This document shows, piece after piece, positions 1 through 64,000 of a stretch of 64,000 bases of DNA (position 1 is its first letter; the number at the start of each line of letters is the position of its first letter). The translations under genes and the position numbers were made by a program. The notes under the pieces are model-generated. The model had not been told where the DNA came from. It worked only from the letters and a program-made list of their open reading frames with translations, and searched no databases. Source of the DNA: a virus. The stretch spans positions 1 through 64,000 of the IMG/VR virus record IMGVR_UViG_3300017678_000008, one strand, 5' to 3'.

Positions 1-333
1 CGCCACCTTGCTCAGTTGGTAGCAGGCGTAGTTCTTGCCCGTCCAGCCTTCCGGGGGGCCGCTCCCGCGCATCACTTGGGCGCCGGCGGCCGCCGCTTCC
101 TCGCCCGTGCCGTCGGTGCTGTCGTCGTCATAGACCACCACATTCACGCGCATCTCGCGTAGCTGCGCCACCAGGGGGCCAATCTTTCCGGCCTCGTTGC
201 GCGCGGGGATGAGGGCGATGAACTGCCGCGCGGTGCTGGCCCGCCGCGGCCGAATCATGAGCAGGTCATTGCTGAACGCCACGAAGGTGAGCAGAATCAC
301 CAGACCCAAGGAAAGACCGAAGACGACGCCCAT
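1..333 (-). CDS. Family 2 glycosyltransferase, N-terminal part (runs off the window)
   Basis: The ATG complement lies at 331-333 and the frame stays open to base 1, so only about 111 N-terminal residues are present. The start is one hydrophobic membrane segment (residues 2-20), followed by the GT2 nucleotide-sugar core: an ALIPARNEAGKIG strand-loop at about residues 42-54 and the acidic VYDDDSTDGTG stretch at about 69-79. A later GWTGKNYAC motif resembles membrane-bound CrtQ/HpnB-like glycosyltransferases. The likely role is transfer of a sugar to a lipid or carotenoid at the cytoplasmic membrane; the substrate cannot be told. It is a host gene, divergent from the gene at 401. Confidence 0.75.
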   Translation of the reverse strand, partial: MGVVFGLSLGLVILLTFVAFSNDLLMIRPRRASTARQFIALIPARNEAGKIGPLVAQLREMRVNVVVYDDDSTDGTGEEAAAAGAQVMRGSGPPEGWTGKNYACYQLSKVA

Positions 334-400
334 GCTGTGACTTTACTGGCCCCTAGCCTGAAATTGGGGCATACTGGGCCTGCGCGCAACTGAGGAATTC

Positions 401-961
401 ATGGATCTGAAATCAATTGTGATCGGCTTTGTTGGCGGGTGGCTCGTGCAATGGGCGCTCGACATGATGTTCTACCGACGGGAAACCGGCACCGCCGATA
501 CCGCCGAGTGGCAACGCCGCCTAGAGGCCGCCCAGGCCGAAACCGCCCGCCTGCGGGTGCAACTGGAAGGCGTGCAGCCGCAACTGGACGAACTGAAGGC
601 CCTGAAATCCGAGGCCGGGGTGAGCAACCTGGAAGCCGAGCGCGACCGCCTGCGCGTGGACCTGGTGAATGCCCAGGCCGAAGCCCAGTCTCTGCGCGCC
701 CAGCTGGACCGCGCTACCGCCGGTGCCGTGAGCGCCAGCGCCAGCCCCGTGACCGTGGCCACCAAGAGCACCGACCCCCTGGCCGCCATTGTGGGATTCG
801 GGGAAGACCGCCGCGCCAAGCTCCACGCCGCTGGCGTCACCTCGCTGGCCGATGTGGCCGCGCTGGAACCCGCCCGTTTGCTGGAAATTCTGGGCCTGGG
901 CGATGACCATAGCGAAGTCGCCGAAGCCTGGATCGAAGAAGCCCGAGGCCACCAAGGATGA
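401..961 (+). CDS. Membrane-anchored coiled-coil protein with C-terminal helix-hairpin-helix domain
   Basis: A 186-residue host protein. Residues 5-22 form an N-terminal membrane anchor (SIVIGFVGGWLVQWALD), residues 35-100 are a Glu/Gln/Leu-rich coiled coil, and residues 128-180 (GFGEDRRAKLHAAGVTSLADVAAL...) match the helix-hairpin-helix fold found in DNA-binding and DNA-repair proteins. A GAGG element lies before the ATG and a CATACT -10-like box at 369-374. It overlaps the next gene by 4 nt (ATGA), so the two are probably translated together. The function is unknown; HhH modules of this kind can bind DNA or act as protein-protein modules. Confidence 0.75.
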   Translation: MDLKSIVIGFVGGWLVQWALDMMFYRRETGTADTAEWQRRLEAAQAETARLRVQLEGVQPQLDELKALKSEAGVSNLEAERDRLRVDLVNAQAEAQSLRAQLDRATAGAVSASASPVTVATKSTDPLAAIVGFGEDRRAKLHAAGVTSLADVAALEPARLLEILGLGDDHSEVAEAWIEEARGHQG

Positions 962-1977
962 GCGCCGGCCCCACGCAAGCCACCGTGCGGGGCCGCACCC
1001 GCGACCAAGTGATGGCCTACGATGTCTTCAAGGGCATCGTGGCGGCGGGCCTGGTGGGCCTCCTTCTGTTCCTCATGCGCCCCGCGCCCGCCCACGGCGA
1101 TGAGCACGGCGGCGACCATGGCGGCGAGAAGCACGCGGTGAGTGCCGACGCCCACGGCAGCGACGGCCACGACACCGAAGAACACAAGGACACCCCCAAG
1201 ACCTCTCCCGCCCCGGCCGGCCTGGCCGTGACCAACGTGGGCGCTGATGCCAGCTTCAAGCCCGGTGATTTCACCCTGCGCGGCACCAGCCCCGCCCTGG
1301 CCACTATTAAGGCCATGCGCGGCGAAGACCTGGTGGGCGAAGTGCAAGCCGACGACAAAGGCAACTGGGCCCTGCCGCTCAAGCTGGAGCCCGGCCGCAT
1401 GGAACTGAACCTGACCAGCGAGGGCGCCCCCGCCCTGCCCGTGGTGATGACGGTGGCCGAAGCCGATGACGCCGCCCGCGCCCTGGCCCTCACCGAACCC
1501 CGCGACGGCGTGGCCCTCAAGGCCGGACGCCTGACCCTGCGCGGCACCGCCCAAGCCGGCGAACTGGTGCAGATCCGCCAGGGCGACCGCATCCTGGGCG
1601 AGGCCAAAGCCGACGCCGAGGGCAAGTGGAGCTTCCCCATGGACTTCACCGGCGGGCAAAGCGAACTGACGTTTGTGTCGCTGGGCAGCAATGAAACAGT
1701 GCAGGTGCGCCTGGGCGCGGCGGACGCCAAGGCCGTGGTGCCCCTGGCCCTGACCAACCCGACGAGTGGCGCCAGCCTGACGAGCGGGACCCTGACCCTG
1801 CGCGGCACCGCCCCCGCCGGCAGCACCGTGCGCCTCACGCGCAACGGGCAGGCCCTGGGCGAGGCGAAGGCCGACGAGGCGGGCAAGTGGGAATTGGCCG
1901 TGCCGCACCGCGCGGCGCCGAGCGTGTTTGTGGCCGAAGCGGGCCGCGAGCGCGTGACCGTGAGCACCCGGCGTTAG
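958..1977 (+). CDS. His-rich membrane protein with three Ig-like repeats
   Basis: A 339-residue host protein overlapping its upstream partner by 4 nt; the ATG at 1012 is an alternative start. One membrane segment (about residues 25-40) is followed by a His/Asp/Glu-rich stretch (about 42-80) with HGG, HGS and HGD clusters that could bind metal. Then come three tandem copies of a roughly 85-residue beta-sandwich repeat, each carrying an LTLRGTxPAG-like strand and a GEAKADxxGKW strand, like bacterial Ig-like adhesion domains. It is probably displayed outside the cytoplasmic membrane. No enzyme motif is seen. Confidence 0.7.
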   Translation: MSAGPTQATVRGRTRDQVMAYDVFKGIVAAGLVGLLLFLMRPAPAHGDEHGGDHGGEKHAVSADAHGSDGHDTEEHKDTPKTSPAPAGLAVTNVGADASFKPGDFTLRGTSPALATIKAMRGEDLVGEVQADDKGNWALPLKLEPGRMELNLTSEGAPALPVVMTVAEADDAARALALTEPRDGVALKAGRLTLRGTAQAGELVQIRQGDRILGEAKADAEGKWSFPMDFTGGQSELTFVSLGSNETVQVRLGAADAKAVVPLALTNPTSGASLTSGTLTLRGTAPAGSTVRLTRNGQALGEAKADEAGKWELAVPHRAAPSVFVAEAGRERVTVSTRR

Positions 1978-2061
1978 GCTGAGATTTGGCCGGTTTGGGC
2001 GGGCGAAAGGCCGCCCCGGCTTGACTTTCCGCCCCCGGCGGGGGATACTGGCATCCCCGGC
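1978..2061 (+). promoter_or_regulatory. tRNA-Val promoter region
   Basis: TTGACT at 2021-2026 and GATACT at 2044-2049 are separated by 17 nt and end 12 nt before the tRNA, a normal stable-RNA promoter. Upstream, GGGCGG (1997-2002) can pair with CCGCCC (2011-2016) and may end transcription of the preceding host gene, although no T-tract follows. Confidence 0.6.
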
Positions 2062-2136
2062 GGGCGGTTAGCTCAGTGGTAGAGCACTACAATGACACTG
2101 TAGGGGTCACAGGTTCAAATCCTGTACCGCCCACCA
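2062..2136 (+). tRNA. tRNA-Val (anticodon GAC), prophage attachment site
   Basis: A full 75-nt cloverleaf: acceptor GGGCGGT (2062-2068) pairs with ACCGCCC (2126-2132), D-arm GCTC/GAGC, anticodon stem CTACA/TGTAG around loop ATGACAC (anticodon GAC at 2094-2096), T-arm ACAGG/CCTGT around TTCAAAT, discriminator A and an encoded CCA. The last 47 nt are repeated at 35030-35076, so the 3' half of this gene is supplied by the integrated prophage, which keeps the tRNA intact. Confidence 0.95.
2090..2136 (+). repeat. attL: attL core: 47-bp direct repeat within tRNA-Val
   Basis: The 47 bases from the anticodon stem to the CCA end are identical to 35030-35076 and flanking bases differ at both ends. This is the usual core of a tRNA-targeting tyrosine integrase. 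Its integrase gene lies 80 bp inside. Strand exchange probably occurs around the anticodon loop. Confidence 0.93.
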
Positions 2137-2167
2137 TCTGATTTAGGTTCAAATCAGGCCAGAATCC

Positions 2168-2217
2168 AAAGGCTCACACTCCTCACTTTTGGGGATGTGA
2201 GCCTTTAATGTGAGCCC
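2168..2217. repeat. Left-end TGTGAGCC sites forming a hairpin (arm-type integrase sites or terminator)
   Basis: AAAGGCTCACA (2168-2178) is a perfect inverted repeat of TGTGAGCCTTT (2196-2206), and another TGTGAGCC lies at 2209-2216, reaching the integrase stop codon. The same 8-mer occurs three times at the right end (34923-34958). Two readings fit: a terminator after the integrase gene, or arm-type integrase-binding sites at both prophage ends. Both may be true. Confidence 0.6.
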
Positions 2218-3290
2218 TAGGCCTTTTCGGGCTCTTCGATCGCGGCCAACATCGCCCCCAATGCCGCCCTTTGGACGGACGGCCGTGACTGCGCATAAAC
2301 GCCCAGCGTCGTGCGTACTGATGCATGCCGCGCCATCGCCATCACCGTAGCAATGTCCGCCCCCGTTTCGATGAGGAGCGAGATGAAGGTGCCCCGCAAA
2401 TCGTGAAGCCGCACCGTGTCCGGAACGCCGTGGGCGCGAAGCCTAGCCCGCACGTCGCGGGTGATGTTCCGCGGGGAAAGCGGCCGCCCGGTCTCCGACG
2501 TAAAGACGAAGGCGCTGCGGCGGGGTTGCGCCTCGATGGCCTCACGCGCGAGATCCGCGAGCGGCACCGGGGCGGCGCTGGCCAGATTCTTGGTCCCTGG
2601 CACCATGAGCCGGTCACTCTGGACATGCTCCCACTTAAGCCGCACCAGTTCACCACGGCGCATGCCGGTCAGCACCAAGACGATGATCACGCATGACGTG
2701 CGATCGCCAACCACGAGCAGCTTGCGCAGCTCATCCGGATCCAGCACCCGGTTATCCCGGCGCTTAGCACCGGGCAGATGCACGCCATCCATGGGATTGG
2801 TCTCGATGTGGCCATGTTGCCGGGCTACGGTGAGGGCGCGGCGCAGATAGGCCGCCACCCGGTGGACGCTTGAAGGGGCCAGCGGGCCGTCCGGGAGGTA
2901 TGTGTCCAGGCCCTTGTCGTAGCGATGGCGATGGAGCCCATCCACCCACTTCTGGCAGTCGGCAATGGTGAGAGAGGCCAGGCGCTTAGAGTAGATCGGG
3001 TGCCCCATGATGTGCCGGATCCGGTACGTCTCTTGGAGATCGAACGTGGCGGCCGCAATCCGCCGGCAGTGCTCATCCCGAAAGTCGATGAGCCAGTCAC
3101 CAAGGGTGAGGGCGCGGGGCCTGGCGGCCTTTACTTGCTGAGCTTGCTTGACGAGCTGGCGAAGATCATTCTCCGCTTGCGCGAAGGCCTCTCTCCGAGG
3201 ACCGTAGACGTTCGTGCCGTTGGTCCGGAGCCGTGCGCGATAGCCACCCCGAAACTCCGCTATGGTCCCCAACCCCCGGGGCCGCTTCAT
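2217..3290 (-). CDS. int: Tyrosine integrase (prophage 1)
   Basis: A 357-residue site-specific recombinase that should integrate and excise prophage 1 at tRNA-Val. The N-terminal part (residues 1-40) has an AP2-like arm-binding look, residues 60-165 form the core-binding SAM-like domain, and the catalytic domain follows with Arg211 (TGMRRGEL), Lys234 (PGTKN), His296 and Arg299 (HDLRG), His322 (ARHAS) and the nucleophile Tyr332 (VYAQ). All catalytic residues are present. It lies next to attL and is transcribed toward it. Its start lies inside the excisionase-like gene, out of frame, so the two are co-transcribed. Confidence 0.95.
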   Translation of the reverse strand: MKRPRGLGTIAEFRGGYRARLRTNGTNVYGPRREAFAQAENDLRQLVKQAQQVKAARPRALTLGDWLIDFRDEHCRRIAAATFDLQETYRIRHIMGHPIYSKRLASLTIADCQKWVDGLHRHRYDKGLDTYLPDGPLAPSSVHRVAAYLRRALTVARQHGHIETNPMDGVHLPGAKRRDNRVLDPDELRKLLVVGDRTSCVIIVLVLTGMRRGELVRLKWEHVQSDRLMVPGTKNLASAAPVPLADLAREAIEAQPRRSAFVFTSETGRPLSPRNITRDVRARLRAHGVPDTVRLHDLRGTFISLLIETGADIATVMAMARHASVRTTLGVYAQSRPSVQRAALGAMLAAIEEPEKA

Positions 3291-3498
3291 TCTCGGGCAC
3301 CCACCCTATGAGCTGAAGCGGACGGACCCACCACCGGCCATCCGGCCCCTTGAACGCGCCCGGCACCTTGCCCTCGAACGCCCACCGTTGAGCGTTCTCC
3401 GGGGATGTGCCCCAGATCTCCGCGTACTCCGTGATCGGGCGTGCGACTAGCGCAGAGCCGTCGCTGATCGCGATCGTGATGTGCGCCGGGGTGGACAT
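3166..3498 (-). CDS. Excisionase-like small HTH protein (prophage 1)
   Basis: A 110-residue protein with a MerR/excisionase-type winged helix: residues 22-66 hold EYAEIWGTSPENAQRWAFEG, then PGAFKGPDGRWWV with the typical wing, then PLQLIGWVP. It lies directly upstream of the integrase and its 3' end overlaps that gene by 125 nt in another frame; the residues after about position 70 diverge from the prophage 2 copy. The probable role is recombination directionality (Xis) or integrase control. The ATG is 7 nt after a CATACT box (3506-3511), pointing to a leaderless transcript. Confidence 0.72.
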   Translation of the reverse strand: MSTPAHITIAISDGSALVARPITEYAEIWGTSPENAQRWAFEGKVPGAFKGPDGRWWVRPLQLIGWVPENEAAPGVGDHSGVSGWLSRTAPDQRHERLRSSERGLRASGE

Positions 3499-3505
3499 GG
3501 CGGCG

Positions 3506-3511
3506 AGTATG
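3506..3511 (-). promoter_or_regulatory. Leaderless promoter of the xis-int operon (prophage 1)
   Basis: On the minus strand TGT-CATACT forms an extended -10 box ending 7 nt before the excisionase-like ATG. Prophage 2 has the same CATACT with the same 7-nt gap at 36423-36428. Confidence 0.6.
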
Positions 3512-3530
3512 ACACAAGAAATGGAACATC

Positions 3531-3538
3531 TGTCGCAA
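3531..3538. promoter_or_regulatory. Candidate repressor half-site TGTCGCAA near the xis-int promoter
   Basis: TGTCGCAA lies just upstream of the xis-int -10 box. It is the same word as at 4201-4208 and, inverted, at 4179-4186 over the early rightward promoter, so one regulator may control both. Confidence 0.4.
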
Positions 3539-3549
3539 CGGCCGTAAAA

Positions 3550-4125
3550 CTAATCGGGAGAAAAGCCCCAATGTCGCGCCAGCCGATGGCCCGCAGCTTC
3601 CACTCGCATCTGCTGAGAGTGCAGCGCCTTGCTTGTGCCGTTTGCCCCGACCTCATGCTCATACTTGGACATATCTCCGAGGACCTCGCTGGCCAGCATC
3701 ACCCAGTCATGAGCGAGCTTTCGAGTTCGCGAATCATCATCGGGGGAAGTCAAAGCCTGGGTGACGTTGTCCAGGGCATCAACCAGATGGAGGCAGGTCG
3801 AAGTGAACTCCATCCGCTCGTCATGGGCAACGTCCGCACCCTGGCCAGCGTCGCGCAATAGCAACGGGGGCACGCCCGTGTGACGAGGGTAGGGAATCGG
3901 GGCGCTGGGATCCTCGAACCAGGACGCATCCACGTCGTAGCCCTGAGACTTGGCCAGCTCGATCATCCGCGTAAGCGTGGTGCGTGAAGGGTTGTACTTA
4001 CCGCTCGTGCGATTGTAGTTACGAATCGCGTGGCCAGTCACCCCAAGGAGCCGTCCAAGGGCTTCGGGGTTGTAGCCCATTTGGCGGCCCAAATTTATAA
4101 GTTTCTGACCAGGTCGTAGGTCCAC
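3550..4125 (-). CDS. HTH repressor-like regulator (prophage 1)
   Basis: About 191 residues from a GTG at 4123-4125, chosen because it aligns with the ATG start of the prophage 2 copy; a TTG farther upstream is possible. Residues 7-55 form a Cro/CI-like helix-turn-helix (LGRLLGVTGHAIRNYNRTSG), followed by an unrecognised alpha-helical domain of about 110 residues. No LexA-type Ala-Gly cleavage site or Ser/Lys protease dyad is apparent, so it does not look like a self-cleaving CI. It is divergent from the early operon and sits where a lysogeny repressor is expected. Confidence 0.75.
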   Translation of the reverse strand: MDLRPGQKLINLGRQMGYNPEALGRLLGVTGHAIRNYNRTSGKYNPSRTTLTRMIELAKSQGYDVDASWFEDPSAPIPYPRHTGVPPLLLRDAGQGADVAHDERMEFTSTCLHLVDALDNVTQALTSPDDDSRTRKLAHDWVMLASEVLGDMSKYEHEVGANGTSKALHSQQMRVEAAGHRLARHWGFSPD

Positions 4126-4160
4126 AAGCGCATCATGTCGCTTCGCCGCGAAAATAGATA

Positions 4161-4190
4161 TTGACAAAACTTACAGGTTTGCGACAAGAT
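4161..4190 (+). promoter_or_regulatory. Early rightward promoter, leaderless (prophage 1)
   Basis: TTGACA (4161-4166), an 18-nt spacer, then CAAGAT (4185-4190) and 9 nt to the ATG at 4200. Prophage 2 has TTGACA, 18 nt, CACTAT and 9 nt to its ATG. Identical spacing in diverged DNA supports this promoter and a near-leaderless start. Confidence 0.7.
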
Positions 4191-4208
4191 TTACACGCCA
4201 TGTCGCAA
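4179..4208. promoter_or_regulatory. Candidate operator: inverted TTGCGACA ... TGTCGCAA
   Basis: TTGCGACA (4179-4186) and TGTCGCAA (4201-4208) are perfect inverted half-sites 14 nt apart, covering the -10 box and start codon of the first early gene. A further TGTCGC-TT half-site is at 4136-4143 near the repressor start. Binding here would block the early operon. Confidence 0.5.
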
Positions 4209-4412
4209 CCCGCAGGTAAAAAAGCGGGGGTCGAGAACATCCGCACCCTGGTCCTCTCCGGGGCACTTGATGATCTTCGGCTCTCTTTGAACTCACCAGA
4301 TGAAGCTGAGCGCCAGGAGTACTTCCGGCGATTCGAACGCGCGACCTCTAAGGTCAATTGGCGCGCACTCCACAACGAACTGCGAGACGTCATCCAGGGG
4401 GCTCAGTCGTGA
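4200..4412 (+). CDS. First early gene, small protein of unknown function (prophage 1)
   Basis: A 70-residue protein from the ATG at 4200; the earlier ATG at 4161 overlaps the -35 box and has no equivalent in prophage 2. The sequence VENIRTLVLSGALDDL (residues 10-25) and FERATxxVNW...IQGAQS at the end are conserved with the 70-residue product at 37115. It is the first gene under the early promoter, opposite the repressor, where phages often carry a Cro-like or lytic-switch protein. No HTH is evident, so the role is unknown. Confidence 0.75.
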   Translation: MSQPAGKKAGVENIRTLVLSGALDDLRLSLNSPDEAERQEYFRRFERATSKVNWRALHNELRDVIQGAQS

Positions 4413-4597
4413 CGGCCGTTGCGATCGGCACCGCCCTCGTGCTGCTCTCGATCGTCGGTCTGGCCGTGGCCTTTGTGCTCTTCGAGACCTTGCCGCGTAA
4501 CGCGAAGAACGCCCGCAGCGCCGCCACCACCAACATGCTGGTGGCCGCCGCCCTTGCCGCCCTGGCCCTGATCCAACTTGGGAAGGTGGACGCCTAA
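4409..4597 (+). CDS. Small two-helix membrane protein (prophage 1)
   Basis: A 62-residue protein starting at GTG 4409, which overlaps the preceding stop (GTGA). Two hydrophobic segments (residues 5-22 and about 42-57, ending LAALALIQLGKV) flank a short basic loop. The prophage 2 copy at 37557 has the same length and ending. It is probably an inner-membrane protein of early infection; the function is unknown. Confidence 0.7.
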   Translation: MTAVAIGTALVLLSIVGLAVAFVLFETLPRNAKNARSAATTNMLVAAALAALALIQLGKVDA

Positions 4598-4848
4598 TGC
4601 ACAAGTTCACCATCAAGCCCGCTTGGGACTTCGACGACCACAAGGGCTGGGAAGTCATGTTTGGCAGGCGCAACGAAGGCCAAATCAGCTGGTACAGCGC
4701 AGACCACGAGAACGCAAAGGATGATGAAGGTGAAGGGTTCTATTGGTCGGGCTACGTTCCCCATCACAAGATGAACGGCGGCAAATTCGACACGCTCGAA
4801 GAATGTGCTGACGATATGTGGCGGAAGTTAATGGAGGCAAAACCGTGA
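4597..4848 (+). CDS. Hypothetical small protein, Trp/Asp-rich (prophage 1 only)
   Basis: An 83-residue soluble protein coupled to its neighbours by a TAATG junction upstream and TGATG downstream. It is rich in aromatic and acidic residues (WDFDDHKGWEV, GFYWSGYVPHH), and the C-terminal half looks helical (LEECADDMWRKLMEA). No family is recognised. Prophage 2 has an unrelated 134-residue gene in this slot, so this is an exchangeable cassette. Confidence 0.65.
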   Translation: MHKFTIKPAWDFDDHKGWEVMFGRRNEGQISWYSADHENAKDDEGEGFYWSGYVPHHKMNGGKFDTLEECADDMWRKLMEAKP

Positions 4849-5057
4849 TGCACGGCATCACTGGCCATGTGCGCCGGGGGAACGCGCGCACGTACCGACA
4901 GGGAGTTCGCCACGGGGTAGCCATGACGGTGGCCGGGATGGCACTCATGGTGGCCGCCTACTTTGTCCTAGCCTATGGCCTCGATCGCCAGCACGAAATG
5001 GACACCGCCAAGTGGGAGCGAAACGAGCGCCTAGCCGCCGAGTGGGGTGGCCGCTAA
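4848..5057 (+). CDS. Small single-pass membrane protein, strongly conserved (prophage 1)
   Basis: A 69-residue protein: a basic start (MHGITGHVRRGNARTYRQG), one membrane helix (residues 25-44, AMTVAGMALMVAAYFVLAYG) and a charged tail ending KWERNERLAAEWGGR. The prophage 2 copy at 38146 has the same length and nearly the same sequence, making it one of the best conserved early products. Topology is probably N-in with a charged tail. The function is unknown. Confidence 0.75.
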   Translation: MHGITGHVRRGNARTYRQGVRHGVAMTVAGMALMVAAYFVLAYGLDRQHEMDTAKWERNERLAAEWGGR

Positions 5058-6553
5058 TGCCGAGCAAAGCCAAGAAGAAAGCAACTGAAACGGTTGATGT
5101 GCCCCCGGCAGTCGTCGCCATGCTCTCACCGGATCAGCTCGATCTCGCTCCGTTCAATCCGCGCCGAACCTTCCGCGAGGAGACAATCGCAGAGCTTGCC
5201 GGTTCCATTCTTCAGCACGGTGTCCTACAGCCCATAGTCGTACGTGAGCTTGATGGTCGGTTTCAAGTGGTCTGCGGGGCACGTCGGACCCTTGCGGCAA
5301 TTAAGGCCGCTCTCACCGCTATCCCGGCCGTCATTCGGGATCTCACAGACCAACAAGCCATAGAGGCCTCACTAACGGAGAACATGGTCCGCGAGGACGT
5401 GGAGCCGATGGAAGAGGCCCATGTCATTGATGGCCTGGCCGCCTTCTACGACACGGACCAGGCCCTCGCAGATCGTCTTGGCCGCTCAGCGGCTTGGGTT
5501 TCTCGCCGGCGACGGTTGCTAGGCCTCATCCCTGCATTGCAAGAATCGATCGAACAGCACGAGTTTCCTCTCGGTTGGTACGAGATCGCATGCCGCTTGA
5601 CCGAAGAAGACCAAGCGGCCGTACTAGGATACGTTCGGGTCTGGCCCGGCGGAGCTACTCCTAAAAGGCTCCGTGACTACCTCACACGGACTGGCGTACG
5701 CCTTGAAAGCGCACCGTTTGAACTCGATCAGCCCATTGGTGGCCGACCAGCATGCGAAGGGTGCCCGCACAACACGGCAAGCCAGGCGGATCTATTCGAT
5801 GCCGACGAACCGGCCATGTGCCGAAATCGAACCTGCTTCGATGAGAAGGCGGCAATGTTCGCCGAGCGCTTTGCGCAAGAGAATCAACTGCCTCTCATGC
5901 AGGTGAATTGGAGTCAGCGGGCCTATCCAGAGGAGCACTTTGATGAGACCATCCACAAGGGCTTGACAAGAGTTGTGGTTGGGCCAGGCTCTCAACGGGG
6001 GCCAGTCGGCCAGGTGCTTTACGTTGAAGTGCCAGAGCCTCGCCCAGAAGGTGAGATCGACCCAGAAAAGCTCAAGCGCCGGGCGTACCTAGCCACCTGC
6101 AAACGCGAGAACTGGATCCGGTGGCAGCTGCTCGAAAGCCTTGGCCGCCAGGTCGCAGTGCTGGGCGAACTCGATGTGACAAATGCCCTTGCCAACCTTC
6201 ACTACATCTTATGGCGCGTGATGCGTGGCGGCAACATCAGCATCCAGGATAAGCATCGAATCAGCCGGCCGGAATTCTTGGGCCTCGCCCAGATCAATGG
6301 CTACGACGAAAAGACTCCTGACCCAGATAGCCGAAAGGCGCTCCTAGCCTCGCTCATTTGGGAAGCATGCCATGAAGAGCTGGCTTGCAAGGACTGGGCC
6401 GGGCAAAACCGAGAACACCAACCAGACACGGCCATCCAGGAGGCTTATACGGCCCTGGGGGCGGACTACCTGCATTACCGGCAGCTTTTCGAAGGGCAGT
6501 GGGCCGAGAAGTCTGAGGGCAAAAAGGCAAAGGAGGGCGAGGTTGACGCCTGA
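5057..6553 (+). CDS. ParB/RepB/Spo0J-family DNA-binding protein with Cys cluster (prophage 1 only)
   Basis: A 498-residue protein from the ATG at 5057 (TAATG junction). Residues 24-115 form the ParB N-terminal domain, with GARRTLAA (74-81) at the place of the CTP-binding GERRxRA box and the ENMVRED motif (109-114). An HTH follows at about 136-155 (ALADRLGRSAAWVSRRRRLL). Cys233, Cys236, Cys255 and Cys260 form a probable metal-binding cluster seen in plasmid and phage ParB relatives. No ParA ATPase is next to it, so a role in transcription or replication is as likely as partition. Absent from prophage 2. Confidence 0.88.
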   Translation: MPSKAKKKATETVDVPPAVVAMLSPDQLDLAPFNPRRTFREETIAELAGSILQHGVLQPIVVRELDGRFQVVCGARRTLAAIKAALTAIPAVIRDLTDQQAIEASLTENMVREDVEPMEEAHVIDGLAAFYDTDQALADRLGRSAAWVSRRRRLLGLIPALQESIEQHEFPLGWYEIACRLTEEDQAAVLGYVRVWPGGATPKRLRDYLTRTGVRLESAPFELDQPIGGRPACEGCPHNTASQADLFDADEPAMCRNRTCFDEKAAMFAERFAQENQLPLMQVNWSQRAYPEEHFDETIHKGLTRVVVGPGSQRGPVGQVLYVEVPEPRPEGEIDPEKLKRRAYLATCKRENWIRWQLLESLGRQVAVLGELDVTNALANLHYILWRVMRGGNISIQDKHRISRPEFLGLAQINGYDEKTPDPDSRKALLASLIWEACHEELACKDWAGQNREHQPDTAIQEAYTALGADYLHYRQLFEGQWAEKSEGKKAKEGEVDA

Positions 6554-6740
6554 AGAAGCCAAGGCGCTGAATCCCGGCACCGTCATCCGGAGTGTCCTGC
6601 ACGAGCGCGAGCGATACAAGGTGCTCGCGCTTGAGCGAGTCAGCAAGAAGGCCGAGCCCGAGATCGTAGCCGTGCGGGTTGACTTGGAGCCCGTCAGGTT
6701 CCGCCCTCAAGACCTTCGATATTGGAAGGTGGAAGCGTGA
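6543..6740 (+). CDS. Hypothetical 65-residue protein, DNA/RNA-binding-like beta fold (prophage 1)
   Basis: It starts at TTG 6543, preceded by a strong AGGAGG (6531-6536) and overlapping the ParB-like gene by 11 nt. This start gives 65 residues, the same as the copy at 38579. Alternating hydrophobic strands (GTVIRSVLHERERYKVLALERV, EIVAVRVDLEPVRFRP) suggest a small beta-barrel. No catalytic motif is seen. Confidence 0.7.
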   Translation: MTPEEAKALNPGTVIRSVLHERERYKVLALERVSKKAEPEIVAVRVDLEPVRFRPQDLRYWKVEA

Positions 6741-6817
6741 CCGAGGCCCAACGCGAGGCCCTTAGCCTGGCCTTCGTTCTCGTCGTGATCCTGGTGATCC
6801 TATGGGGGGACCGGTGA
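6737..6817 (+). CDS. 26-residue membrane microprotein (prophage 1)
   Basis: GTG at 6737 overlaps the previous stop (GTGA) and the frame ends at TGA 6815-6817. Residues 9-22 (LSLAFVLVVILVILW) form one membrane helix. A 28-residue equivalent sits in the same slot of prophage 2 (38773-38859) with the shared pattern AQxEALSLA. Conservation in position and sequence supports a real gene of very small size. Confidence 0.6.
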   Translation: MTEAQREALSLAFVLVVILVILWGDR

Positions 6818-7128
6818 CCGTGGCCCACCCCAACATTAAGCGAGCACGGCAGGGCTATCGCTCGTGGCATGCGGCGGATCCGAAGCGGAAGGGGATGCCG
6901 ATCACCAAGGCGCAGGTGGACAGCATCAGGGCGGAACTCAAGATCATCAAGGGCAACGAGAATGTGCTCATTGCCTTGGTGTACGACAAGGTTGGCCGCG
7001 AAGGTGTGAGGCGACTGGAAGACATGGATCTCTATGAGGTCCAGGTGGCCTTCGAGCTTTTGCTCATGCCGGAAGTACGCAGCGCCCTCCGCACCCACCG
7101 ACGACCGGGAGGCGAGCAAAGTGCCTGA
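6814..7128 (+). CDS. Hypothetical helical protein (prophage 1)
   Basis: About 104 residues from GTG 6814 (GTGA overlap); ATG 6802 is the alternative. The conserved core ITKAQVDSIRAELKIIKGNENVLIALVY...GREGVRRLEDMDLYEVQVAFELL is shared with the 99-residue product at 39511. It appears mostly alpha-helical and cytosolic. No family is recognised. Confidence 0.7.
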   Translation: MTVAHPNIKRARQGYRSWHAADPKRKGMPITKAQVDSIRAELKIIKGNENVLIALVYDKVGREGVRRLEDMDLYEVQVAFELLLMPEVRSALRTHRRPGGEQSA

Positions 7129-7693
7129 CACCACACGCCGAGTCGGGAAGACGATCAAGCAGGGCCGAGACCTCCGGGATGGCAGCTGCACGGTGTGTGT
7201 GCTGGCCATGGCCACCGGCGAAACGCTTGAGGCCGTGTACGAGTTTCTCAACGACGGCCGCCAGGTCGGAGACCCTGTAAACATGGCCGACGCCGCCCTA
7301 TTTCTGATGAGTCGGGGCGTAGTGCTTGGGGCAGGGCATGGCGTGAACACCAAAGGCTACAGGCCAACGGACGACCTGATCCACCGCATTAAGGGGTGGC
7401 CCGCCTTTGTGGTCGTCAGCTCTGGATGTGAGAACGAGTACTGGGAGCACGCCCTCTATTACGATGGCCGGTATCTGCGAGATCCAGACCCATTCAAAGG
7501 GGCAACCTCGAAGTGGGAAGACTACGATCTCAAACTCATTTACCCCCTGGCGCTCATCAGCGACCGGTGGCAATGTGAGAGGATGATGCTGGCTCCGCAG
7601 CCGACGCCGGACTATGTGCTCGATTGGCGGAACGGAGAGTACGGCAACACCTACGGCCCGAAGCCCGAAGCCGAAGGAGGAGAAGGTGCCTGA
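7121..7693 (+). CDS. C39-like papain-fold protein, putative cysteine peptidase (prophage 1 only)
   Basis: A 190-residue product from GTG 7121, overlapping upstream by 8 nt. It shows a papain-fold pattern: Cys in GSCTVCVLAMATG near residues 20-24, His in YWEHALYYDG (about residue 108) and Asp in YLRDPDPF (about 118), as in bacterial C39-like peptidases that cleave small substrates. No signal peptide is seen, so it acts in the cytoplasm. Prophage 2 has unrelated genes here. It could process a phage or host protein or be an inactive fold; the fold call is moderate and the activity is inferred. Confidence 0.5.
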   Translation: MPDTTRRVGKTIKQGRDLRDGSCTVCVLAMATGETLEAVYEFLNDGRQVGDPVNMADAALFLMSRGVVLGAGHGVNTKGYRPTDDLIHRIKGWPAFVVVSSGCENEYWEHALYYDGRYLRDPDPFKGATSKWEDYDLKLIYPLALISDRWQCERMMLAPQPTPDYVLDWRNGEYGNTYGPKPEAEGGEGA

Positions 7694-7988
7694 CATCAAG
7701 CTGATTAGCGATGCGACCGACAAGCCTAGCCGAGGCCAAAGGGAGGGCAACGTGCCTAAGGAAGCGCCCTACGCTCAGGACTACTACCTGCGCAAGCAAT
7801 CGATCGAATTGGAGGAGATAGCCAGGTGTCCAACTGTCCATTTCGACCACGAAGAATTGGACGGCCTTCTTAGCATCTTTGAGGATTACCAACTTCAAAA
7901 ATTGCAGAGAGAATTCCGGTTGGCAGCCGCAAAGCTACTTCTCGATTTGGTCAGCATTGACCGCGAGATCCAGCGGAGGCAGAAGTGA
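7686..7988 (+). CDS. Hypothetical protein (prophage 1 only)
   Basis: A 100-residue product from GTG 7686 with a GGAGGAG Shine-Dalgarno about 7 nt upstream, overlapping the previous gene by 8 nt. The N-terminal third is charged and probably disordered; residues 40-98 (EEIARCPTVHFDHEELDGLLSIF...) are helical. There is no recognised family and no counterpart in prophage 2. Confidence 0.6.
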   Translation: MPDIKLISDATDKPSRGQREGNVPKEAPYAQDYYLRKQSIELEEIARCPTVHFDHEELDGLLSIFEDYQLQKLQREFRLAAAKLLLDLVSIDREIQRRQK

Positions 7989-8227
7989 ACCACAAGGAAG
8001 ATCTTCGCGCGATCGAAGCCGAGGTCATCGCCCGCGCGGGTGGCAACCCCGGGGCGCTCAATGTGATGTGCCTCGGTGTGCTCGAGCACGGCCGCGCGTT
8101 CTACGATCGCATAGCCGCCGCCGGGCTCACGGACGCCGCTATCTGGGAGAAGTTCAAGGACGAACATGGGATGGACTATGAGTCCATGTTCCACGCGCTA
8201 GGTGGCGCTCATGACGGCACCGATTGA
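7985..8227 (+). CDS. Hypothetical small helical protein before the primase (prophage 1)
   Basis: An 80-residue product from GTG 7985 (GTGA overlap). Its 3' end overlaps the primase start by 17 nt, the same overlap as the unrelated gene upstream of the prophage 2 primase. It looks all-helical (AIEAEVIARAGGNPGALN..., WEKFKDEHGMDYESMFHAL). The function is unknown. Confidence 0.65.
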   Translation: MNHKEDLRAIEAEVIARAGGNPGALNVMCLGVLEHGRAFYDRIAAAGLTDAAIWEKFKDEHGMDYESMFHALGGAHDGTD

Positions 8228-10685
8228 CCTCATCCGCCAGCGCCTTCACCAGCTGGGCAAGTCGATCACCCGGGATAAGGGTGATCGCTTCATGTGCCAG
8301 TGCCCAGGGCACGACGGCAAGGACGCCAACTGCTCAGTGTGGTCAGATCCGGACGGCCATGCGGCCGTCAAGTGCTTTTCTCATGGGTGCTCAAGTGAGC
8401 AGATCATGCAGGGCCTTGGCCTCAAGGTTGAAGACCTGTTTAAGGAATCGCGCGAGTACTTGGTCTGGAAGAACACGGAGCGGATCATCCAATCCATCTA
8501 CCGATACGAGGACCGTGACGGGCATCTCCTGTTTGAGAAGGTGCGGATGTTCCCCAAGGACTTCATGGTCCGCGCCCTGGTCACGCACGAAGGCCGTGAG
8601 GGGTATCGGTACAGCCTGGCCGCCTGTTACTTCGAATATAAGCGCCCTCGAGGGAAGGGGCCGGGAACGTGGAAGTCCACCCAGCACCGCAAGCGTATGG
8701 CCGTGGTGCCCGAGCCTGGCCTCGTTTGGATGGACGCAATCAAGCCGGATCTGTACCGCGCCCGGGAAACCTACGAGGCCGCCCAAGCGGGCCACGCCAT
8801 ATGGCTCGTGGAAGGCGAGAAGGACGCGAATTACCTGACCCAACATGGCCTGTTTGCGACGAGTCGCCACAGCGGGGGCGGCGGGAAGAAGTGGCTCCAA
8901 AGATACACCGACACGCTGAAAGGGGCCGCCGTCGTGAACATCATCCCGGACCAGGACGAAGTGGGCGCCAGCTACGCGCAGGTGGTCTACCACGAGCTCC
9001 GGGCCGCAGGGATCGAAGTCGTCATCTACAAGCCCGCAGCGGGCAAGGACGCCGCCGACCACTTCGCCGAGGGCTACGGCGCAGACGACTTTATCCCGGT
9101 CGCGATCGAAGACGTTACCAAGGAGTTTGGGGTGGAGCCGCCCCCGCCTACGGAGCCGCCGCCCGGGCCGCCGCTCAAGATCGTGGAGGGCGGGATCACC
9201 GAATGGGAGGAGCCACTCCCCACCAGCGACATGGACATGGCCAGCCTCATGGCCTCGCGCTACGGCGACGAGCTCAGATATTGCCCACCGTTCGGTTGCT
9301 GGTTCACTTGGGACGGCACCAAATGGGCCGAAGATGAAACCGCCGGCGCACCGCTTTTGCAACGCTACGAGCTGCTCGCCCGCCAGGTCGAGGCCGGGGT
9401 AAGGAAGATCGATATCCCGAAGCCCTCGCATGGGCAGAAGCCCGCGATCACGTACGGCCGAAAGGTGGCCAGCGCATACGCTTATCGCCAGGTGGCCGAG
9501 CTGCTCCAACGCCGCACCGGCATGGTCATCCTTCCGGACAACATGGACGCCTATCCGGATCTCCTCCCATGCGCCAATGGCGTGGTGGATCTCGAGACCG
9601 GCAAGATGTACGAGCATGACCGGGAGCGCCTGGTCACGCAGGCCGTGGGGGTCGCCTACAACCCAGCGGCCGAGTGCCCGACATGGTGGAGCTTTATCCG
9701 CAGCGCAACGGCCGGTGATGAAGAGCTGGCCAAGTACCTCTGGAAAGCCGTCGGCTACTGGTTCACCGGGCACACGAAGGAGCAAAAGTTCTGGTTCCTT
9801 CACGGCGCGGGCGCGACCGGGAAGACGACTTTCCTCGAGACCATCCAGCGGATCGCCGGTGACCAGGCCGCCAGTCTGGATCCCGCTCACCTCATGGTCC
9901 AGAGGTATCAGGGGGTGCCGGAGCACCTGGCCCGCCTGCGGGGTAAGCGCCTGGTGACGGCCGTAGAAGCGAACCGCAATAACCGCTTCGATGAAGGCCT
10001 GATGAAGCGCCTCACCGGGGGCGAGACGATCGTGGCCAGGCGCATGCGCGAGAACTCCGTAGAGTTCCATCCACTGTTCAAGCTCGTGGTGACATCCAAC
10101 CACCGGCCGGGCGTGAGTGACGACGGGACAAGCTTTTGGCGGCGCATGGCGGCCGTGCCGTTCAACAACGTGGTGGAAGAGGCCGACCGAGATCCAGACC
10201 TACCGGCCAAGCTGGCCGCCGAGGCGCAGGGCATCCTCACGTGGATCGTGAAGGGGGCCGTGCTCTACTACCAAGATGGCAAGCTCGGCACAGCGGCCGC
10301 ACTCGAGAGGGCCAAGGATGAGTACCGCGAGGACACGGACGAGCTCATCGAATTCCTTCACTCCCACGTGCGGGAGTGTGCCCCCGAGGTCCGCGAAAAC
10401 AACCAGGTGGCCACGTCGATCATGTACCAGACGTACGTGCAATGGGCCGAGAACGCCCGCCAGCGGCCCATAGGAGAGCGCCACTTCAAGGCCTCGATGT
10501 TGGCCAAGGGCTTCGAGTGGCGGCGCACCAGGAAGACGCGCGTATGGGTTGGCCTTCGCATCGTGAACACGATGGAAGAGAACACCGAGGACGATCCGGG
10601 CGAAGGGTTCTACACCAAGGTCAACGACGACGCCCTCACCGGCGAAGCACTAGCCGAAGCCCTGGCCGACGAGTTCGGCGACTAA
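8211..10685 (+). CDS. P4/D5-family primase-helicase (prophage 1)
   Basis: An 824-residue replication protein from ATG 8211, matching the prophage 2 start. A CHC2-like zinc finger (Cys29, Cys31, His34, Cys55, Cys60) and a Toprim domain with Glu201 (VEGEKDAN) and Asp247/Asp249 (PDQD) would make RNA primers. A D5_N-like linker follows at about 345-500, then an SF3 helicase ATPase with Walker A GAGATGKTT (532-540). Near the C-terminus a winged helix (RHFKASMLAKGFEW) is the likely origin-binding part, as in the P4 alpha protein. It ends 400 bp before an iteron-like array. No phage DNA polymerase is present, so host polymerase would extend. Confidence 0.93.
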   Translation: MTAPIDLIRQRLHQLGKSITRDKGDRFMCQCPGHDGKDANCSVWSDPDGHAAVKCFSHGCSSEQIMQGLGLKVEDLFKESREYLVWKNTERIIQSIYRYEDRDGHLLFEKVRMFPKDFMVRALVTHEGREGYRYSLAACYFEYKRPRGKGPGTWKSTQHRKRMAVVPEPGLVWMDAIKPDLYRARETYEAAQAGHAIWLVEGEKDANYLTQHGLFATSRHSGGGGKKWLQRYTDTLKGAAVVNIIPDQDEVGASYAQVVYHELRAAGIEVVIYKPAAGKDAADHFAEGYGADDFIPVAIEDVTKEFGVEPPPPTEPPPGPPLKIVEGGITEWEEPLPTSDMDMASLMASRYGDELRYCPPFGCWFTWDGTKWAEDETAGAPLLQRYELLARQVEAGVRKIDIPKPSHGQKPAITYGRKVASAYAYRQVAELLQRRTGMVILPDNMDAYPDLLPCANGVVDLETGKMYEHDRERLVTQAVGVAYNPAAECPTWWSFIRSATAGDEELAKYLWKAVGYWFTGHTKEQKFWFLHGAGATGKTTFLETIQRIAGDQAASLDPAHLMVQRYQGVPEHLARLRGKRLVTAVEANRNNRFDEGLMKRLTGGETIVARRMRENSVEFHPLFKLVVTSNHRPGVSDDGTSFWRRMAAVPFNNVVEEADRDPDLPAKLAAEAQGILTWIVKGAVLYYQDGKLGTAAALERAKDEYREDTDELIEFLHSHVRECAPEVRENNQVATSIMYQTYVQWAENARQRPIGERHFKASMLAKGFEWRRTRKTRVWVGLRIVNTMEENTEDDPGEGFYTKVNDDALTGEALAEALADEFGD

Positions 10686-11023
10686 GGCGAGGGGCTTTCA
10701 GATCCGCGGGCCGCAGCGCGTGAGCGCCAGCGCCGCGGATCGATCGCGTCTCGAATCAGCAAAGGCTCACCCCGTTGCGCATCTCGCTTCTCGAGCTTGT
10801 CGGCAAGGACCTCGAACACACGGCAGAAGCCAACGAGCAACATGACCGGGATGGCCAGGGCAAACCAAACCGGCCACGTGAAGGCGATCAAGGCAGTACG
10901 AACGGTGACGGGATACCAAGGCCCATCGAGCGCAAGGCAGATCACCGCGATGCCAAAGAGGTTGAGAGCCAGGCCCGGGATTGAATAAAGCCAGACAAAG
11001 GTGTCAAGGATAAACCTGTCCAT
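10682..11023 (-). CDS. Convergent small membrane protein (prophage 1)
   Basis: A 113-residue minus-strand protein from ATG 11021-11023, in tail-to-tail 4-nt overlap with the primase. Two membrane helices are seen: residues 8-30 (WLYSIPGLALNLFGIAVICLAL) and 39-60 (ALIAFTWPVWFALAIPVMLLV). The tail is charged. The copy at 43266-43700 shares WLYSxPG, VRTA and the helix layout. Its opposite strand, separate promoter and lack of a leader suggest lysogenic expression, as for prophage-encoded exclusion proteins; that role is inferred. Confidence 0.7.
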   Translation of the reverse strand: MDRFILDTFVWLYSIPGLALNLFGIAVICLALDGPWYPVTVRTALIAFTWPVWFALAIPVMLLVGFCRVFEVLADKLEKRDAQRGEPLLIRDAIDPRRWRSRAAARGSESPSP

Positions 11024-11032
11024 ATGCCGGCC

Positions 11033-11038
11033 ATTGTA
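11033..11038 (-). promoter_or_regulatory. Extended -10 promoter of the convergent membrane gene (prophage 1)
   Basis: On the minus strand TGG-TACAAT ends 9 nt before the ATG at 11023, giving a near-leaderless mRNA. The -35 position is occupied by the G-rich block at 11045-11059 instead of a TTGACA box. Prophage 2 has TGG-TAGACT, 11 nt from its ATG. Confidence 0.55.
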
Positions 11039-11044
11039 CCAAAT

Positions 11045-11059
11045 CCCCCCGCGCCCCCC
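11045..11059. promoter_or_regulatory. C6-GCG-C6 element (prophage 1)
   Basis: CCCCCC GCG CCCCCC, read as G6CGCG6 on the strand that transcribes the membrane gene. Prophage 2 has C6-GCA-C6 at 43726-43740 in the same place. It covers the -35 region and may be a regulator site or a G-quadruplex-forming stretch. Confidence 0.5.
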
Positions 11060-11080
11060 TTTTCTTGGATTGCCGCGAAG

Positions 11081-11488
11081 CGTCACAGGTGTCACGCGCC
11101 AACCGCACATGGCATATGCCGATGAAAGCAGCAGATCGTCGGCACGAGCGCCGGAAATACCGATGCCGTCGGGGTGTGACGCCCAAGCGTGACGGGTGTG
11201 ACACCAAGGGTGACGCCAAAGAAGGGCCGAGAATCGGCCATTTTGAACCTATGGTGACGGGTGTGACGCTTGTGACGCCAAATTGCAACAATACGCATAG
11301 CGTGCGCGCACACCCACAGCCGTGCATGTGCGCATATGTGACGTGGATATCGAAAAAACCCGTCACACCCGTCACACTCGTCACCGTGGCCATTGTGGCC
11401 CTGCCTCAACCGAACTGAGAAAGCCGGGAGGCCTGGCCGCCGCTCGTGGTGTCACCCGACCCGTCACAGCCAAAACCGGACCCGTCAC
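11081..11488. repeat. GTGACG repeat array, putative iterons (prophage 1)
   Basis: GTGACR words at 11176, 11189, 11198, 11210, 11254, 11263, 11272 and 11338 read forward; inverted CGTCAC/GTCAC words begin at 11081, 11091, 11361, 11370, 11379, 11451, 11462 and 11483. The groups at 11254/11263/11272 and 11361/11370/11379 are exactly 9 bp apart. Both arms point toward the centre. This resembles iterons bound by a replication initiator and lies beside the primase-helicase gene. Confidence 0.65.
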
Positions 11489-11535
11489 CCGCGGACGATT
11501 CTGCGAAAACTTTCGGAAAAAGTGGCCCAAAGGGA

Positions 11536-11564
11536 TTGACATTCACGAGGCGCTCAGGTAATTG
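11536..11564 (+). promoter_or_regulatory. Late promoter (prophage 1)
   Basis: TTGACA (11536-11541), a 17-nt spacer, then TAATTG (11559-11564). Prophage 2 has TTGACA, 17 nt, TAACAG at 44143-44171, with TTGACATTC and TCAGGTAA shared. A GTG (11571) lies 6 nt after the -10 box, so the late mRNA may be leaderless. Confidence 0.6.
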
Positions 11565-11570
11565 CCCGCC

Positions 11571-12344
11571 GTGAGACCGGTAGCGATTTCGACATGGCAG
11601 GCGGAAACAAATCCGCGCCGGTTCTCGCCCCTTTTGAGCCTTGGCGCTGGCCTGCTGGTCGCCGGAATTGGCCGACTGATCGCAGATGTGGGGTGGAGCA
11701 GCCCGGTAGCTCGCCAGGTTCATAACCTGGAGGCCGCAGGTTCAAATCCTGCCCCCGCACCTGTGATGCACTGGAAGGACAAGCCCGCGCCCGCGTACCT
11801 GGGCAAGTGGGCTCGAAGCAAGTGGGCCGAGGCGAGCCTCAAGGAACGCGCCCTGTATGTGGCCCGCAGCCAAGAGGAGGCCAAGGTCCGCGAGGTCACC
11901 GCCAACTGGTCCCCGCAGATCCGCAAGTACCTCGCCCTCACCGGCATCTTCTCACCCGCGCCGTGGTGCGCCGCCTTCGTCACCTGGTGCCTGGTGGAAG
12001 CCGGGGCCGACCGCAAGAAGCTCCCGGCCCTTGCGGCCAGCACGTACTGGTGGTTTGTGTGGGCCAAGCAGACTAAGCGCCTCAAGGTGGACAAGCGAGG
12101 CAGACCGGTCAATGATCCGGAGCGTGGCGACCTGGGCGGGTGGAATACCGGCGCGGGTCACATCTTCTTTGTCCTGGCCGTGGACGAGGAGAAGGACGTC
12201 GCAACCCTCGAAGGCAACACGGACAACGCCGGTAGCCGAGAGGGCGTAGCCGTCAAGGACCGGGTGAGGTCGTGGCCGCAGCTGAAGCGCCACTTGTTGC
12301 ATGGATACATCCGGATCACCGATGACTTGGGGGTCGGGGCGTGA
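11571..12344 (+). CDS. Endolysin, TIGR02594-like CHAP/NlpC-type peptidase (prophage 1)
   Basis: About 257 residues from GTG 11571, just after the late promoter; ATG 11766 would give 192 residues. The catalytic part holds APWCAAFVTWCLVEAG with Cys133, GAGHIFFV with His197 and LEGNTDN as the likely third residue, matching TIGR02594-type amidase/endopeptidases that cut peptidoglycan at lysis. Residues 24-44 are hydrophobic (LLSLGAGLLVAGIG) and could act as a signal-anchor. Codons 40-64 run through a tRNA(CAU)-shaped sequence. The holin follows directly. Confidence 0.8.
   Translation: MRPVAISTWQAETNPRRFSPLLSLGAGLLVAGIGRLIADVGWSSPVARQVHNLEAAGSNPAPAPVMHWKDKPAPAYLGKWARSKWAEASLKERALYVARSQEEAKVREVTANWSPQIRKYLALTGIFSPAPWCAAFVTWCLVEAGADRKKLPALAASTYWWFVWAKQTKRLKVDKRGRPVNDPERGDLGGWNTGAGHIFFVLAVDEEKDVATLEGNTDNAGSREGVAVKDRVRSWPQLKRHLLHGYIRITDDLGVGA
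11687..11760 (+). tRNA. Initiator-like tRNA(CAU) inside the endolysin reading frame (prophage 1)
   Basis: A full cloverleaf: acceptor TGTGGGG/CCCCGCA, D-arm GAGC/GCTC with loop AGCCCGGTA, anticodon stem CCAGG/CCTGG with loop TTCATAA (CAT at 11721-11723), T-arm GCAGG/CCTGC with TTCAAAT. The A11-T24 pair and D-arm are typical of initiator tRNA-fMet. However, only two of the three G-C pairs near the anticodon are kept, position 1-72 is T-A, the discriminator is C and no CCA follows. It may be a functional phage tRNA or a captured fragment. Confidence 0.65.
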
Positions 12345-12865
12345 TGTCGTATTGGGCCGCCCTCGCTGCTTACGCGAAGGGCCTCGCCAACGTATCGGGC
12401 GCTCCGGTCCTGGTGGCCGTGGTCGCTCCCATGCTCATGGTGTGGGCACCGGGTGAGCTAGCCGTCCACCTGGCCACGGCGCTCATGGTCGTCCTCGCGT
12501 GTGACCTGGTCGCGGGTGCCACCCTGGCCCTGCAACAGAACCGGTTTAGCTGGCGCACCCTTGGCATGGCGAGTGTCGCTAAGAGTACGTTCTACGGCCT
12601 GATGCTCGTGGTCTGCCACATCCTGGCCACCGCCCTGGCCGCGCAGACGCCGACCGCCCAGGCGCACATCCTGGCCTCGCGCGATTACGCCATGCAAGGC
12701 CTGGCCACGCTCTGCATCTTGGTGGAAGTCCGCAGTGTGGTCCGGAACGCCGCCGCGAGCGGCATGCGAGTCGCCCGCGCCCTCGACAAGGTTTTCGCCC
12801 GGTGGGAACGGCAACGGCTCAAGGAGATCGAGGCCGTCCTCGGGGGCGAAGGAGCAAGCAAGTGA
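12344..12865 (+). CDS. Holin-like membrane protein (prophage 1)
   Basis: About 173 residues; the ATG at 12344 overlaps the endolysin stop (GTGATG, so GTG 12341 is the alternative). Hydrophobic segments at about residues 18-35, 40-60 and 78-98 and then a basic, helical tail (VRNAAASGMRVARALDKVFARWERQRLKEIE) fit the phage_holin_4 type of holin. Its place after the endolysin supports a role in timing membrane permeabilisation. The prophage 2 copy (44937) is very similar. Confidence 0.8.
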   Translation: MSYWAALAAYAKGLANVSGAPVLVAVVAPMLMVWAPGELAVHLATALMVVLACDLVAGATLALQQNRFSWRTLGMASVAKSTFYGLMLVVCHILATALAAQTPTAQAHILASRDYAMQGLATLCILVEVRSVVRNAAASGMRVARALDKVFARWERQRLKEIEAVLGGEGASK

Positions 12866-13188
12866 GTAACAGCATCCAGATCCGAATTCAAGCGGGCGTA
12901 GAGGCGTACCGCAATGGCGCACGAGTCGTGCGTCTGACCCCGATTGACCAGGCCGCCGCCGTGCCCGCCGTCGCTGCCGAAACCCTTCTCCTTTTGGTTG
13001 GAATCGTCGACATGCGCGACTTGCAACCGGGGGACGGTGAGGTGGACGTCCAGTTGGGCAGGCTCGAAGAGCTGGCCACGAACGCAGGCGCACCGGAGCT
13101 GGTTCGCGCAGTGGCCGTCTATGCCGAGAGCATCGGCATGGTCGGCGGAGACGTGAACATCTTCCTGCGAATCAAGCGGGTCGCGTAA
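12862..13188 (+). CDS. Hypothetical protein between holin and terminase (prophage 1)
   Basis: A 108-residue product from GTG 12862 (GTGA overlap, GGAG upstream). The core VVRLTPIDQAAAVPAVAAETLLLLVGIVDMRDLQPGDGEVDV and the end VNIFLRIKRV are conserved in the 105-residue copy at 45452. It probably has a mixed alpha/beta fold. No family is recognised. It could be an accessory packaging or lysis factor; neither is shown by the sequence. Confidence 0.7.
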   Translation: MSNSIQIRIQAGVEAYRNGARVVRLTPIDQAAAVPAVAAETLLLLVGIVDMRDLQPGDGEVDVQLGRLEELATNAGAPELVRAVAVYAESIGMVGGDVNIFLRIKRVA

Positions 13189-13190
13189 TC

Positions 13191-13715
13191 ATGCCGAAGG
13201 CCGCCGCGAAGCCCAAACCGAGAAAGATGACCTTGCTCCACCAGCAAGCCGCAATGGCGCTGGCTCAGGGCAAGGGTGTCACGGTTGCGGCAGTGGCGGC
13301 CAACACGTCCGAGCGCACCATCTACAACTGGTTGGAGTGGGAGGAGTTCCGCGCCCTGCGAGAAAGCTACAAGCAGCAGTATCAGGAGCAAGTCCTCAGC
13401 GGGGCCGTCAAGTTTGAATTGGCCAACCGAGGCTTTCGCATGGCCCGGCTCAATCAGCGCTTTCGGGAACTAGGTGACCTGCTAGATCACGAGCTCGCCA
13501 AGCCCTATCGCAACAAGGACACGATCGCTGGCATCCGGCAGCTGGTCGTTCTCGAATTGGACGTGGCCAAGCAGGCCGCGATCGAAGAAGGTCAGTGGCA
13601 AAAGAACCTGAATGTGAATTGGGCCTCTCTCTCGGATGAGCAGGTGGCCGAGGCCATGGCCATGATCATTGCGCAGACCAGTGAAGAACGCACCAGCGAC
13701 CAGGGGGACGCATGA
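13191..13715 (+). CDS. terS: Terminase small subunit (prophage 1)
   Basis: A 174-residue DNA-recognition subunit of the packaging motor. An N-terminal HTH (residues 18-50, AMALAQGKGVTVAAVAANTSERTIYNWLEWEEF) would bind the packaging site, a helical region (about 55-130) would oligomerise, and the acidic C-terminus would contact the large subunit. Its 3' end overlaps the large terminase by 4 nt. The prophage 2 homologue (162 residues) shares PxRNKDTI and the HTH layout. Confidence 0.8.
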   Translation: MPKAAAKPKPRKMTLLHQQAAMALAQGKGVTVAAVAANTSERTIYNWLEWEEFRALRESYKQQYQEQVLSGAVKFELANRGFRMARLNQRFRELGDLLDHELAKPYRNKDTIAGIRQLVVLELDVAKQAAIEEGQWQKNLNVNWASLSDEQVAEAMAMIIAQTSEERTSDQGDA

Positions 13716-15232
13716 ACCCGCAGCTCCTGATGCACCCGGCCATCCGCCCACACATCATGCGCGAGGCCGAGAAGCGTGGCATCCTTCAGCGCCACCGAGC
13801 CCAACAAGCCCAGCAAGAGAGCGCGGGCCAGTACAGCCCGTTCTATCGGGAAACCCCGCTACCGGCTCAGCTGAAGTTCATCGAAAGCCGCAAGCGCCGC
13901 ATCCTCTTCGGGGGCCAAGTGGGCGGGGGCAAGAGCCTCGCCATGCTTATGCGGGCCGCCCGTGGGGTGCATGACCCGCAGTACGAGTACCTGATCCTTC
14001 GTAAGACCATGGCCGACATGCTGAAACCGAACGGCATCCTCGACCTGGCCAAGAAGATGTTCAAGCAGACCGCCACCTGGGTCGAGAAGGAAAGCGCCAT
14101 GGTCTTCCCCAGTGGCGCAAAGATTGTTTTCGGCCCGTGCGAGAACCTCCGGGACGCCCAGAACCGATACCAAGGCCCCGCCTTTACTGGTGGCATCGGC
14201 ATCGATGAAGCGGGCTTGATGAAGTGGGACGTGATCCAGTGGCTTGGCACGCGCATCCGAGGCCCGAAGGGCGTGAGCTGGCGGCCCAGCCTGGATCTCA
14301 CAGCCAACCCGGGCGGCCTATGCCATGACGAGTTGTGCGAGCACTTCGGTCTGCTCGAAGATGGCGTATGCCGAGACGATTACGAGTACATCCCGGCCTC
14401 GCTTTACGATAACCCGTTCATTGACGCCGCCGAGTACGAGCTTCAGTTCAAAGACCTGCAACCGCACGTCCGGCAAGCCCTGCTCGAAGGCTCATGGGCC
14501 GTCAAGGTGCCGGGCGCGTACTTCTCCGAAGACCAATTCATCTGGGTGGATCCGTGTGAGGTGCCCGGCTTTTGGACATGGGTCCGCTGCTGGGACATCG
14601 GGGTCACCGGCAAGAACGATCCGACCGCGAGCCTGCGAGCCGCATTCGATCAAAGCACCGGGATCGAATGGCACGAAGGGCACACGATGCAGCTGCTCAC
14701 GGCCAACCAGGCGCAGAAAGCGATCATCGCCCAGGCGGAAAGTGATGGAGTTGGCACCGTGGTCGTGATCGAAGAGGACAACGTAAGCCGAAGCGTCGTG
14801 CAGGGCCTGGTCGCGGACTGCGGATGGATTGAGCTCGACTACAAGGACCCCGAGATCTCCGCGAAGTTTGCCGCCGCCCGGAACAAGAAGCAGTTCTCGG
14901 TGATGACCGTGAAGATGCGCGGAAGCAAGGTGGAACGCGCAGAGCATGGCATGGGCCAGATCTACGACGGCCGCCACCGCATTGTGCGAAGCAAGGCCGC
15001 CGACGAGCACGTCACCCAGCTGGTCCGATTGACCGGCGAAAAGGATCAGCACGACGAGGCCCTCGATCTCTTGGGTCTCGCGTGGAAGGCCACCCGCAAG
15101 ATTGGAACGCCCCGCCTAAGCGAAGTGGCCGACACCAGTGGCCGATTTATGCAAACCCAGTCCGAAGTGGAAGCGAAAGCCTTCGCCGAATCCGAGCGAC
15201 TCCGACTTAACCGCCTGCGCAAGCGAGGCTAA
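13712..15232 (+). CDS. terL: Terminase large subunit (prophage 1)
   Basis: A 506-residue packaging ATPase-nuclease. Walker A is GGQVGGGKS (67-75), Walker B is GIGIDEAG with Asp165/Glu166, and the coupling motif is LTANP (196-200). The C-terminal RNase H-like nuclease has Asp295 (CWDIG), acidic residues 354-356 (IEEDN) and Asp452 (EALDLLG). All active-site residues are present. It translocates DNA into proheads at the portal and cuts concatemers. Confidence 0.93.
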   Translation: MNPQLLMHPAIRPHIMREAEKRGILQRHRAQQAQQESAGQYSPFYRETPLPAQLKFIESRKRRILFGGQVGGGKSLAMLMRAARGVHDPQYEYLILRKTMADMLKPNGILDLAKKMFKQTATWVEKESAMVFPSGAKIVFGPCENLRDAQNRYQGPAFTGGIGIDEAGLMKWDVIQWLGTRIRGPKGVSWRPSLDLTANPGGLCHDELCEHFGLLEDGVCRDDYEYIPASLYDNPFIDAAEYELQFKDLQPHVRQALLEGSWAVKVPGAYFSEDQFIWVDPCEVPGFWTWVRCWDIGVTGKNDPTASLRAAFDQSTGIEWHEGHTMQLLTANQAQKAIIAQAESDGVGTVVVIEEDNVSRSVVQGLVADCGWIELDYKDPEISAKFAAARNKKQFSVMTVKMRGSKVERAEHGMGQIYDGRHRIVRSKAADEHVTQLVRLTGEKDQHDEALDLLGLAWKATRKIGTPRLSEVADTSGRFMQTQSEVEAKAFAESERLRLNRLRKRG

Positions 15233-15236
15233 TCAC

Positions 15237-16328
15237 ATGGCAAACAAACCGAAATCAACCAAACCCGCGCCCGAAGTGGCCGACACGAGTACTACCGGCC
15301 AGGCCGCAGCTGTACAAGCCGCGAAAGGAGCCGCCGACCAGGCCCCCAGCGAGACCGCTGTGCGTGGCGCTGTAGTGGTGAGTCCTGAGCACGTCCGCAT
15401 GGTAGGCGGGTGTTTGGCAAGCCTGGTGAACGACGGGTACCCCGTAGTCACGCGGGAGGAAGTACCAGGCGCGTGGCGGGCGATGGTGCCCGCACTCGGC
15501 CCAATGGCAACAGGCGTGGCCGCCTTGACGGAAGGGGGCGCATTGCAGGAACTGGAGGAGGCAGTCCCCCATATGATCGCCGACCTGCGTGAGCAAACGG
15601 GGCAAGACATGCCCGCCAAGCCGCTCGATGGATGTGTGGCGGGTGAGCTCACCCTAGAGCAGTACTTGGCTCAACCGGCGAACGAGTGGGCGCCTTACTG
15701 GGGGCCGAAGCCAGAGAAAACGCAAGCCGAAGTGGGCCAAAACGCCGAGGAGGCCGAAGCGTGGTTTCTGCAAGACGAAGCCGTCATCCGTGTGTATTTG
15801 GCCGCCCGGGGCGATAAAACCCAACGAGCTCACCAAGAGCGCCGCCCGGGGTGGCTGGCCCGCGCCCGGCGCAAGCGTGACGGCAAGGAAGAATTCATCC
15901 ATGTGGAACTGATTCAGAACCCTGATGCCCCGATGGCAGACCAGGCCGCCATGGCGCGGACGGCCAGTGAACGGGGGGCGCTCAATAGCCAAGTGACGTC
16001 GTGGCAGCGCGAGTGCAAGGACCTCATGGACGACATCGTGAACCGTCTCAAGACGGTGTCTGGTGATGAGGAAGTCCGCGCCGAACTGTTCGAGGCCCTG
16101 CAGAACGGCGAGGAGTGGGAAGGCAGGCAGCCGAAGGACGCCGAGGTCCGCATCCGGTGCTTAGAGCACTTGAAGACGATTGACACCCGCGAAGGCCAGA
16201 TTGCAAAAGCAGAAGCTCGCTTGAAGGAAATCGAAGCCACGCTCGAAGAGCAACGACAGGAAGCGCAAATGGTGCTGGACCTCAAGCTCCCGGCAACGGG
16301 TGAGCTAATCCTGCACGTGAACAAGTGA
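15237..16328 (+). CDS. Virion-associated protein of unknown role between terminase and portal (prophage 1)
   Basis: A 363-residue protein starting 5 nt after the terminase stop. Residues 1-45 are Ala/Pro/Gln-rich and disordered; residues 75-165 form the conserved core (WRAMVPALGPMATGVAALTEGGALQELEEAVPHM..., then LAQPANEWAPYWGPK); residues 225-350 are charged and coiled-coil-like (IAKAEARLKEIEATLEEQRQEAQ). The prophage 2 copy (416 residues) keeps the core but has a longer Ala/Glu repeat start. The position suggests head assembly or packaging. Confidence 0.65.
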   Translation: MANKPKSTKPAPEVADTSTTGQAAAVQAAKGAADQAPSETAVRGAVVVSPEHVRMVGGCLASLVNDGYPVVTREEVPGAWRAMVPALGPMATGVAALTEGGALQELEEAVPHMIADLREQTGQDMPAKPLDGCVAGELTLEQYLAQPANEWAPYWGPKPEKTQAEVGQNAEEAEAWFLQDEAVIRVYLAARGDKTQRAHQERRPGWLARARRKRDGKEEFIHVELIQNPDAPMADQAAMARTASERGALNSQVTSWQRECKDLMDDIVNRLKTVSGDEEVRAELFEALQNGEEWEGRQPKDAEVRIRCLEHLKTIDTREGQIAKAEARLKEIEATLEEQRQEAQMVLDLKLPATGELILHVNK

Positions 16329-16332
16329 CCCC

Positions 16333-18048
16333 ATGAACAAGCAAGCCGCCGTCGAAGAAATTGCACACCGGATCGCCGCCTCAGTAGATGGCGACTGGCG
16401 AGCCCGTATGCGGGACCAAATGGCCCGTCTGCACGGGGTGAAGGGTTCGACGGCGAATCTTGGCGAAGTGGAAGGGCCGTGCAGCTGGAAGGTCTACCCA
16501 GCCCTGCACCGGGGCACTGAGGAAGTGGGCACCGTACAGGACACGCTGAATGACGCCATCAATCAGATGTCGCGCCTCATGAGCGTGGATCCGGAGCCTA
16601 AGTTCTCCGGAATCAAGGACCTCGATGCGCAGGTGCGGCTCGCGTTCTACAAAGAGCGCTACAACGATCCGCGCAAGGGCGGAAGCTGGCACATGGCGAA
16701 CCTCGCCACGATGCTCAGCGGCTACCTGCTGGGGCTCGGGGTGTCCCGGCTTCAATTGGTGACGGACACCGCGTACGAAACGGACCGATCACGAGGCCTC
16801 CGGCGCGGCCGCAAAACCCAGCGAAGCGCGATGATGAACCATCCGCTGCTCCAGACGGTTTACGACGTGCATGCCCTCGATCCCTGGCAGTCGGACTACG
16901 TGGCGTATCTGGATCTCATGCCGCTTCGGGTGGCCACCAAGCGATGGCCGAAGCATGCCGAGCTGCTCGAAACCCTCGCCAAGAATTGGACCAAGAGCCT
17001 CGACACCAACGCCACCCGGTACCACGGGGTCAAGGTCGTCCCGGTCATCGAATACTGGTCATGCGGGGCCAATGACGACATGCCCACGCGGGCCGTCTTG
17101 GTTGGCACCGGCACCGGGGTAACGGACCTCGAATACGGCGAGAACCCCCTCGGTGAGATGACCAACGTCTCGTGGCGCGTGGGCACGCTCATGACCGAAG
17201 CGGGATATCCCATGGGCCGCGCAAGCCTGGCCGAGTCGTGGGAAGAGCTGCTGCAGATTGTCCTCGATGACATCAAGAAGACGGCGGAGCGTGGCGGGGC
17301 CGTGCGGATTGTCCATAACGGGGCGCTCAGTCCGACGGACATCGAGAAGCTCGCCAAGGGCTCAAGCGATCCGATCATGGTGCTCGAAGCCACCATGGAC
17401 GTGAAGGACATGGACGTGAATAGGATCATGTCCACCCTGCCTCACATGCCGATCAACCCGGCGCTAGATCCGCTCTTGCAAATGGGCGAGCGCCGCCAGC
17501 AACGAGCTCTCAACATGACCGACGCCGGTCGCGGCCAATTCGGCCCGCGCCAGACCACGGCCACCGCCACGGCCCTGCTTCAGCAGAACATGCTCGCAAA
17601 CAACGGCCTCGACACTTACATGACCCTGAAGTGCCTCGCGGGCCAGGTGCGAATCTGGGAGACGATGGTCCGCAAGTGGGACACGAGCCCCGTGCTCCTG
17701 AATGTCCTTGGCGAGCAAGTCCTCTTTAACGATCCGGCCGAGCCCAGCAGCATGGCCGACGTATGGTTCGCGGAGCGGGCCAACGTCTTGGTGGACGCCG
17801 CCAGCCTCACCGGGCAGGATGACGTCAGCCGCCGCGCCGCTCAAATCGGTGAGCATCAACAGCTATTCCCCCTCGTGCAAATGGGGCTCGTGTCTCCGGA
17901 GTGGTACACGCAGGCCTACCTCAGCAAGATGGGGGTGTTCGACCCCGCCGCGCGGGCGAAAGCTCAACCGGCCCCGACCGCAGGCCCGCAAGGCGCGGGC
18001 ATGACCCCCACCGGAGCCGGAGCCGCTCCGGTTCAACCAAATGTCTGA
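16333..18048 (+). CDS. Portal protein (prophage 1)
   Basis: A 571-residue podovirus-type portal. Typical features are an early KVYPALHRGTEEVGTVQDTLNDAINQM block (residues 58-84) followed by SVDPEPKFSG, a central stem/clip region, and a long helical C-terminal part ending in a Pro/Gly/Ala-rich tail. Its size and the order terminase-portal-scaffold-capsid support the call. Twelve copies should form the channel at one capsid vertex. The last 8 nt overlap the scaffold gene. Confidence 0.85.
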   Translation: MNKQAAVEEIAHRIAASVDGDWRARMRDQMARLHGVKGSTANLGEVEGPCSWKVYPALHRGTEEVGTVQDTLNDAINQMSRLMSVDPEPKFSGIKDLDAQVRLAFYKERYNDPRKGGSWHMANLATMLSGYLLGLGVSRLQLVTDTAYETDRSRGLRRGRKTQRSAMMNHPLLQTVYDVHALDPWQSDYVAYLDLMPLRVATKRWPKHAELLETLAKNWTKSLDTNATRYHGVKVVPVIEYWSCGANDDMPTRAVLVGTGTGVTDLEYGENPLGEMTNVSWRVGTLMTEAGYPMGRASLAESWEELLQIVLDDIKKTAERGGAVRIVHNGALSPTDIEKLAKGSSDPIMVLEATMDVKDMDVNRIMSTLPHMPINPALDPLLQMGERRQQRALNMTDAGRGQFGPRQTTATATALLQQNMLANNGLDTYMTLKCLAGQVRIWETMVRKWDTSPVLLNVLGEQVLFNDPAEPSSMADVWFAERANVLVDAASLTGQDDVSRRAAQIGEHQQLFPLVQMGLVSPEWYTQAYLSKMGVFDPAARAKAQPAPTAGPQGAGMTPTGAGAAPVQPNV

Positions 18049-18916
18049 TATTCCCGACTACACCAGTTCGCTCATGGCCAGCATGCTCGGTCCCACCGAG
18101 GGATCAGCCGCCGAGGATAGCGCGGCCACGACGACCAATACCGACGACAACCAGACCACCACGGAGCAGGGTGGCGAGGAAGACGAAACCAGCGAAGCGC
18201 AAGCCAGTGACGACACCACGGAGCAAGGTGACGAGAACGGCGAAGCGGCAAGCGAGGACACCGAGACCGAAACAAAAGCCACTTCGCCCGCAGCGGAGCA
18301 GCTTGTCGCGACCTTTGGCGAAGACGGTGTGACCGTCCTCGCGGCCATGTTTGACCCGGCAGAGGCGCGTACGATCGTGCCCGCCGTACTGAAGCACATC
18401 GTGGAATCCACGGGGATCGACCTGGCGGAGCTGGTCGGGATCTCACCGGAGCCAGTGGAATGGGCCGACATGGACGAAAGGCAACGCGCCGCGTTCATTG
18501 AACAGCGCGTAAAGAGCGAAGTCGACAAGCGCACCAAGCCGATGCAGGACGAAATCAGCGCTGCCCGCCAGGAGCGCGAGAACACCCAATGGGCCAGGGA
18601 GAACCTGAGCCGGGTGAAGAACGCACTCAAGGCCGATGGCGTGGACGGTTGGGACCTGTCACACAAGCGCCTGCTCGAAGTGATCCGGGAAAACCCGGGA
18701 GCCACCAAGAGCATGAGCGCCGTGAAGGCCGCGATCATGGCCAAGCACGGAATCGAGATCCTCAAGTTAGTACGCGCCGCATCCACGCAGGAGCGGACGC
18801 CAGGGCCGGAGGCCATGACCAGCGCCGCGCCGGGGATGCAAACCCGGACGGATTCCATCGGGGACCTTGGCGTAGCAATCGCGCAAGAGAGCGCCGCTAA
18901 GCGTGCCCGGGGCTGA
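18041..18916 (+). CDS. Scaffolding protein (prophage 1)
   Basis: A 291-residue protein. Residues 20-80 are extremely Asp/Glu/Thr-rich and disordered (EDETSEAQASDDTTEQGDEN); residues 85-140 are a small helical domain (QLVATFGEDGVTVLAAMFDP); residues 150-230 are a charged coiled coil; the basic tail probably docks onto the capsid protein. This is the usual layout of phage scaffolds directly upstream of the capsid gene. The prophage 2 copy keeps the layout. Confidence 0.75.
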   Translation: MSDIPDYTSSLMASMLGPTEGSAAEDSAATTTNTDDNQTTTEQGGEEDETSEAQASDDTTEQGDENGEAASEDTETETKATSPAAEQLVATFGEDGVTVLAAMFDPAEARTIVPAVLKHIVESTGIDLAELVGISPEPVEWADMDERQRAAFIEQRVKSEVDKRTKPMQDEISAARQERENTQWARENLSRVKNALKADGVDGWDLSHKRLLEVIRENPGATKSMSAVKAAIMAKHGIEILKLVRAASTQERTPGPEAMTSAAPGMQTRTDSIGDLGVAIAQESAAKRARG

Positions 18917-18947
18917 CCCTCGAACCAAACCCAAGGAGTAAAAGAAA

Positions 18948-19994
18948 TTGCCCGCACTAACCTACGCTGACATTGGACTCTCAGTCCACAAGATCACGAC
19001 CCAGAAGAGCATGCTCGCTGGTCACAAGTCGGACCCCGTGGTCCGTGCAATCTTAGGCGATCTGCTGGACCCCGGCTTTGTCGAGCCGGACAAGCAGCAA
19101 TTGCCGACGTTCTCGCGATTGCGGACGGACACGGAAGGCCAGTCGTTCCAACACGACCTGATCAAGCCGGAAGCCGGCTATAACCGCGCCGTCACGACGG
19201 CGCAGCAAATGGCCACCCTGGTGCCGGACACGACCGAGAAGTACGGTCAGGCCCGGTTTAACCTGACGCTCTTCCCAATTAACGAGCACATTTCGGAAAA
19301 GAAGGTGACGCAAATCACCGACACCATGCGCCAAGGCAACGGCTCAATCTTCGAGGCCGAAGTCATTCGCATCACCCGCAAGATCCACAAGACGATCGCG
19401 ACCGCGCTGATGAGCCCAACGATCAACACCGGCACGGATCTCGAAAGTGGGGGCCTCGTGTACGCCATTGACGCGGCGAATGACTACGGCGGAGTGCTTC
19501 GGTCGGACGCGAGTGGCGAGCTTTTCCGGGGTGTCGTGACAAATCTCACGCCTGCGCCGAATAACGGGAACATCTCGCTCGAATTGATCACGCGAGCTCA
19601 AGGGCAATGCGCGGACAATGGCGGCAGCCCGAAGCTTGTGGTGTGCGGTCTGGACATCTGGTCCAAGCTTAAGCGCCTGGTGGAGCAGGAAGCCAATTCT
19701 GGCGCGGCCAGCATGACCGACACCTCGCTCGCCCTCGGGAAGCCCCATTTCGTGTACAGCGGCATGGTCTTTGTGCACTCGCCGTACATTGCCGCAGACG
19801 TCATTCTTGGCGTGGATCCGGAGAGCCTGATCACCTTTGCAAGGTTCCCGGGCCTTAACGCCGGAGACTTCACGTGGATGATCAACCCGAACACCGAAGC
19901 GAGCTGGCTCTACAAGGCGAACATGTACTTCTGCCCGATCGTTGAGAATCCGTCCTGGAACTTCAAGTTCACCGGCGCTCTCGACGTCGTTTAA
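18948..19994 (+). CDS. Major capsid protein (prophage 1)
   Basis: A 348-residue protein from TTG 18948, with AAGGAG about 9 nt upstream; prophage 2 uses GTG at the equivalent place. The size, order and segments such as FVYSGMVFVHSPYIAADVILGV (about residues 267-288) with the conserved end WMINPNTEASWLYKANMYFCPI fit an HK97-fold capsid subunit of Epsilon15/BPP-1-type podoviruses. A strong hairpin follows at 20006-20033. Confidence 0.8.
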   Translation: MPALTYADIGLSVHKITTQKSMLAGHKSDPVVRAILGDLLDPGFVEPDKQQLPTFSRLRTDTEGQSFQHDLIKPEAGYNRAVTTAQQMATLVPDTTEKYGQARFNLTLFPINEHISEKKVTQITDTMRQGNGSIFEAEVIRITRKIHKTIATALMSPTINTGTDLESGGLVYAIDAANDYGGVLRSDASGELFRGVVTNLTPAPNNGNISLELITRAQGQCADNGGSPKLVVCGLDIWSKLKRLVEQEANSGAASMTDTSLALGKPHFVYSGMVFVHSPYIAADVILGVDPESLITFARFPGLNAGDFTWMINPNTEASWLYKANMYFCPIVENPSWNFKFTGALDVV

Positions 19995-20005
19995 GACCCG
20001 ACCGT

Positions 20006-20033
20006 GCGGCCCTAGTTGGATGGCTAGGGCCGC
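20006..20033 (+). promoter_or_regulatory. Conserved RNA hairpin with TTGGATGG loop after the capsid gene (prophage 1)
   Basis: Stem GCGGCCCTAG (20006-20015) pairs perfectly with CTAGGGCCGC (20024-20033) around loop TTGGATGG. Prophage 2 has the same octaloop in the same place on a stem of different sequence, with pairing kept. No T-tract follows, so attenuation, RNA processing or protein binding are as likely as termination. Confidence 0.75.
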
Positions 20034-20050
20034 CGTGACCCCTTCACCCC

Positions 20051-20707
20051 ATGAACTTAGAAGACATCCAAAACATCATGAAAGAGGTCCTCGCCCAGGA
20101 TCTCGATAACCGGGCCGGTGACGATCCCACCAGCGACCAGCTCACGGCGCAGCTGAATGAGGCCGCCCGGAAGCTCAGTACCGACGTCCGGCCGATTGAG
20201 CGCCTTCAGATTGCTTACACCCCCGCAGATCCCACGATCAACCTGGATAGCCTCGCCCGCCGTGTGATTGCCGTCTGGCAAGTCCAGGTCAATGGGGTGC
20301 CCATCCGCGACCACCGAGGAGAGCAGCGCATCGATACGTACGAGCAGCTCTCCCTCGACATTCCTGGCTTCGAAGTCGGTGGCACGCCCGGTCTGCCAAA
20401 GAGAGCCGCCACACTGGGACGAGAGCTGTACCTGTACCCGGCCCCGGTCGCGGGGCACACGATCACCGTAGTAGCCGACACCTACTTCCCGGACATGCCC
20501 TCCGCCCTAGATCAGCCGGTCCTCATGCCCAAAGATCTCGCCGAAGCCTGCGCGTACTATGCGGCCGTGCTGGCCGCCGAAAGCCGCAAGCATGTCGCCT
20601 ACCAAGCAGAAAGGCTCAATGACGCCAGAGTGCGAGGCGAGACAACCGCCGCCAAGTGGCGAGCGGTGTACGACCAGCAGCGGAGTGACCTGGGGGTGAG
20701 CGCGTGA
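20051..20707 (+). CDS. Head-tail adaptor-like protein (prophage 1)
   Basis: A 218-residue protein, the first of three short genes after the capsid. The N-terminus is helical (DNRAGDDPTSDQLTAQLNEAARKLSTDV); the middle is beta-rich (VRPIERLQIAYTPADPTINLDSLARRVIAVWQVQVNGVPIRDHRG); the C-terminal part is helical (PKDLAEACAYYAAVLAAESRKH). Such proteins usually form the adaptor ring beneath the portal. The assignment rests on position, size and fold pattern. Confidence 0.6.
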   Translation: MNLEDIQNIMKEVLAQDLDNRAGDDPTSDQLTAQLNEAARKLSTDVRPIERLQIAYTPADPTINLDSLARRVIAVWQVQVNGVPIRDHRGEQRIDTYEQLSLDIPGFEVGGTPGLPKRAATLGRELYLYPAPVAGHTITVVADTYFPDMPSALDQPVLMPKDLAEACAYYAAVLAAESRKHVAYQAERLNDARVRGETTAAKWRAVYDQQRSDLGVSA

Positions 20708-21378
20708 AGGCATATCCGTTCAGCGAGTTACGCCGCCGCACGAGTGACCGGCTTGCGAATGTGACCGGCAACCGCCAAACGTTCGGACCGCATGACTACG
20801 CCCGCGCCTTTAACGAAGCGCTGGCACTCATTGGCCGCTTCTGTTACGTGTGTGACCCTATGGTGAGATTGACCCTCGCCAATGGTGACCAAAGGGTGGA
20901 TTTACAGGATCCCGCGAAGGTGTCCAGGCGCGTTATCAAGCCGCTCGAAATGTGGATTGCCGGCCAAAAGTGCGGAGACATCGTGGCGCTCAGCGACCTT
21001 GAAGAGCTTGCGCCGCAGTGGCGCGAGGCCCAGGAAGGCCGCCCGAATCTAGGCGCGTGGACCGGTGGCACCGAGCTGATCTTTGACCGTCCGGTGGATA
21101 TGGCAACGGCCTCACAAAGCAACTACCTGAGTGCTTACATCATCCCGGCCGTGATCGGATCCGATGGCACCGCCAGGCCGATGGGCTTCACGACCGAACG
21201 CGAAACCACGGGGGACACCTGGTCCGTCGAAGGGGGCACGATCGGCACCGTCACCTACACAACAACGAGCGGGAGCTGCGCAACGGCCAGCGGCAACCCG
21301 AACGACCTGGGAGCCGCCGATGGCACGGCCATCACCGCCCGCTACCGAACGCCTGACTGCGTGGACGCGATCGAATGA
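20704..21378 (+). CDS. Probable head-tail connector / tail adaptor protein (prophage 1)
   Basis: A 224-residue product from GTG 20704 (GTGA overlap), the same length as the copy at 53452. Residues 60-90 (DPMVRLTLANGDQRVDLQDP...RRVIKPLEMWI) and the beta-rich end (TTTSGSCATASGNPNDLGAADGTAITARY) are well conserved. It lies between two other adaptor-sized genes with 4-nt overlaps. No enzyme motif is seen. Confidence 0.55.
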   Translation: MKAYPFSELRRRTSDRLANVTGNRQTFGPHDYARAFNEALALIGRFCYVCDPMVRLTLANGDQRVDLQDPAKVSRRVIKPLEMWIAGQKCGDIVALSDLEELAPQWREAQEGRPNLGAWTGGTELIFDRPVDMATASQSNYLSAYIIPAVIGSDGTARPMGFTTERETTGDTWSVEGGTIGTVTYTTTSGSCATASGNPNDLGAADGTAITARYRTPDCVDAIE

Positions 21379-21986
21379 GTGCCATCTTCAAACTTGGAAA
21401 CCTGACCTGGCCGGAATTGCCCGCCGGGGTGACCCCCGACTGGGTGCGAATCGCCACTATCCGGACGCGCGTGGCGCATGCGGGCACGTGGACCGCGAAG
21501 TGGGTGAGCAACATCAACTCCGGGACGCACACGGTCTACGCCATGGAAAGCTGGGCCGCCGGGAGCGTGGGCAATTACGAAACGCTCACCAACAAGCTGC
21601 AAGCCACGATCAGCCGCGCCTCGCTCGACTCGCCCACATTTGGCCTAATCCTGAGCTTCGAGCCGACAAGCCCGGCGAACAATGGCAACGCCGACCTAGA
21701 TCAGCTCGTGCTCGAGGAGCGCCACGCCGTCGTGGGCACCGTCACCGGGGTGGATGAAGGCGCGTATGTCGAGATCCCGGATCAGTACATGGATGGCGTG
21801 ACGGCGATCGCGGCCACTTGGCTCATGGAAGGCGGCCCCGCCGTGCAAGACCTGGCCGCATGGCTTGGCCGGTATGAACCGCAGGCCGTGGAGATACTCA
21901 AGGCCTTCCGCGCCGAGAACCAACGAAGCCAAACCAGCGACCAGACCCCGCCGAACGGTCGGTACTTCCGGAGAGTGCGAGGATGA
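21375..21986 (+). CDS. Virion structural protein, probable tail adaptor (prophage 1)
   Basis: A 203-residue protein, coupled by ATGA to both neighbours. The beta-rich first half (MSAIFKLGNLTWPELPAG, TIRTRVAHAGTWTAKW) is very conserved with the 202-residue copy at 54123; the second half is helical. The context (portal, capsid, adaptors, nozzle) indicates a minor neck or tail protein. No family is recognised. Confidence 0.55.
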   Translation: MSAIFKLGNLTWPELPAGVTPDWVRIATIRTRVAHAGTWTAKWVSNINSGTHTVYAMESWAAGSVGNYETLTNKLQATISRASLDSPTFGLILSFEPTSPANNGNADLDQLVLEERHAVVGTVTGVDEGAYVEIPDQYMDGVTAIAATWLMEGGPAVQDLAAWLGRYEPQAVEILKAFRAENQRSQTSDQTPPNGRYFRRVRG

Positions 21987-24502
21987 TCGAGCCGCAAACC
22001 ACGCAGTACGGCCCGTTCGCGGGCATCGTGAAGGGCCTCAGCCCGACCAACACGCCGACGCCGTACGCCCAGGACGCCAAGAACGTGGTGATCACGGACG
22101 CCTCGATCCGGCCGCGACCAGGCTACGCCGTGCTAAGCGCCGCCCCGAGTGGCCATAGCGCTCAGGCCCTTCTCGCTTACGTGGCAGGCAACCAAGCCGG
22201 GAGCCTGGCCGAAGAGCTGCTCAGCATCGAAACCCGCAGCGGCAATACCCGGCCGTATAGCGTGAACCCGACGACGGGAGTGCGAACGGAAATCACGGAG
22301 GGCGGAGTCAGTCAGGCGCTTACGCCCGGAGTGTGGGAGTGTGCCGCCTTCGAGGGCCGCGCGATCGTCCACCGCCGAGGAGCCGGAAGTGTCTACGCGC
22401 ACACCATCGGCCAGGTCAACGACTGGGAGCTGCTCGATCAGCCGCGCCCCGCCGACGCCACCGCGCCGGTCCTGATTGAGTTCGAGGACCAAGAGGCCGG
22501 TGAGGAAGTGCCGACGCCGCCGACCAGCTACAGCTGGGCCGGACTCACCGCGCCAGACGTCACCAACACCGGGGGCGGGAGTGAGTGCCCTGTGGCCTTT
22601 GACGCCGTGATCGGGAATGACCTCGAGCTGCTTCCATCAAACGGTGGGATCCTCTACAACTGGTATGGGGTGAAGCTGGACCTTACTGGCACCACGGCCG
22701 GGGCGCTGGATCTCAGCGCCGCCACCGACATCATTCTCACCATTGAGCGCGTGGACGGTGCCAGATGGCTTGCCTCACCTGCTACGCCCTGGGGGTGGAG
22801 TATCGGCAGTGGAAACGCGCAGATATGGATCACCAACGACGTGGCCACGGAAGTGGAACTCGAAAACGGCGGGGTGAACGAAATCAAGAGCCTCGATGGC
22901 ACGTACCGCTATGAGCTGCGGGGCCGGATCCCGGTGGCCAGCCGTGGCGCAGGCCTCACGGTCACCGAAGAGCTTCGCCTGAAACTACCGGGCAACGGCG
23001 ACAGCAACAGCGTAGCCGCCAACCGGGACAAGAAGTGGCGACTCCGAGCGCTCGCGATCGTAGCGCCGACGATCACGCCGCCGAGTAACACCCTTGACAC
23101 CCCGAATGAGCGCATCCGCTTCGGATACGCGCCGTACGACAGTCGCCGCGACGTGGAAGCGGAGAACGTAACAGCCGGGGCATGGCTTCGCCTCGAAGCC
23201 CCGAACCGCTACGGGGCCGACGTAAGCGACGGGGCGACATTCTATGGCAACAAGCCGACCCTTAGCGCCGACGCACCCGGGGTGCCCGCCGACTCAGTGA
23301 GGTGGTACTACCAACGCGCCACCGAGAACATTTGGCGACTGATCGCCACCCGCCCGGTGGCCGAGGTGGCCTACACCGTCACCCAGTCAAAAGCCGCCCT
23401 CGATGTGAGTCCCGAGCGAGTGGCACCGGCCGCGGAAATGCTAGGGAGTCCGGAGTATGTCTTTGCCCATGCCGGGAGCGCATGGTATCTCTACAATCGC
23501 GGCACGCAAAACGTGCGGGTGAGCAACCAGGGAGTAGCCGAGCGGCTCAACAAGCCCACCGACGACCTGCTCGACACAACCCGGGGAGCCACGTGGACGC
23601 TTGCGGACAATGCCAGCGATGCACCCATGTGGGGAGCGAGCGCAGGGCAGGCCGTGATCATTCTTGGCCAGCGCGGGGCGTACTCGATGTTTGGGCTTAC
23701 GCCCACCACGATGACCCCGCCGAAGCAACTCGCGGACAGCCGGGGCGTTTACGGCCGTGCGGCCGCACGGTGGCGCGGAGAGAACGGCCAACCTGGCGTG
23801 ATTTACCTCGCCGCCGACCTGAATCTTTGGCTCGCGTACGCCGCTGAAGGAGTGGCCGGGGATGCGGGCGGATATGTCGAAGAAGTCTCTCCGCTCAACA
23901 AGGGCGTGATCGCCGATTGGCTTCAGATCACCAGCGCCACCGACCCGATGACGGTCAGCATGGTCGTGGATCCGATTGAGGATTGTGTATGGATCATGAA
24001 GGGCACCCGGGCCGTGGTGCTGCGGGCTCCGAGCCTGCTCGATGGCAACCGGCCTTTGGAGCTACACGAGTACGCCGGGGCCGGATGGACTCACATCTGC
24101 ACGGATCCGCGCCGGGGTGTGCGGCTCGCGCGTGGGGGCGGCAGCATCGACAGCCTGGAACGCCACCCCACGACGTTCGCGAAGATCACAGGCAGCAACA
24201 TTGACGGCGGCCTGCCTATGCCCGTAGGCCACTACACGCCCGCACGGGTGATCTCGCCTCGGTGCCTGCTTCGGCGCGTGAGTGTGTACCGCGCGGCCAT
24301 GGCGAACCCGGTGGACATCACCGTCACGAGCACCGAGAAAACCGCCACGAACTACACGATCGCCGCGAACCGGCGAAGTGTCCAGCTTAGCCAGTCCCAA
24401 ATCGGGGATATGCACGACGTGCGCCTGGTCGTCCCGGAGGGACACGCCGGCATTGACAAGGTGGAGCTCGAAATCTGGATGAGCGCCCCAAACCATCCGT
24501 AA
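21983..24502 (+). CDS. Tail nozzle / stabilisation protein (beta-propeller-like) (prophage 1)
   Basis: An 839-residue protein that begins TTQYGPFAGIVKGLSPTNTPTPYAQDAKNVVIT...RPRPGY, the opening seen in podovirus tail nozzle (T7 gp12-like) and stabilisation proteins that close the short tail. Most of the sequence is beta-rich with blade-like repeats. The copy at 54731 (836 residues) is collinear throughout. It probably forms the distal tail tube that holds packaged DNA before ejection. Confidence 0.7.
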   Translation: MIEPQTTQYGPFAGIVKGLSPTNTPTPYAQDAKNVVITDASIRPRPGYAVLSAAPSGHSAQALLAYVAGNQAGSLAEELLSIETRSGNTRPYSVNPTTGVRTEITEGGVSQALTPGVWECAAFEGRAIVHRRGAGSVYAHTIGQVNDWELLDQPRPADATAPVLIEFEDQEAGEEVPTPPTSYSWAGLTAPDVTNTGGGSECPVAFDAVIGNDLELLPSNGGILYNWYGVKLDLTGTTAGALDLSAATDIILTIERVDGARWLASPATPWGWSIGSGNAQIWITNDVATEVELENGGVNEIKSLDGTYRYELRGRIPVASRGAGLTVTEELRLKLPGNGDSNSVAANRDKKWRLRALAIVAPTITPPSNTLDTPNERIRFGYAPYDSRRDVEAENVTAGAWLRLEAPNRYGADVSDGATFYGNKPTLSADAPGVPADSVRWYYQRATENIWRLIATRPVAEVAYTVTQSKAALDVSPERVAPAAEMLGSPEYVFAHAGSAWYLYNRGTQNVRVSNQGVAERLNKPTDDLLDTTRGATWTLADNASDAPMWGASAGQAVIILGQRGAYSMFGLTPTTMTPPKQLADSRGVYGRAAARWRGENGQPGVIYLAADLNLWLAYAAEGVAGDAGGYVEEVSPLNKGVIADWLQITSATDPMTVSMVVDPIEDCVWIMKGTRAVVLRAPSLLDGNRPLELHEYAGAGWTHICTDPRRGVRLARGGGSIDSLERHPTTFAKITGSNIDGGLPMPVGHYTPARVISPRCLLRRVSVYRAAMANPVDITVTSTEKTATNYTIAANRRSVQLSQSQIGDMHDVRLVVPEGHAGIDKVELEIWMSAPNHP

Positions 24503-24508
24503 AACACC

Positions 24509-25114
24509 ATGATTGGACAAATTGCAGCAGGACTTGCGGGGCTCATTGGCCTCGTCAACGCAGGAAAAGCCAACCGCGACGCAAACCGGTTGCAGACGAG
24601 CGCCCTCAGCGTCACCGATCGCCAGCTCGAACTAGCCGAGCAAGCCGCCGAGCGTAGCGAATCGTGGCGGCAGAAAATGGTCAAGTGGTACGAGGAGCAA
24701 GACGCCCAGGGCGCCTACTCTGCGGACGCACAGATCGAGCAGGGGATGCAAGATATCGCCGACTACGAGCGCCGGGGCATGAGCGCCGTTCGCGCCGACC
24801 GGTACACCCGGGGTATGCGCGAGGGTGACAGTGTGGTCGAAGAAAACGCCGACCGTGTGGCCATCGATGTGCGCAAGGAACTAGGCAAGCTTCGCGCCCT
24901 GCTATCGGCCCAGGCCCGCGCCGAAGAGCTGCAAACTCTCGGGGCGCTCTCGCCGGATCCGGGACTCGCTGGCATCTACCAGAACAACGCCGCAATGGCC
25001 GGAAACGCCCGGATCAACCTCTCGAACGCCCTCCGTTCGCAGGCCGGAAACCCGGCCGCCTTTCTCGCTGGCCTCATGCCGCTACTCCAAGGGAAGACAG
25101 GCGGGGGCGCATGA
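24509..25114 (+). CDS. Small internal virion / pilot protein (prophage 1)
   Basis: A 201-residue protein with a glycine-rich hydrophobic start (GQIAAGLAGLIGLVNAGK, residues 3-20) that could enter a membrane, then a long charged helix (residues 30-150: DRQLELAEQAAERSESW..., AYSADAQIEQGMQDIADYERRG). The end is again hydrophobic (AFLAGLMPLLQG). The layout matches short internal ejection proteins such as P22 gp7 or T7 gp14, but no homology claim is made beyond the pattern. It overlaps the next gene by 4 nt. Confidence 0.6.
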   Translation: MIGQIAAGLAGLIGLVNAGKANRDANRLQTSALSVTDRQLELAEQAAERSESWRQKMVKWYEEQDAQGAYSADAQIEQGMQDIADYERRGMSAVRADRYTRGMREGDSVVEENADRVAIDVRKELGKLRALLSAQARAEELQTLGALSPDPGLAGIYQNNAAMAGNARINLSNALRSQAGNPAAFLAGLMPLLQGKTGGGA

Positions 25115-27228
25115 TCGGCAACAACTATGCCGCCGCCGCGATGGCAGCCACGGCCGCCGCCGCGATCACGCCGGAGCCGCCTCTCGAAGGGGCACCGGCC
25201 GAGTTCGCCGCCATGAGCGGATTGCCGAGCACAGAGGCCGCCCCGAGTGCGTCGACGACCGCGCCAAGCACACCCCTGGACTTCGGTCTGCCGACCATCA
25301 ACTTCCCGCAGCGCACCATCAAGGACGCCGCCGAGCGCAACGTCTTTGACGACCTGCCGTCGCACCATCTTTGGCTTAGGGACAAGGTGGTATCCAGCCG
25401 GATCGCCAACTCGAACGCCGGTTACTACTTCGATAACAGTAGGCTCACCATCCCGAACGAGGCGCTCGCCCTCCAAGCTGAAGCCCAGGCCAAGGAAACC
25501 AAGTTCCAGGGCATCGTGCAGAGCATGATCGATGAGGGCCTTCAGGTGGACTTGCTTGATGAAGAACTTATCAAGAAGGACGTGCAAGTCCTTCGAGATC
25601 TCTTGCGCGAGATCCCGAAGCCGCCGAAGCCCCAGGAGATGCAAGGCCCGACATGGCAACAGGGAGTGGCCGCCCTGGTCGCTTCGCTCGTGGATCCGGC
25701 CGGTGCCGCGACCTACGCCGCCCAGCCCTTCCAGTATCAAGCCCAGCGCCGCCAAGAGCAGTACCAGCAGGCGATGATCGAATACGAGGCCGACAAGCAG
25801 GCTTTCCAGCTGAAGTACCAACTCGAAGCAAGTCAGGCCGACCGCCTGGCCAACGTGCGCATGGTGAACAACCAGCTCACCAACCAAGCCCGCCAAGCCT
25901 ATATCAGCCGGATCTACGACGCGCGAATGGCAGACGCCAACGCCCGCCAACAGTGGGAAATGACCGCCTTCCAGATCGGGGTGGAATTCAAGAAGATGGA
26001 CCGGGCACTCGTGCAGCAGGTGGCCCTCGCTCATCTCGATGTCCTCACCTCCGGCCGCCCGAGCTCACCGGAACAGCGCAAGGCCGCCGCCGCCGCCGTG
26101 TATGCCATCACCGGGATCGAAGTGGCCACGAGTGACCAGCTCACCGACCAGGAGAAGATCGTCGCAGAGCAAGCCCGCCAGATTGTCAACGAGGGTAAGG
26201 TCCTGGATGCAACCCAGGACGCCCGGATCCGCACCGCAAACGCCCAGGCGAGTGTGGCGGAAAGCACCGCGATCGAAGCCGGAGTGCAGGCAAGCACCGC
26301 CGACGAGCGGGCGAAGCTTCAGCTCGAACAGCTGAAGCTCGAAAACGAAAGCCGGGCCAAGGCGAACGAGTACCTCGATGAGCAGTCCCGCGCCCAGCTG
26401 GAAGCCACGTACGCCGCCACCGATGGCCAACGAATCCAGAACGGCCAGAACGCCGCGCCTCGCGGGCTCACCGAGGAGCAAAAGCGCCTCTATGTCCAGG
26501 CCGCCGCGAACGCCCGGGGAGCCGCGTCCGAGCAACGGATCGCCCTAGCCCAGCGCAAAGACAGCATCATCGAACAGCTCAAAGAGGAGGGCCGGTGGCT
26601 GAACTATGGCCACAAGGAAGGTGGCCTCTGGGGCATGGGCGGCACGCGCCTCAGCAACGAGGAAGTGGACCGCCGGAACCAGCAGCTCTTGCAGGACCGA
26701 TTGCGCCAGGACCCGGTGGCAGGTGAGCACGAGCGGGCCATTCAGGAGCACGAGAACAGCGCCCGCCAGTTCGAGACCTACCTCAACTCGGCAGGCACCA
26801 ACATTGGCAAGAACCCCGTGGGGGCCGGAGACCTTGGCAAGAAGTACCAAGATCAAGGCCTGAAATACAGCATGTCGCGCCGAGGCGAAGCCGCCTACAC
26901 CGACTGCTCAGAGTTCACGCAGTGTGTGTATCGGGACATGGGCATCCAGATCCCCGGCACCGCCGGTGAGCAGTGGACCAAGATGACGTCCGTCCCGAAG
27001 GGCCAAGAAAGCCTAGGTGACCTGATCTTCTTCCACGACAAGCAAGCCACCGGCGAGCGCCGAAATCGCCCCGCTCACCACGTGGGGGTGATTGTGGGCT
27101 TCAAGGAGGACGGAACACCCATCATGCGCCACGCATCCAGCGCTCGCAACGGCATCGTGGACGTCCCGCTCGATGAGTACTTAAACAGCGTAAGACGCCG
27201 CATGACTCTTCTCGGGGTGAAGCGATGA
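25111..27228 (+). CDS. Internal virion protein with C-terminal NlpC/P60 hydrolase (prophage 1)
   Basis: A 705-residue protein. The N-terminus is Ala/Pro-rich, the middle (about residues 90-560) is a long helical region rich in Gln, Glu and Ala, and the C-terminus (about 580-705) is an NlpC/P60 peptidase with Cys599 (YTDCSEFTQCVY), His657 (AHHVGVIVG) and His674 (IMRHASS). The hydrolase should open peptidoglycan locally during DNA entry, while the helical part forms an ejection channel. It follows the pilot-like gene and precedes the giant protein with ATGA overlaps. Confidence 0.85.
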   Translation: MIGNNYAAAAMAATAAAAITPEPPLEGAPAEFAAMSGLPSTEAAPSASTTAPSTPLDFGLPTINFPQRTIKDAAERNVFDDLPSHHLWLRDKVVSSRIANSNAGYYFDNSRLTIPNEALALQAEAQAKETKFQGIVQSMIDEGLQVDLLDEELIKKDVQVLRDLLREIPKPPKPQEMQGPTWQQGVAALVASLVDPAGAATYAAQPFQYQAQRRQEQYQQAMIEYEADKQAFQLKYQLEASQADRLANVRMVNNQLTNQARQAYISRIYDARMADANARQQWEMTAFQIGVEFKKMDRALVQQVALAHLDVLTSGRPSSPEQRKAAAAAVYAITGIEVATSDQLTDQEKIVAEQARQIVNEGKVLDATQDARIRTANAQASVAESTAIEAGVQASTADERAKLQLEQLKLENESRAKANEYLDEQSRAQLEATYAATDGQRIQNGQNAAPRGLTEEQKRLYVQAAANARGAASEQRIALAQRKDSIIEQLKEEGRWLNYGHKEGGLWGMGGTRLSNEEVDRRNQQLLQDRLRQDPVAGEHERAIQEHENSARQFETYLNSAGTNIGKNPVGAGDLGKKYQDQGLKYSMSRRGEAAYTDCSEFTQCVYRDMGIQIPGTAGEQWTKMTSVPKGQESLGDLIFFHDKQATGERRNRPAHHVGVIVGFKEDGTPIMRHASSARNGIVDVPLDEYLNSVRRRMTLLGVKR

Positions 27229-30200
27229 GCACGCCCGGCTTTAGCAGCTGGCAACACTATCTCGGGGGCGCGGGAACGCCGTCGCAAAGCGGATCCGTCA
27301 GCGGGCCGGTGCAAGGCTTCACGAGCTGGCAGGAGTATCAGCAGGCAGGGGCCGCCGCACCGATCGCGCCGGCCGCCACCGTGTGGGATCGCCTCAAGCT
27401 CAAGCCGTCGCAACTTCCCGACGACCATGCCCGAAGGATGGCCGCCGCCGCCAAGTTTGCCCCGGACTCAGCCGAGCGATTGATGGCCATGGCGGACATG
27501 GCCGTCGTGGGCTTCCCAACCTTCGGTGAAGAATCGTACAGCTACCCGGGCCGCGAACTCCTTCGGGAAGTGGTCCGCTACCGAGGCCCGCAGCTGGCGG
27601 CCGCACTCCCGGGAGTCATCCGGAAAGTGGCCACCGAGTTTGGGCAGGAGCCGAGCATCGTGGAGGCGCGTATGCAGACCTTGGGTCTAGACACCGCAGA
27701 AGCGGCCGCACAAGAGGCCATGAGCGGACGCGCCTTCACGGACATCTTGGGCTTCTCATATGCCGAGCAAGTCCTCCCGATCGCGCGGCAAGGGGCACTG
27801 ATGGCCGTCCAGCGCTTGCAGGGCACCTACGACCCGGCGACCTTTGATGAAGGCGTGTCCGAAATGGAGGAGCGGATCGCAAGTGATGGGAACCAGCGAG
27901 CCTTGCAAATGGCCGCGAACCTTGGTCTCTACATTCTCCCTTTTGGCCCGAAGTCCGGGCCGATGAAGATCCTCAGCGGCCGCCCGCAGGCCGGAGTAGG
28001 CGCGAACCCGCTGCAGAACCCCAACATCTTTGGGGGCGTGGAAGCCGTTCGCTTCATGGGCAGGATCGCCGAAGACGGCTTCGGCGGCGCGATCGTGGGC
28101 GAGCTGCAAGACATGGGGAACGCGATCAATCCCTTCGCCGAGGACCTCGCACCTAGCGAACGATTTGCCCGCGTGGCGCTGGCCGCAATGGCCGTGGCCG
28201 GTCTCACTAGCGGGGCCGCCGACGTCCGCCAGGTCGCCCGCGAAATCACCAACGATGTGGCCGCACGTGCGCCCGGGAGGCTTGGGGCGAACATGCAACG
28301 AAACCTCCGCGCGAGCGCTCTTACGAGCGTCATGGAGGATGCTCTCGCGCGAACAGACATGCCAGTGGCAGAAGCGCCCACACCCCCGCCCACCGCCTAT
28401 GACTCCCCGGTGAAGCAAGCCCCCAGCACGGTGGACTTCAGTGTCATGAAGCCGGGCGATCATGCGCGTTTGCGCCGAAACTTCGACCTGGCAATGGACG
28501 ACATGCCAGCCCGTGACCTCGTGGCCTGGTCGGCGCTCTCTCGCCCCTTTGACGAAGTGACCGGGGTGGATCTCAGCAGCATCCGCGTGATCGATGTGGA
28601 CGCCCCGCCCCGTCAGGTGGCGGCCGCTGATGACATGCTCGATGAAGCAGCTCCGAAGAGCTTCGCCGACGCCGCCCAGGAAGCCGAGCAGCGACTCAAG
28701 GAAAGCGGCCTGGCCGCGAACGAGGACTACATCCACCTCGATCAAGTGAAGGCGCAGACCGCGCACCTCAAGCGGCTCACCTTCGCCCGCGAGATCTCAA
28801 GCGCCGAGGACATGCGCCAGGCCCTGGTCGACAGTTGGGGCATGGAAGCAAAGCCCGCCAAGGCCGCCGCCGAGCTTTGGGACGCCCGGGCTCAGGCTTG
28901 GGCCGAGGAAACCGGCCGTCCGGTCACCGAATGGTACAGCACCCGTATCGCCAGCGTGGGCAGGGCCGGGGACACCGCAGGCCGCGCGGATGAGATGATC
29001 ATCGAAGGGAGTACCGTCCGGTTCACCTACGAAGGGCAGTACTACCAAGGCAAGATTGGACCGAAAGCAAATGGACCGCTCCAACGATTTGGCCGGATCC
29101 CGGTCATCATGGATGACGGCAGCACCTGGGTCATGCCGCTTGGCAACATCACCGACGGGGTGCCCGACGCCGTTCGCGTGCGCCATGCTCACCTGGAAAC
29201 AGCGAAGCCTTTGCACCAAGATGGCGACGCCCCGGCCCTGACGGCCGTTCACACGACAAGCGCCGAGAGTCTTGAAGCCCTGGCCACCGTGGGGCGCGTA
29301 GAGAAGCCGAGCCTCGAAGTGCCGAACTTTGAGGGCGAGTACTCGCCCCGGTGGACGCGCGACACGCACCTCGTGTTTGATCCCGAGGCGACGATCGACC
29401 GAGGCCCCGCGCGGGCCGTGCAGGCCGACGCCGTGCGCCGCGACGATGGCCAGGAGAGTTACCGCTTCGACCCGACCGACTCCGGCCCCGTGGCCGCCCG
29501 GGACATCCGCGCGATCGTGGTGCCAGACGACGCCCGCCAGGCCGTGCCGCAAGCGCTACTCGATGAGGGGGCGCGTGTGTACACCTACGACCCCGCCACG
29601 CAAGGAGATCGCCAGCGAGTGCTGGCCCAGGCCGAGACCGAAGTCAATGCCCTGTACCAGGCCGAGCAGACGGCCAAGGCCGCGATCTGGTTCGACCGCA
29701 ACGGCAAGGCGATCCTGCGGGCCATGAAGAATCCCGACGTGAGTACGGCCATCCACGAGCTTGGCCACGTCCTCAGGCGAGACGCCTACCGAGACGGCGG
29801 GATCAGCGTGCAAGAGCAAGCCGCCCTCGAAAAGTGGGCCGGTGTGAAGGACGGCAAGTGGACCGAAGCGGCAGAGGAGAAGTTTGCCCGGGCCTTCGAG
29901 CGATACGTCCGAAACGGCAAGGCCCCCGCGCGTGAGCTGCGGGGCCTCTTCGAACGACTGAAGAAGATGCTGAAGCGCATCTATGTTGAACTCACTGGCA
30001 GTCCGATTGACGTCGAGATCTCGCCTGAAGTCCAGAGCGTGTTCGACAACCTTCTCGGCAAGCGAGCCGCCGACGAGCGGGCTCGACTAGGGGCCCTCGA
30101 AGAAGAAGCAGAGCGGATGATGATTCAGCGCCGGGATGAGCTGCTCAGCATCATGCCGGATGACGACCGCCTGGATATCTGGGCCGACGAATACGATGAC

Positions 30201-33200
30201 GTGCTGGCCACGGCCATCAAGCGTGAGTTCGGCAGCGGGGCGGAGGACACTCGCACCCCGAGTGACATTCTGAAGGATGCTCAGGACGCCGCCGAGTGGG
30301 CTTACAACGAGCGCATGATCCGCGAGGATTACCGCGCGAACTTCTACGCCGAGGCCGTCCAGGCCAAAGACGTCACCAGCCAATGGGGCAGTGTCCGCTG
30401 GTACCGTCAACCGGACGGGAAATGGCGAAGCGACGCCCGGCACCACATCTACGCCGTCGATCAGCGCCAGATACCCGAGCACATCCGCGAGGCCGTCGTG
30501 GATTGGGCCACCCGGTTCTATAACGACCCCGAGTACTACGGCGACCCGGGCAACACGAGCGGAAAAGGTCAGCCCATCCGCCCGCGCCGCATGAGCGAGA
30601 TCGTAGCGGAGGGTGAGGACATTCCGTACCCGGTGTACGAAGCGTGGCTCGAAACCATTGCGCCGGCGGATCTCGATGATGGCCCGCTATATCAGGCCGC
30701 CGATGGCCCGAACGTGGCCGACCTGGCCCTCGTCGCCGCCAAGCGAATCGCGGAGGGCATGGCCGAGGAGACCGTCGTCCGGATGCTCGTGCGTGACTTC
30801 AAGCAGAAGCCAGGCCGCGCCGCCCTGATCTACCGCCGGGCGCACGAAGAGCTGGCTCGCCCCGACATCGATCGCGTGTACCGTGAAACCGGGAGCCGCG
30901 CCGCCGTGGCGCAAATGCTCGAGCAAAATCACCCGCGAGTAGTCAAGTCACGGTATGCGACGATCATCCGCGAGACTCTCACCGCCATGGGCGAAGGCGA
31001 GCTCAATGAAGTCCGCCGCGTAGTAGACCAAGCTTTCGAGGCCAACCTGCCCGAAAAAGCCGCGCCGGTGGCCGAGGCCATCATGCGTGGCGACCGCGCC
31101 GCCGTGGACGAGCAGCTCCAGGCCGGGAACGTATCGGGACGCCAGCGCCAAAGGATCCTCAGCACGGCCCGCCAGCAAGTGGCCGAAACGATCGCGCCGC
31201 TTGAGTGGGAAGCCAGCCCCAGCCTCGACCGCGTGGCGAGTGTGATGGCCAAGCGCCTGGGCGTGTCCGAGCCTCAAGCGATGGAACTCACCCGGGCCGC
31301 CCTCGATAGCGCCGGGGTGGACTACACCGCCGAGCTCAAGCGCCAGGCCAAGCAATGGCTTGAGAATGAACTCGAGCCCGCCGTCGGCCTGGTCTGGGAG
31401 CAGATGCAAAGGGGTTACACCTTTGACGAAGCCTTCTCAAATGGCAAGTTTGGCCGGGCCGCAGGGCGTGAAGCCGTTCGCGCGAAGATCATGCAACTTG
31501 AGTCGTATGACCGGATCGCCGAGGTCTACAACGAGACGAGCAGCTTCGGGGCCGTGAAGGACGTCATGCGCCAGGAGTTCGCGTTCATTCCGGCAGCGCT
31601 TTACCGAGAGGTCTTCCAGAAGGCCCTGGCCGCCAACGGGATCGAAGTGGCCACCGCACCGCTCAAGAAGCTCAACCCGGTCACCAAGCGCAGGGAAGTC
31701 GTCGAAGGAAAGCGGGTCGTGGTCATCGGGGCCAACGAGGTCGTGGTCCCGCAGAGCATCGTCCAGGATATCAAGTTCTTTAAGGAGCGCCACCCGTTTG
31801 ATGGCGGCATGTTCTGGAACGAAGGCCGGTACGTCGAGCGGATCACAGACCGAAACGAGACCGCATACCGCTGGATCGTCGAGCACCGAGAAAGGGCCGT
31901 CACCGACTACACAACCGACATTGAGCGATGGCGAAACGAGCTCAAAGCCGTCTACGGGAAGCGAGTCGATGACAAGAAGTTCCGCCAGCTCGTGATGGAC
32001 TGGGCGGAGAACAAGATGGCCAGAGAGGACGGCCTGCTCACGGAAGGGGTGGAGTTCAAGGGCCAGATCATCGAAGACGTCCGGAGCATCATCCGCAACC
32101 AGTATCCGGACCTGTGGCAAGAAGTGGAGCGGGTGGCCGAGTGGCACCGCGCCACCTATGACCTGCTGCTCGATCGCCAGAACGAAGTGCGACGCAACTA
32201 CGGCATGGGCGAGATCCCGCGCCGCAATGACTACATGGCCCACATCCAGGAAGAGGCGACAGCGATCCAGAAGATCCTGCAATTCCAGGAGTACAACGGC
32301 GGATGGCTACCCATCGGCGCGCGCCGAAACACGCCATACAACCAGCACGCCAAGCAACGAAAAGGCCAGCGAAGCCGACGGGATAGCCTCGCCAACACCG
32401 AGGACTACATCGATTCAGCCCTGCGCACCATCCACTTCACGGACGCCGCGATCCGAAGGCGCACCCTCGCGAAGGTGCTCCAGGAAAGCGAGTACGCCGA
32501 GTATCTCGGCAAAGTGATCCAGTACTTCCAAAACCAGGCCAACGAGCTCGTGGGCCAGCCGGTGGAAGGGTCCGACGCCGTGGCGCGTGTGGCCGCCGGG
32601 AAGCTTTGGGATGGCATTGTGGAAGCCGTTCGATGGACCAGCAAGCGCACGGCGCTCAATGGCCTCGTGGGGAATCTGCGCACGGCCGTCATGCAAACAG
32701 GGAGTTTGCCGCAGGTGGTCACGATCGCCGGGACGAACAACGTGGGGGCGGCCGCCATGATGCGCATGCAAATCGCGCGGGGGTTACTGCCTGACCCGGT
32801 GGAGGAAAGCCTCTTCATGAAGCGCCGATATGGCTACTCCGGACGACTCTCGCAAACCAAGTGGGACAAGGCCATCCAGATCGGGGCTAAGCCCATGGAG
32901 ATCATCGAGAAGGAAGTCGCGGAAATCGTATGGACCGCCTTCCACTTGCAAGCGAACCGTGAAGGACTGAGCTTCGATGAGTCCGTTAAGTATGCCGACA
33001 AGATGGCAGACCGGACCCTCGGTGGCCGTGCGATCGGCGAGAAGCCTTACCTCTTCAACACCGACGCAGGGCGTGTGTTCTTCCAGTTCCAGCTGGAAGT
33101 CAATAACATGGTGCTGCTCGCCCGGCATGATGCCAAGTGGAACGAACTCACCGGGCGAAATGCCACGCCCGCCGAACGGTGGAAGCGGGCCGCGACTTAC

Positions 33201-33788
33201 ACCGTGGCCGCCTACATCGCGAACTCGCTCTACTACGAGGCCTTTGGTGACCGTCCACTTCCGGATCCGATTGACCTAGCCTTCGACCTCAATGGCATCG
33301 CCACGAAGAACTCGAAAGACAACGATTACGAGCGGGCTTACAAGGTAGGCGGCCGCATCATGGGCGAGATCGTCAGCTCACTTCCGGGCGGCACCGCCAT
33401 GATCGGGGCCGTGCTGGATGAGCAGGCGCCGGTGCTTGGCACCGGGCTCACGCGAGAGGAGTTCTTGGGGCGAACGCCGGCCGGCATGTATGCGGGCACC
33501 TTGCCCACCAGTAGCGCCCTTCGAAACGCCCTCAAGGGTGAAACGATGGGAGATCTGGCCTGGAACCTCACGACCACTTTGGGCCTGCCCTTCGGGGGCC
33601 GACAGCTCAACAAGACAGCCACTGGCATCGAGGCCCTTGCCAATGGCGGCACCGTAACGGACAAGCAAGGCCGTGAACGGTACACGATCGAGGGTCTCGT
33701 GGATGAAGCCCGCGCCCTCCTCTTTGGCCCCAACGCCACCAAGGCCGCGCAGAGCTACTACGACAAGCAGGCCGGAGGCCAAGACTAA
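27225..33788 (+). CDS. Giant polyvalent internal virion protein with HELGH zincin motif (prophage 1)
   Basis: 2187 residues, a fifth of the prophage. Two FxSWQxY motifs open the protein (residues 6-12 and 32-38). Residues 60-330 are helical; about 670-820 resemble large-polyvalent-protein domains (VHTTSAESLEALATVG...). A zinc-peptidase motif IHELGHVL (His844, Glu845, His848) follows, with Glu884/885 as possible third ligand. Residues 1150-1950 are helical repeats; the tail has a Gly/Ala hydrophobic stretch (TAYTVAAYIANSLYY-type). It is probably ejected with the DNA; the peptidase may act in virion maturation or in the host cell. Confidence 0.8.
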   Translation: MSTPGFSSWQHYLGGAGTPSQSGSVSGPVQGFTSWQEYQQAGAAAPIAPAATVWDRLKLKPSQLPDDHARRMAAAAKFAPDSAERLMAMADMAVVGFPTFGEESYSYPGRELLREVVRYRGPQLAAALPGVIRKVATEFGQEPSIVEARMQTLGLDTAEAAAQEAMSGRAFTDILGFSYAEQVLPIARQGALMAVQRLQGTYDPATFDEGVSEMEERIASDGNQRALQMAANLGLYILPFGPKSGPMKILSGRPQAGVGANPLQNPNIFGGVEAVRFMGRIAEDGFGGAIVGELQDMGNAINPFAEDLAPSERFARVALAAMAVAGLTSGAADVRQVAREITNDVAARAPGRLGANMQRNLRASALTSVMEDALARTDMPVAEAPTPPPTAYDSPVKQAPSTVDFSVMKPGDHARLRRNFDLAMDDMPARDLVAWSALSRPFDEVTGVDLSSIRVIDVDAPPRQVAAADDMLDEAAPKSFADAAQEAEQRLKESGLAANEDYIHLDQVKAQTAHLKRLTFAREISSAEDMRQALVDSWGMEAKPAKAAAELWDARAQAWAEETGRPVTEWYSTRIASVGRAGDTAGRADEMIIEGSTVRFTYEGQYYQGKIGPKANGPLQRFGRIPVIMDDGSTWVMPLGNITDGVPDAVRVRHAHLETAKPLHQDGDAPALTAVHTTSAESLEALATVGRVEKPSLEVPNFEGEYSPRWTRDTHLVFDPEATIDRGPARAVQADAVRRDDGQESYRFDPTDSGPVAARDIRAIVVPDDARQAVPQALLDEGARVYTYDPATQGDRQRVLAQAETEVNALYQAEQTAKAAIWFDRNGKAILRAMKNPDVSTAIHELGHVLRRDAYRDGGISVQEQAALEKWAGVKDGKWTEAAEEKFARAFERYVRNGKAPARELRGLFERLKKMLKRIYVELTGSPIDVEISPEVQSVFDNLLGKRAADERARLGALEEEAERMMIQRRDELLSIMPDDDRLDIWADEYDDVLATAIKREFGSGAEDTRTPSDILKDAQDAAEWAYNERMIREDYRANFYAEAVQAKDVTSQWGSVRWYRQPDGKWRSDARHHIYAVDQRQIPEHIREAVVDWATRFYNDPEYYGDPGNTSGKGQPIRPRRMSEIVAEGEDIPYPVYEAWLETIAPADLDDGPLYQAADGPNVADLALVAAKRIAEGMAEETVVRMLVRDFKQKPGRAALIYRRAHEELARPDIDRVYRETGSRAAVAQMLEQNHPRVVKSRYATIIRETLTAMGEGELNEVRRVVDQAFEANLPEKAAPVAEAIMRGDRAAVDEQLQAGNVSGRQRQRILSTARQQVAETIAPLEWEASPSLDRVASVMAKRLGVSEPQAMELTRAALDSAGVDYTAELKRQAKQWLENELEPAVGLVWEQMQRGYTFDEAFSNGKFGRAAGREAVRAKIMQLESYDRIAEVYNETSSFGAVKDVMRQEFAFIPAALYREVFQKALAANGIEVATAPLKKLNPVTKRREVVEGKRVVVIGANEVVVPQSIVQDIKFFKERHPFDGGMFWNEGRYVERITDRNETAYRWIVEHRERAVTDYTTDIERWRNELKAVYGKRVDDKKFRQLVMDWAENKMAREDGLLTEGVEFKGQIIEDVRSIIRNQYPDLWQEVERVAEWHRATYDLLLDRQNEVRRNYGMGEIPRRNDYMAHIQEEATAIQKILQFQEYNGGWLPIGARRNTPYNQHAKQRKGQRSRRDSLANTEDYIDSALRTIHFTDAAIRRRTLAKVLQESEYAEYLGKVIQYFQNQANELVGQPVEGSDAVARVAAGKLWDGIVEAVRWTSKRTALNGLVGNLRTAVMQTGSLPQVVTIAGTNNVGAAAMMRMQIARGLLPDPVEESLFMKRRYGYSGRLSQTKWDKAIQIGAKPMEIIEKEVAEIVWTAFHLQANREGLSFDESVKYADKMADRTLGGRAIGEKPYLFNTDAGRVFFQFQLEVNNMVLLARHDAKWNELTGRNATPAERWKRAATYTVAAYIANSLYYEAFGDRPLPDPIDLAFDLNGIATKNSKDNDYERAYKVGGRIMGEIVSSLPGGTAMIGAVLDEQAPVLGTGLTREEFLGRTPAGMYAGTLPTSSALRNALKGETMGDLAWNLTTTLGLPFGGRQLNKTATGIEALANGGTVTDKQGRERYTIEGLVDEARALLFGPNATKAAQSYYDKQAGGQD

Positions 33789-33804
33789 ACCCATTGAAAC
33801 ACGT

Positions 33805-34920
33805 ATGATCCTTCAACACGCTGGCCTCCTCAATCCGGGCCAATTCAGCCGTATCGCCGTCGTCGGTGACAGCACCGCCTCAGACACCGGGGATCGCTTT
33901 ATCCCGTATCTCAAAAGGTGCCTCGCCGCCCTAGGCTTCGACGCCGATTTCATTGGCGCTCAGAATCCCGTGGTGAACGCCATGGCCAACGTGGTCGGGC
34001 GCGATGACGAGAAGACCGCCTATGGTGGCCAGGACGCCAGCGCCATTGCGGCCAGCCTAAGAACGGACTTCCCGGCCGTTGTCGCTGCGGATGGCCCCCC
34101 GGACATCGTGATCCTAGCCGGGAACTACAACGGCACCGGCACCCTTGCCGAGCAGCAAGCCGAGTGGGTCACGCTTTACAATCAGATCCGCACCCTTTGC
34201 GCTCCGTCTCAGCCCTACATCGTCAGCCTCGGTCGAGCGCTCCAGGGCGGCGCGTTCGACGGCACCCAGGAAACGAACAATCAAGCCCAGTACAAAGCCC
34301 TCCACCAAGTGAGGGCGGCCAGCCAAGCAGTGAAACTGGACCCGAAGCTCGTGATGGCCCCGCTCTACACGTACAGCTCTTGGCCGCCTGACGATCGCCA
34401 GACCACAGATAACACGCACCCCGGCCCGCAGATGGCGGCATACCAGGCGATCGTGGCCGCCAGTTCCCTTACTGGATACCCGGCCACGTACATCGAAGAG
34501 CTCGTCGGCGGCCCCGTTGGGCTTGTTAATGGCTTCGGTGGCATTGGAGCCCTTTGGTGCCTGGCATCCACTACCGGCACTTCAACCGTCCGAATTGCAG
34601 CGTACGACCGATACGGCCGCATGGGAGGACGAGGCACAGCCAACGCCAACACGCAGGGCACGTTTGAGATCTCCGGCATCAACACAACGGGGAACACCAT
34701 CCGTCAGCTGCTAGGAGGTAACTTCGAGGCAAGCATGGTCCGATTCCGTTTGCTCGAGGTGGTGTCCGGAACGAATCCCATCTATGCGTGGCCGGGCGGA
34801 TCAATCGATGGCACGGCAATTCAGGTGCCCGTAGGCGCAGTCACGCCAGATGTTTATGCAGTCGGCAACTATCGCAACCATACGGAGACTGTGATAAAGC
34901 CGCAGGTCTGGTTCGGCTAA
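33805..34920 (+). CDS. SGNH/GDSL hydrolase, probable receptor-directed tail enzyme (prophage 1)
   Basis: A 371-residue product from ATG 33805, just after the giant gene. The N-terminal domain is an SGNH esterase: block I VVGDSTAS (nucleophile Ser), block III-like AGNYNGTG, and block V DNTHPG with Asp and His. The C-terminal 120 residues are beta-rich with Gly/Thr repeats and could trimerise or bind the receptor. Such enzymes on tail fibres deacetylate surface polysaccharides. It is the last gene before the right attachment site, a common place for swapped receptor-binding genes. Confidence 0.78.
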   Translation: MILQHAGLLNPGQFSRIAVVGDSTASDTGDRFIPYLKRCLAALGFDADFIGAQNPVVNAMANVVGRDDEKTAYGGQDASAIAASLRTDFPAVVAADGPPDIVILAGNYNGTGTLAEQQAEWVTLYNQIRTLCAPSQPYIVSLGRALQGGAFDGTQETNNQAQYKALHQVRAASQAVKLDPKLVMAPLYTYSSWPPDDRQTTDNTHPGPQMAAYQAIVAASSLTGYPATYIEELVGGPVGLVNGFGGIGALWCLASTTGTSTVRIAAYDRYGRMGGRGTANANTQGTFEISGINTTGNTIRQLLGGNFEASMVRFRLLEVVSGTNPIYAWPGGSIDGTAIQVPVGAVTPDVYAVGNYRNHTETVIKPQVWFG

Positions 34921-34922
34921 AA

Positions 34923-34958
34923 TGTGAGCCCCAAAATGTGAGCCCTTCGGGGCTCACA
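34923..34958. repeat. Right-end TGTGAGCC sites (prophage 1)
   Basis: TGTGAGCC at 34923-34930 and 34937-34944 and inverted GGCTCACA at 34951-34958 mirror the set at 2171-2216 at the other end. Three copies at each end suggest arm-type integrase or Xis-site repeats that meet in the excised circle. Confidence 0.55.
34937..34958 (+). terminator. Hairpin after the SGNH hydrolase gene, TTCG tetraloop
   Basis: TGTGAGCCC (34937-34945) pairs with GGGCTCACA (34950-34958) around a stable TTCG tetraloop, 16 nt after the last late gene. It is a likely end of the late transcript; no long T-run follows. It overlaps the TGTGAGCC repeats. Confidence 0.55.
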
Positions 34959-35029
34959 AGGGGTGACCAGAACCCTCGCCACGTGACCATGCGTACTCGA
35001 CACTTGAACCAGAACTGGCAACGTCCCTG

Positions 35030-35076
35030 CAATGACACTGTAGGGGTCACAGGTTCAAATCCTGTACCGCCCACCA
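35030..35076 (+). repeat. Middle att site between the two prophages (47-bp core)
   Basis: Identical to the last 47 nt of tRNA-Val (2090-2136). The 5' half of the tRNA is absent, so it is no gene. It is the right end of prophage 1 and the left end of prophage 2, whose integrase starts 22 bp further on. Confidence 0.93.
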
Positions 35077-35097
35077 CCTTCAAATGAACCTACGGAT

Positions 35098-36210
35098 TTA
35101 GGCCGAATCCTTCCCCGTTTGGTCATTGTGCCCCCTATCTTGGCCCCCTATCTCACCAGGCACCACCGCCGACAGCATCGCCGAGAGGGCCGCCTGCTGC
35201 ACGGCCGCCCGACTTTGGGCATAGACGCCGAGCGTGGTGCGGACCGACGAGTGCCTGGCCATCGCCATGACCGTGGCAATATCGGCGCCCGACTCGACAA
35301 GCAGGGAGACGTAGGTGCCCCGGAGATCGTGCAGCCGCACCGAGTCAGGCAGGCCGTGAGCGCGTAGCCTGGCGCGGACATTGCGCGTAATGTTCCGAGG
35401 CGACAGCGGCCGCCCTGATTTAGTGGTGAACACGAAGCTGGACCGACGAGGCTGCGCATCAATGGCCTGGCGCGCCAGGTCAGCCAGTGGTACAGGCGCC
35501 AGACTGGCCGCATTCTTGGTGCCCGGCACCAGCAGCCTATCGCCCTGGACGTGGTGCCATTCAAGCCGAGCCAGCTCACCGCGCCGCATGCCCGTCAGCA
35601 CCAGCACCACGATGATGCAGGCCGTCCTATCGCCCACCACCAAGAGCTGGCGCAGCTCATCCGGGCCGAGGGTGCGATTCTGGCGCCGCCGCGTGGCCGG
35701 CAGGAGGACGCCCGCCATCGGGTCGTGATCGAGATACCCGTGCTGCCTGGCCACCGTGAGCGCCCGACGCAGGTAGGCCACCACCCGGTGGACGCTGGAC
35801 GGCGCCAGCGCGCCGGCCGGCACATAATCCCCTACGATCGTAGAGAACTCATGCCGCTGCAGACCGTCCACCCAGCGCTGCAGCGCCGGCAGCGTGAGCT
35901 GAGTCAGCCGGGTGCGATACAGCGGGTGGCCAAACAGGTGGCGCAGCCGGTACGTCTCATTGAGATCAAAGGTGCCGGCCGCAAGCCGGTGCGAATGATC
36001 ATCCCGGTACAGCACCAGCCAATCGCCAAGAGTGAGAGCGCGCCCCGGAACCGAGCGCGTGGGCTGCTGGCGCAGCCGAGTGAGATCCTGCTCAGCTTCC
36101 CTGAACGTCTCGCGACGAGGCCCGAACACGTCCGTGCCCGCCACCCTGACGCGCGCGCGAAACCCGCCCCGAAACGGGCGGATGCTCCCCGCTCCCTTCG
36201 GCCGTCTCAT
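35098..36210 (-). CDS. int: Tyrosine integrase (prophage 2)
   Basis: A 370-residue protein from ATG 36208-36210; a TTG five codons upstream is possible. It is closely similar to the prophage 1 integrase through all domains, with the catalytic motifs TGMRRGEL, PGTKN, HDLRGTY, ARHSS and VYAQ containing the Arg, Lys, His-Arg, His and Tyr residues. The extra C-terminal tail (VVPGEIGGQDRGHNDQTG) is absent from prophage 1. It should use the same tRNA-Val core, consistent with the tandem integration. Confidence 0.95.
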   Translation of the reverse strand: MRRPKGAGSIRPFRGGFRARVRVAGTDVFGPRRETFREAEQDLTRLRQQPTRSVPGRALTLGDWLVLYRDDHSHRLAAGTFDLNETYRLRHLFGHPLYRTRLTQLTLPALQRWVDGLQRHEFSTIVGDYVPAGALAPSSVHRVVAYLRRALTVARQHGYLDHDPMAGVLLPATRRRQNRTLGPDELRQLLVVGDRTACIIVVLVLTGMRRGELARLEWHHVQGDRLLVPGTKNAASLAPVPLADLARQAIDAQPRRSSFVFTTKSGRPLSPRNITRNVRARLRAHGLPDSVRLHDLRGTYVSLLVESGADIATVMAMARHSSVRTTLGVYAQSRAAVQQAALSAMLSAVVPGEIGGQDRGHNDQTGKDSA

Positions 36211-36415
36211 CGGGCGCCCAGCCAATCAGCTGCAGGGGATTGACCCACCAAGAGCCATCTGGTCCTTTGAACGCGCCGGGAATCTTGCCGAGCTGCGCCC
36301 ATCGCCGGGCCTGCTCCGAGGAAGTGCCCCAGAGCGCCGCATACTCGGCAACCGGGCGCGGGATAAGCGCATCGGGATTCTGCAGCGCGATGGTCACGGA
36401 CACCGGGCGGGACAT
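36092..36415 (-). CDS. Excisionase-like small HTH protein (prophage 2)
   Basis: A 107-residue winged-helix protein with EYAALWGTSSEQARRWAQLG, PGAFKGPDGSWWV and PLQLIGWAP, matching the prophage 1 copy. After about residue 70 the two diverge because the frame enters the integrase gene (119-nt overlap out of frame). The ATG lies 7 nt after a CATACT box. Probably Xis or an integrase regulator. Confidence 0.72.
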   Translation of the reverse strand: MSRPVSVTIALQNPDALIPRPVAEYAALWGTSSEQARRWAQLGKIPGAFKGPDGSWWVNPLQLIGWAPDETAEGSGEHPPVSGRVSRARQGGGHGRVRASSRDVQGS

Positions 36416-36422
36416 GCCGGCG

Positions 36423-36428
36423 AGTATG
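36423..36428 (-). promoter_or_regulatory. Leaderless promoter of the xis-int operon (prophage 2)
   Basis: TGT-CATACT on the minus strand, 7 nt before the excisionase-like ATG, as at 3506-3511. The 9 nt following CATACT differ from prophage 1 at only one base. Confidence 0.6.
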
Positions 36429-36467
36429 ACACGAAAGGAGTAGCGAAATGCGCGGGTGTATCACGAT

Positions 36468-37037
36468 TCAGGCAGGACCAACGCCCCAAGCGCGCGCCAT
36501 ACGCTGGCCTATCTGAACCAGCCGGCGCTGCTGCGAATCGAGGGACCGATACGTGGCCGTGGCGCCCAGGCCGCGCTCGTAATGGGACAGCTCACCCAGC
36601 ACTTCGCCGGCCGTGGCCACCCAGTCGCAAGCCAGGCGCCGCGTGAGCTGGTCATCACCAGACGCATCGAGCGCCGTGGCCACCGAATCAAGCGCATCAA
36701 CAAGGGACAAGCAGGCGCTGGTGAACTCAGTCCGTTCATCATCGAGCGCGTAGCCGGCCGGCCGTTCGCGAAGGGTAGACGAAGCTGCAGCCGCCAGGTG
36801 GCGAGGGTGCGGAACCGGCCGGGCAGGGTCCGCGAACCAACCCGCATCTACGTCATAGCCGTGAGTGCGGGCCAGCTCGATCATGCGCGTGACCGTCTCC
36901 CGCGAGGGGTTGTATCTCCCGCTGGTTCGGTTGTAATTGCGAATGGCGTACTCAGTCACCCCCAGCAATGGGCCGAGCTTCGCCGGTTTATATCCCATTT
37001 GACGGCCCAACTCTATCAATTTCTGCCCGGGTGACAT
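36468..37037 (-). CDS. HTH repressor-like regulator (prophage 2)
   Basis: 189 residues from ATG 37035-37037. The HTH (residues 8-50, LGPLLGVTEYAIRNYNRTSG) is nearly the same as in prophage 1, whereas the C-terminal helical half is more diverged. There is no sign of a self-cleavage domain. A CATAGT -10 box lies 9 nt upstream of the start, so this mRNA is probably leaderless too. It is divergent from the early operon. Confidence 0.75.
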   Translation of the reverse strand: MSPGQKLIELGRQMGYKPAKLGPLLGVTEYAIRNYNRTSGRYNPSRETVTRMIELARTHGYDVDAGWFADPARPVPHPRHLAAAASSTLRERPAGYALDDERTEFTSACLSLVDALDSVATALDASGDDQLTRRLACDWVATAGEVLGELSHYERGLGATATYRSLDSQQRRLVQIGQRMARAWGVGPA

Positions 37038-37046
37038 GACAACCCT

Positions 37047-37052
37047 ACTATG
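37047..37052 (-). promoter_or_regulatory. Repressor promoter -10 box (prophage 2)
   Basis: CATAGT on the minus strand ends 9 nt before the repressor ATG. No TTGACA-type -35 box is seen, so activation or weak basal use is likely. Confidence 0.45.
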
Positions 37053-37056
37053 GCAG

Positions 37057-37072
37057 GTAAACAAATGTTTAC
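37057..37072. promoter_or_regulatory. Candidate operator: palindrome GTAAACAAATGTTTAC (prophage 2)
   Basis: GTAAACA and TGTTTAC are perfect inverted halves separated by AA. The element lies between the repressor -10 box and the early -35 box (37076), where a repressor could act on both promoters. Confidence 0.55.
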
Positions 37073-37075
37073 TAC

Positions 37076-37105
37076 TTGACAAAACTACTAGTATCGTGAC
37101 ACTAT
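37076..37105 (+). promoter_or_regulatory. Early rightward promoter, leaderless (prophage 2)
   Basis: TTGACA (37076-37081), 18 nt, CACTAT (37100-37105), then 9 nt to the ATG at 37115: the same geometry as at 4161-4190 in prophage 1. Confidence 0.7.
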
Positions 37106-37114
37106 CGGGACGCC

Positions 37115-37327
37115 ATGACAAACAAGAAGCTGGCCCCTACATCTGTGGAGAACATTCGCACCCTGGTCCTCAGTGGTGCCATCGGCGACCTGAAGCTAAT
37201 CACCACCGGGAACAGCCCCGACGACCGCCTGGCCATTCTCGCCCGGTTTGAAAGAGCCACCGCGATGGTGAACTGGGACAAGCTGCAGAGCGAGCTGGCC
37301 GCCATCCTGCAGGGGGCGCAATCGTGA
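37115..37327 (+). CDS. First early gene, small protein of unknown function (prophage 2)
   Basis: A 70-residue product, the same length as the prophage 1 copy, with VENIRTLVLSGAIGDLKL and FERATAMVNWDKL...ILQGAQS conserved. It sits opposite the repressor as the first early product. No HTH is evident. A lytic-switch or host-takeover role is only suggested by position. Confidence 0.75.
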   Translation: MTNKKLAPTSVENIRTLVLSGAIGDLKLITTGNSPDDRLAILARFERATAMVNWDKLQSELAAILQGAQS

Positions 37328-37560
37328 ACGTTCGCGCATTGAGCGCCCGCGCCGCCGCGATCATCAAGCTGGCCGAGCAACTGAAGGCGCAAATCGAGGG
37401 CCTTCGCGATGACGCCCAGGGCTGGATGGATGACTGTTCAGAGAAGTGGCAGGAATCCGACGCCTGCACCGAGTGGGAGGAGCGCGTCAGCACGCTGGAG
37501 TCTGCGATGGATGAAGTGGACGAATTGGTGGAGTACCTGCAGGAGCTGGTGCAGCAATGA
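37324..37560 (+). CDS. Small acidic coiled-coil protein (prophage 2 only)
   Basis: A 78-residue product from GTG 37324 (GTGA overlap). It is almost entirely helical with heptad-like Leu/Ile/Val spacing (IIKLAEQLKAQIEGLRDDAQGW, ERVSTLESAMDEVDELVEYLQELV) and an acidic C-terminal half. It probably dimerises. There is no counterpart in prophage 1; it is inserted between the two conserved first genes. Confidence 0.65.
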   Translation: MNVRALSARAAAIIKLAEQLKAQIEGLRDDAQGWMDDCSEKWQESDACTEWEERVSTLESAMDEVDELVEYLQELVQQ

Positions 37561-37745
37561 CCGCCACCCAAGTCGGCACCGCCCTGGTGCTGCTGGCCAT
37601 CATCGGCCTGGCCCTGGCCTTTACCCAGATCGAGACGCTACCGCGCAGCGCACCCCGCGCCCGCCAGGCCGCAATGGCCAGCATGCTGGTGTACGCCGCC
37701 CTGGCCGCGCTGGCCCTGATTCAACTCGGGAAGGTGGGCGCGTGA
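37557..37745 (+). CDS. Small two-helix membrane protein (prophage 2)
   Basis: 62 residues with two hydrophobic segments (TALVLLAIIGLALAFTQI and LVYAALAALALIQLGKV), the counterpart of 4409-4597. Starts with an ATGA overlap. The function is unknown. Confidence 0.7.
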   Translation: MTATQVGTALVLLAIIGLALAFTQIETLPRSAPRARQAAMASMLVYAALAALALIQLGKVGA

Positions 37746-38146
37746 GGGAACTAACCCAGCGCGAAATCGTGGCCATCGAGCAGCTGCAAGACTTGGCCAA
37801 GCGCTGGCCCGACACGCTCACGATTATGGCCGTGGCTGGAGTGGTGCACGTGCTCGACAAGCACGAAGCGATGCAAGGCATGGGCGGAGAGGACACGGTG
37901 GGAGCCGTGCCCATCTTCGGATTTTCGACCATGGAACGCGCCCCTATGGGCGACCACCTAGCGAGAGCCTGGTGGATTCTGGGAATGGATGACGACGGCC
38001 TATCTCAGCTGAAGCACATGCCGAGAAACCAGCCCCTGCCGGAGCACCTGCGACCGTTCGCAGTGGCCTCGATTTTCCTCCCAGAACAACTGGAGCCCCT
38101 GGACGTTCGCATGGGCCTCCCGACAAATCCGGAGGCGCAAGCCTGA
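37742..38146 (+). CDS. Hypothetical protein (prophage 2 only)
   Basis: A 134-residue product from GTG 37742. The first half is helical (LTQREIVAIEQLQDLAKRWPDTLTIMAVAG), the second half Pro-rich (MPRNQPLPEHLRPFAVASIFLPEQLEPL). It occupies the slot of the unrelated 83-residue gene of prophage 1 (4597). No family is recognised. Confidence 0.6.
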   Translation: MRELTQREIVAIEQLQDLAKRWPDTLTIMAVAGVVHVLDKHEAMQGMGGEDTVGAVPIFGFSTMERAPMGDHLARAWWILGMDDDGLSQLKHMPRNQPLPEHLRPFAVASIFLPEQLEPLDVRMGLPTNPEAQA

Positions 38147-38355
38147 TGCACGGCATCACTGGCCATGTTCGACGTGGCCGCGCCCGCACCTACCGCGAGG
38201 GCGTACGGCACGGCGCCGCCATGACCCTGGCCGGCCTGGCCCTAATGGTGGCCGCGTACTTCACCCTGGCCTACGGCCTGGACCGCCAGCACGAGCTGGA
38301 CGCCGCCAAGTGGGAACGCAATGAGCGCCTAGCCGCCGAGTGGGGTGGCCGGTAA
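38146..38355 (+). CDS. Small single-pass membrane protein, strongly conserved (prophage 2)
   Basis: 69 residues, nearly the same as the prophage 1 product at 4848: MHGITGHVRRG start, one membrane helix (TLAGLALMVAAYFTLAYG), tail KWERNERLAAEWGGR. Strong conservation amid swapped neighbours suggests a core function shared by this phage group. Confidence 0.75.
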   Translation: MHGITGHVRRGRARTYREGVRHGAAMTLAGLALMVAAYFTLAYGLDRQHELDAAKWERNERLAAEWGGR

Positions 38356-38582
38356 TGGGGCGCAAACTCACGCGGGACGAAATCAATCGGCGACAGGCGA
38401 AGGCCATAGTGACCGCTCAGCGCAAGGGGTGGGACGCTTATGCGTGGTGGCAAGCTAACCCTGAAAAGCGATTTAGGCCGCGCAACCCATACGGAATGAG
38501 CATGGCCCGCAATGACTGGGCGCGTGGGTTTCAGATGGCCGAGAAAGGGCTACCGCGCCCCGAATACAAGGAGGCCAAATGA
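38355..38582 (+). CDS. Rmf/CrpP-like small protein (prophage 2 only)
   Basis: 75 residues from ATG 38355 (TAATG). The pattern GWDAYAWWQANPEKRFRPRNPYG...RNDWARGFQMAEK matches the ribosome modulation factor/CrpP family signature (G..A......NPY......W..GF..A). Rmf promotes ribosome dimerisation; phage and plasmid CrpP-like copies are common and mostly uncharacterised. It sits where prophage 1 carries the ParB-like gene. A ribosome- or nucleic-acid-directed role is plausible but unproven. Confidence 0.6.
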   Translation: MGRKLTRDEINRRQAKAIVTAQRKGWDAYAWWQANPEKRFRPRNPYGMSMARNDWARGFQMAEKGLPRPEYKEAK

Positions 38583-38776
38583 CCGAAGCGGAAGCCAAGG
38601 CCCTGCAGCCGGGCGCCGTTATCCGCAGCATCCTGCACGAGAAAGAGCAGTACAAGGTGGTGGCCATCGAGCGAAGCACCCCAAAAGCCGAGCCCGTGAT
38701 CGTGGCCGTGCGAGTGAACCCGGAGCCGGTACGGTTTCGCCCGCAAGACTTGCGATATTGGGGGGTGCAAGCGTGA
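38579..38776 (+). CDS. Hypothetical 65-residue protein, beta-rich (prophage 2)
   Basis: Counterpart of 6543-6740 with the same length: EAKALQPGAVIRSILHEKEQY, then AVRVNPEPVRFRPQDLRYWGV. ATG start with ATGA overlap, where prophage 1 uses TTG. Beta-strand pattern, no known motif. Confidence 0.7.
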   Translation: MTEAEAKALQPGAVIRSILHEKEQYKVVAIERSTPKAEPVIVAVRVNPEPVRFRPQDLRYWGVQA

Positions 38777-38859
38777 ACAGCGCGCAAACGGAAGCGCTCA
38801 GCCTGGCGCTGATGCTGGTGGTGGCGCTAGTGATATGGCTGGAGGGTCGCACCCAATGA
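38773..38859 (+). CDS. 28-residue membrane microprotein (prophage 2)
   Basis: GTG 38773 (GTGA overlap) to TGA 38857-38859. One hydrophobic helix (LSLALMLVVALVIWLE). Counterpart of 6737-6817; both share AQxEALSLA and sit between the same conserved genes. Confidence 0.6.
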   Translation: MNSAQTEALSLALMLVVALVIWLEGRTQ

Positions 38860-39326
38860 CAAGAGCCAAGCGATACCAGGCCAGCCTGACGATTGGCCTG
38901 GCCGTGGCAGTTATTGGCACGGTGGCCTCAGTGGCCGCCTACCCCTACCCAGCAGCCTGGTTCGCCCTAGCGGCTGGTACGGTACTTGCCTGGCCCGCTC
39001 AGGCCGTCACTCACGGAGTGCTCAACAGGCTGGAGCAGCTGAACCAGGAGGACCAAGCGGAGCGAGATCAAAAGGCCGACCAGGATTTTGAATGGCTGGC
39101 AGCATTCTGCAACCAATCCGACGACGGGTACACCCGCCTGGCCGAAAAGCTGGAGGCCAGCCAGGCCGAAACCAAGGCCGCGCGCCAGCAGCTGGAACGC
39201 GCCAAGGGTGAGACCGAGGCCTTACGCAACCACCTAGAGCTGGCCGCCAACCAGGGGCGCCGTATCGGTGGCCTGGCCGAACTCATCCACGAGCAGCAGC
39301 GGCAGCAAAGGAGGTACCCGCGATGA
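38856..39326 (+). CDS. Membrane-anchored coiled-coil protein, spanin-like in shape (prophage 2 only)
   Basis: 156 residues from ATG 38856 (ATGA overlap). Two hydrophobic segments (about residues 10-30 and 35-52) are followed by a long charged coiled coil (about 60-150, with LEASQAETKAARQQLERAKGE). The shape recalls i-spanins or Rz-like proteins, but it is in the early region away from the lysis genes and has no o-spanin partner with a lipobox. The function is unknown. Confidence 0.6.
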   Translation: MTRAKRYQASLTIGLAVAVIGTVASVAAYPYPAAWFALAAGTVLAWPAQAVTHGVLNRLEQLNQEDQAERDQKADQDFEWLAAFCNQSDDGYTRLAEKLEASQAETKAARQQLERAKGETEALRNHLELAANQGRRIGGLAELIHEQQRQQRRYPR

Positions 39327-39514
39327 CCTGGGCCGAGTTTCTGGCCCACGCCTGGGCGCCCATTCTTTGCTTCATCTTCGGCGCCATCACCGGCGCCAAC
39401 GTGCAGAGCATGCTGGAGTCGCGCCGCAGGACGCAGGTCACGCTGGCCGAGATGGACAAATTCGGGCGTGAGATTGACGAGCTCATTCGCCAGCACCAGG
39501 AGCGTGGCGAATGA
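39323..39514 (+). CDS. Small membrane protein (prophage 2 only)
   Basis: 63 residues with ATGA overlaps on both sides. One membrane helix (residues 9-27, HAWAPILCFIFGAITGANV) and a charged helical tail (DKFGREIDELIRQHQE). It has AAAGGAGG upstream of its start. It may partner with the coiled-coil protein just before it. The function is unknown. Confidence 0.6.
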   Translation: MTWAEFLAHAWAPILCFIFGAITGANVQSMLESRRRTQVTLAEMDKFGREIDELIRQHQERGE

Positions 39515-39810
39515 GCAAGAGCCCCAATCAAGGCTTCGGCATCGGCGCCGCCAACCCGAGCCGAGCAGACAAGGCCATCACCAGCGCGCAAATCACATGC
39601 CTGCGCAGTGAGCTGAAGATCATCGAGGGTAGCGAGAAGATGCTGCTGGCCCTGGTCTACGCGCGCAGCGGCCGTGAAGGCCCGACCCGGCTGGAGCACC
39701 TGAACGGATACGAGGCGCAGCTGGCGTTTGAGATTATCAACACCCGCCGCCTGCACCTTGCACTTCGAGGGGGAGAGCCGCGCCGGCAGGAGGGCGAAGC
39801 CAGTGCCTGA
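39511..39810 (+). CDS. Hypothetical helical protein (prophage 2)
   Basis: 99 residues, counterpart of 6814-7128, with the conserved core ITSAQITCLRSELKIIEGSEKM...GREGPTRLEHLNGYEAQLAFE. Its ATG start has an ATGA overlap. The function is unknown. Confidence 0.7.
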   Translation: MSKSPNQGFGIGAANPSRADKAITSAQITCLRSELKIIEGSEKMLLALVYARSGREGPTRLEHLNGYEAQLAFEIINTRRLHLALRGGEPRRQEGEASA

Positions 39811-40054
39811 ACCAGCTCACCAGTGGGAAGCCGCCAACATCCGGGTAACGCCGATGATGGCCGTGATCGTGCTGACATCGCAGGAACGCATCGGCGACGC
39901 CGACCCCATCGCCATCGGTAACCAGTCGGACGTGGAGATATGGGCCGAGGCCGTGGCCGAAGCCGCCCGCCACGAGCCCGAAGAAATCACCTGGACCGGG
40001 TTCCCTGACCTGACCCAGATCATGCAGAAGCACCTGCGGGCAGGTGGCAAGTGA
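39803..40054 (+). CDS. Hypothetical acidic protein (prophage 2 only)
   Basis: 83 residues from GTG 39803, overlapping upstream by 8 nt, exactly as the C39-like gene does in prophage 1, which suggests cassette exchange at a fixed junction. Contents: a beta-like start (IRVTPMMAVIVLTSQ), then helices with acidic residues (VEIWAEAVAEAARHEPEE). No family is recognised. Confidence 0.6.
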   Translation: MPEPAHQWEAANIRVTPMMAVIVLTSQERIGDADPIAIGNQSDVEIWAEAVAEAARHEPEEITWTGFPDLTQIMQKHLRAGGK

Positions 40055-40368
40055 ACTACGGAGAGCTGACCCGCCGCGTGGCCCTATTTTGGGCCGGCGA
40101 AACCCAGGCGGAGCTGCTGCGCGACGCCGACCCTGTAGCAGCGGACCTGCTAGCTGCATTCTTCGACATGCACCGCAACGCCGTGGCCAGCGACCGGGGC
40201 CATACCGTAGCGGTTGGCATTGACCGATTCGAGTGGGACGTGGCCCGCAAGGTGGCCGACATCTTGCGAGACCTACCGGCCGCCACCAGGCGCGAACGCC
40301 TGAACGCCATGAGCGCCTCCCGCCGCGCGCTGGTCATCGCCGCCCGAGGAGGTACGCGCAATGGGTGA
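40051..40368 (+). CDS. Hypothetical helical protein (prophage 2 only)
   Basis: 105 residues from GTG 40051 (GTGA overlap). Mostly helical and basic at the end (LPAATRRERLNAMSASRRALVIAARGG). It may bind nucleic acid, but there is no recognisable HTH. Next gene overlaps by 8 nt. Confidence 0.55.
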   Translation: MNYGELTRRVALFWAGETQAELLRDADPVAADLLAAFFDMHRNAVASDRGHTVAVGIDRFEWDVARKVADILRDLPAATRRERLNAMSASRRALVIAARGGTRNG

Positions 40369-40576
40369 GCAGCGGACCCGTCACGCTGCAGAGTATTGGC
40401 TCAAGAAGCAGGCCGCCCAGGCCGTGGACAGGGCGCTACGAATGTCGGAGCCAGTGAGCGTGAAATATGAGCCGATAATGGCAGCCGTCATGCTGGACCA
40501 CTACCTGACACAAGCGGCCGCCTACCTAGCATCGGCTGAAGCGATGGACCGCCGCATTCAGGAGCTGAAGAAGTGA
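40361..40576 (+). CDS. Hypothetical small helical protein (prophage 2 only)
   Basis: 71 residues from ATG 40361 with GGAGG just upstream. Amphipathic helices (AAEYWLKKQAAQAVDRALRM, AVMLDHYLTQAAAYLASAEAM). No family is recognised. Confidence 0.55.
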   Translation: MGEQRTRHAAEYWLKKQAAQAVDRALRMSEPVSVKYEPIMAAVMLDHYLTQAAAYLASAEAMDRRIQELKK

Positions 40577-40800
40577 GTGGCGCGCTGAGGTTCGCGATTC
40601 GTACGCAGATCAAATACAGCTACGACGCGCAATCAAACTCCATTTGGATGGCCATGCAAACGGAGGGCTCAGAAACCACCACCGTCATGCAGGTGCCCAT
40701 CACGCCCGAGCTTCTGGCAGCAGCGCGGGAATACAAAGCACAGCAAGCTGCAAGCCAACAAGAAGGAGCCAAGGACGGCGACGATGGCCTCACCGGTTGA
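40573..40800 (+). CDS. Hypothetical small protein before the primase (prophage 2 only)
   Basis: 75 residues from GTG 40573 (GTGA overlap); its end overlaps the primase start by 17 nt, as the unrelated gene does in prophage 1. Beta-rich first half (RFAIRTQIKYSYDAQSNSIW), Gln/Ala-rich helical end. The function is unknown. Confidence 0.55.
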   Translation: MSGALRFAIRTQIKYSYDAQSNSIWMAMQTEGSETTTVMQVPITPELLAAAREYKAQQAASQQEGAKDGDDGLTG

Positions 40801-43285
40801 GCTGATTCGCCAGCGTCTGACCGCGCTAGGCAAGACCATCACCAAGGACCAGGGCGACAAATTCGTATGCCAGTGTCCCGCGCACGACGACGGCCGCCCC
40901 AGCTGCCAAGTGTTCACCGACCCCGATGGCCACGCCGGCGTGAAGTGTTACGCCGGCTGCACCACCGAGCAGATCGTGGGCGCACTTGGCATGCGGGTGG
41001 ACGAGCTATTTAAGGAAACCCACGGATACCTAAACTGGCAGGGCTCCGAGCGCATCATTCAGAGCATCTACCGCTACGAGGACCGGGAAGGGAATTTTCT
41101 ATTCGAGAAGCTGCGGATGTTCCCGAAGGACTTTCTGGTGCGCGCCCTGGTCACGCACGACGGCAAGGAAGGGTACCGGTTCAGCCTGGCCGCGGGATAC
41201 TTCGAATGGACCAAGCGCAAGCAAGGGCCGGGCACGTGGAAGGCCACGAGCCACAAGAGGCGCCAGGTGGAGCCGCCCGAGCCGGGCCTAGTCTGGATGA
41301 ACCAGATCGCGCCCGACCTATACCGCGCCGCCCAGACCTACGAGGCCGCCCAGGCAGGGGAGCCGATATGGCTGGTGGAGGGCGAGAAGGACGCCGACCG
41401 CCTGGCCCAGGCCGGCCTATTCGCCACCAGCCGGCACGACGGAGGAGGCGCGAAAGCCTGGCGCCCGCGCTACACCGACACGCTGAAAGGCGCGGCCGTG
41501 GTAAACGTCATTCCCGACCAGGACAAGGTGGGCGCCGAGTACGCCGCGATGGTCTACCACGAGCTGCGCAGCCAGGGCATCGAGGTGGTGATTTACAAGC
41601 CGGCGAAGGGCAAGGACGCCGCCGAGCACTTCGAATTCGGCTACGGGGTGGATGACTTTATCCCGGTGGCCATCGAGGACCTGGCCCAGGAGTTCGGCGC
41701 CAGCGCCGAGCCCCCACCGAAGAAGGGCGCCGCGCCCAAGGCCGGCGACGCGCCGCCGCTGCAGCTGGTGGAAGGTGGCGCCGGCGAAACCCCGGACGAG
41801 GACCCGCTACCGACCAGCGACCTGGACATGGCCGCGCTGATGGCGACCGCACACGGCGACGAGCTGAGATATTGCCCGCCATTCGGCTGCTGGTTCACCT
41901 GGGACGGGCAGAAGTGGGCCGAGGACATCACGGGGGGCGCGCCGCTGCTGGAGCGCTACGAACGCCTGGCCCGCCGCGTTGAGACGGCCGTGCGAAAGGT
42001 GGACGTGCCCAAGCCATCGCACGACCTGAAGCCCGCGCTGACCTACGGCCGCAAGGTGACCAGCGCCTACGCCTACCGCCAGGTGGAGGAGCTGCTAACC
42101 CGCCGCCAGGGCCTGGTGATCGTGCCCGACAACATGGACGCCTACCCCGAGCTGCTGACATGCGCGAACGGAGTGGTGGACCTGGCCAGCGGGAAGCTGC
42201 ACGAGCACGACCGCAGCCGCCTGGTCACGCAGGCCGCCGCCGTGGCCTACGACCCGACCGCCCAGTGCCCCACGTGGTGGGACTGTATCAAAGCCTGGAC
42301 CGGGAAGGATATGGAATTCGCCTACTACCTGCAGGTGGCCATCGGCTACTGGTTCACTGGCCACACCCGTGAGCAGAGATTCTGGTTTTTCCACGGACCC
42401 GGCCGCACCGGCAAGACGACGCTGCTGGAAACCGTGCAGCGCATCGCCGGCAGCCAGGCCGCCAGCCTCGACCCCGCGCACCTGATGGTCCAGAGGTACC
42501 AGGGAGTGCCCGAGCACTTCGCCCGCCTCAGAGGGAAGCGCCTGGTCACGGCCGTGGAGGCCAACAAGGGCGCCCGATTCGACGAGGGCCTGATGAAACG
42601 CCTCACGGGCGAGGAGACAATCGTGGCCAGGCGCATGCGGGAGAACTCCATCGAGTTCCGCCCGCAGTTCAAGCTGGTGGTGACGGGCAACCACCGGCCG
42701 GGCGTGAGCGATGATGGAACGTCATTCTGGCGCCGCATAGAAGCCGTGCCGTTCATTCACGCCGTGGACGAGAAGGACACCGACCCGCACCTACCGGAGA
42801 AGCTGGCCGCCGAGGCCAGCGGGATCCTCGCCTGGATTGTGAAGGGCGCCGTGGAGTACCACAAGCTAGGGCGCCTGGCGCGCGCGGCCGCGCTCGACAC
42901 CGCCAAGCGCGAGTACCAGGAGGAGACGGACGAGCTGGCGGACTTCCTTTACATGCACGTTCGGGTCGCCCCCTACGAGCTGCGAAAGAACAACATGGTG
43001 GCCGCTGGCATCCTTTACGACGCATACACCAAATGGGCCGAGGAGTCACGGCAGCGGCCGCTAAGCACCAAGCACTTCAAGGCCGCGCTGGTGGCCAAGG
43101 GATTCGAGTGCAGGCGCCAGAGCCGTGGAGTCGTCTGGGAGGGCATCCGCCTGGTGAACACCATGCCAGAGAACCAAGAGGACGACATCGAGGCCAGCGC
43201 CAGCCAGCCCATCGCAGACGAGGACCTAACGGGCGAGGCCCTGGCCGAGGCCCTGGCCCAAGAGTTCAGCGAGGAGCTGGAGTAA
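40784..43285 (+). CDS. P4/D5-family primase-helicase (prophage 2)
   Basis: 833 residues, collinear with the prophage 1 protein. Zinc finger CQCPAHDDGRPSCQV...KCYAGC, Toprim with VEGEKDADRL and IPDQDKVGA, and SF3 helicase Walker A GPGRTGKTT (538-546). A C-terminal winged helix (STKHFKAALVAKGFE) follows. Differences from prophage 1 in the recognition part (GERHFKASML versus STKHFKAALV) go along with different repeat words in the nearby arrays. Primer synthesis and unwinding at the phage origin are the expected roles. Confidence 0.93.
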   Translation: MASPVELIRQRLTALGKTITKDQGDKFVCQCPAHDDGRPSCQVFTDPDGHAGVKCYAGCTTEQIVGALGMRVDELFKETHGYLNWQGSERIIQSIYRYEDREGNFLFEKLRMFPKDFLVRALVTHDGKEGYRFSLAAGYFEWTKRKQGPGTWKATSHKRRQVEPPEPGLVWMNQIAPDLYRAAQTYEAAQAGEPIWLVEGEKDADRLAQAGLFATSRHDGGGAKAWRPRYTDTLKGAAVVNVIPDQDKVGAEYAAMVYHELRSQGIEVVIYKPAKGKDAAEHFEFGYGVDDFIPVAIEDLAQEFGASAEPPPKKGAAPKAGDAPPLQLVEGGAGETPDEDPLPTSDLDMAALMATAHGDELRYCPPFGCWFTWDGQKWAEDITGGAPLLERYERLARRVETAVRKVDVPKPSHDLKPALTYGRKVTSAYAYRQVEELLTRRQGLVIVPDNMDAYPELLTCANGVVDLASGKLHEHDRSRLVTQAAAVAYDPTAQCPTWWDCIKAWTGKDMEFAYYLQVAIGYWFTGHTREQRFWFFHGPGRTGKTTLLETVQRIAGSQAASLDPAHLMVQRYQGVPEHFARLRGKRLVTAVEANKGARFDEGLMKRLTGEETIVARRMRENSIEFRPQFKLVVTGNHRPGVSDDGTSFWRRIEAVPFIHAVDEKDTDPHLPEKLAAEASGILAWIVKGAVEYHKLGRLARAAALDTAKREYQEETDELADFLYMHVRVAPYELRKNNMVAAGILYDAYTKWAEESRQRPLSTKHFKAALVAKGFECRRQSRGVVWEGIRLVNTMPENQEDDIEASASQPIADEDLTGEALAEALAQEFSEELE

Positions 43286-43700
43286 CGCCGGCCGTGGCCT
43301 GGTCGCTAGACCGGGCCGCCTGGCGCTCATCATCGAGCGCCCTATCAAACGCCACCGGATAACGCCGGCGAGCCAGGAGCGCCTGCTGCAGGTTGTAAGT
43401 GGCCCAGCCTGGCACGTTCAGCGCATCGAGCAGCTGGTGGCCAGCAAACCGCGCCGGCGCCTCACGGCCGGCCAGTAGCCGCAGGTACCGGTGGACATCG
43501 CACAGCAGCAGCACTAGCAGAAACGGCAGCGCGGCCGCCAGCCACAAAGGCCACGCGATCGCGATCGCGGCCGTCCGCACCCGCCGAGGGTAGTAACTAA
43601 GGTCCACCGCGTCACAGACGAGCACGGCGCCCACCAGGAGCACGGCGAAGCCAGGCCAAGAATAAAGCCAGGCGACAGCACCGAATAAGAAAGCGACCAT
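43266..43700 (-). CDS. Convergent small membrane protein (prophage 2)
   Basis: 144 residues from ATG 43698-43700, overlapping the primase 3' end by 20 nt. Membrane helices at about residues 2-28 (AFLFGAVAWLYSWPGFAVLLVGAVLV) and 42-66 (AAIAIAWPLWLAAALPFLLVLLL), then a longer Arg/Ala-rich cytosolic tail than in prophage 1. Own leaderless promoter and opposite strand suggest expression in the lysogen. Confidence 0.7.
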   Translation of the reverse strand: MVAFLFGAVAWLYSWPGFAVLLVGAVLVCDAVDLSYYPRRVRTAAIAIAWPLWLAAALPFLLVLLLCDVHRYLRLLAGREAPARFAGHQLLDALNVPGWATYNLQQALLARRRYPVAFDRALDDERQAARSSDQATAGVTPAPR

Positions 43701-43711
43701 GATGGCCGCGC

Positions 43712-43717
43712 AGTCTA
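43712..43717 (-). promoter_or_regulatory. Extended -10 promoter of the convergent membrane gene (prophage 2)
   Basis: TGG-TAGACT on the minus strand, 11 nt before the ATG, with the G-rich block in the -35 place, as in prophage 1. Confidence 0.5.
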
Positions 43718-43725
43718 CCAAAAAT

Positions 43726-43740
43726 CCCCCCGCACCCCCC
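43726..43740. promoter_or_regulatory. C6-GCA-C6 element (prophage 2)
   Basis: CCCCCC GCA CCCCCC, matching the C6-GCG-C6 at 11045-11059 in sequence and position. Confidence 0.5.
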
Positions 43741-43792
43741 TGATGAACGGAGTAGCTAAAGCTACATAAGGTGCACGGGCCAGCGCCCGCCA

Positions 43793-44096
43793 GTGTAGGC
43801 AGCCGTGTAGCCAACAGTGTAGGGAACCAACGCCCGAAAGGGCCATCATTTGAACCTAAAGATGCAAGGAATGCAGGGAGTGTAGGGTTTTGAGGTCTAT
43901 ATCACATAGCGCGCATATGCGCACATGTGTATGTGGGCGCATACAGGTGACGCAGATACCGGAAAAATCCCTACACACCATACACGCCTACACAGAGCCA
44001 CCTGGCGCCAAGTTCGGGCGAACCTGAAGCAGCAGGCGCAAGAGCGTGCCCATCGGCTGCACAGCACCCTACACTCAGGAGAAACCAACACTACAC
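43793..44096. repeat. GTGTAG repeat array, putative iterons (prophage 2)
   Basis: GTGTAG at 43793, 43805 and 43817 (exactly 12 bp apart) and 43880 read forward. Inverted copies (CTACAC or ATACAC) start at 43971, 43980, 43988, 44069 and 44091. As in prophage 1, arms on both sides of an alternating purine-pyrimidine centre point inward, but the word is GTGTAG where prophage 1 has GTGACG. Confidence 0.65.
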
Positions 44097-44142
44097 GCGC
44101 CGCCGATTTAGCACAAAAGTGCAGAAAAATGGTAGGCATGGC

Positions 44143-44171
44143 TTGACATTCGCGAGATCGTCAGGTAACAG
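44143..44171 (+). promoter_or_regulatory. Late promoter (prophage 2)
   Basis: TTGACA (44143-44148), 17 nt, TAACAG (44166-44171). Shares TTGACATTC and TCAGGTAA with 11536-11564. The start codon lies 10 nt after the -10 box (GTG 7 nt after). Confidence 0.6.
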
Positions 44172-44181
44172 GAGGACCGTG

Positions 44182-44937
44182 ATGGCCGGTTTAGCTATGT
44201 CATGGTGCGCGCGAGCGTTGGCTGGCCGGCTCACGATTCAGCCGAAGGTGGGAGCGGGGACGAGCAGCCCGGTCGCTCAGCTGGCGCAGCGGGTTTTGTT
44301 CTTTTCGCCCGTGAAGCCAGCCCCCGCACCGACCTGGACGCACTGGCGCGACAAGCCCGCGCCGGACTACGTGAGCAACTTTGCCAGCGTCATATGGCGA
44401 AACGCAAGCCTGGCCGAGCGGGCCGTGCACGTGGCCCGCGCCCAACTGGACAAGGGCGTGCAAGAACTTAGCCCCAACTGGAGCCCCGACATTCGCAGGT
44501 ACCTGGCAGTGACGGGCATTTTCCGCCCCGCGCCCTGGTGCGCAGCATTCGTCACCTGGTGCCTGATCGAGGCCGGCGCTGACCGCAAGAAGCTGCCCGC
44601 GCTGGCCGCCAGCACCTACTGGTGGTACGTGTGGGCCAAGCAAACGAAGCGCCTAAGAGTGGACACCAAGGGCAAGCCGGCGAACGCGCCGCGCCGTGGT
44701 GACCTGGCCGGCTGGAATTCAGGCACGGGCCACATCTTCATAGTGCGGGAGGTAGTGAGGCGCGTAGATGGTGGTCCGAAGGTGGGCACCATCGAGGGCA
44801 ACACGAACCGGGCCGGTGGCCGCGAGGGCGTGGCCGTAATGGAGCGCACCCGCACGTGGCCAGAGCTGGCGCGGCATACCCGGTATGGCTTTATCGCAAT
44901 CACGAACGACCTGGGCGTAGGCGAGGGCGCGGAGTGA
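44182..44937 (+). CDS. Endolysin, TIGR02594-like CHAP/NlpC-type peptidase (prophage 2)
   Basis: 251 residues from ATG 44182; GGAGG at 44171-44175 is well placed, with GTG 44179 as an alternative leaderless start. The catalytic domain has APWCAAFVTWCLIEAG, GTGHIFIV and IEGNTNRAG, with the same Cys and His as in prophage 1. The N-terminal 60 residues contain GAGTSSPVAQLAQ, encoded by a decayed tRNA-like stretch, and keep PAPAPxxTHW with prophage 1. Peptidoglycan cleavage at lysis is expected. Confidence 0.82.
   Translation: MAGLAMSWCARALAGRLTIQPKVGAGTSSPVAQLAQRVLFFSPVKPAPAPTWTHWRDKPAPDYVSNFASVIWRNASLAERAVHVARAQLDKGVQELSPNWSPDIRRYLAVTGIFRPAPWCAAFVTWCLIEAGADRKKLPALAASTYWWYVWAKQTKRLRVDTKGKPANAPRRGDLAGWNSGTGHIFIVREVVRRVDGGPKVGTIEGNTNRAGGREGVAVMERTRTWPELARHTRYGFIAITNDLGVGEGAE
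44253..44329 (+). pseudogene. Decayed tRNA-like sequence within the endolysin frame (prophage 2)
   Basis: Same place as the tRNA(CAU) of prophage 1. The acceptor strands GCGGGG and CCCCGC and the D-arm GAGC-AGCCCGGTC-GCTC remain at tRNA-like distance (about 76 nt), but the anticodon and T-arms no longer pair canonically; CTGGC and GCCAG can pair instead. It cannot be a working tRNA. Part of the likeness could stem from conserved codons for SSPVA. Confidence 0.5.
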
Positions 44938-45455
44938 TGACCTACTGGGCCGCGCTGCTGACCTACGCGAAGGGTCTGGCGAACCTGACCGGCCTACCCG
45001 TGATGATGGCCGTGGTGGCGCCGATGCTGATGGTTTGGGCACCGGGCCAGCTGGCCGTGCACCTGGCCACCGCGCTGATGGTGGTGCTGGCCTGCGACCT
45101 GGTGGCGGGCGCAACCGTGGCGCTGCAGCAGGACCGTTTCAGCTGGCGCACCCTGGGAATGGCCAGCGTGGCCAAGAGCACATTTTACGCGCTGATGCTG
45201 GTGGTATGTCACATCCTGGCCACCGCCATCGCCGCCCAGGCGCCGAGCCAGCGGGCGCACGTCCTGGCCAGCCGAGACTTCGCGATGCAGGGCCTGGCGA
45301 CCCTTTGCATCCTGGTGGAAGTGCGGAGCGTGGTGCGGAACGCCGCCAAGAGTGGCATGCGCGTGGCGCGGGTCCTGGACAAGATTTTCGCCCGGTGGGA
45401 AACCCAGCGAATCAAAGAGCTGGAGCACGTCCTGGCGGGCGAAGGAGACAAGTGA
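44937..45455 (+). CDS. Holin-like membrane protein (prophage 2)
   Basis: 172 residues from ATG 44937 (TGATG; GTG 44934 possible). Membrane segments near residues 18-35, 40-60 and 78-98 and a basic helical tail, with long near-identical stretches to the prophage 1 holin (FSWRTLGMASVAKSTFYALM). Paired with the upstream endolysin. Confidence 0.8.
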   Translation: MTYWAALLTYAKGLANLTGLPVMMAVVAPMLMVWAPGQLAVHLATALMVVLACDLVAGATVALQQDRFSWRTLGMASVAKSTFYALMLVVCHILATAIAAQAPSQRAHVLASRDFAMQGLATLCILVEVRSVVRNAAKSGMRVARVLDKIFARWETQRIKELEHVLAGEGDK

Positions 45456-45769
45456 ACATGAAGATTCGGATTCAGATGGGCCTGGAGATCGTGAACGGCG
45501 CCAGCCGCAAGGTGCGCCTCACGCCCGTGGACCACACGCACGACGTGCCCGACACGGTAGCGCAGGCGCTGCTGCTGATGGCAGGGGTGGCCGACCTGGC
45601 CGACCTGCAGCCGGGGGACGACGAAGTGGACCTGCCCGTGGGGGACCTCGGGAAGCTGGCCGCGCAGGCGACGGTACCGGGCCTGGTGCGCGACGTGGTG
45701 AAGTACGTCGAGCAGATGGGAATCAAGGGCCAGGTGAACGTGTTTATGCGCGTCAGCCGAGTGGAGTAA
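45452..45769 (+). CDS. Hypothetical protein between holin and terminase (prophage 2)
   Basis: 105 residues from GTG 45452 (GTGA overlap) or ATG 45458. Counterpart of 12862-13188: KVRLTPVDHTHDVPDTVAQ, DLQPGDDEVDLPVG, VNVFMRVSRVE. The function is unknown. Confidence 0.7.
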   Translation: MNMKIRIQMGLEIVNGASRKVRLTPVDHTHDVPDTVAQALLLMAGVADLADLQPGDDEVDLPVGDLGKLAAQATVPGLVRDVVKYVEQMGIKGQVNVFMRVSRVE

Positions 45770-45772
45770 CGC

Positions 45773-46261
45773 ATGCCGCAGGCCTCTCCGATGAAGTTCA
45801 CCCTACGCCACCAGGCGGCCGCGAAGGCCCTGGCGCAAGGGGAGCGTATCGAGCAGGCCGCCATCGAGGCAGGCAAGAGCGTGCGGACTATTCACCTATG
45901 GCAGCAGCGCCCGGAGTTCACCGCCCTGGTGGACCAGTACCGGGAGGACATGCGCCGCATGACGCTGGCCCAGGGCATCGCCAACCGAAACGTACGGCTG
46001 CTGATGCGCAACAAGCGCGCGCAGCAGCTCGCCAAGTGGCTGGACGAGGAGATGGCGAAGCCGTTCCGCAACAAGGACACGATCAAGAACGTCAGCCAGC
46101 TGCTACGTCTGGAGCTCGACAACGAGAAGCAGGCCGCCATCGAGGCCAACCAGTGGAATCAGAAGCTGGTGGTGGACCTGAATGGGCTCAGTCCGGAGCA
46201 GCTGCTGGACCTGGTGATGCAAGCCGCCGACCCGGATAACCCCGAGGTAACGCTGAAGTGA
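45773..46261 (+). CDS. terS: Terminase small subunit (prophage 2)
   Basis: 162 residues. HTH near residues 12-45 (AAKALAQGERIEQAAIEAGKSVRTIHLWQQRPEF), helical middle with KPFRNKDTIKNVSQLLRLELDNEKQAA, acidic end. It overlaps the large subunit by 4 nt and is the DNA-recognition part of the packaging motor. Confidence 0.8.
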   Translation: MPQASPMKFTLRHQAAAKALAQGERIEQAAIEAGKSVRTIHLWQQRPEFTALVDQYREDMRRMTLAQGIANRNVRLLMRNKRAQQLAKWLDEEMAKPFRNKDTIKNVSQLLRLELDNEKQAAIEANQWNQKLVVDLNGLSPEQLLDLVMQAADPDNPEVTLK

Positions 46262-47802
46262 AAGTACTGTCGGCCCGGGCCAAAGCCGCCATCATGAAAG
46301 CCGCCGAGCAGCGCGGGGTGCTGCAGCGCCTACGCGCGAAGCAGGACCAGATCGCCGTGGCAGGCCGATACAGCCCGTACTACGCCGAGACGCCGCTGGC
46401 CGCACAGCGCAAGTTCATTGAGGACAAGGAGCACCTGGTGACACTGTACGGTGGCCAGGTGGGCGGGGGTAAGACCGCCGGCCTGCTGATGCGCGCCGCG
46501 CGCGGGGTGGACGACCCGCAGTACTCGTACCTAATCATTCGCAAATCGCTGAGTGACATGGACAAGCCGGGGGGCATTCTGTTTCTGGCGCGCCAAATGT
46601 TTCGCGAGAGCGCGGTATGGAAAGCCGCAGGCAGCGCAATGGTGTTTGCGAGTGGGGCGCGCATAGTGTTTGGCCCGTGCGAAAACATGAAAGATGCCGT
46701 GGACCGCTACCAGGGCCTGGAGTTTTCGGGGGGCATTGGTGTAGACGAGGCTGGCCTCATAGACTGGGAAATTTTGCAGTGGCTGCAGACGCGCATTCGC
46801 GCCCCGAAAGGAGTGGACTGGATGCCAAGCATGGACCTAACCGCGAACCCGCTAGGCGTAAACCACGACCAACTCGTGGAGTACTTCGGCCTGGACCCGG
46901 AAGGGAAAGGCACCGAGGGCGTGCGCGAAGGGTACCGGTACATCCCGGCCAGCCTTTACGATAACCCGTACCTGGATCATGAGGCATACGAGCAGAAATT
47001 CAAGTACCTGCAGCCGCACGTAAGGGACGCGCTGCTGCGAGGGTCGTGGGCCGTGCGAGTGCCGGGCCGCTTCTTCAATGAGGAGATGTTCCACCTGGTG
47101 GAGCCGCACGAAGTGCCCGCATTCTGGACGTGGGTCCGCTGCTGGGACATCGCACTCACGGGCACGTCGGACAAGACCGGCAGCCTACGCGCCGCGTACG
47201 ACGAGGAGGCCGCCATCGAATACCACGAGGGCCACCTGCTGGAAAGTTGGACCGCGAACGAGGCGATAAAGGCCATCCGCCGCCAGGCCGAGGAAGATGG
47301 CCCCGGCACGATGGTGGTGGTGGATAACGACAACCTAACGCGCGGCCTGGTGCAGGCCCTGGTGAATGACCACGGATGGACGGCGCTCGAATACGACGAC
47401 GAGAACGCCGCCGTGAAGTACCACCACGCCCGCAGCGCTGGCCGCCTGGTGGTGATGTTTATCCCGACCAAGGTGCAGAACGTACCCAACCAGTCGCAGA
47501 AGATCGCCCGCGCCGAGGATGCGATGGCCCAGATTTACGAGGGCCGGCACCGCATGGTCCGCAGCGAGGGCGCCGACCAGCACATCGCCCAGCTGGTCCG
47601 ACTGAAGGGTGAGCGTGGCGACGCCGACGAGGCGCTGGACCTCTTAGGCCTGGCGTACAAGGCCACCCGCAAAATCGGCACCCCGCGACTGAATCAAGTG
47701 GCCGACAAGTCAGCCCAGTTTGAACTCACGCCCAGCGAACAGCTGGCCATGTCCGACGCCGAACGCCGCCGCCAGGCGCGCCGCCGTCTCAGAGGAGCCT
47801 AA
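46258..47802 (+). CDS. terL: Terminase large subunit (prophage 2)
   Basis: 514 residues from GTG 46258 (GTGA overlap). Walker A GGQVGGGKT, Walker B GIGVDEAGL, coupling motif LTANP, nuclease motifs VRCWDIAL, VVDNDNL and EALDLLGLAYKA. Collinear with the prophage 1 protein and complete in catalytic residues. Confidence 0.93.
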   Translation: MKVLSARAKAAIMKAAEQRGVLQRLRAKQDQIAVAGRYSPYYAETPLAAQRKFIEDKEHLVTLYGGQVGGGKTAGLLMRAARGVDDPQYSYLIIRKSLSDMDKPGGILFLARQMFRESAVWKAAGSAMVFASGARIVFGPCENMKDAVDRYQGLEFSGGIGVDEAGLIDWEILQWLQTRIRAPKGVDWMPSMDLTANPLGVNHDQLVEYFGLDPEGKGTEGVREGYRYIPASLYDNPYLDHEAYEQKFKYLQPHVRDALLRGSWAVRVPGRFFNEEMFHLVEPHEVPAFWTWVRCWDIALTGTSDKTGSLRAAYDEEAAIEYHEGHLLESWTANEAIKAIRRQAEEDGPGTMVVVDNDNLTRGLVQALVNDHGWTALEYDDENAAVKYHHARSAGRLVVMFIPTKVQNVPNQSQKIARAEDAMAQIYEGRHRMVRSEGADQHIAQLVRLKGERGDADEALDLLGLAYKATRKIGTPRLNQVADKSAQFELTPSEQLAMSDAERRRQARRRLRGA

Positions 47803-47803
47803 G

Positions 47804-49054
47804 ATGGCAACCAAGAACCAGACCAAACAACCCCGTAACCAGGCGCCCAAGGCCGCCGAATCGCAGACCAACGACCAGGCCGCCGCCGAGCAAGCCGCGA
47901 AAGAAGCCGCTGCTGCACAAGCCGCAGCGGAGGAAGCCGAGAAAGTAGCCGCCGAGCAGGCTGCCGCAAAAGCGAACGCGGGCAAGGACGCGGAGGAGGA
48001 CGCCAAAGAAGAGGAGGGCGAATCGCTAGTCGCCCCCCAATGGAACCCGAGGGTGTTCGTCGTGGTGTTTGACGAAGAAGAAGCGCCCGGGCTGGAGCAC
48101 TTTGGATGCGAGGAAGTGGCGCGGGTGACCCGCGAGGGCTACCCGGTGGTTGCCCTGCACGAAGGGGATGGGGCGTATCGCGCAATGGTGCCAGCACTTG
48201 GCCCGATGCTAACGGGAGTCGCAGCCATGAGTGTCATGGGCGCCGTGCAAGGCCTGAACGAAGCGATACCGGGCATGCTGGCGGCCCTAAAGGCAGAGAC
48301 AGGCGAGGATATGCCAGTGCGGCCGGAGCCTGGATGCGTGACGGGCGCGCTCAACCTGATGGAGTACCTGGCGCAGCCGCCGTATCAATGGACGCCGTAC
48401 TGGGGGCCGAAGCAGAACAGCGTGACCGCCGAGGACCTGGCCGATGACGAGCAGATCGAAGCCGAAGAAACGGCAAGGTGCCGCACCATTGTGGACGAGG
48501 CCGCGATGCGCGTCATCCTGGCCGCGCGCAAGGGAGGCCAGAACGAGCGCCACGAGGAGCGCACCGCCACCCGCCTGACCGTGGCGACCCGCACCAACGA
48601 GGGCATTCGCTTGCGAGTGGTGGAGAACCCCGACGCGCACATGGACGAAATCCTGAACCGTCAGGCAAACCAGGGCGACCGCCCGGTGCTGCACGACCGG
48701 CTGGCCCACATCGGCAAGCGCCTGGAAACGATACGGAGCGAAATGGACGCCCGCCTCAGCAGCGTGACCGGAGCCAAGAAGTGGCGCGACCGCGTGGTGG
48801 CCGTGCTACTAGGGGAAGCGGAGCCGGAGCCGGGCGACCTGGAGAAGTTCGAGGCGATGGACCCCGCCGTAACTGGCCCGATTCGGGAACACGTCAGCGA
48901 GTTCGAGCGCCTGGACGACGAGGCCGCGCAGATCGAGGAGCAGCTGGCCCGGATGGACAAGGAACTGGCCGCGAAGCAGCGCGTGGCCACCGTGCTGATG
49001 GATGAAGTCATCCCGGTGGACGCCGACGTAGCCATGCACCTGTACACGGTGTAA
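47804..49054 (+). CDS. Virion-associated protein of unknown role (prophage 2)
   Basis: 416 residues from ATG 47804 with AGAGGAG upstream. Residues 20-70 are an Ala/Glu/Gln/Lys low-complexity helix; the core (AMVPALGPMLTGVAAMSVMGAVQGLNEAIPGM, then LAQPPYQWTPYWGPK) matches prophage 1; the C-terminus is coiled-coil (FERLDDEAAQIEEQLARMDKEL). Possibly a head-assembly factor. Confidence 0.65.
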   Translation: MATKNQTKQPRNQAPKAAESQTNDQAAAEQAAKEAAAAQAAAEEAEKVAAEQAAAKANAGKDAEEDAKEEEGESLVAPQWNPRVFVVVFDEEEAPGLEHFGCEEVARVTREGYPVVALHEGDGAYRAMVPALGPMLTGVAAMSVMGAVQGLNEAIPGMLAALKAETGEDMPVRPEPGCVTGALNLMEYLAQPPYQWTPYWGPKQNSVTAEDLADDEQIEAEETARCRTIVDEAAMRVILAARKGGQNERHEERTATRLTVATRTNEGIRLRVVENPDAHMDEILNRQANQGDRPVLHDRLAHIGKRLETIRSEMDARLSSVTGAKKWRDRVVAVLLGEAEPEPGDLEKFEAMDPAVTGPIREHVSEFERLDDEAAQIEEQLARMDKELAAKQRVATVLMDEVIPVDADVAMHLYTV

Positions 49055-49063
49055 CCGCAAGCC

Positions 49064-50785
49064 ATGCCCACACCCACCCCCGAAGTTCTAGAGCAAATCG
49101 CCCACCGCATTTATGGCGCAGTGGATCCGACGTACCGCCAGCGCACCCGCAGCGCGATGGCGCGGCTGCACGGAATCAAAGGGGGTGCCACGGACTACGG
49201 GCACATAAGTGGCCCGTGCGACTGGAAAATCTGGCCGGCGCTGCACCGTGGCACCGAGAAGGTGGGCACCGTGCAGGACTCGCTGAACGACGCGATCAAC
49301 GCCGTCAGCAAGCTGCTAAGCGTGGACCCTGAACCGAAGTTCGACGGTATCAGCGCAATGGAGGCCGAGGTGCGCCGCCAATTCTGGCGGGCCCGGTACA
49401 ACGACCGCCGCAAGGGTGGCAGCTGGCACATGGCCAATATGCAGGCCAGCCTCAGCGCCTACCTGCATGGGTGGGGCGTGGCCCGCGTCAGCATGGTGAC
49501 CGACACCGAGCAGATCGAGGACGTGGACCGTGGCCGCGTGAAGGGCCGCCTGTACCAGCGCGTGAGCGTGGCGAATCACCCGATTCTCAGGACCGCGTAC
49601 GACCCGAGCACCATAGACCCGTGGCAGGCCGATTTTGTGGCCTACATGGACCTGGTGCCCTTGCAGGAAGCGGTGAAACGGTGGGGCGTAGAGAACGCCG
49701 AGCTGCTGCAGAAGTGCAGCGTGAACTGGACCAAGGGCCTCGACACCCGTGGAAAGACGCGATACCACGAGGTGGTCCCGGTGGTGGAGTATTGGAGCTG
49801 CGGCCGCGTGGACGACATGCCGACCCGCGCCGTACTGGTGGGCACGGGCACGACGGTACACGCGCTGGAGTACGAGGAGAACCCGCTAGGGGAACGCCTC
49901 AATACGGCCTGGAGAATCGGGGTCCTGATGACCGAAGTCGGCTACCCGATGGGCCGCGCTCAGCTGGCCGAGGCGCACGAGGAGCTGCTGCAGATCGTGC
50001 TGGACGACATGAAGGCCGTGGCCGAGCGGGGTGGCGCCGTGCGCGTGCTGCACAACGGAGCATTCAGCCCCGAAACAATCAGCCTGATGAAGGACGGAAG
50101 TGGCGACCCGCTCACCGTTATCGAGGCGGAGAAGTCAGTCGCCAACCTGCCGCCCGACAAACTGATTCACGACCTGCCGCCGATGAAGCACTCGCCAGTG
50201 GTGGGCGACCTGATGACCCTGGCGCAGCGCCGTCAGCAGGTGGCGCTCAACACGAACGAGAGTAGCCGAGGCCAATTTATGGGCCGCAACACGCCCGCGA
50301 CCGCGTACGCGCTGGTGAACCAGGCGCAGCTCACAAACCAGGGCCTCGACACGTACCACACGCTCAAGTTCCTAGCGGGCCAGGTGGAGCTGGTCAGCGA
50401 AATGGCGCAGTTCGACGATTCGCCCGTGACGCTGAACATCCTGGGTGAGCAAGTGGAATTCAACGAGCCCGGCGAGGCGCAGAGCCAGATCGCCAAATGG
50501 TTCGAGAAGGAGGCCCACGTGCTGGTGAACGGCGCCAGCCTCACGAGCCAGGACGACGTGGCGCGCCAGGCCAACCAAATCGGCCAGCTGATGCAGCTGC
50601 AGCCGCTGGTGGCCGCTGGCACCGTGGACCCCGAATGGTGGACCGAGCAGCTGCTGCACGCCATGCAGATTTTTGACACCGCCGCGCGCGCCAAGAACGC
50701 GCCGGCATCGCCGACCGCGCCGCAACCCGGCGCCATGACCCCAGAACAAAGCCCAGAAGCGGGCCAAGTACAAGCAAATGGCTGA
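49064..50785 (+). CDS. Portal protein (prophage 2)
   Basis: 573 residues, collinear with the prophage 1 portal: WKIWPALHRGTEKVGTVQDSLND, SVDPEPKFDG, a helical C-terminal part and a Pro/Ala-rich end. Overlaps the scaffold gene by 8 nt, as in prophage 1. Confidence 0.85.
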   Translation: MPTPTPEVLEQIAHRIYGAVDPTYRQRTRSAMARLHGIKGGATDYGHISGPCDWKIWPALHRGTEKVGTVQDSLNDAINAVSKLLSVDPEPKFDGISAMEAEVRRQFWRARYNDRRKGGSWHMANMQASLSAYLHGWGVARVSMVTDTEQIEDVDRGRVKGRLYQRVSVANHPILRTAYDPSTIDPWQADFVAYMDLVPLQEAVKRWGVENAELLQKCSVNWTKGLDTRGKTRYHEVVPVVEYWSCGRVDDMPTRAVLVGTGTTVHALEYEENPLGERLNTAWRIGVLMTEVGYPMGRAQLAEAHEELLQIVLDDMKAVAERGGAVRVLHNGAFSPETISLMKDGSGDPLTVIEAEKSVANLPPDKLIHDLPPMKHSPVVGDLMTLAQRRQQVALNTNESSRGQFMGRNTPATAYALVNQAQLTNQGLDTYHTLKFLAGQVELVSEMAQFDDSPVTLNILGEQVEFNEPGEAQSQIAKWFEKEAHVLVNGASLTSQDDVARQANQIGQLMQLQPLVAAGTVDPEWWTEQLLHAMQIFDTAARAKNAPASPTAPQPGAMTPEQSPEAGQVQANG

Positions 50786-51656
50786 CGAGATCAGAGAGCT
50801 GGCGCAGGCCTTCATCGAGACGCTACCCGGAGGTCCAGAGGGATCAGCCGAAGGGACAGCGGGCGACGATGAAGCCGAACAAACCAGCGACGGCGCCGAG
50901 AATGAGGGCGCCGACACCACCACCGACGACCAAGACGACGACGCCGAGACGAATGGCGAGACGGAAGGCGAAGCCGAAGGTGGCGACGACGAGAACACGA
51001 CGCAAACCGAACCCAACCCCGCCCAGCAGCTGGTGGACGCATTCACGCCCGAGGGCGTGACCGTGCTGGCCGCGATGGTGGACCCGAAGCAAGCGCGCAC
51101 GGCCGTGCCCCTGGTGCTGAAAACGATCAGCGAAAGCCTGGGCATCCCGATGCAGGAGCTGCTAGGAGACGCCGCCGCCGCTGGCACCGACGTGCCCGAC
51201 GACTGGGAGGACATGAACCCCGAGCAGCGACGCGCCTGGATGAAGCGCCAGGTGGAGGCCGAAGTGGAGAAAGCCACCAAGCCGATCAGGGAGCAGCAAA
51301 GCGCCCAGCAGCGCGAGGCAAGTGCCCGCAAGTGGACGGAGAACAACCGCAGCAAGGTGGAGAAGGCCCTGCGCGCCGCCAACGTGGAGCACTACGACGT
51401 AACCCACGCTCGCCTGCTGAAGGTGGTGCGCGAGAATCCGAACGCGATGAGCAGCGTGGACGACGCCGTGCGGGCATTCATGGGCACGTACGTGTCGCAA
51501 ATTTTGAAGGTGGAGAAGGCCCGAGCGGGCCAACCCCGACAGAAAGGGCCGGAGGCCACAACCAGCGCAGCGCCTGGTGGACAGACGCGCGGGAACACGC
51601 TAGCCGATGAGGCCGTGGCCGCCGCGATGGAATCCGCAGCGCAGCGCACCCGATGA
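50778..51656 (+). CDS. Scaffolding protein (prophage 2)
   Basis: 292 residues with an Asp/Glu/Thr-rich disordered N-terminal third, a conserved QLVDAFTPEGVTVLAAMVDP domain, a charged coiled coil and a tail with GPEATTSAAPGGQTR. Directly upstream of the capsid gene. Confidence 0.75.
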   Translation: MADEIRELAQAFIETLPGGPEGSAEGTAGDDEAEQTSDGAENEGADTTTDDQDDDAETNGETEGEAEGGDDENTTQTEPNPAQQLVDAFTPEGVTVLAAMVDPKQARTAVPLVLKTISESLGIPMQELLGDAAAAGTDVPDDWEDMNPEQRRAWMKRQVEAEVEKATKPIREQQSAQQREASARKWTENNRSKVEKALRAANVEHYDVTHARLLKVVRENPNAMSSVDDAVRAFMGTYVSQILKVEKARAGQPRQKGPEATTSAAPGGQTRGNTLADEAVAAAMESAAQRTR

Positions 51657-51681
51657 TCCCCACCCATAAGGAGACAATCAA

Positions 51682-52731
51682 GTGCCTGCCGTAACTTTCA
51701 ACGACGTAGGGTTAGCCCTGCACCGAATCGCCACCCTGCACAGCCTGAAAAATGGCTGGCTTTACGACCCGCTACTGCGCGCCATCTTCGGCGACATGCT
51801 GGAGCCTGGCGACGTGGGCGACAAGACGCGCCCGACGCTCCCCAAGTTTGCCCGCGTGGACGACGAAATCGACGGCGAACTGTTCCGCTACGACCTGATG
51901 AAGGCGCAGGCGGGATACGACCGCAGCGCGACCATCGCCGACCAAATGGGCGCCCGGAGCGTGGACACGAGCGACAAGTACGCCAAGGCGACCTTTGAGC
52001 CGACGATGTTCCCCATCGGCGAGGACATCGCCGTGAGCAAGTTGGAGAAGATCACGGCCCAGATGCGCCAAAACAAGGGCGACCTGGCCGCGCTGGAGGC
52101 CAAGCGAATCCTGAACCGCATTCAGATCACGCTGGTGCGCGCGCTGCTCAGCACGACGACCAACACGAGCGCGGACTGTTTGAGTGGTGGCCTGCCCTAT
52201 GGCATTGACGCCGCCAACACGTACGGCACCGTGGACCGGAGCGACAGCACCGGCGCCATGTTCCGGGGCCAAGTGCTGGACCTCGACAACGTGACCGATA
52301 ACAGCATCCTCACGCTGGACCACCTGACCGCGATGCAGGCCGCCTGCGACAGTACGGTGGGCAGCGTCAGCCTGGTGGTATGCGGCCGCGCGATTTGGGC
52401 AAAGCTGGCGCGCAAGGTGGAGTCCTTGGCCGGCCAGGGCGCCGCCACAATGGGCGGAAACGAGCTGATGGTCGGGAAACCGCACTTCCAGTACCGTGGA
52501 ATGACCTTCATTCACAGCCCGTACATCGCGGCCGACATGGTGCTCGGGCTCTGCCCCGAGTCCATTCACACCAAGGTGAAGCTGCCCAGCCTCGATGAAG
52601 GTTCATTCCAGTGGGAACGCAACCAGACGACGAAAGCGAGCTACCTGTACCAGAGTGAAATCTACTTCTGCCCCGTGGTGGAAGTGCCGGGCGCAAACTT
52701 CAAGATTCTCAGCGCCGACAACGTAGCGTAA
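51682..52731 (+). CDS. Major capsid protein (prophage 2)
   Basis: 349 residues from GTG 51682 with AAGGAG upstream. Conserved blocks with prophage 1 include TFNDVGLALHRI, DLMKAQAGYDR, FQYRGMTFIHSPYIAADMVLG and the end YLYQSEIYFCPVVE. HK97-fold capsid subunit by size, order and pattern. The TTGGATGG hairpin follows. Confidence 0.8.
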   Translation: MPAVTFNDVGLALHRIATLHSLKNGWLYDPLLRAIFGDMLEPGDVGDKTRPTLPKFARVDDEIDGELFRYDLMKAQAGYDRSATIADQMGARSVDTSDKYAKATFEPTMFPIGEDIAVSKLEKITAQMRQNKGDLAALEAKRILNRIQITLVRALLSTTTNTSADCLSGGLPYGIDAANTYGTVDRSDSTGAMFRGQVLDLDNVTDNSILTLDHLTAMQAACDSTVGSVSLVVCGRAIWAKLARKVESLAGQGAATMGGNELMVGKPHFQYRGMTFIHSPYIAADMVLGLCPESIHTKVKLPSLDEGSFQWERNQTTKASYLYQSEIYFCPVVEVPGANFKILSADNVA

Positions 52732-52744
52732 CGACCAGACCCAC

Positions 52745-52774
52745 GTGGCGGCCGGTTGGATGGCTGGCCGCCAC
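52745..52774 (+). promoter_or_regulatory. Conserved RNA hairpin with TTGGATGG loop after the capsid gene (prophage 2)
   Basis: GTGGCGGCCGG (52745-52755) pairs with CTGGCCGCCAC (52764-52774; one G-T pair) around loop TTGGATGG. The stem sequence differs from prophage 1 at several paired positions, yet pairing and the loop are kept. Confidence 0.75.
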
Positions 52775-52792
52775 CTACGACCGCCCACCACG

Positions 52793-53455
52793 ATGGCCCA
52801 CACCCTTACCTACATCCGCAAACAGGTGACGGACCTGCTCGATCAGGACCTGGACAACCGCATAGGCGACGCGCCGACCGACGCCGACATAGACGCGCAG
52901 CTGAACGAAGCCGCTCGTAAGGTCAGCACCGACGTGCGACCCATCAAGCGCCTGACGCTGGCCTACACCGATAACACCCCGACCGTGGACCTGGACGCCC
53001 ACACCCCGCGAATCATGCAGGTGCACCAGGTGCAGGTAGGCGCCAGCACACTGGTGGACCACCGAGGCCGCCGCATGATTTACACCTATGAGCAGCTGGC
53101 CCTGGACCGCCCCGGATTCGAAAGCGGAGGGACGCCCGGCATCCCCACCGCCGCCGCGCAGCTGGCCGAAACCCTGTACCTGCACCCCGCGCCGACCACC
53201 GGGCAGACGATCAGGGTGGTGGCCGACGTGTACCTGGCCAGCATGCCAGCAGCGGGTGGCGACCCGGTAGACATGCCCAAGGACCTGGCCGAGGCCGTGG
53301 CCTACCACGCCGCCGTGCTGGCCGCCGAATCCCGCCAGCACATGCCCCACCAGACGAAGCGCCTGGAGGACGCCCGCGCCCGCGCCGATGAGGCAGTAAC
53401 TAAGTGGCGCCGGCGCTACGACATTCAGCGGATGCAGATGGGGGTGGCCGTATGA
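52793..53455 (+). CDS. Head-tail adaptor-like protein (prophage 2)
   Basis: 220 residues from ATG 52793. Counterpart of 20051-20707: DLDNRIGDAPTDADIDAQLNEAARK, STDVRPIKRLTLAY, MPKDLAEAVAYHAAVLAAESRQH. Position and size indicate a neck adaptor. Confidence 0.6.
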   Translation: MAHTLTYIRKQVTDLLDQDLDNRIGDAPTDADIDAQLNEAARKVSTDVRPIKRLTLAYTDNTPTVDLDAHTPRIMQVHQVQVGASTLVDHRGRRMIYTYEQLALDRPGFESGGTPGIPTAAAQLAETLYLHPAPTTGQTIRVVADVYLASMPAAGGDPVDMPKDLAEAVAYHAAVLAAESRQHMPHQTKRLEDARARADEAVTKWRRRYDIQRMQMGVAV

Positions 53456-54126
53456 AGGGCGTACCCATGAAGGAACTCCGCCGCCAGGTGGACGACCGCA
53501 TGGCCAGCTTTACCGGCAACCGCCACGCATTCGGGTGGCAGGACCACGCCCGCGCCCTAAACGAGGCCCTGGTGCTGGTGGCATCGCACTGCTTCATTCA
53601 CGACCCCACCGTACGCCTGACGCTCACGAGTGGCATGCAGACCGTGGACCTGCAGGACCCCGAGCTGGTGACGCGCCGCGTGATTCGCCCGCTGCAGCTC
53701 AGGGTGGCCGGCCAAGACCGTGGCGACATTGTGGCCCGCACCGACCTGGAGCGGGAGGCCCCGAACTGGCGCAGCGCGCCCGAAGGACGGCCGTACCTGG
53801 CCGCCTGGTCCGGCGACCGTCATCTGACATTCGACCGCCCGGTGGACGCCGCGACGGCCGCCGCTGGAATCACGATCAGCGCCTACATCATCCCGGCCGT
53901 AATTGGATCCGATGGAGCCGCCCGGCCGATGGGCTTCCCGACCGAGCTGGAGACGACCGGCGACACGTGGAGCGAGAACGCCGGCGCCATCGGCAACGTG
54001 AGATACACGACCACCAGCGGGAGTTGCGCAACCGCGAGCGGAAACCCGAACGACCTGGGCGCCGCCGATGGTACCGCCATCACCGCGCGCTACCCGACGC
54101 CTGACTGCACGGACGCCATCGAATGA
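53452..54126 (+). CDS. Probable head-tail connector / tail adaptor protein (prophage 2)
   Basis: 224 residues, the same length as 20704-21378. Conserved ends include IPAVIGSDGAARPMGF and TTSGSCATASGNPNDLGAAD. 4-nt overlaps with both neighbours. Confidence 0.55.
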   Translation: MKGVPMKELRRQVDDRMASFTGNRHAFGWQDHARALNEALVLVASHCFIHDPTVRLTLTSGMQTVDLQDPELVTRRVIRPLQLRVAGQDRGDIVARTDLEREAPNWRSAPEGRPYLAAWSGDRHLTFDRPVDAATAAAGITISAYIIPAVIGSDGAARPMGFPTELETTGDTWSENAGAIGNVRYTTTSGSCATASGNPNDLGAADGTAITARYPTPDCTDAIE

Positions 54127-54731
54127 GTGCCATCTTCAAACTAGGAAGCCTGACCTGGCCGAGCCTCCCGGCAGGAGTTACGCCGCAGTGGATTCGGCTG
54201 CAGACCGTTCGCACCCGCGTGGCGCATGCCGGCACGTGGACCGCCAAGTGGGTGAGCGACATAAACGCCGCCGCGCCCACCGTGTACGCCACCGACAGCT
54301 GGAGCGCCGGCAGCATCGGCAGCTACGAAACCGTGACCAACAAGCTGCAGGCGATGGTCAGCCGCGCCGCGATGGACGCGCCCACCTTCGGCCTGATTCT
54401 CACATTCACGCCGACGAGCCCGAGCAGCAACGGAAACGCCGACCTGGACCAGCTGGTGCTGCAGGAGCGCCACACCGTGGCGGGCACGATCAGCGGGGTG
54501 GACGAGGACGCATACCCCGACATCCCCGACCAGTACGTGCGAGGGCTCACGGCCGTGGCCGCCGTGTACCTGATGGAGGGCGCCCCGGCCGTGCAGGAGC
54601 TGGCCGCATGGCTGGCCCGGTACGACGCCAACGCCGCCGAGCTGCTGAACAGCTGGCGCACCGAGAACCGCAACGCGCAGACCAGCGAACGCCCACGCCG
54701 TGAGGGCCGGTACAGCCGAGGGGTGTACTAG
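54123..54731 (+). CDS. Virion structural protein, probable tail adaptor (prophage 2)
   Basis: 202 residues, counterpart of 21375-21986, starting MSAIFKLGSLTWPSLPAGVTP and keeping TRVAHAGTWTAKWVSDIN. Neck or tail component by context. Confidence 0.55.
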   Translation: MSAIFKLGSLTWPSLPAGVTPQWIRLQTVRTRVAHAGTWTAKWVSDINAAAPTVYATDSWSAGSIGSYETVTNKLQAMVSRAAMDAPTFGLILTFTPTSPSSNGNADLDQLVLQERHTVAGTISGVDEDAYPDIPDQYVRGLTAVAAVYLMEGAPAVQELAAWLARYDANAAELLNSWRTENRNAQTSERPRREGRYSRGVY

Positions 54732-57241
54732 TGGAGCCGATGGCCGTGCAATTCGGGCCGTTTGGGGGCGTGGTGAAGGGCGTAGCCCCCAGCCACGTCC
54801 CGGCGCCGTACGCGCAGGACGCGCGCAACGTTACCATTCGAGGGACCCGCGCCGAGCCGAGGCCAGGGTACGCGCAGCTCAGCGCCGCACCGAGTGGCCA
54901 CACCGCGACGAGCCTGCTGGCCTACGTGGCCGGCAACCAAAGCGGGAGCCTGGCCGAGGAGCTGCTGACCATCGAGACGCGCAGCGGGAACACCCGGCCG
55001 TACAGCGTGAACGTCACCACGGGCGCGCGCACCGAAATCACAGAGGGCGGAGTCAGCCAGAGCCTGACGCCGGGCGTTTGGGAGTGCCTGGCCTACGAAG
55101 GCCGCGCCATCCTGCACCGCCGTGGCGCCGGCAGCGTGTACGCGCACACCATCGGCCAGGCCAACGACTTCGAGCTGCTGGACCAACCCCGCCCCGCCGA
55201 CGCCACCGCGCCGGTGGTGATGGAGTTCGAGGACCAAGAGGAAGGCACCGAGACGCCGACCCCGCCGACGAGTTACAGCTGGTCCGGACTGACCGCCCCG
55301 GACGTGACCGATAACGGAGGGAGCGGAGTCTGCCCCGTGGCATTCGATGCGCAGGCCAGTGACCACGTGGACATCCTGCCCGCGAATGGCGGAACCCTGT
55401 ACCAGTGGTACGACCTGACCCTGGACCTGACCGGCACGACCACGGGCGCCGCCGACCTAAGCACCGCCACCGACATTATCGTGATCATCGAGCGCACGGA
55501 CGGAGCGAAATGGCTGGCCCCGCCCGCGACCCCGTGGGGCTGGAGCATCGGCAGCGGAAACGCGCAGCTCTGGATCGAGAACGACGTGGCCACCGTGGTG
55601 GAGCTGGAAAATGGCGGGGTATTCGAGGCCAATTCAGGCGGGTACCGGTACGAGCTGCGTGGCCGTATCCCCGTGGCCAGCCGTGGCGCGCAGCTCACGG
55701 TAACCGAGAAGCTGCGGCTGCGACTCCCGGGCAACGGCGACAGCAACACCGTAGCGGCCGACCGAGACAAGAAATTCAGGATTCGCGCCGTGGCCATTGT
55801 GGCCCCGGTAATCACGCCGCCGAGTAACACACTTGGCACCCCGAACGAGCGGGTGCGATTCGGCTACGCGCCGTATGATAGCCGGCGAGACGTGGAGTCC
55901 GAGAACGTGACCGCAGGGGCCTGGATGCGCCTGGAGAGCCCGAACCGCTACGGCGCCGACGTGAGCAGCGCCGCGACGTTCTACGGCAACACGCCCACGC
56001 TCAGCACCGACGCGCCCGGAGTGCCCGCCGACAGCGTGAGGTGGTACTACCAGCGCGCCGCAGATAACACCTGGCGCCTGCTGGCCACCCGGCCGGTAGC
56101 CGACGTGAGCATCGCCGTGACCCTGACCAAGGCCGCCCTGGACGTGTTACCGGAGCGAGTGGCCCCGGCCGCCAAACCGCTAGGGAGCCCCCTGTACGCA
56201 TTCACTCACGCCGGCAGCGTTTGGTATCTGCTGGACCGTGGAACCGCAAACATCGCCATAAGCTACCAGGGCATCGGCGAGCGCCTGAACAAGGACACCG
56301 ACGACCTGGAGGACGCCAGCCGTGGCGCCACGTGGACCCTGGCCGACAACGCCGGCGACGCCCCGCAGTGGGGAGCCAGCGCAGGCCAGGCCGCGATCAT
56401 CCTCGGGCAGCGCGGAGCTTATTCGATGTTTGGCCTGACGCCCACCACGATGACGCCGCCGAAGAAGCTGGCCGAAAGCAGGGGCGTGTACGGCCGCGCG
56501 GCCGCGCGCTGGCGCCTACCGAACGGACAGCCGGCCGTCATCTACCTGGCCGAGGACCGAAACCTATGGCTGGCCTACGCCGCCGAGGGCGTGGCGGGTG
56601 ACGCCGGGGGATACGTGGAGGAAGTCAGCCCGCTGAACCGTGGCCTGGTGGCCGAATGGCTGCAAATTACGAGCGCCACCGACCCGATGACCGTGGCCCT
56701 GGCCGTGGACCCGGTGGCAGATTCTTGCTGGATTGTGAAAGGCACCCGCGCCGTGGTGCTCAGGGCGCCCGCGCTGGTGGACGGACAGCGCCCGCTGGAG
56801 CTGATGGAATACGCCGGCAGCGGCTGGACGCATGCCTGCACCGACCCGCGCCGAGGCGTGCGGCTGGCCAGGGTGAACGGAGCGCTCGACACGCTGGAGC
56901 GGCACCCGACGACCTTCGAGCCGCTGGTGGGCACCAATCGAGACGGAGGCACCCCCATGCCCGAAGCGCACTACACACCCGCGCGAATCGTAGCGCCCCG
57001 CGCCCGGATGCAGCGCGTGAAGGTGATGCGCCCGGTGGAGGCCGACACGGTGGCCGTGACCGTGACGAGCAAGGAGAAAACGGCAACGAGTTACACCATC
57101 GCGGGCGGACGCCGAAGCGTGAGGACCAGCCAGAAGCAGATCGGCGACTGGCACGACGTGAAGCTGACCATGCAGGAAGGGCATGGAGGCATTGACCTGG
57201 TGGCCGTGGAACTTTGGCCGCTGCACCCGAACAACCCGTAA
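54731..57241 (+). CDS. Tail nozzle / stabilisation protein (prophage 2)
   Basis: 836 residues from GTG 54731 (or ATG 54740). Opening QFGPFGGVVKGVAPSHVPAPYAQDARNV and beta-rich repeats throughout, collinear with 21983-24502. Probable distal part of the short tail. Confidence 0.7.
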   Translation: MEPMAVQFGPFGGVVKGVAPSHVPAPYAQDARNVTIRGTRAEPRPGYAQLSAAPSGHTATSLLAYVAGNQSGSLAEELLTIETRSGNTRPYSVNVTTGARTEITEGGVSQSLTPGVWECLAYEGRAILHRRGAGSVYAHTIGQANDFELLDQPRPADATAPVVMEFEDQEEGTETPTPPTSYSWSGLTAPDVTDNGGSGVCPVAFDAQASDHVDILPANGGTLYQWYDLTLDLTGTTTGAADLSTATDIIVIIERTDGAKWLAPPATPWGWSIGSGNAQLWIENDVATVVELENGGVFEANSGGYRYELRGRIPVASRGAQLTVTEKLRLRLPGNGDSNTVAADRDKKFRIRAVAIVAPVITPPSNTLGTPNERVRFGYAPYDSRRDVESENVTAGAWMRLESPNRYGADVSSAATFYGNTPTLSTDAPGVPADSVRWYYQRAADNTWRLLATRPVADVSIAVTLTKAALDVLPERVAPAAKPLGSPLYAFTHAGSVWYLLDRGTANIAISYQGIGERLNKDTDDLEDASRGATWTLADNAGDAPQWGASAGQAAIILGQRGAYSMFGLTPTTMTPPKKLAESRGVYGRAAARWRLPNGQPAVIYLAEDRNLWLAYAAEGVAGDAGGYVEEVSPLNRGLVAEWLQITSATDPMTVALAVDPVADSCWIVKGTRAVVLRAPALVDGQRPLELMEYAGSGWTHACTDPRRGVRLARVNGALDTLERHPTTFEPLVGTNRDGGTPMPEAHYTPARIVAPRARMQRVKVMRPVEADTVAVTVTSKEKTATSYTIAGGRRSVRTSQKQIGDWHDVKLTMQEGHGGIDLVAVELWPLHPNNP

Positions 57242-57245
57242 GCAC

Positions 57246-57854
57246 ATGTTAGGAACCGTTATCTCAGGAATCGCCGGCCTGGCCGGCCTGCTGCAATCTC
57301 AGCGCGCCAACCGCGACGCCAACCGCCTGCAAAGCCAAGCACTCAGCGTATCCGACCGCCAGATGGAGCTGGCAGAGCAGTACGCCGCCAACTCCGAGGC
57401 ATACCGTAAGGAGATGCTGAACTGGGTGAACGACCTGGACGCTCAGGGGGCATACTCCGCCGACGCGCAGATCGAGCGCGGCCGCCAGGACATCGCCGAC
57501 TTCGAGCGCCGAGGTATGAGCGCCGTGAACAGCAGCCGGCGAGCCGGTGGATACCGCGAAGGCGACAGCGTGGTGAACGAGCAGGAGGACCGCGTGGCCA
57601 TCGAGGCGCGCCGGGCGCTCGCTGCTTTGCGGCCGATGCTGGAGCAGCAGGCCCGCCAGGAGGAGATGCAGGCGCGGATGGCGCTCAGCCCCGACCTAAA
57701 CCTGGCCAGCCTGGCCCAAAACGCCGCAGGTATGCAGATGCAGGGCCGCATGATGATGAGCAACGCCGTACGCGCCCAGGCAGGCAACCCGTTCGCAGCC
57801 ATCGCGGGCCTGATGCCGCTGCTGCAAGGGAATAAGACCGGGAGCGGGTCGTGA
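57246..57854 (+). CDS. Small internal virion / pilot protein (prophage 2)
   Basis: 202 residues from ATG 57246. Hydrophobic Gly-rich start (TVISGIAGLAGLLQSQ), charged helix with AYSADAQIERGRQDIADFERRGMSAV, hydrophobic end (IAGLMPLLQG). Counterpart of 24509-25114. Confidence 0.6.
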   Translation: MLGTVISGIAGLAGLLQSQRANRDANRLQSQALSVSDRQMELAEQYAANSEAYRKEMLNWVNDLDAQGAYSADAQIERGRQDIADFERRGMSAVNSSRRAGGYREGDSVVNEQEDRVAIEARRALAALRPMLEQQARQEEMQARMALSPDLNLASLAQNAAGMQMQGRMMMSNAVRAQAGNPFAAIAGLMPLLQGNKTGSGS

Positions 57855-59947
57855 TCGGGCAGGCACTAGGGGCCGCAGGTCTGGCGCTCAGTGGGGGAAT
57901 CACGCCCACGCCGCCCGCCGAAGGCGCCGCGCCGCAGGTGCAGGCCGCCGCGCCAGCGCCCTATGCGGCCGCGCCCAGCATTCAGTCGCAGCTACCCACC
58001 ATAGACTTCCCGCAGCGCACCATCACGGACGACCCCGCGATGCGCAGCGTGTACGACGACCTGGACGCTAAAGCCCTGTGGCTCAGGGACAAGATCGCCA
58101 CGCAAAAGCGCACCCGCGCGAACGAAAACTACTACTTCAGCCCCGAGCTGCTGACCCAGCCGAACAAGGCCGTGGAGCAGATGACCGCGGCCGACATGAC
58201 GTACAACCGGAACCTGCAGACCGTGCAGCAGATGCAAGCCGAGGGCCTCCAGATCGAGCTGCTGGATGCCAACGAAGTGACCAAGCCGCTCGACAATCTT
58301 CGCGCCATGCTGCAGGAAATCCCGCGCCCGCCCACGAAGAAGGAGATGGAGGCGCCCACGTGGATGCAGAGCGTGGCCAGCCTGGTGGCCGCCCTGGTGG
58401 ACCCGACCAACGCCGGCGCCTACGCCGCCGCCCCGCTGCAGTACCAGATGCAGCGCCGGGAGGAGCAGTACCAGCAGGAAATGGTCCAGTACGAAGCGCT
58501 GAAGCAGAAGTTCCAGCTGGACTATCAGATCGAGGCCACCCGCGCCGAGCAGCTGGCGAACATCGCCGTGGCCAACAACCGGGCGCGCCAAGAGCAGCAG
58601 ATGAAATGGCTGGACCGGATTTACCAGGCCCGCCTGGCGGACGCCGCCAGCGCTGACGCCTGGGACCGCACCATCTACGGGGTGCAGGTGGACCTGATGA
58701 AGATGGACCGCCAGCAGCGCCAGGCCATTGTGCTGGCCCACGTGGACATGCTGACCAGTGGCCGGCCGTATTCGCCCGAGCAGCGCGCCGCCGCCGCCGC
58801 CCTGATCAAGGCGCACACGGGATTCGACATCCCGACCAGCGCCGAGCTGACGCCCGCCGAGAAGCAGAAGCTGGAGGAACTTCGCGGCATGGTGCTGGCC
58901 AATAACTTCAATGATCGCACGATGGACGCGCGGGTGCAGACCGTAGGCGCCCAGGCCAGCGCCGCCGTGAGTGGCGCCCAGATCGCGGCCGTGGAAGCTG
59001 GCAGCGCCCAGGAGCAGAAGGACCTGGAGCTGGAGCGCCTACGCTTGCAAAACGAGCAGCAGGCCACCGCGAACAAGTACCTGGATGAGCAAGCCCGCGC
59101 GCAGCTCGCGGCAACGTACGCCGCCACGGCCGGGCAAAACCTGCAGAACGCCAACACGGCCGCTACCGCCAGCAACGGCGGAGCCCTAAATGCCGAGCAG
59201 CGACGCCTGTACTCCGAGGCCGTCATGGGAGCGCGCAAGGACGCCCAGGAGCAGCGAACCATGCTGGCCGAGCGAAAGGCCGCCATCATCGAGGACCTGA
59301 AGAAAACGGGCCAATGGCTGAACTACGGCCACAAAGAGAACGGTTGGGGGCCAATCGGTGGCAACAAGCTGACGAACGAGGAAGTGGACGCCCGAAATCA
59401 GCGCCTGCTGGCCGAGCGCCTGGCGCAGGACCCGGTGGCCGCCGAACACGAAAAGGCCGCGCAGCAGCACGAAATGAGCGCGCGCCAGCTGGAGACGTAC
59501 CTAAACGCAGGAGGCACCAACGCCGGAAAGAACCCGGTGGGCGCCGGCGACTTAGGGAAGCGCTACCAAGAGGCCGGCCTGAAGTATTCGATGGAGCGCC
59601 GAGGCCAAAACGGATACACGGACTGTAGTCACTTTACGCAGTGCGTGTACCGCGACATGGGCAAGCAGATACCGGGAACGGCCGCGACCCAGTGGCGAGA
59701 AATGACCGCCGTGCCCCGAGGCCAGGAGTCACTAGGGGACCTCATTTTCTTCAAGGACAACCGGCCGAGCGCCGGGCGCCGTGGCCTGGCCGCGCACCAC
59801 GTCGGCATCATTGTCGGATTCACCGATGAAGGGGTGCCGATCATGCGCCACGCCAGCAGCGCCGCGAACAAGATCGTGGACGTGCCGCTCGACAAGTATC
59901 TCAGCACCACCAGCGGCCGCATGGCCCTGCTAGGGGTGAAGCGTTGA
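57851..59947 (+). CDS. Internal virion protein with C-terminal NlpC/P60 hydrolase (prophage 2)
   Basis: 698 residues from GTG 57851 (GTGA overlap). Long Gln/Ala/Glu-rich helical body and C-terminal NlpC/P60 domain with YTDCSHFTQCVY (Cys), AAHHVGIIVG (His) and IMRHASS (His). Counterpart of 25111-27228; local peptidoglycan cleavage during DNA entry is expected. Confidence 0.85.
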   Translation: MIGQALGAAGLALSGGITPTPPAEGAAPQVQAAAPAPYAAAPSIQSQLPTIDFPQRTITDDPAMRSVYDDLDAKALWLRDKIATQKRTRANENYYFSPELLTQPNKAVEQMTAADMTYNRNLQTVQQMQAEGLQIELLDANEVTKPLDNLRAMLQEIPRPPTKKEMEAPTWMQSVASLVAALVDPTNAGAYAAAPLQYQMQRREEQYQQEMVQYEALKQKFQLDYQIEATRAEQLANIAVANNRARQEQQMKWLDRIYQARLADAASADAWDRTIYGVQVDLMKMDRQQRQAIVLAHVDMLTSGRPYSPEQRAAAAALIKAHTGFDIPTSAELTPAEKQKLEELRGMVLANNFNDRTMDARVQTVGAQASAAVSGAQIAAVEAGSAQEQKDLELERLRLQNEQQATANKYLDEQARAQLAATYAATAGQNLQNANTAATASNGGALNAEQRRLYSEAVMGARKDAQEQRTMLAERKAAIIEDLKKTGQWLNYGHKENGWGPIGGNKLTNEEVDARNQRLLAERLAQDPVAAEHEKAAQQHEMSARQLETYLNAGGTNAGKNPVGAGDLGKRYQEAGLKYSMERRGQNGYTDCSHFTQCVYRDMGKQIPGTAATQWREMTAVPRGQESLGDLIFFKDNRPSAGRRGLAAHHVGIIVGFTDEGVPIMRHASSAANKIVDVPLDKYLSTTSGRMALLGVKR

Positions 59948-62900
59948 GTCAGACCTTCAAGAGCTGGCAGGAGTATGTCGGGCAGGCGAACGTCATGGGG
60001 GCGCCTGCAGCCGAAACGCCCGCCCGTGGATTCAGCAGCTGGCAGGACTACCAAGCTGGCGCCGTGAACCCGCTGGCCCCGGCACCGACGCAGCCGGCGA
60101 CCGTTTGGGACCAGCTCAGGCTCACGCCCAGCCGCTTACCTGACGACCACGCCCGCCGCATGAAGGACGCCACCAGGTTCGCTCCGGAGTCGCAGGAGCG
60201 CCTGATGGCCCTGGCCGACACGGCCGTGGTGGGCTTCCCGACGTTTGGGGAGGAGCGATATAACTACCCAGGCCGCGACATGCTGCTGGAGCTGACGAGG
60301 TTCAGAGGCCCATCCCTGGCCGCCGCCCTACCGGGCGCCATTCGCCAGGTGGCCACGGACTTCGGCGAGGAGCCCAGTATCGTGGAGGCCCGGCTGCAGA
60401 CGCTAGGGCTCAGCACTCAGGAAGCCGCCGCCCAGGAAATGGTGAGCGGCCGCGTGTTTACCGACATGGTGGGCCTGGCCGCAGGTGAGCAGGCGCTACC
60501 CATCGCGCGCCAGGGCGCGCTGCTGGCCACCCAGCGCCTCATGGGCACTTATGACCCGGATACCTTCGAGGAGGGAGTCAGCGAAATGGAGCAGCGGATC
60601 GCCGAGGATGGCAACCAGCGCGCGCTGCAGATGGCCGCAAACCTTGGCCTGTACATTCTCCCCATCGGGCCGAAAACTGGCCCGCTGAAGATCCTCAGCG
60701 GCCGGCCGCAAAGCGTGGCGGGCGTGACCAATCCGCTGCAGAACCCGAACATCTTCGGCGGCCTGGAGGCCGTGCGATTCATGGGCCGCGTGGCCGAGGA
60801 GGGCGTAGGTGGCGCCGTGGTGGGCGAGCTGCAGGACATGGGCACCGCCCTGAACCCGCTGGCCGAGGACCTGGCGCCCAGTGAGCGCGTGGCGCGCGTG
60901 GCGTTGTCAGTGATGGCGCTGGCCGGACTAACCAGTGGCGCCGTGGAAGTGCGCGGCCTGGCCAGAGAAATCACCAGCGAAGTGGCCAGCAGGGTGCCGG
61001 GAGAACGAGGCGCCGCCCTGCAGCAGCGACTCAGGCCGAACGCCCTGGCCAGCGTGATGCAGGACGCCCTGGGCCGCAGTGGACTCGACATGCCCGGCAT
61101 GCGCCTGGAGCGCGGAGGGTATCGAGCGGAGCCCGTGGTGGACTTCGCCGCGATGACGCCCGCCCAGCACCTGACCCTGCGCAGGAACTTCGAGCTGGCG
61201 ATGGACGACATGCCCGCCCGCGACCTGGTGGCCTGGTCGTCACTTACCCAGCCGTTCGAGGCCACCGCGAAGGTGGACCCCAGCAGTGTACGGCTGCTGC
61301 AGATGCTGAACGATGGCGACCTACCGGAAGCCGGCAGCCTGGCCGAGGCGCCGACGCTGGCCGACGCCGCCACCCTGGCCGAGCAGCGCCTGGCCGAGAG
61401 TGGCCTGGTGGTCAATGAGCAGTACGTCCACCTGGACGAGCTGAAAGCGCAGACCGCCCACCTGCCACGACTGACCTACGCCCAGGCCGTAACGAGCAGT
61501 AAGGACGTGGAGCGGATTCTTATGGACAGTTGGGGCCTGGACGCCAAGGCCGCCAAGCTGAACGCCGCCGTATTCGAGGCGCGGGCGCAGGCATGGGCCG
61601 ACGACACCGGCCGCCCCGTGAGCGAGTGGTACACCACGCGCATCGCCAGCATGGGCGCCGAGGGAGACGCCGCTGGCCGCGCCGATGGCCTGCTGGTCAC
61701 CGGCGCCCCGGTGCAGTTCCAAATGGACGGGCAATACTTCCAGGGCAAGCTGGCGCCAAACCAGGCGTACACCTTGGGCCGATACGGCCGCATTCGGGTG
61801 ACGATGGACGACGGCACCGAAATGATCGTACCGCTGGCCCAGGTTACGGAAGGCATCCCCGACCAAGTGCGGGAACGCTTCGGCAACATCGAGAGTGCCA
61901 AGGCCCTGTACCAAGCCGAGGAAGCACCGGCGCTGCTGGCGACCCACAGCACGAGCGTAGAAGGCTTGCAGGCCGCCCTAGACCTGGGCGGCATCCCGGC
62001 GCCGAGCGTGGCCATTACGAAAGCCGAGGGGGTGCCGAAGTACTACGGGAAGGTGGCCATGCTATTTGACACCGAAACCGTGGACCCGCTCAAAAACCCG
62101 GAGCACCTGCTAGTCGCCGGCGACGGATACACCGTCACGCAGCCGCGCCAGCAAGTGAAGGTGATCCCCGAAAAGGCCAGAGCCCTGGACGCCAGGCTGG
62201 CAAGATGGGGGGCGGGCAGACGAACTATAGAAGAACACTGGCAAAAACCCCAAAAATGGCCGGACCCAATAGAGAATTGGGTGGGCCAAGTAACTGGCAT
62301 TGACGAGCCCCACCGGTGGAGGCGCGAGTACTTGGTGAGCCAACTTGGTTATGACGAGGCAACCGTGCGCGCCATGAAAAGCGGTGACCTGGCGGTAGCA
62401 GCTAACTGGTATGGCCCTGAATTTGAACAGTGGTACCGCCGCCAGCTGATGGATGCCACGGACGGACAGAAGTACGTGCTGACCAAGGGCGGCCTGGTCC
62501 CCTACACGATGGAAGCCGTACTCGACGTGATGAAGGCAAAGCGCGGAACAGCAAAAGCTGACATGAACGACGAAGGCTTAGGCCCGGCACGCGCAAAGAC
62601 TCTAAAGCCAGTGCCCAAGATTGAGCAAGTGGTGCGGCAATCCGACCGCCTGGCCGACGATTCCGTGGTGACCCGGTATTTGACGGACCTAAGCATGGAA
62701 ATCGACGATATCCAGCGCGAAATCAACGATGTTATGGGTTGGCACCCTTACCGAGGGCGAGGTGAGAAATGGAGGGACGACGCGCTAAAGATCGTGGTGC
62801 AAATGGCCAAAGGGGTGGCGCCGCAGACAGCCATTGAGCGCGCCGGCTTTGGTGGGCGCTTGTCGGCCAGCATAAAGACCGAGCTGGAGCAAGCCGCTCG

Positions 62901-64000
62901 CAAACTGGCCGAGGCACCCGTGCAGTACTTCGAGGCCAAGCCGTACCGCCCGGTGAAGCTGGACGAAGTGCGCGCCGTGGTGGCCCCGAACGATATGGAC
63001 GCCGAACTGGTGGCCGCCCTGCAGGAGCGTGGGGTGAAGGTGTACCAGTACGACGCTGCCAACGAATCCGACCGCGCCCGCGTGATGACGCAGGCGGCCG
63101 AGGAGACGGGCGTACTATTCCAACGAGAGCAAACCGCGAAGGCGAAAATCATGTTCGACCGCACAGGCAAGGCCATGCTGCGGGCGCTCAAGAACCCAGA
63201 CGCCAGCACCGCGCTGCACGAACTTGGCCACATCCTTCGCCGCGACCTGTACCGCGATGGCGGAATCAGCGCCCAGGAGCAGGCCGTGCTGGAGACATGG
63301 GCGGGCGTGAAGGATGGCAAATGGCACGAGGCCGCCGAGGAGAAATTCGCGCGCGCGTGGGAGCGCTACCTTCGAGAAGGAAAGGCCCCGGTGAAGGAGC
63401 TGCGCGGCCTATTCCAGCGCCTGAAGAACATGCTGCAGACGGTGTACGCCGAAATCACGGGCAGCGCCATAGACGTGGAAATCAGCCCCGAGGTCCGCGA
63501 CATCTTCGACAACCTGCTAGGCAAAAAGGGATACGAGGAACGCGCCCGCCTGCAGGCCGAGGAGCAGGCCGCCGTGACGCAGCTGGCCCGGCAGCGCGAC
63601 GAGCTGCTGGCGATCATGCCCGACGACCCGCGCCTGGACGTATTCGGCGACGTGTACGACGAGCCGCTGGCCAGTGCGATCCTGCGAGAATTTGGCAACG
63701 GCACCGACGACCCGCGCCTAGCCGCCGACGTGCTAATCGAGGCGCAAAACGCCGCCTATTGGGCCGACCTGCAGCGACAAGCCGACGAGGATTTTAGGGC
63801 CACCTACTTCGAGGACGCGCTGGAGTTCCGCCGATGGTACGGCAAAGGGGGCAACCGCGCCCGGTGGTACCGCGAAGGCAACAAGTACCGCAGTGACGCC
63901 CGCCCCAGCCAGCTCATCGGGTTCCTAGACGCCAGGCAGATGCCGCCACAGATTCTGGAGGCCGTGACGGACTGGGGCAGAAGATTCTTCAATGACCCCG
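59944..64000 (+). CDS. Giant polyvalent internal virion protein, N-terminal 1352 codons (prophage 2)
   Basis: Starts at TTG 59944 (TTGA overlap with the previous stop) and is open to the window end. Two SWQxY motifs open the protein (SWQEY and SWQDY), as in prophage 1. The zincin motif LHELGHIL starts at His1092, 248 residues later than in prophage 1, because the polyvalent domain before it (about 62090-62930) is much longer here. Downstream GISAQEQ and AAEEKFARAWERYL match prophage 1. Probably ejected with DNA. Confidence 0.82.
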   Translation, partial: MSQTFKSWQEYVGQANVMGAPAAETPARGFSSWQDYQAGAVNPLAPAPTQPATVWDQLRLTPSRLPDDHARRMKDATRFAPESQERLMALADTAVVGFPTFGEERYNYPGRDMLLELTRFRGPSLAAALPGAIRQVATDFGEEPSIVEARLQTLGLSTQEAAAQEMVSGRVFTDMVGLAAGEQALPIARQGALLATQRLMGTYDPDTFEEGVSEMEQRIAEDGNQRALQMAANLGLYILPIGPKTGPLKILSGRPQSVAGVTNPLQNPNIFGGLEAVRFMGRVAEEGVGGAVVGELQDMGTALNPLAEDLAPSERVARVALSVMALAGLTSGAVEVRGLAREITSEVASRVPGERGAALQQRLRPNALASVMQDALGRSGLDMPGMRLERGGYRAEPVVDFAAMTPAQHLTLRRNFELAMDDMPARDLVAWSSLTQPFEATAKVDPSSVRLLQMLNDGDLPEAGSLAEAPTLADAATLAEQRLAESGLVVNEQYVHLDELKAQTAHLPRLTYAQAVTSSKDVERILMDSWGLDAKAAKLNAAVFEARAQAWADDTGRPVSEWYTTRIASMGAEGDAAGRADGLLVTGAPVQFQMDGQYFQGKLAPNQAYTLGRYGRIRVTMDDGTEMIVPLAQVTEGIPDQVRERFGNIESAKALYQAEEAPALLATHSTSVEGLQAALDLGGIPAPSVAITKAEGVPKYYGKVAMLFDTETVDPLKNPEHLLVAGDGYTVTQPRQQVKVIPEKARALDARLARWGAGRRTIEEHWQKPQKWPDPIENWVGQVTGIDEPHRWRREYLVSQLGYDEATVRAMKSGDLAVAANWYGPEFEQWYRRQLMDATDGQKYVLTKGGLVPYTMEAVLDVMKAKRGTAKADMNDEGLGPARAKTLKPVPKIEQVVRQSDRLADDSVVTRYLTDLSMEIDDIQREINDVMGWHPYRGRGEKWRDDALKIVVQMAKGVAPQTAIERAGFGGRLSASIKTELEQAARKLAEAPVQYFEAKPYRPVKLDEVRAVVAPNDMDAELVAALQERGVKVYQYDAANESDRARVMTQAAEETGVLFQREQTAKAKIMFDRTGKAMLRALKNPDASTALHELGHILRRDLYRDGGISAQEQAVLETWAGVKDGKWHEAAEEKFARAWERYLREGKAPVKELRGLFQRLKNMLQTVYAEITGSAIDVEISPEVRDIFDNLLGKKGYEERARLQAEEQAAVTQLARQRDELLAIMPDDPRLDVFGDVYDEPLASAILREFGNGTDDPRLAADVLIEAQNAAYWADLQRQADEDFRATYFEDALEFRRWYGKGGNRARWYREGNKYRSDARPSQLIGFLDARQMPPQILEAVTDWGRRFFNDP

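What the first reader, a model, noticed from the sequence alone, without database searches (positions are those of the whole stretch)
20006..20033. Covarying hairpin with an invariant TTGGATGG loop after the capsid gene
Both prophages carry an 8-nt identical loop on stems of different sequence (GCGGCCCTAG/CTAGGGCCGC versus GTGGCGGCCGG/CTGGCCGCCAC). Several pairs are compensated. It lies 10-15 nt after the capsid stop and there is no T-tract. This points to selection on RNA structure plus loop sequence, such as a protein-binding attenuator or processing site that sets capsid against tail gene output.
Basis: partly seen in the sequence, partly recalled or inferred. Interest (0 to 1): 0.72.

Follow-up and report, generated by a model that had tools for sequence, protein, structure and literature searches.

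The report
Hairpin terminator after phage capsid gene
Two neighbouring prophages carry an RNA hairpin just after the gene for their main shell protein; phages with this type of shell gene usually have a transcription-stop hairpin there, so this is most likely that ordinary "make lots of shell, less of everything else" signal, with one unexplained oddity, a loop sequence that stayed fixed while the stem changed.

Summary
Hairpins at 20006-20033 and 52745-52774 share the loop TTGGATGG on different 10-11 bp stems. Six of ten pairs differ on both sides, yet all pair. They sit 11 and 13 nt after the stops of the major capsid genes (47% amino-acid identity) of two tandem prophages, before SU10-type adaptor genes. 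Fourfold sites there are about 41% identical, so drift does not readily explain an intact loop. An Armatimonadota MAG contig (Chthonomonas sp. UBA2785) has the identical hairpin in the same place, but inside a nearly identical block, so it is not independent.

Wider comparison changes the reading. Post-capsid hairpins recur: 6 of 11 other Armatimonadota prophage capsid genes versus 14 of 165 other gene ends (Fisher p = 3e-4), and 5 of 5 named phages with SU10-type capsids, two with clear T-tracts. None has this loop. The best explanation is a capsid-gene 3'-end terminator or attenuator of the U-tract-less kind, raising capsid output over adaptor and tail. The capsid genes have the best Shine-Dalgarno sites (AAGGAG); the adaptors have none recognisable. 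Why this small clade keeps its loop is unexplained. CsrA binding is possible but the defining ANGGAX loop is absent. No transcript data exist.

The parts
18948..19994 (+). Major capsid protein gene, prophage 1 (348 aa, TTG start, AAGGAG Shine-Dalgarno)
   Evidence: Weak SU10_MCP match (PF17236, 22.9 bits, E 7e-5, just under the 24.1-bit cut-off); 47% identical to 51682-52731; Shine-Dalgarno scan
20006..20033 (+). Post-capsid hairpin, prophage 1: 10-bp stem, TTGGATGG loop
20051..20707 (+). Adaptor gene, prophage 1 (218 aa); no recognisable Shine-Dalgarno, ATG 17 nt after the hairpin
   Evidence: PF24175 SU10_adaptor, E 2.5e-11
51682..52731 (+). Major capsid protein gene, prophage 2 (349 aa, GTG start, AAGGAG Shine-Dalgarno)
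   Evidence: Homology to 18948-19994 and gene order; no Pfam match of its own at E 0.001
52745..52774 (+). Post-capsid hairpin, prophage 2: 11-bp stem, TTGGATGG loop
52793..53455 (+). Adaptor gene, prophage 2 (220 aa); no Shine-Dalgarno, ATG 18 nt after the hairpin
   Evidence: PF24175 SU10_adaptor, E 2.5e-9
2090..2136 (+). Left attachment site: 3' end of tRNA-Val
   Evidence: 47-bp exact repeat at 35030-35076; tRNA
35030..35076 (+). Attachment-site copy between the two tandem prophages
   Evidence: integrases at 2217-3290 (-) and 35098-36225 (-) lie just beyond each copy

Best explanation
The hairpin is the 3'-end element of the capsid cistron in the late operon: a GC-rich, U-tract-less, partial transcription terminator. 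RNA polymerase reading terminase, portal, protease and capsid meets it 11-13 nt after the capsid stop. A fraction of complexes stop or pause there, and the remaining 3' end is protected from exonucleases by the stem, so capsid mRNA exceeds adaptor and tail mRNA. The adaptor has no recognisable Shine-Dalgarno and does not overlap the capsid gene, which would widen the difference. Shown: structure, covariation, place, recurrence in other phages. Inferred: termination or stabilisation activity, its efficiency, and that it acts as RNA in vivo.
For: Six compensatory pairs between the two prophages. The capsid-adaptor gap (56 nt) is the largest in the prophage-1 structural operon, where most genes overlap by about 4 nt. 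Hairpins scoring at least 20 lie within 75 nt of 7 of 12 Armatimonadota prophage capsid stops versus 14 of 165 other gene ends, Fisher p = 6.6e-5; leaving out the window itself, 6 of 11, p = 3.3e-4. The same position in five named phages with SU10-type capsids (Roseobacter CRP-810, Microcystis Mel-JY34, Vibrio VS-ABTNL-3, Caulobacter Kuura, Desulfofustis LS06-2018-MD01) holds a hairpin, with runs of T after those of CRP-810 and VS-ABTNL-3. Capsid genes in both prophages have the longest Shine-Dalgarno match (AAGGAG) of the 24 structural and lysis genes scanned. [quoted passage not shown] U-tract-less terminators within 50 bp of stops are described for mycobacteria (PMC12288462).
Against: No T-tract, and the literature is divided on whether U-tract-less hairpins terminate: the review cites both a 2020 paper saying the tract is dispensable and a 2014 paper titled to the effect that mycobacterial polymerase requires it. 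A plain terminator does not need a fixed 8-nt loop. Some Armatimonadota capsid genes (G112, G128, G203, G185) have no strong hairpin after the stop. The prophage-2 61-nt stretch has an alternative fold of similar stability. No transcript data.
Confidence: 0.68

Rival explanations
1. Not a terminator but a processing or stability element: the long polycistronic transcript is cut (for example by an RNase III-type or other endonuclease) near the hairpin, and the stem then protects the capsid mRNA 3' end. The loop could be part of the recognition.
For: No T-tract; strong GC stem 11-13 nt after the stop; covariation; no convincing + strand T-tract terminator in either structural module. A 3' hairpin can act as a barrier to exonucleases (PMC7406221).
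Against: At the same position, some other phages carry hairpins with T-tracts, the signature of termination. In Synechococcus PCC 7002, transcripts with U-tract-less hairpins had shorter half-lives than those with U-tract terminators (PMC7406221).
Confidence: 0.17
2. Protein-binding operator: a phage or host RNA-binding protein reads the TTGGATGG loop and switches adaptor translation or read-through on or off.
For: The loop plus neighbouring bases (GTTGGATGGCT, 11 nt) is identical while the stem changed; under simple neutral models matched to near-saturated sites, an intact loop has probability about 2e-4 to 7e-4. The loop holds GGA, and CsrA genes are present in G001, G107 and G089 and in 33 of 61 sampled Armatimonadota genomes.
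Against: Loops differ in all more distant relatives. The high-affinity CsrA motif is an ANGGAX hexaloop directly on a stem (PMC4005645); here the A is a U and two extra bases follow. No CsrA gene in the virus record. Effectively one independent comparison, chosen after the fact.
Confidence: 0.12
3. Chance or shared ancestry without function: two GC-rich inverted repeats that happen to share a loop.
For: GC-rich genome (61-67%). A hairpin with the same loop occurs in an unrelated viral contig (L308, after a different gene), and one lies inside a coding region (L295), so the combination can arise by chance in large collections. The L002 copy is inside a block about 97% identical and is not independent.
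Against: Six compensated pairs with 0-2 in slid controls; same position in both prophages; hairpins enriched after capsid genes in general.
Confidence: 0.03

Closest known systems
Terminator immediately after the major capsid gene of T7-like phages (reported for LUZ100, similar to T7)
   Same: Position directly after the capsid stop, before other virion genes; same expected outcome, extra capsid mRNA
   Different: No T-tract here; no phage RNA polymerase or local phage promoter was identified here; the phages have an SU10-type adaptor; not shown to terminate
U-tract-less ('I-shaped') intrinsic terminators of GC-rich bacteria
   Same: GC-rich hairpin without a U-tract within 50 bp of a stop codon in a 61-67% GC genome
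   Different: Described for mycobacteria and contested there; activity in Armatimonadota is untested
Post-capsid hairpins of phages with SU10-type capsids (CRP-810, Mel-JY34, VS-ABTNL-3, Kuura, LS06-2018-MD01)
   Same: Stem of 10-13 bp between capsid gene and next gene, same place
   Different: Different loops; CRP-810 and VS-ABTNL-3 have clear T-tracts
CsrA/RsmE binding hairpins
   Same: GGA in a hairpin loop; related host genomes carry CsrA
   Different: Loop is UUGGAUGG, not ANGGAX on a stem; lies after a stop codon and does not overlap a Shine-Dalgarno

Membership tests
Canonical intrinsic (Rho-independent) terminator | GC-rich hairpin | tested here: met
   10-11 bp stems, z-scores -4.2 and -4.8
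Canonical intrinsic (Rho-independent) terminator | Run of T directly after the stem | tested here: not met
   CGTGACCCCT and CTACGACCGC follow the stems; the terminator scan lists neither
U-tract-less ('I-shaped') terminator | Strong hairpin without U-tract within 50 bp after a stop codon | tested here: met
   Hairpins begin 11 and 13 nt after the stops; definition from PMC12288462
U-tract-less ('I-shaped') terminator | Transcription actually ends there | not testable with these tools
   No transcript data available
Post-capsid terminator of tailed phages | Hairpin between capsid stop and next gene, recurring in position across relatives | tested here: met
   6 of 11 other Armatimonadota prophages and 5 of 5 named phages with SU10-type capsids
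CsrA/RsmE site | ANGGAX hexaloop directly on a stem | tested here: not met
   Loop UUGGAUGG: GGA present, A replaced by U, two additional bases
CsrA/RsmE site | CsrA in the host | tested here: inconclusive
   Present in related Armatimonadota genomes; the window's own host is not identified
Any Rfam family | Match at gathering score | tested here: not met
   Only two tRNAs in the window; nothing relevant at E up to 10 around the hairpins

The most novel reading that the evidence does not exclude
The fixed TTGGATGG loop on a freely covarying stem is the binding site of a dedicated phage or host protein that controls read-through from capsid into adaptor and tail genes, i.e. a regulated capsid attenuator in Armatimonadota prophages.
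Probability: 0.12. Interest if true: 0.6.

Novelty: new member of a known kind. Interest (0 to 1): 0.3.

Why it matters
It shows that phages with SU10-type adaptors in a little-studied bacterial phylum punctuate the capsid gene with a hairpin, as T7-like phages do, and that in GC-rich members the hairpin can lack the T-tract that terminator finders require, so such signals are missed by standard annotation. The fixed loop is a small, testable puzzle.

Tried and rejected
Loop ATG as the adaptor start codon: in frame in prophage 2 (52760 to 52793, 33 nt) but not in prophage 1 (20019 to 20051, 32 nt), by reading; rejected. Rfam family: none. Loop as a dispersed motif in the record: 4 TTGGATGG copies, only the two at capsid junctions in hairpins. 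Close relatives in IMG/VR by capsid, tail and terminase proteins: none confirmed; none by tblastn of capsid or adaptor in phage records; no meaningful DNA match of either junction in phage records. My first pattern had the wrong spacing for either copy, so it could not have recovered them and tests nothing. L002's identical hairpin was first taken as independent support; a sliding comparison shows a block of about 97% identity over 19955-20080 (flanks about 67-88%) and a second block of about 95% in the upstream gene, so recent shared descent or recombination is as good an explanation.

Full report
WHAT IS THERE. The window lies in a 67.8-kb IMG/VR virus record. It holds two related prophages in tandem at a tRNA-Val gene: the 47-bp 3' end of the tRNA (2090-2136) is repeated exactly at 35030-35076, and a phage integrase lies just beyond each copy (2217-3290 and 35098-36225, both minus strand). 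The right-hand end of prophage 2 was not defined. The structural modules are homologous: terminase-like protein 59%, portal-like 58%, capsid 47%, adaptor 57%, an 839-aa virion protein 76% amino-acid identity. The adaptors match Pfam SU10_adaptor clearly; the prophage-1 capsid matches SU10_MCP weakly, just under the cut-off, and the prophage-2 capsid is identified by homology. 'Terminase' and 'portal' are positional assignments; no Pfam family matched them.

THE HAIRPINS. All ten shared pairs form in both; six changed on both sides, one on one side, three are unchanged; slid controls give 0-2 doubly changed pairs. With only two distinct sequences the shuffle control is limited: 10 of 500 shuffles reach the observed values. 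Fourfold-degenerate sites of the flanking genes are 41% (capsid) and 45% (adaptor) identical. In a simple simulation of a diverged copy, all ten pairs survive in 8e-5 and the loop in 2e-4 of trials. That model is rough and was applied after seeing the data.

NOT INDEPENDENT SUPPORT. A contig of a Chthonomonas sp. MAG (UBA2785, Armatimonadota; L002) encodes a capsid 79% identical and carries the identical 28-nt hairpin at the same junction. The surrounding 120 nt are about 97% identical, against roughly 67-88% in the neighbouring coding sequence, and another block upstream is about 95% identical. This may reflect constraint or recent recombination, so I do not count it as independent.

WIDER COMPARISON. 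In Armatimonadota genomes I found SU10-type adaptors and distant capsid relatives and inspected capsid ends. Pfam confirmed capsid identity for G222, G037, G204, G112, G128 and G203, weakly for G107; G089, G099, G185 and the G075 1062-aa protein rest on homology, position or a weak protease-domain match only. The best hairpin within 75 nt of the stop scores at least 20 in 7 of 12 of these capsid ends (one copy of the window's pair counted, L002 left out), against 14 of 165 other gene ends in the same loci (Fisher p = 6.6e-5; rank test p = 0.003). Without the window's own copy it is 6 of 11 (p = 3.3e-4). The hairpin score and the cut-off of 20 were my own choice. In G107 the top-scoring hairpin differs from a second one (AGGGCCCC-AGCAAT-GGGGCCCT, then CTACTTTT) that looks more like a terminator. 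Five named phages with SU10-type capsids (28-32% identity in four, 23% in one, to the G037 capsid) all have a hairpin of score at least 20 there, with clear T-tracts in Roseobacter phage CRP-810 and Vibrio phage VS-ABTNL-3. No control gene ends were scored in those five. None of these distant hairpins has the TTGGATGG loop.

HOW IT MOST LIKELY WORKS. The capsid cistron is set apart: 31 nt before it with an AAGGAG Shine-Dalgarno, 56 nt after it with the hairpin, while most other structural genes overlap by about 4 nt (gaps measured in prophage 1). The adaptor has no recognisable Shine-Dalgarno in either prophage. This fits a partial terminator or 3' stabiliser that lifts capsid output, as reported for LUZ100 and T7 (PMC10134795). 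The missing T-tract is compatible with the U-tract-less terminators described for mycobacteria (PMC12288462), but that literature cites opposing results. A processing or stability element is the main rival and would look the same in sequence.

THE LOOP. The identical 11-nt core GTTGGATGGCT is the one feature that a plain terminator does not require. It is fixed only in the two prophages and L002. CsrA was considered because the loop contains GGA and related genomes encode CsrA, but the ANGGAX hexaloop that defines strong sites (PMC4005645) is not met. The U.G-closed GGAU tetraloop seen in folding could also be kept for stability or folding speed. I leave the loop unexplained.

VERDICT. Real, probably under selection for structure, and best filed by position and comparison as a post-capsid terminator-like hairpin; termination itself is not shown.

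Noticed in passing
window 2090-2136, 35030-35076, 2217-3290, 35098-36225: Two related prophages integrated in tandem at one tRNA-Val gene, with a 47-bp attachment repeat between them and an integrase next to each copy.
   Followed up: partly
window 43294-43319: Another strong hairpin without T-tract (GTGGCCTGGTC-GCTA-GACCGGGCCGC) 8 nt after the stop of the prophage-2 primase gene; no counterpart of similar strength after the prophage-1 primase gene.
   Followed up: no
window 18948 and 51682: Both capsid genes start with non-ATG codons (TTG, GTG) but have the best Shine-Dalgarno of the 24 genes scanned (AAGGAG).
   Followed up: partly
window 11687-11761: A tRNA-Met (CAT) gene inside prophage 1, beside or overlapping an endolysin-like reading frame.
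   Followed up: no
window 5012-6553: ParB-domain protein in prophage 1 (PF02195, E 7e-25).
   Followed up: no
window 18431-18880 versus L002: About 95% nucleotide identity in the gene before the capsid, against 58-88% inside the capsid gene: looks like mosaic exchange between related Armatimonadota phages.
   Followed up: no
L308 11398-11437: A 16-bp hairpin with the same TTGGATGG loop right after a different small gene in a GC-rich viral contig (IMGVR_UViG_3300043610_000044); judged chance, not tested further.
   Followed up: partly
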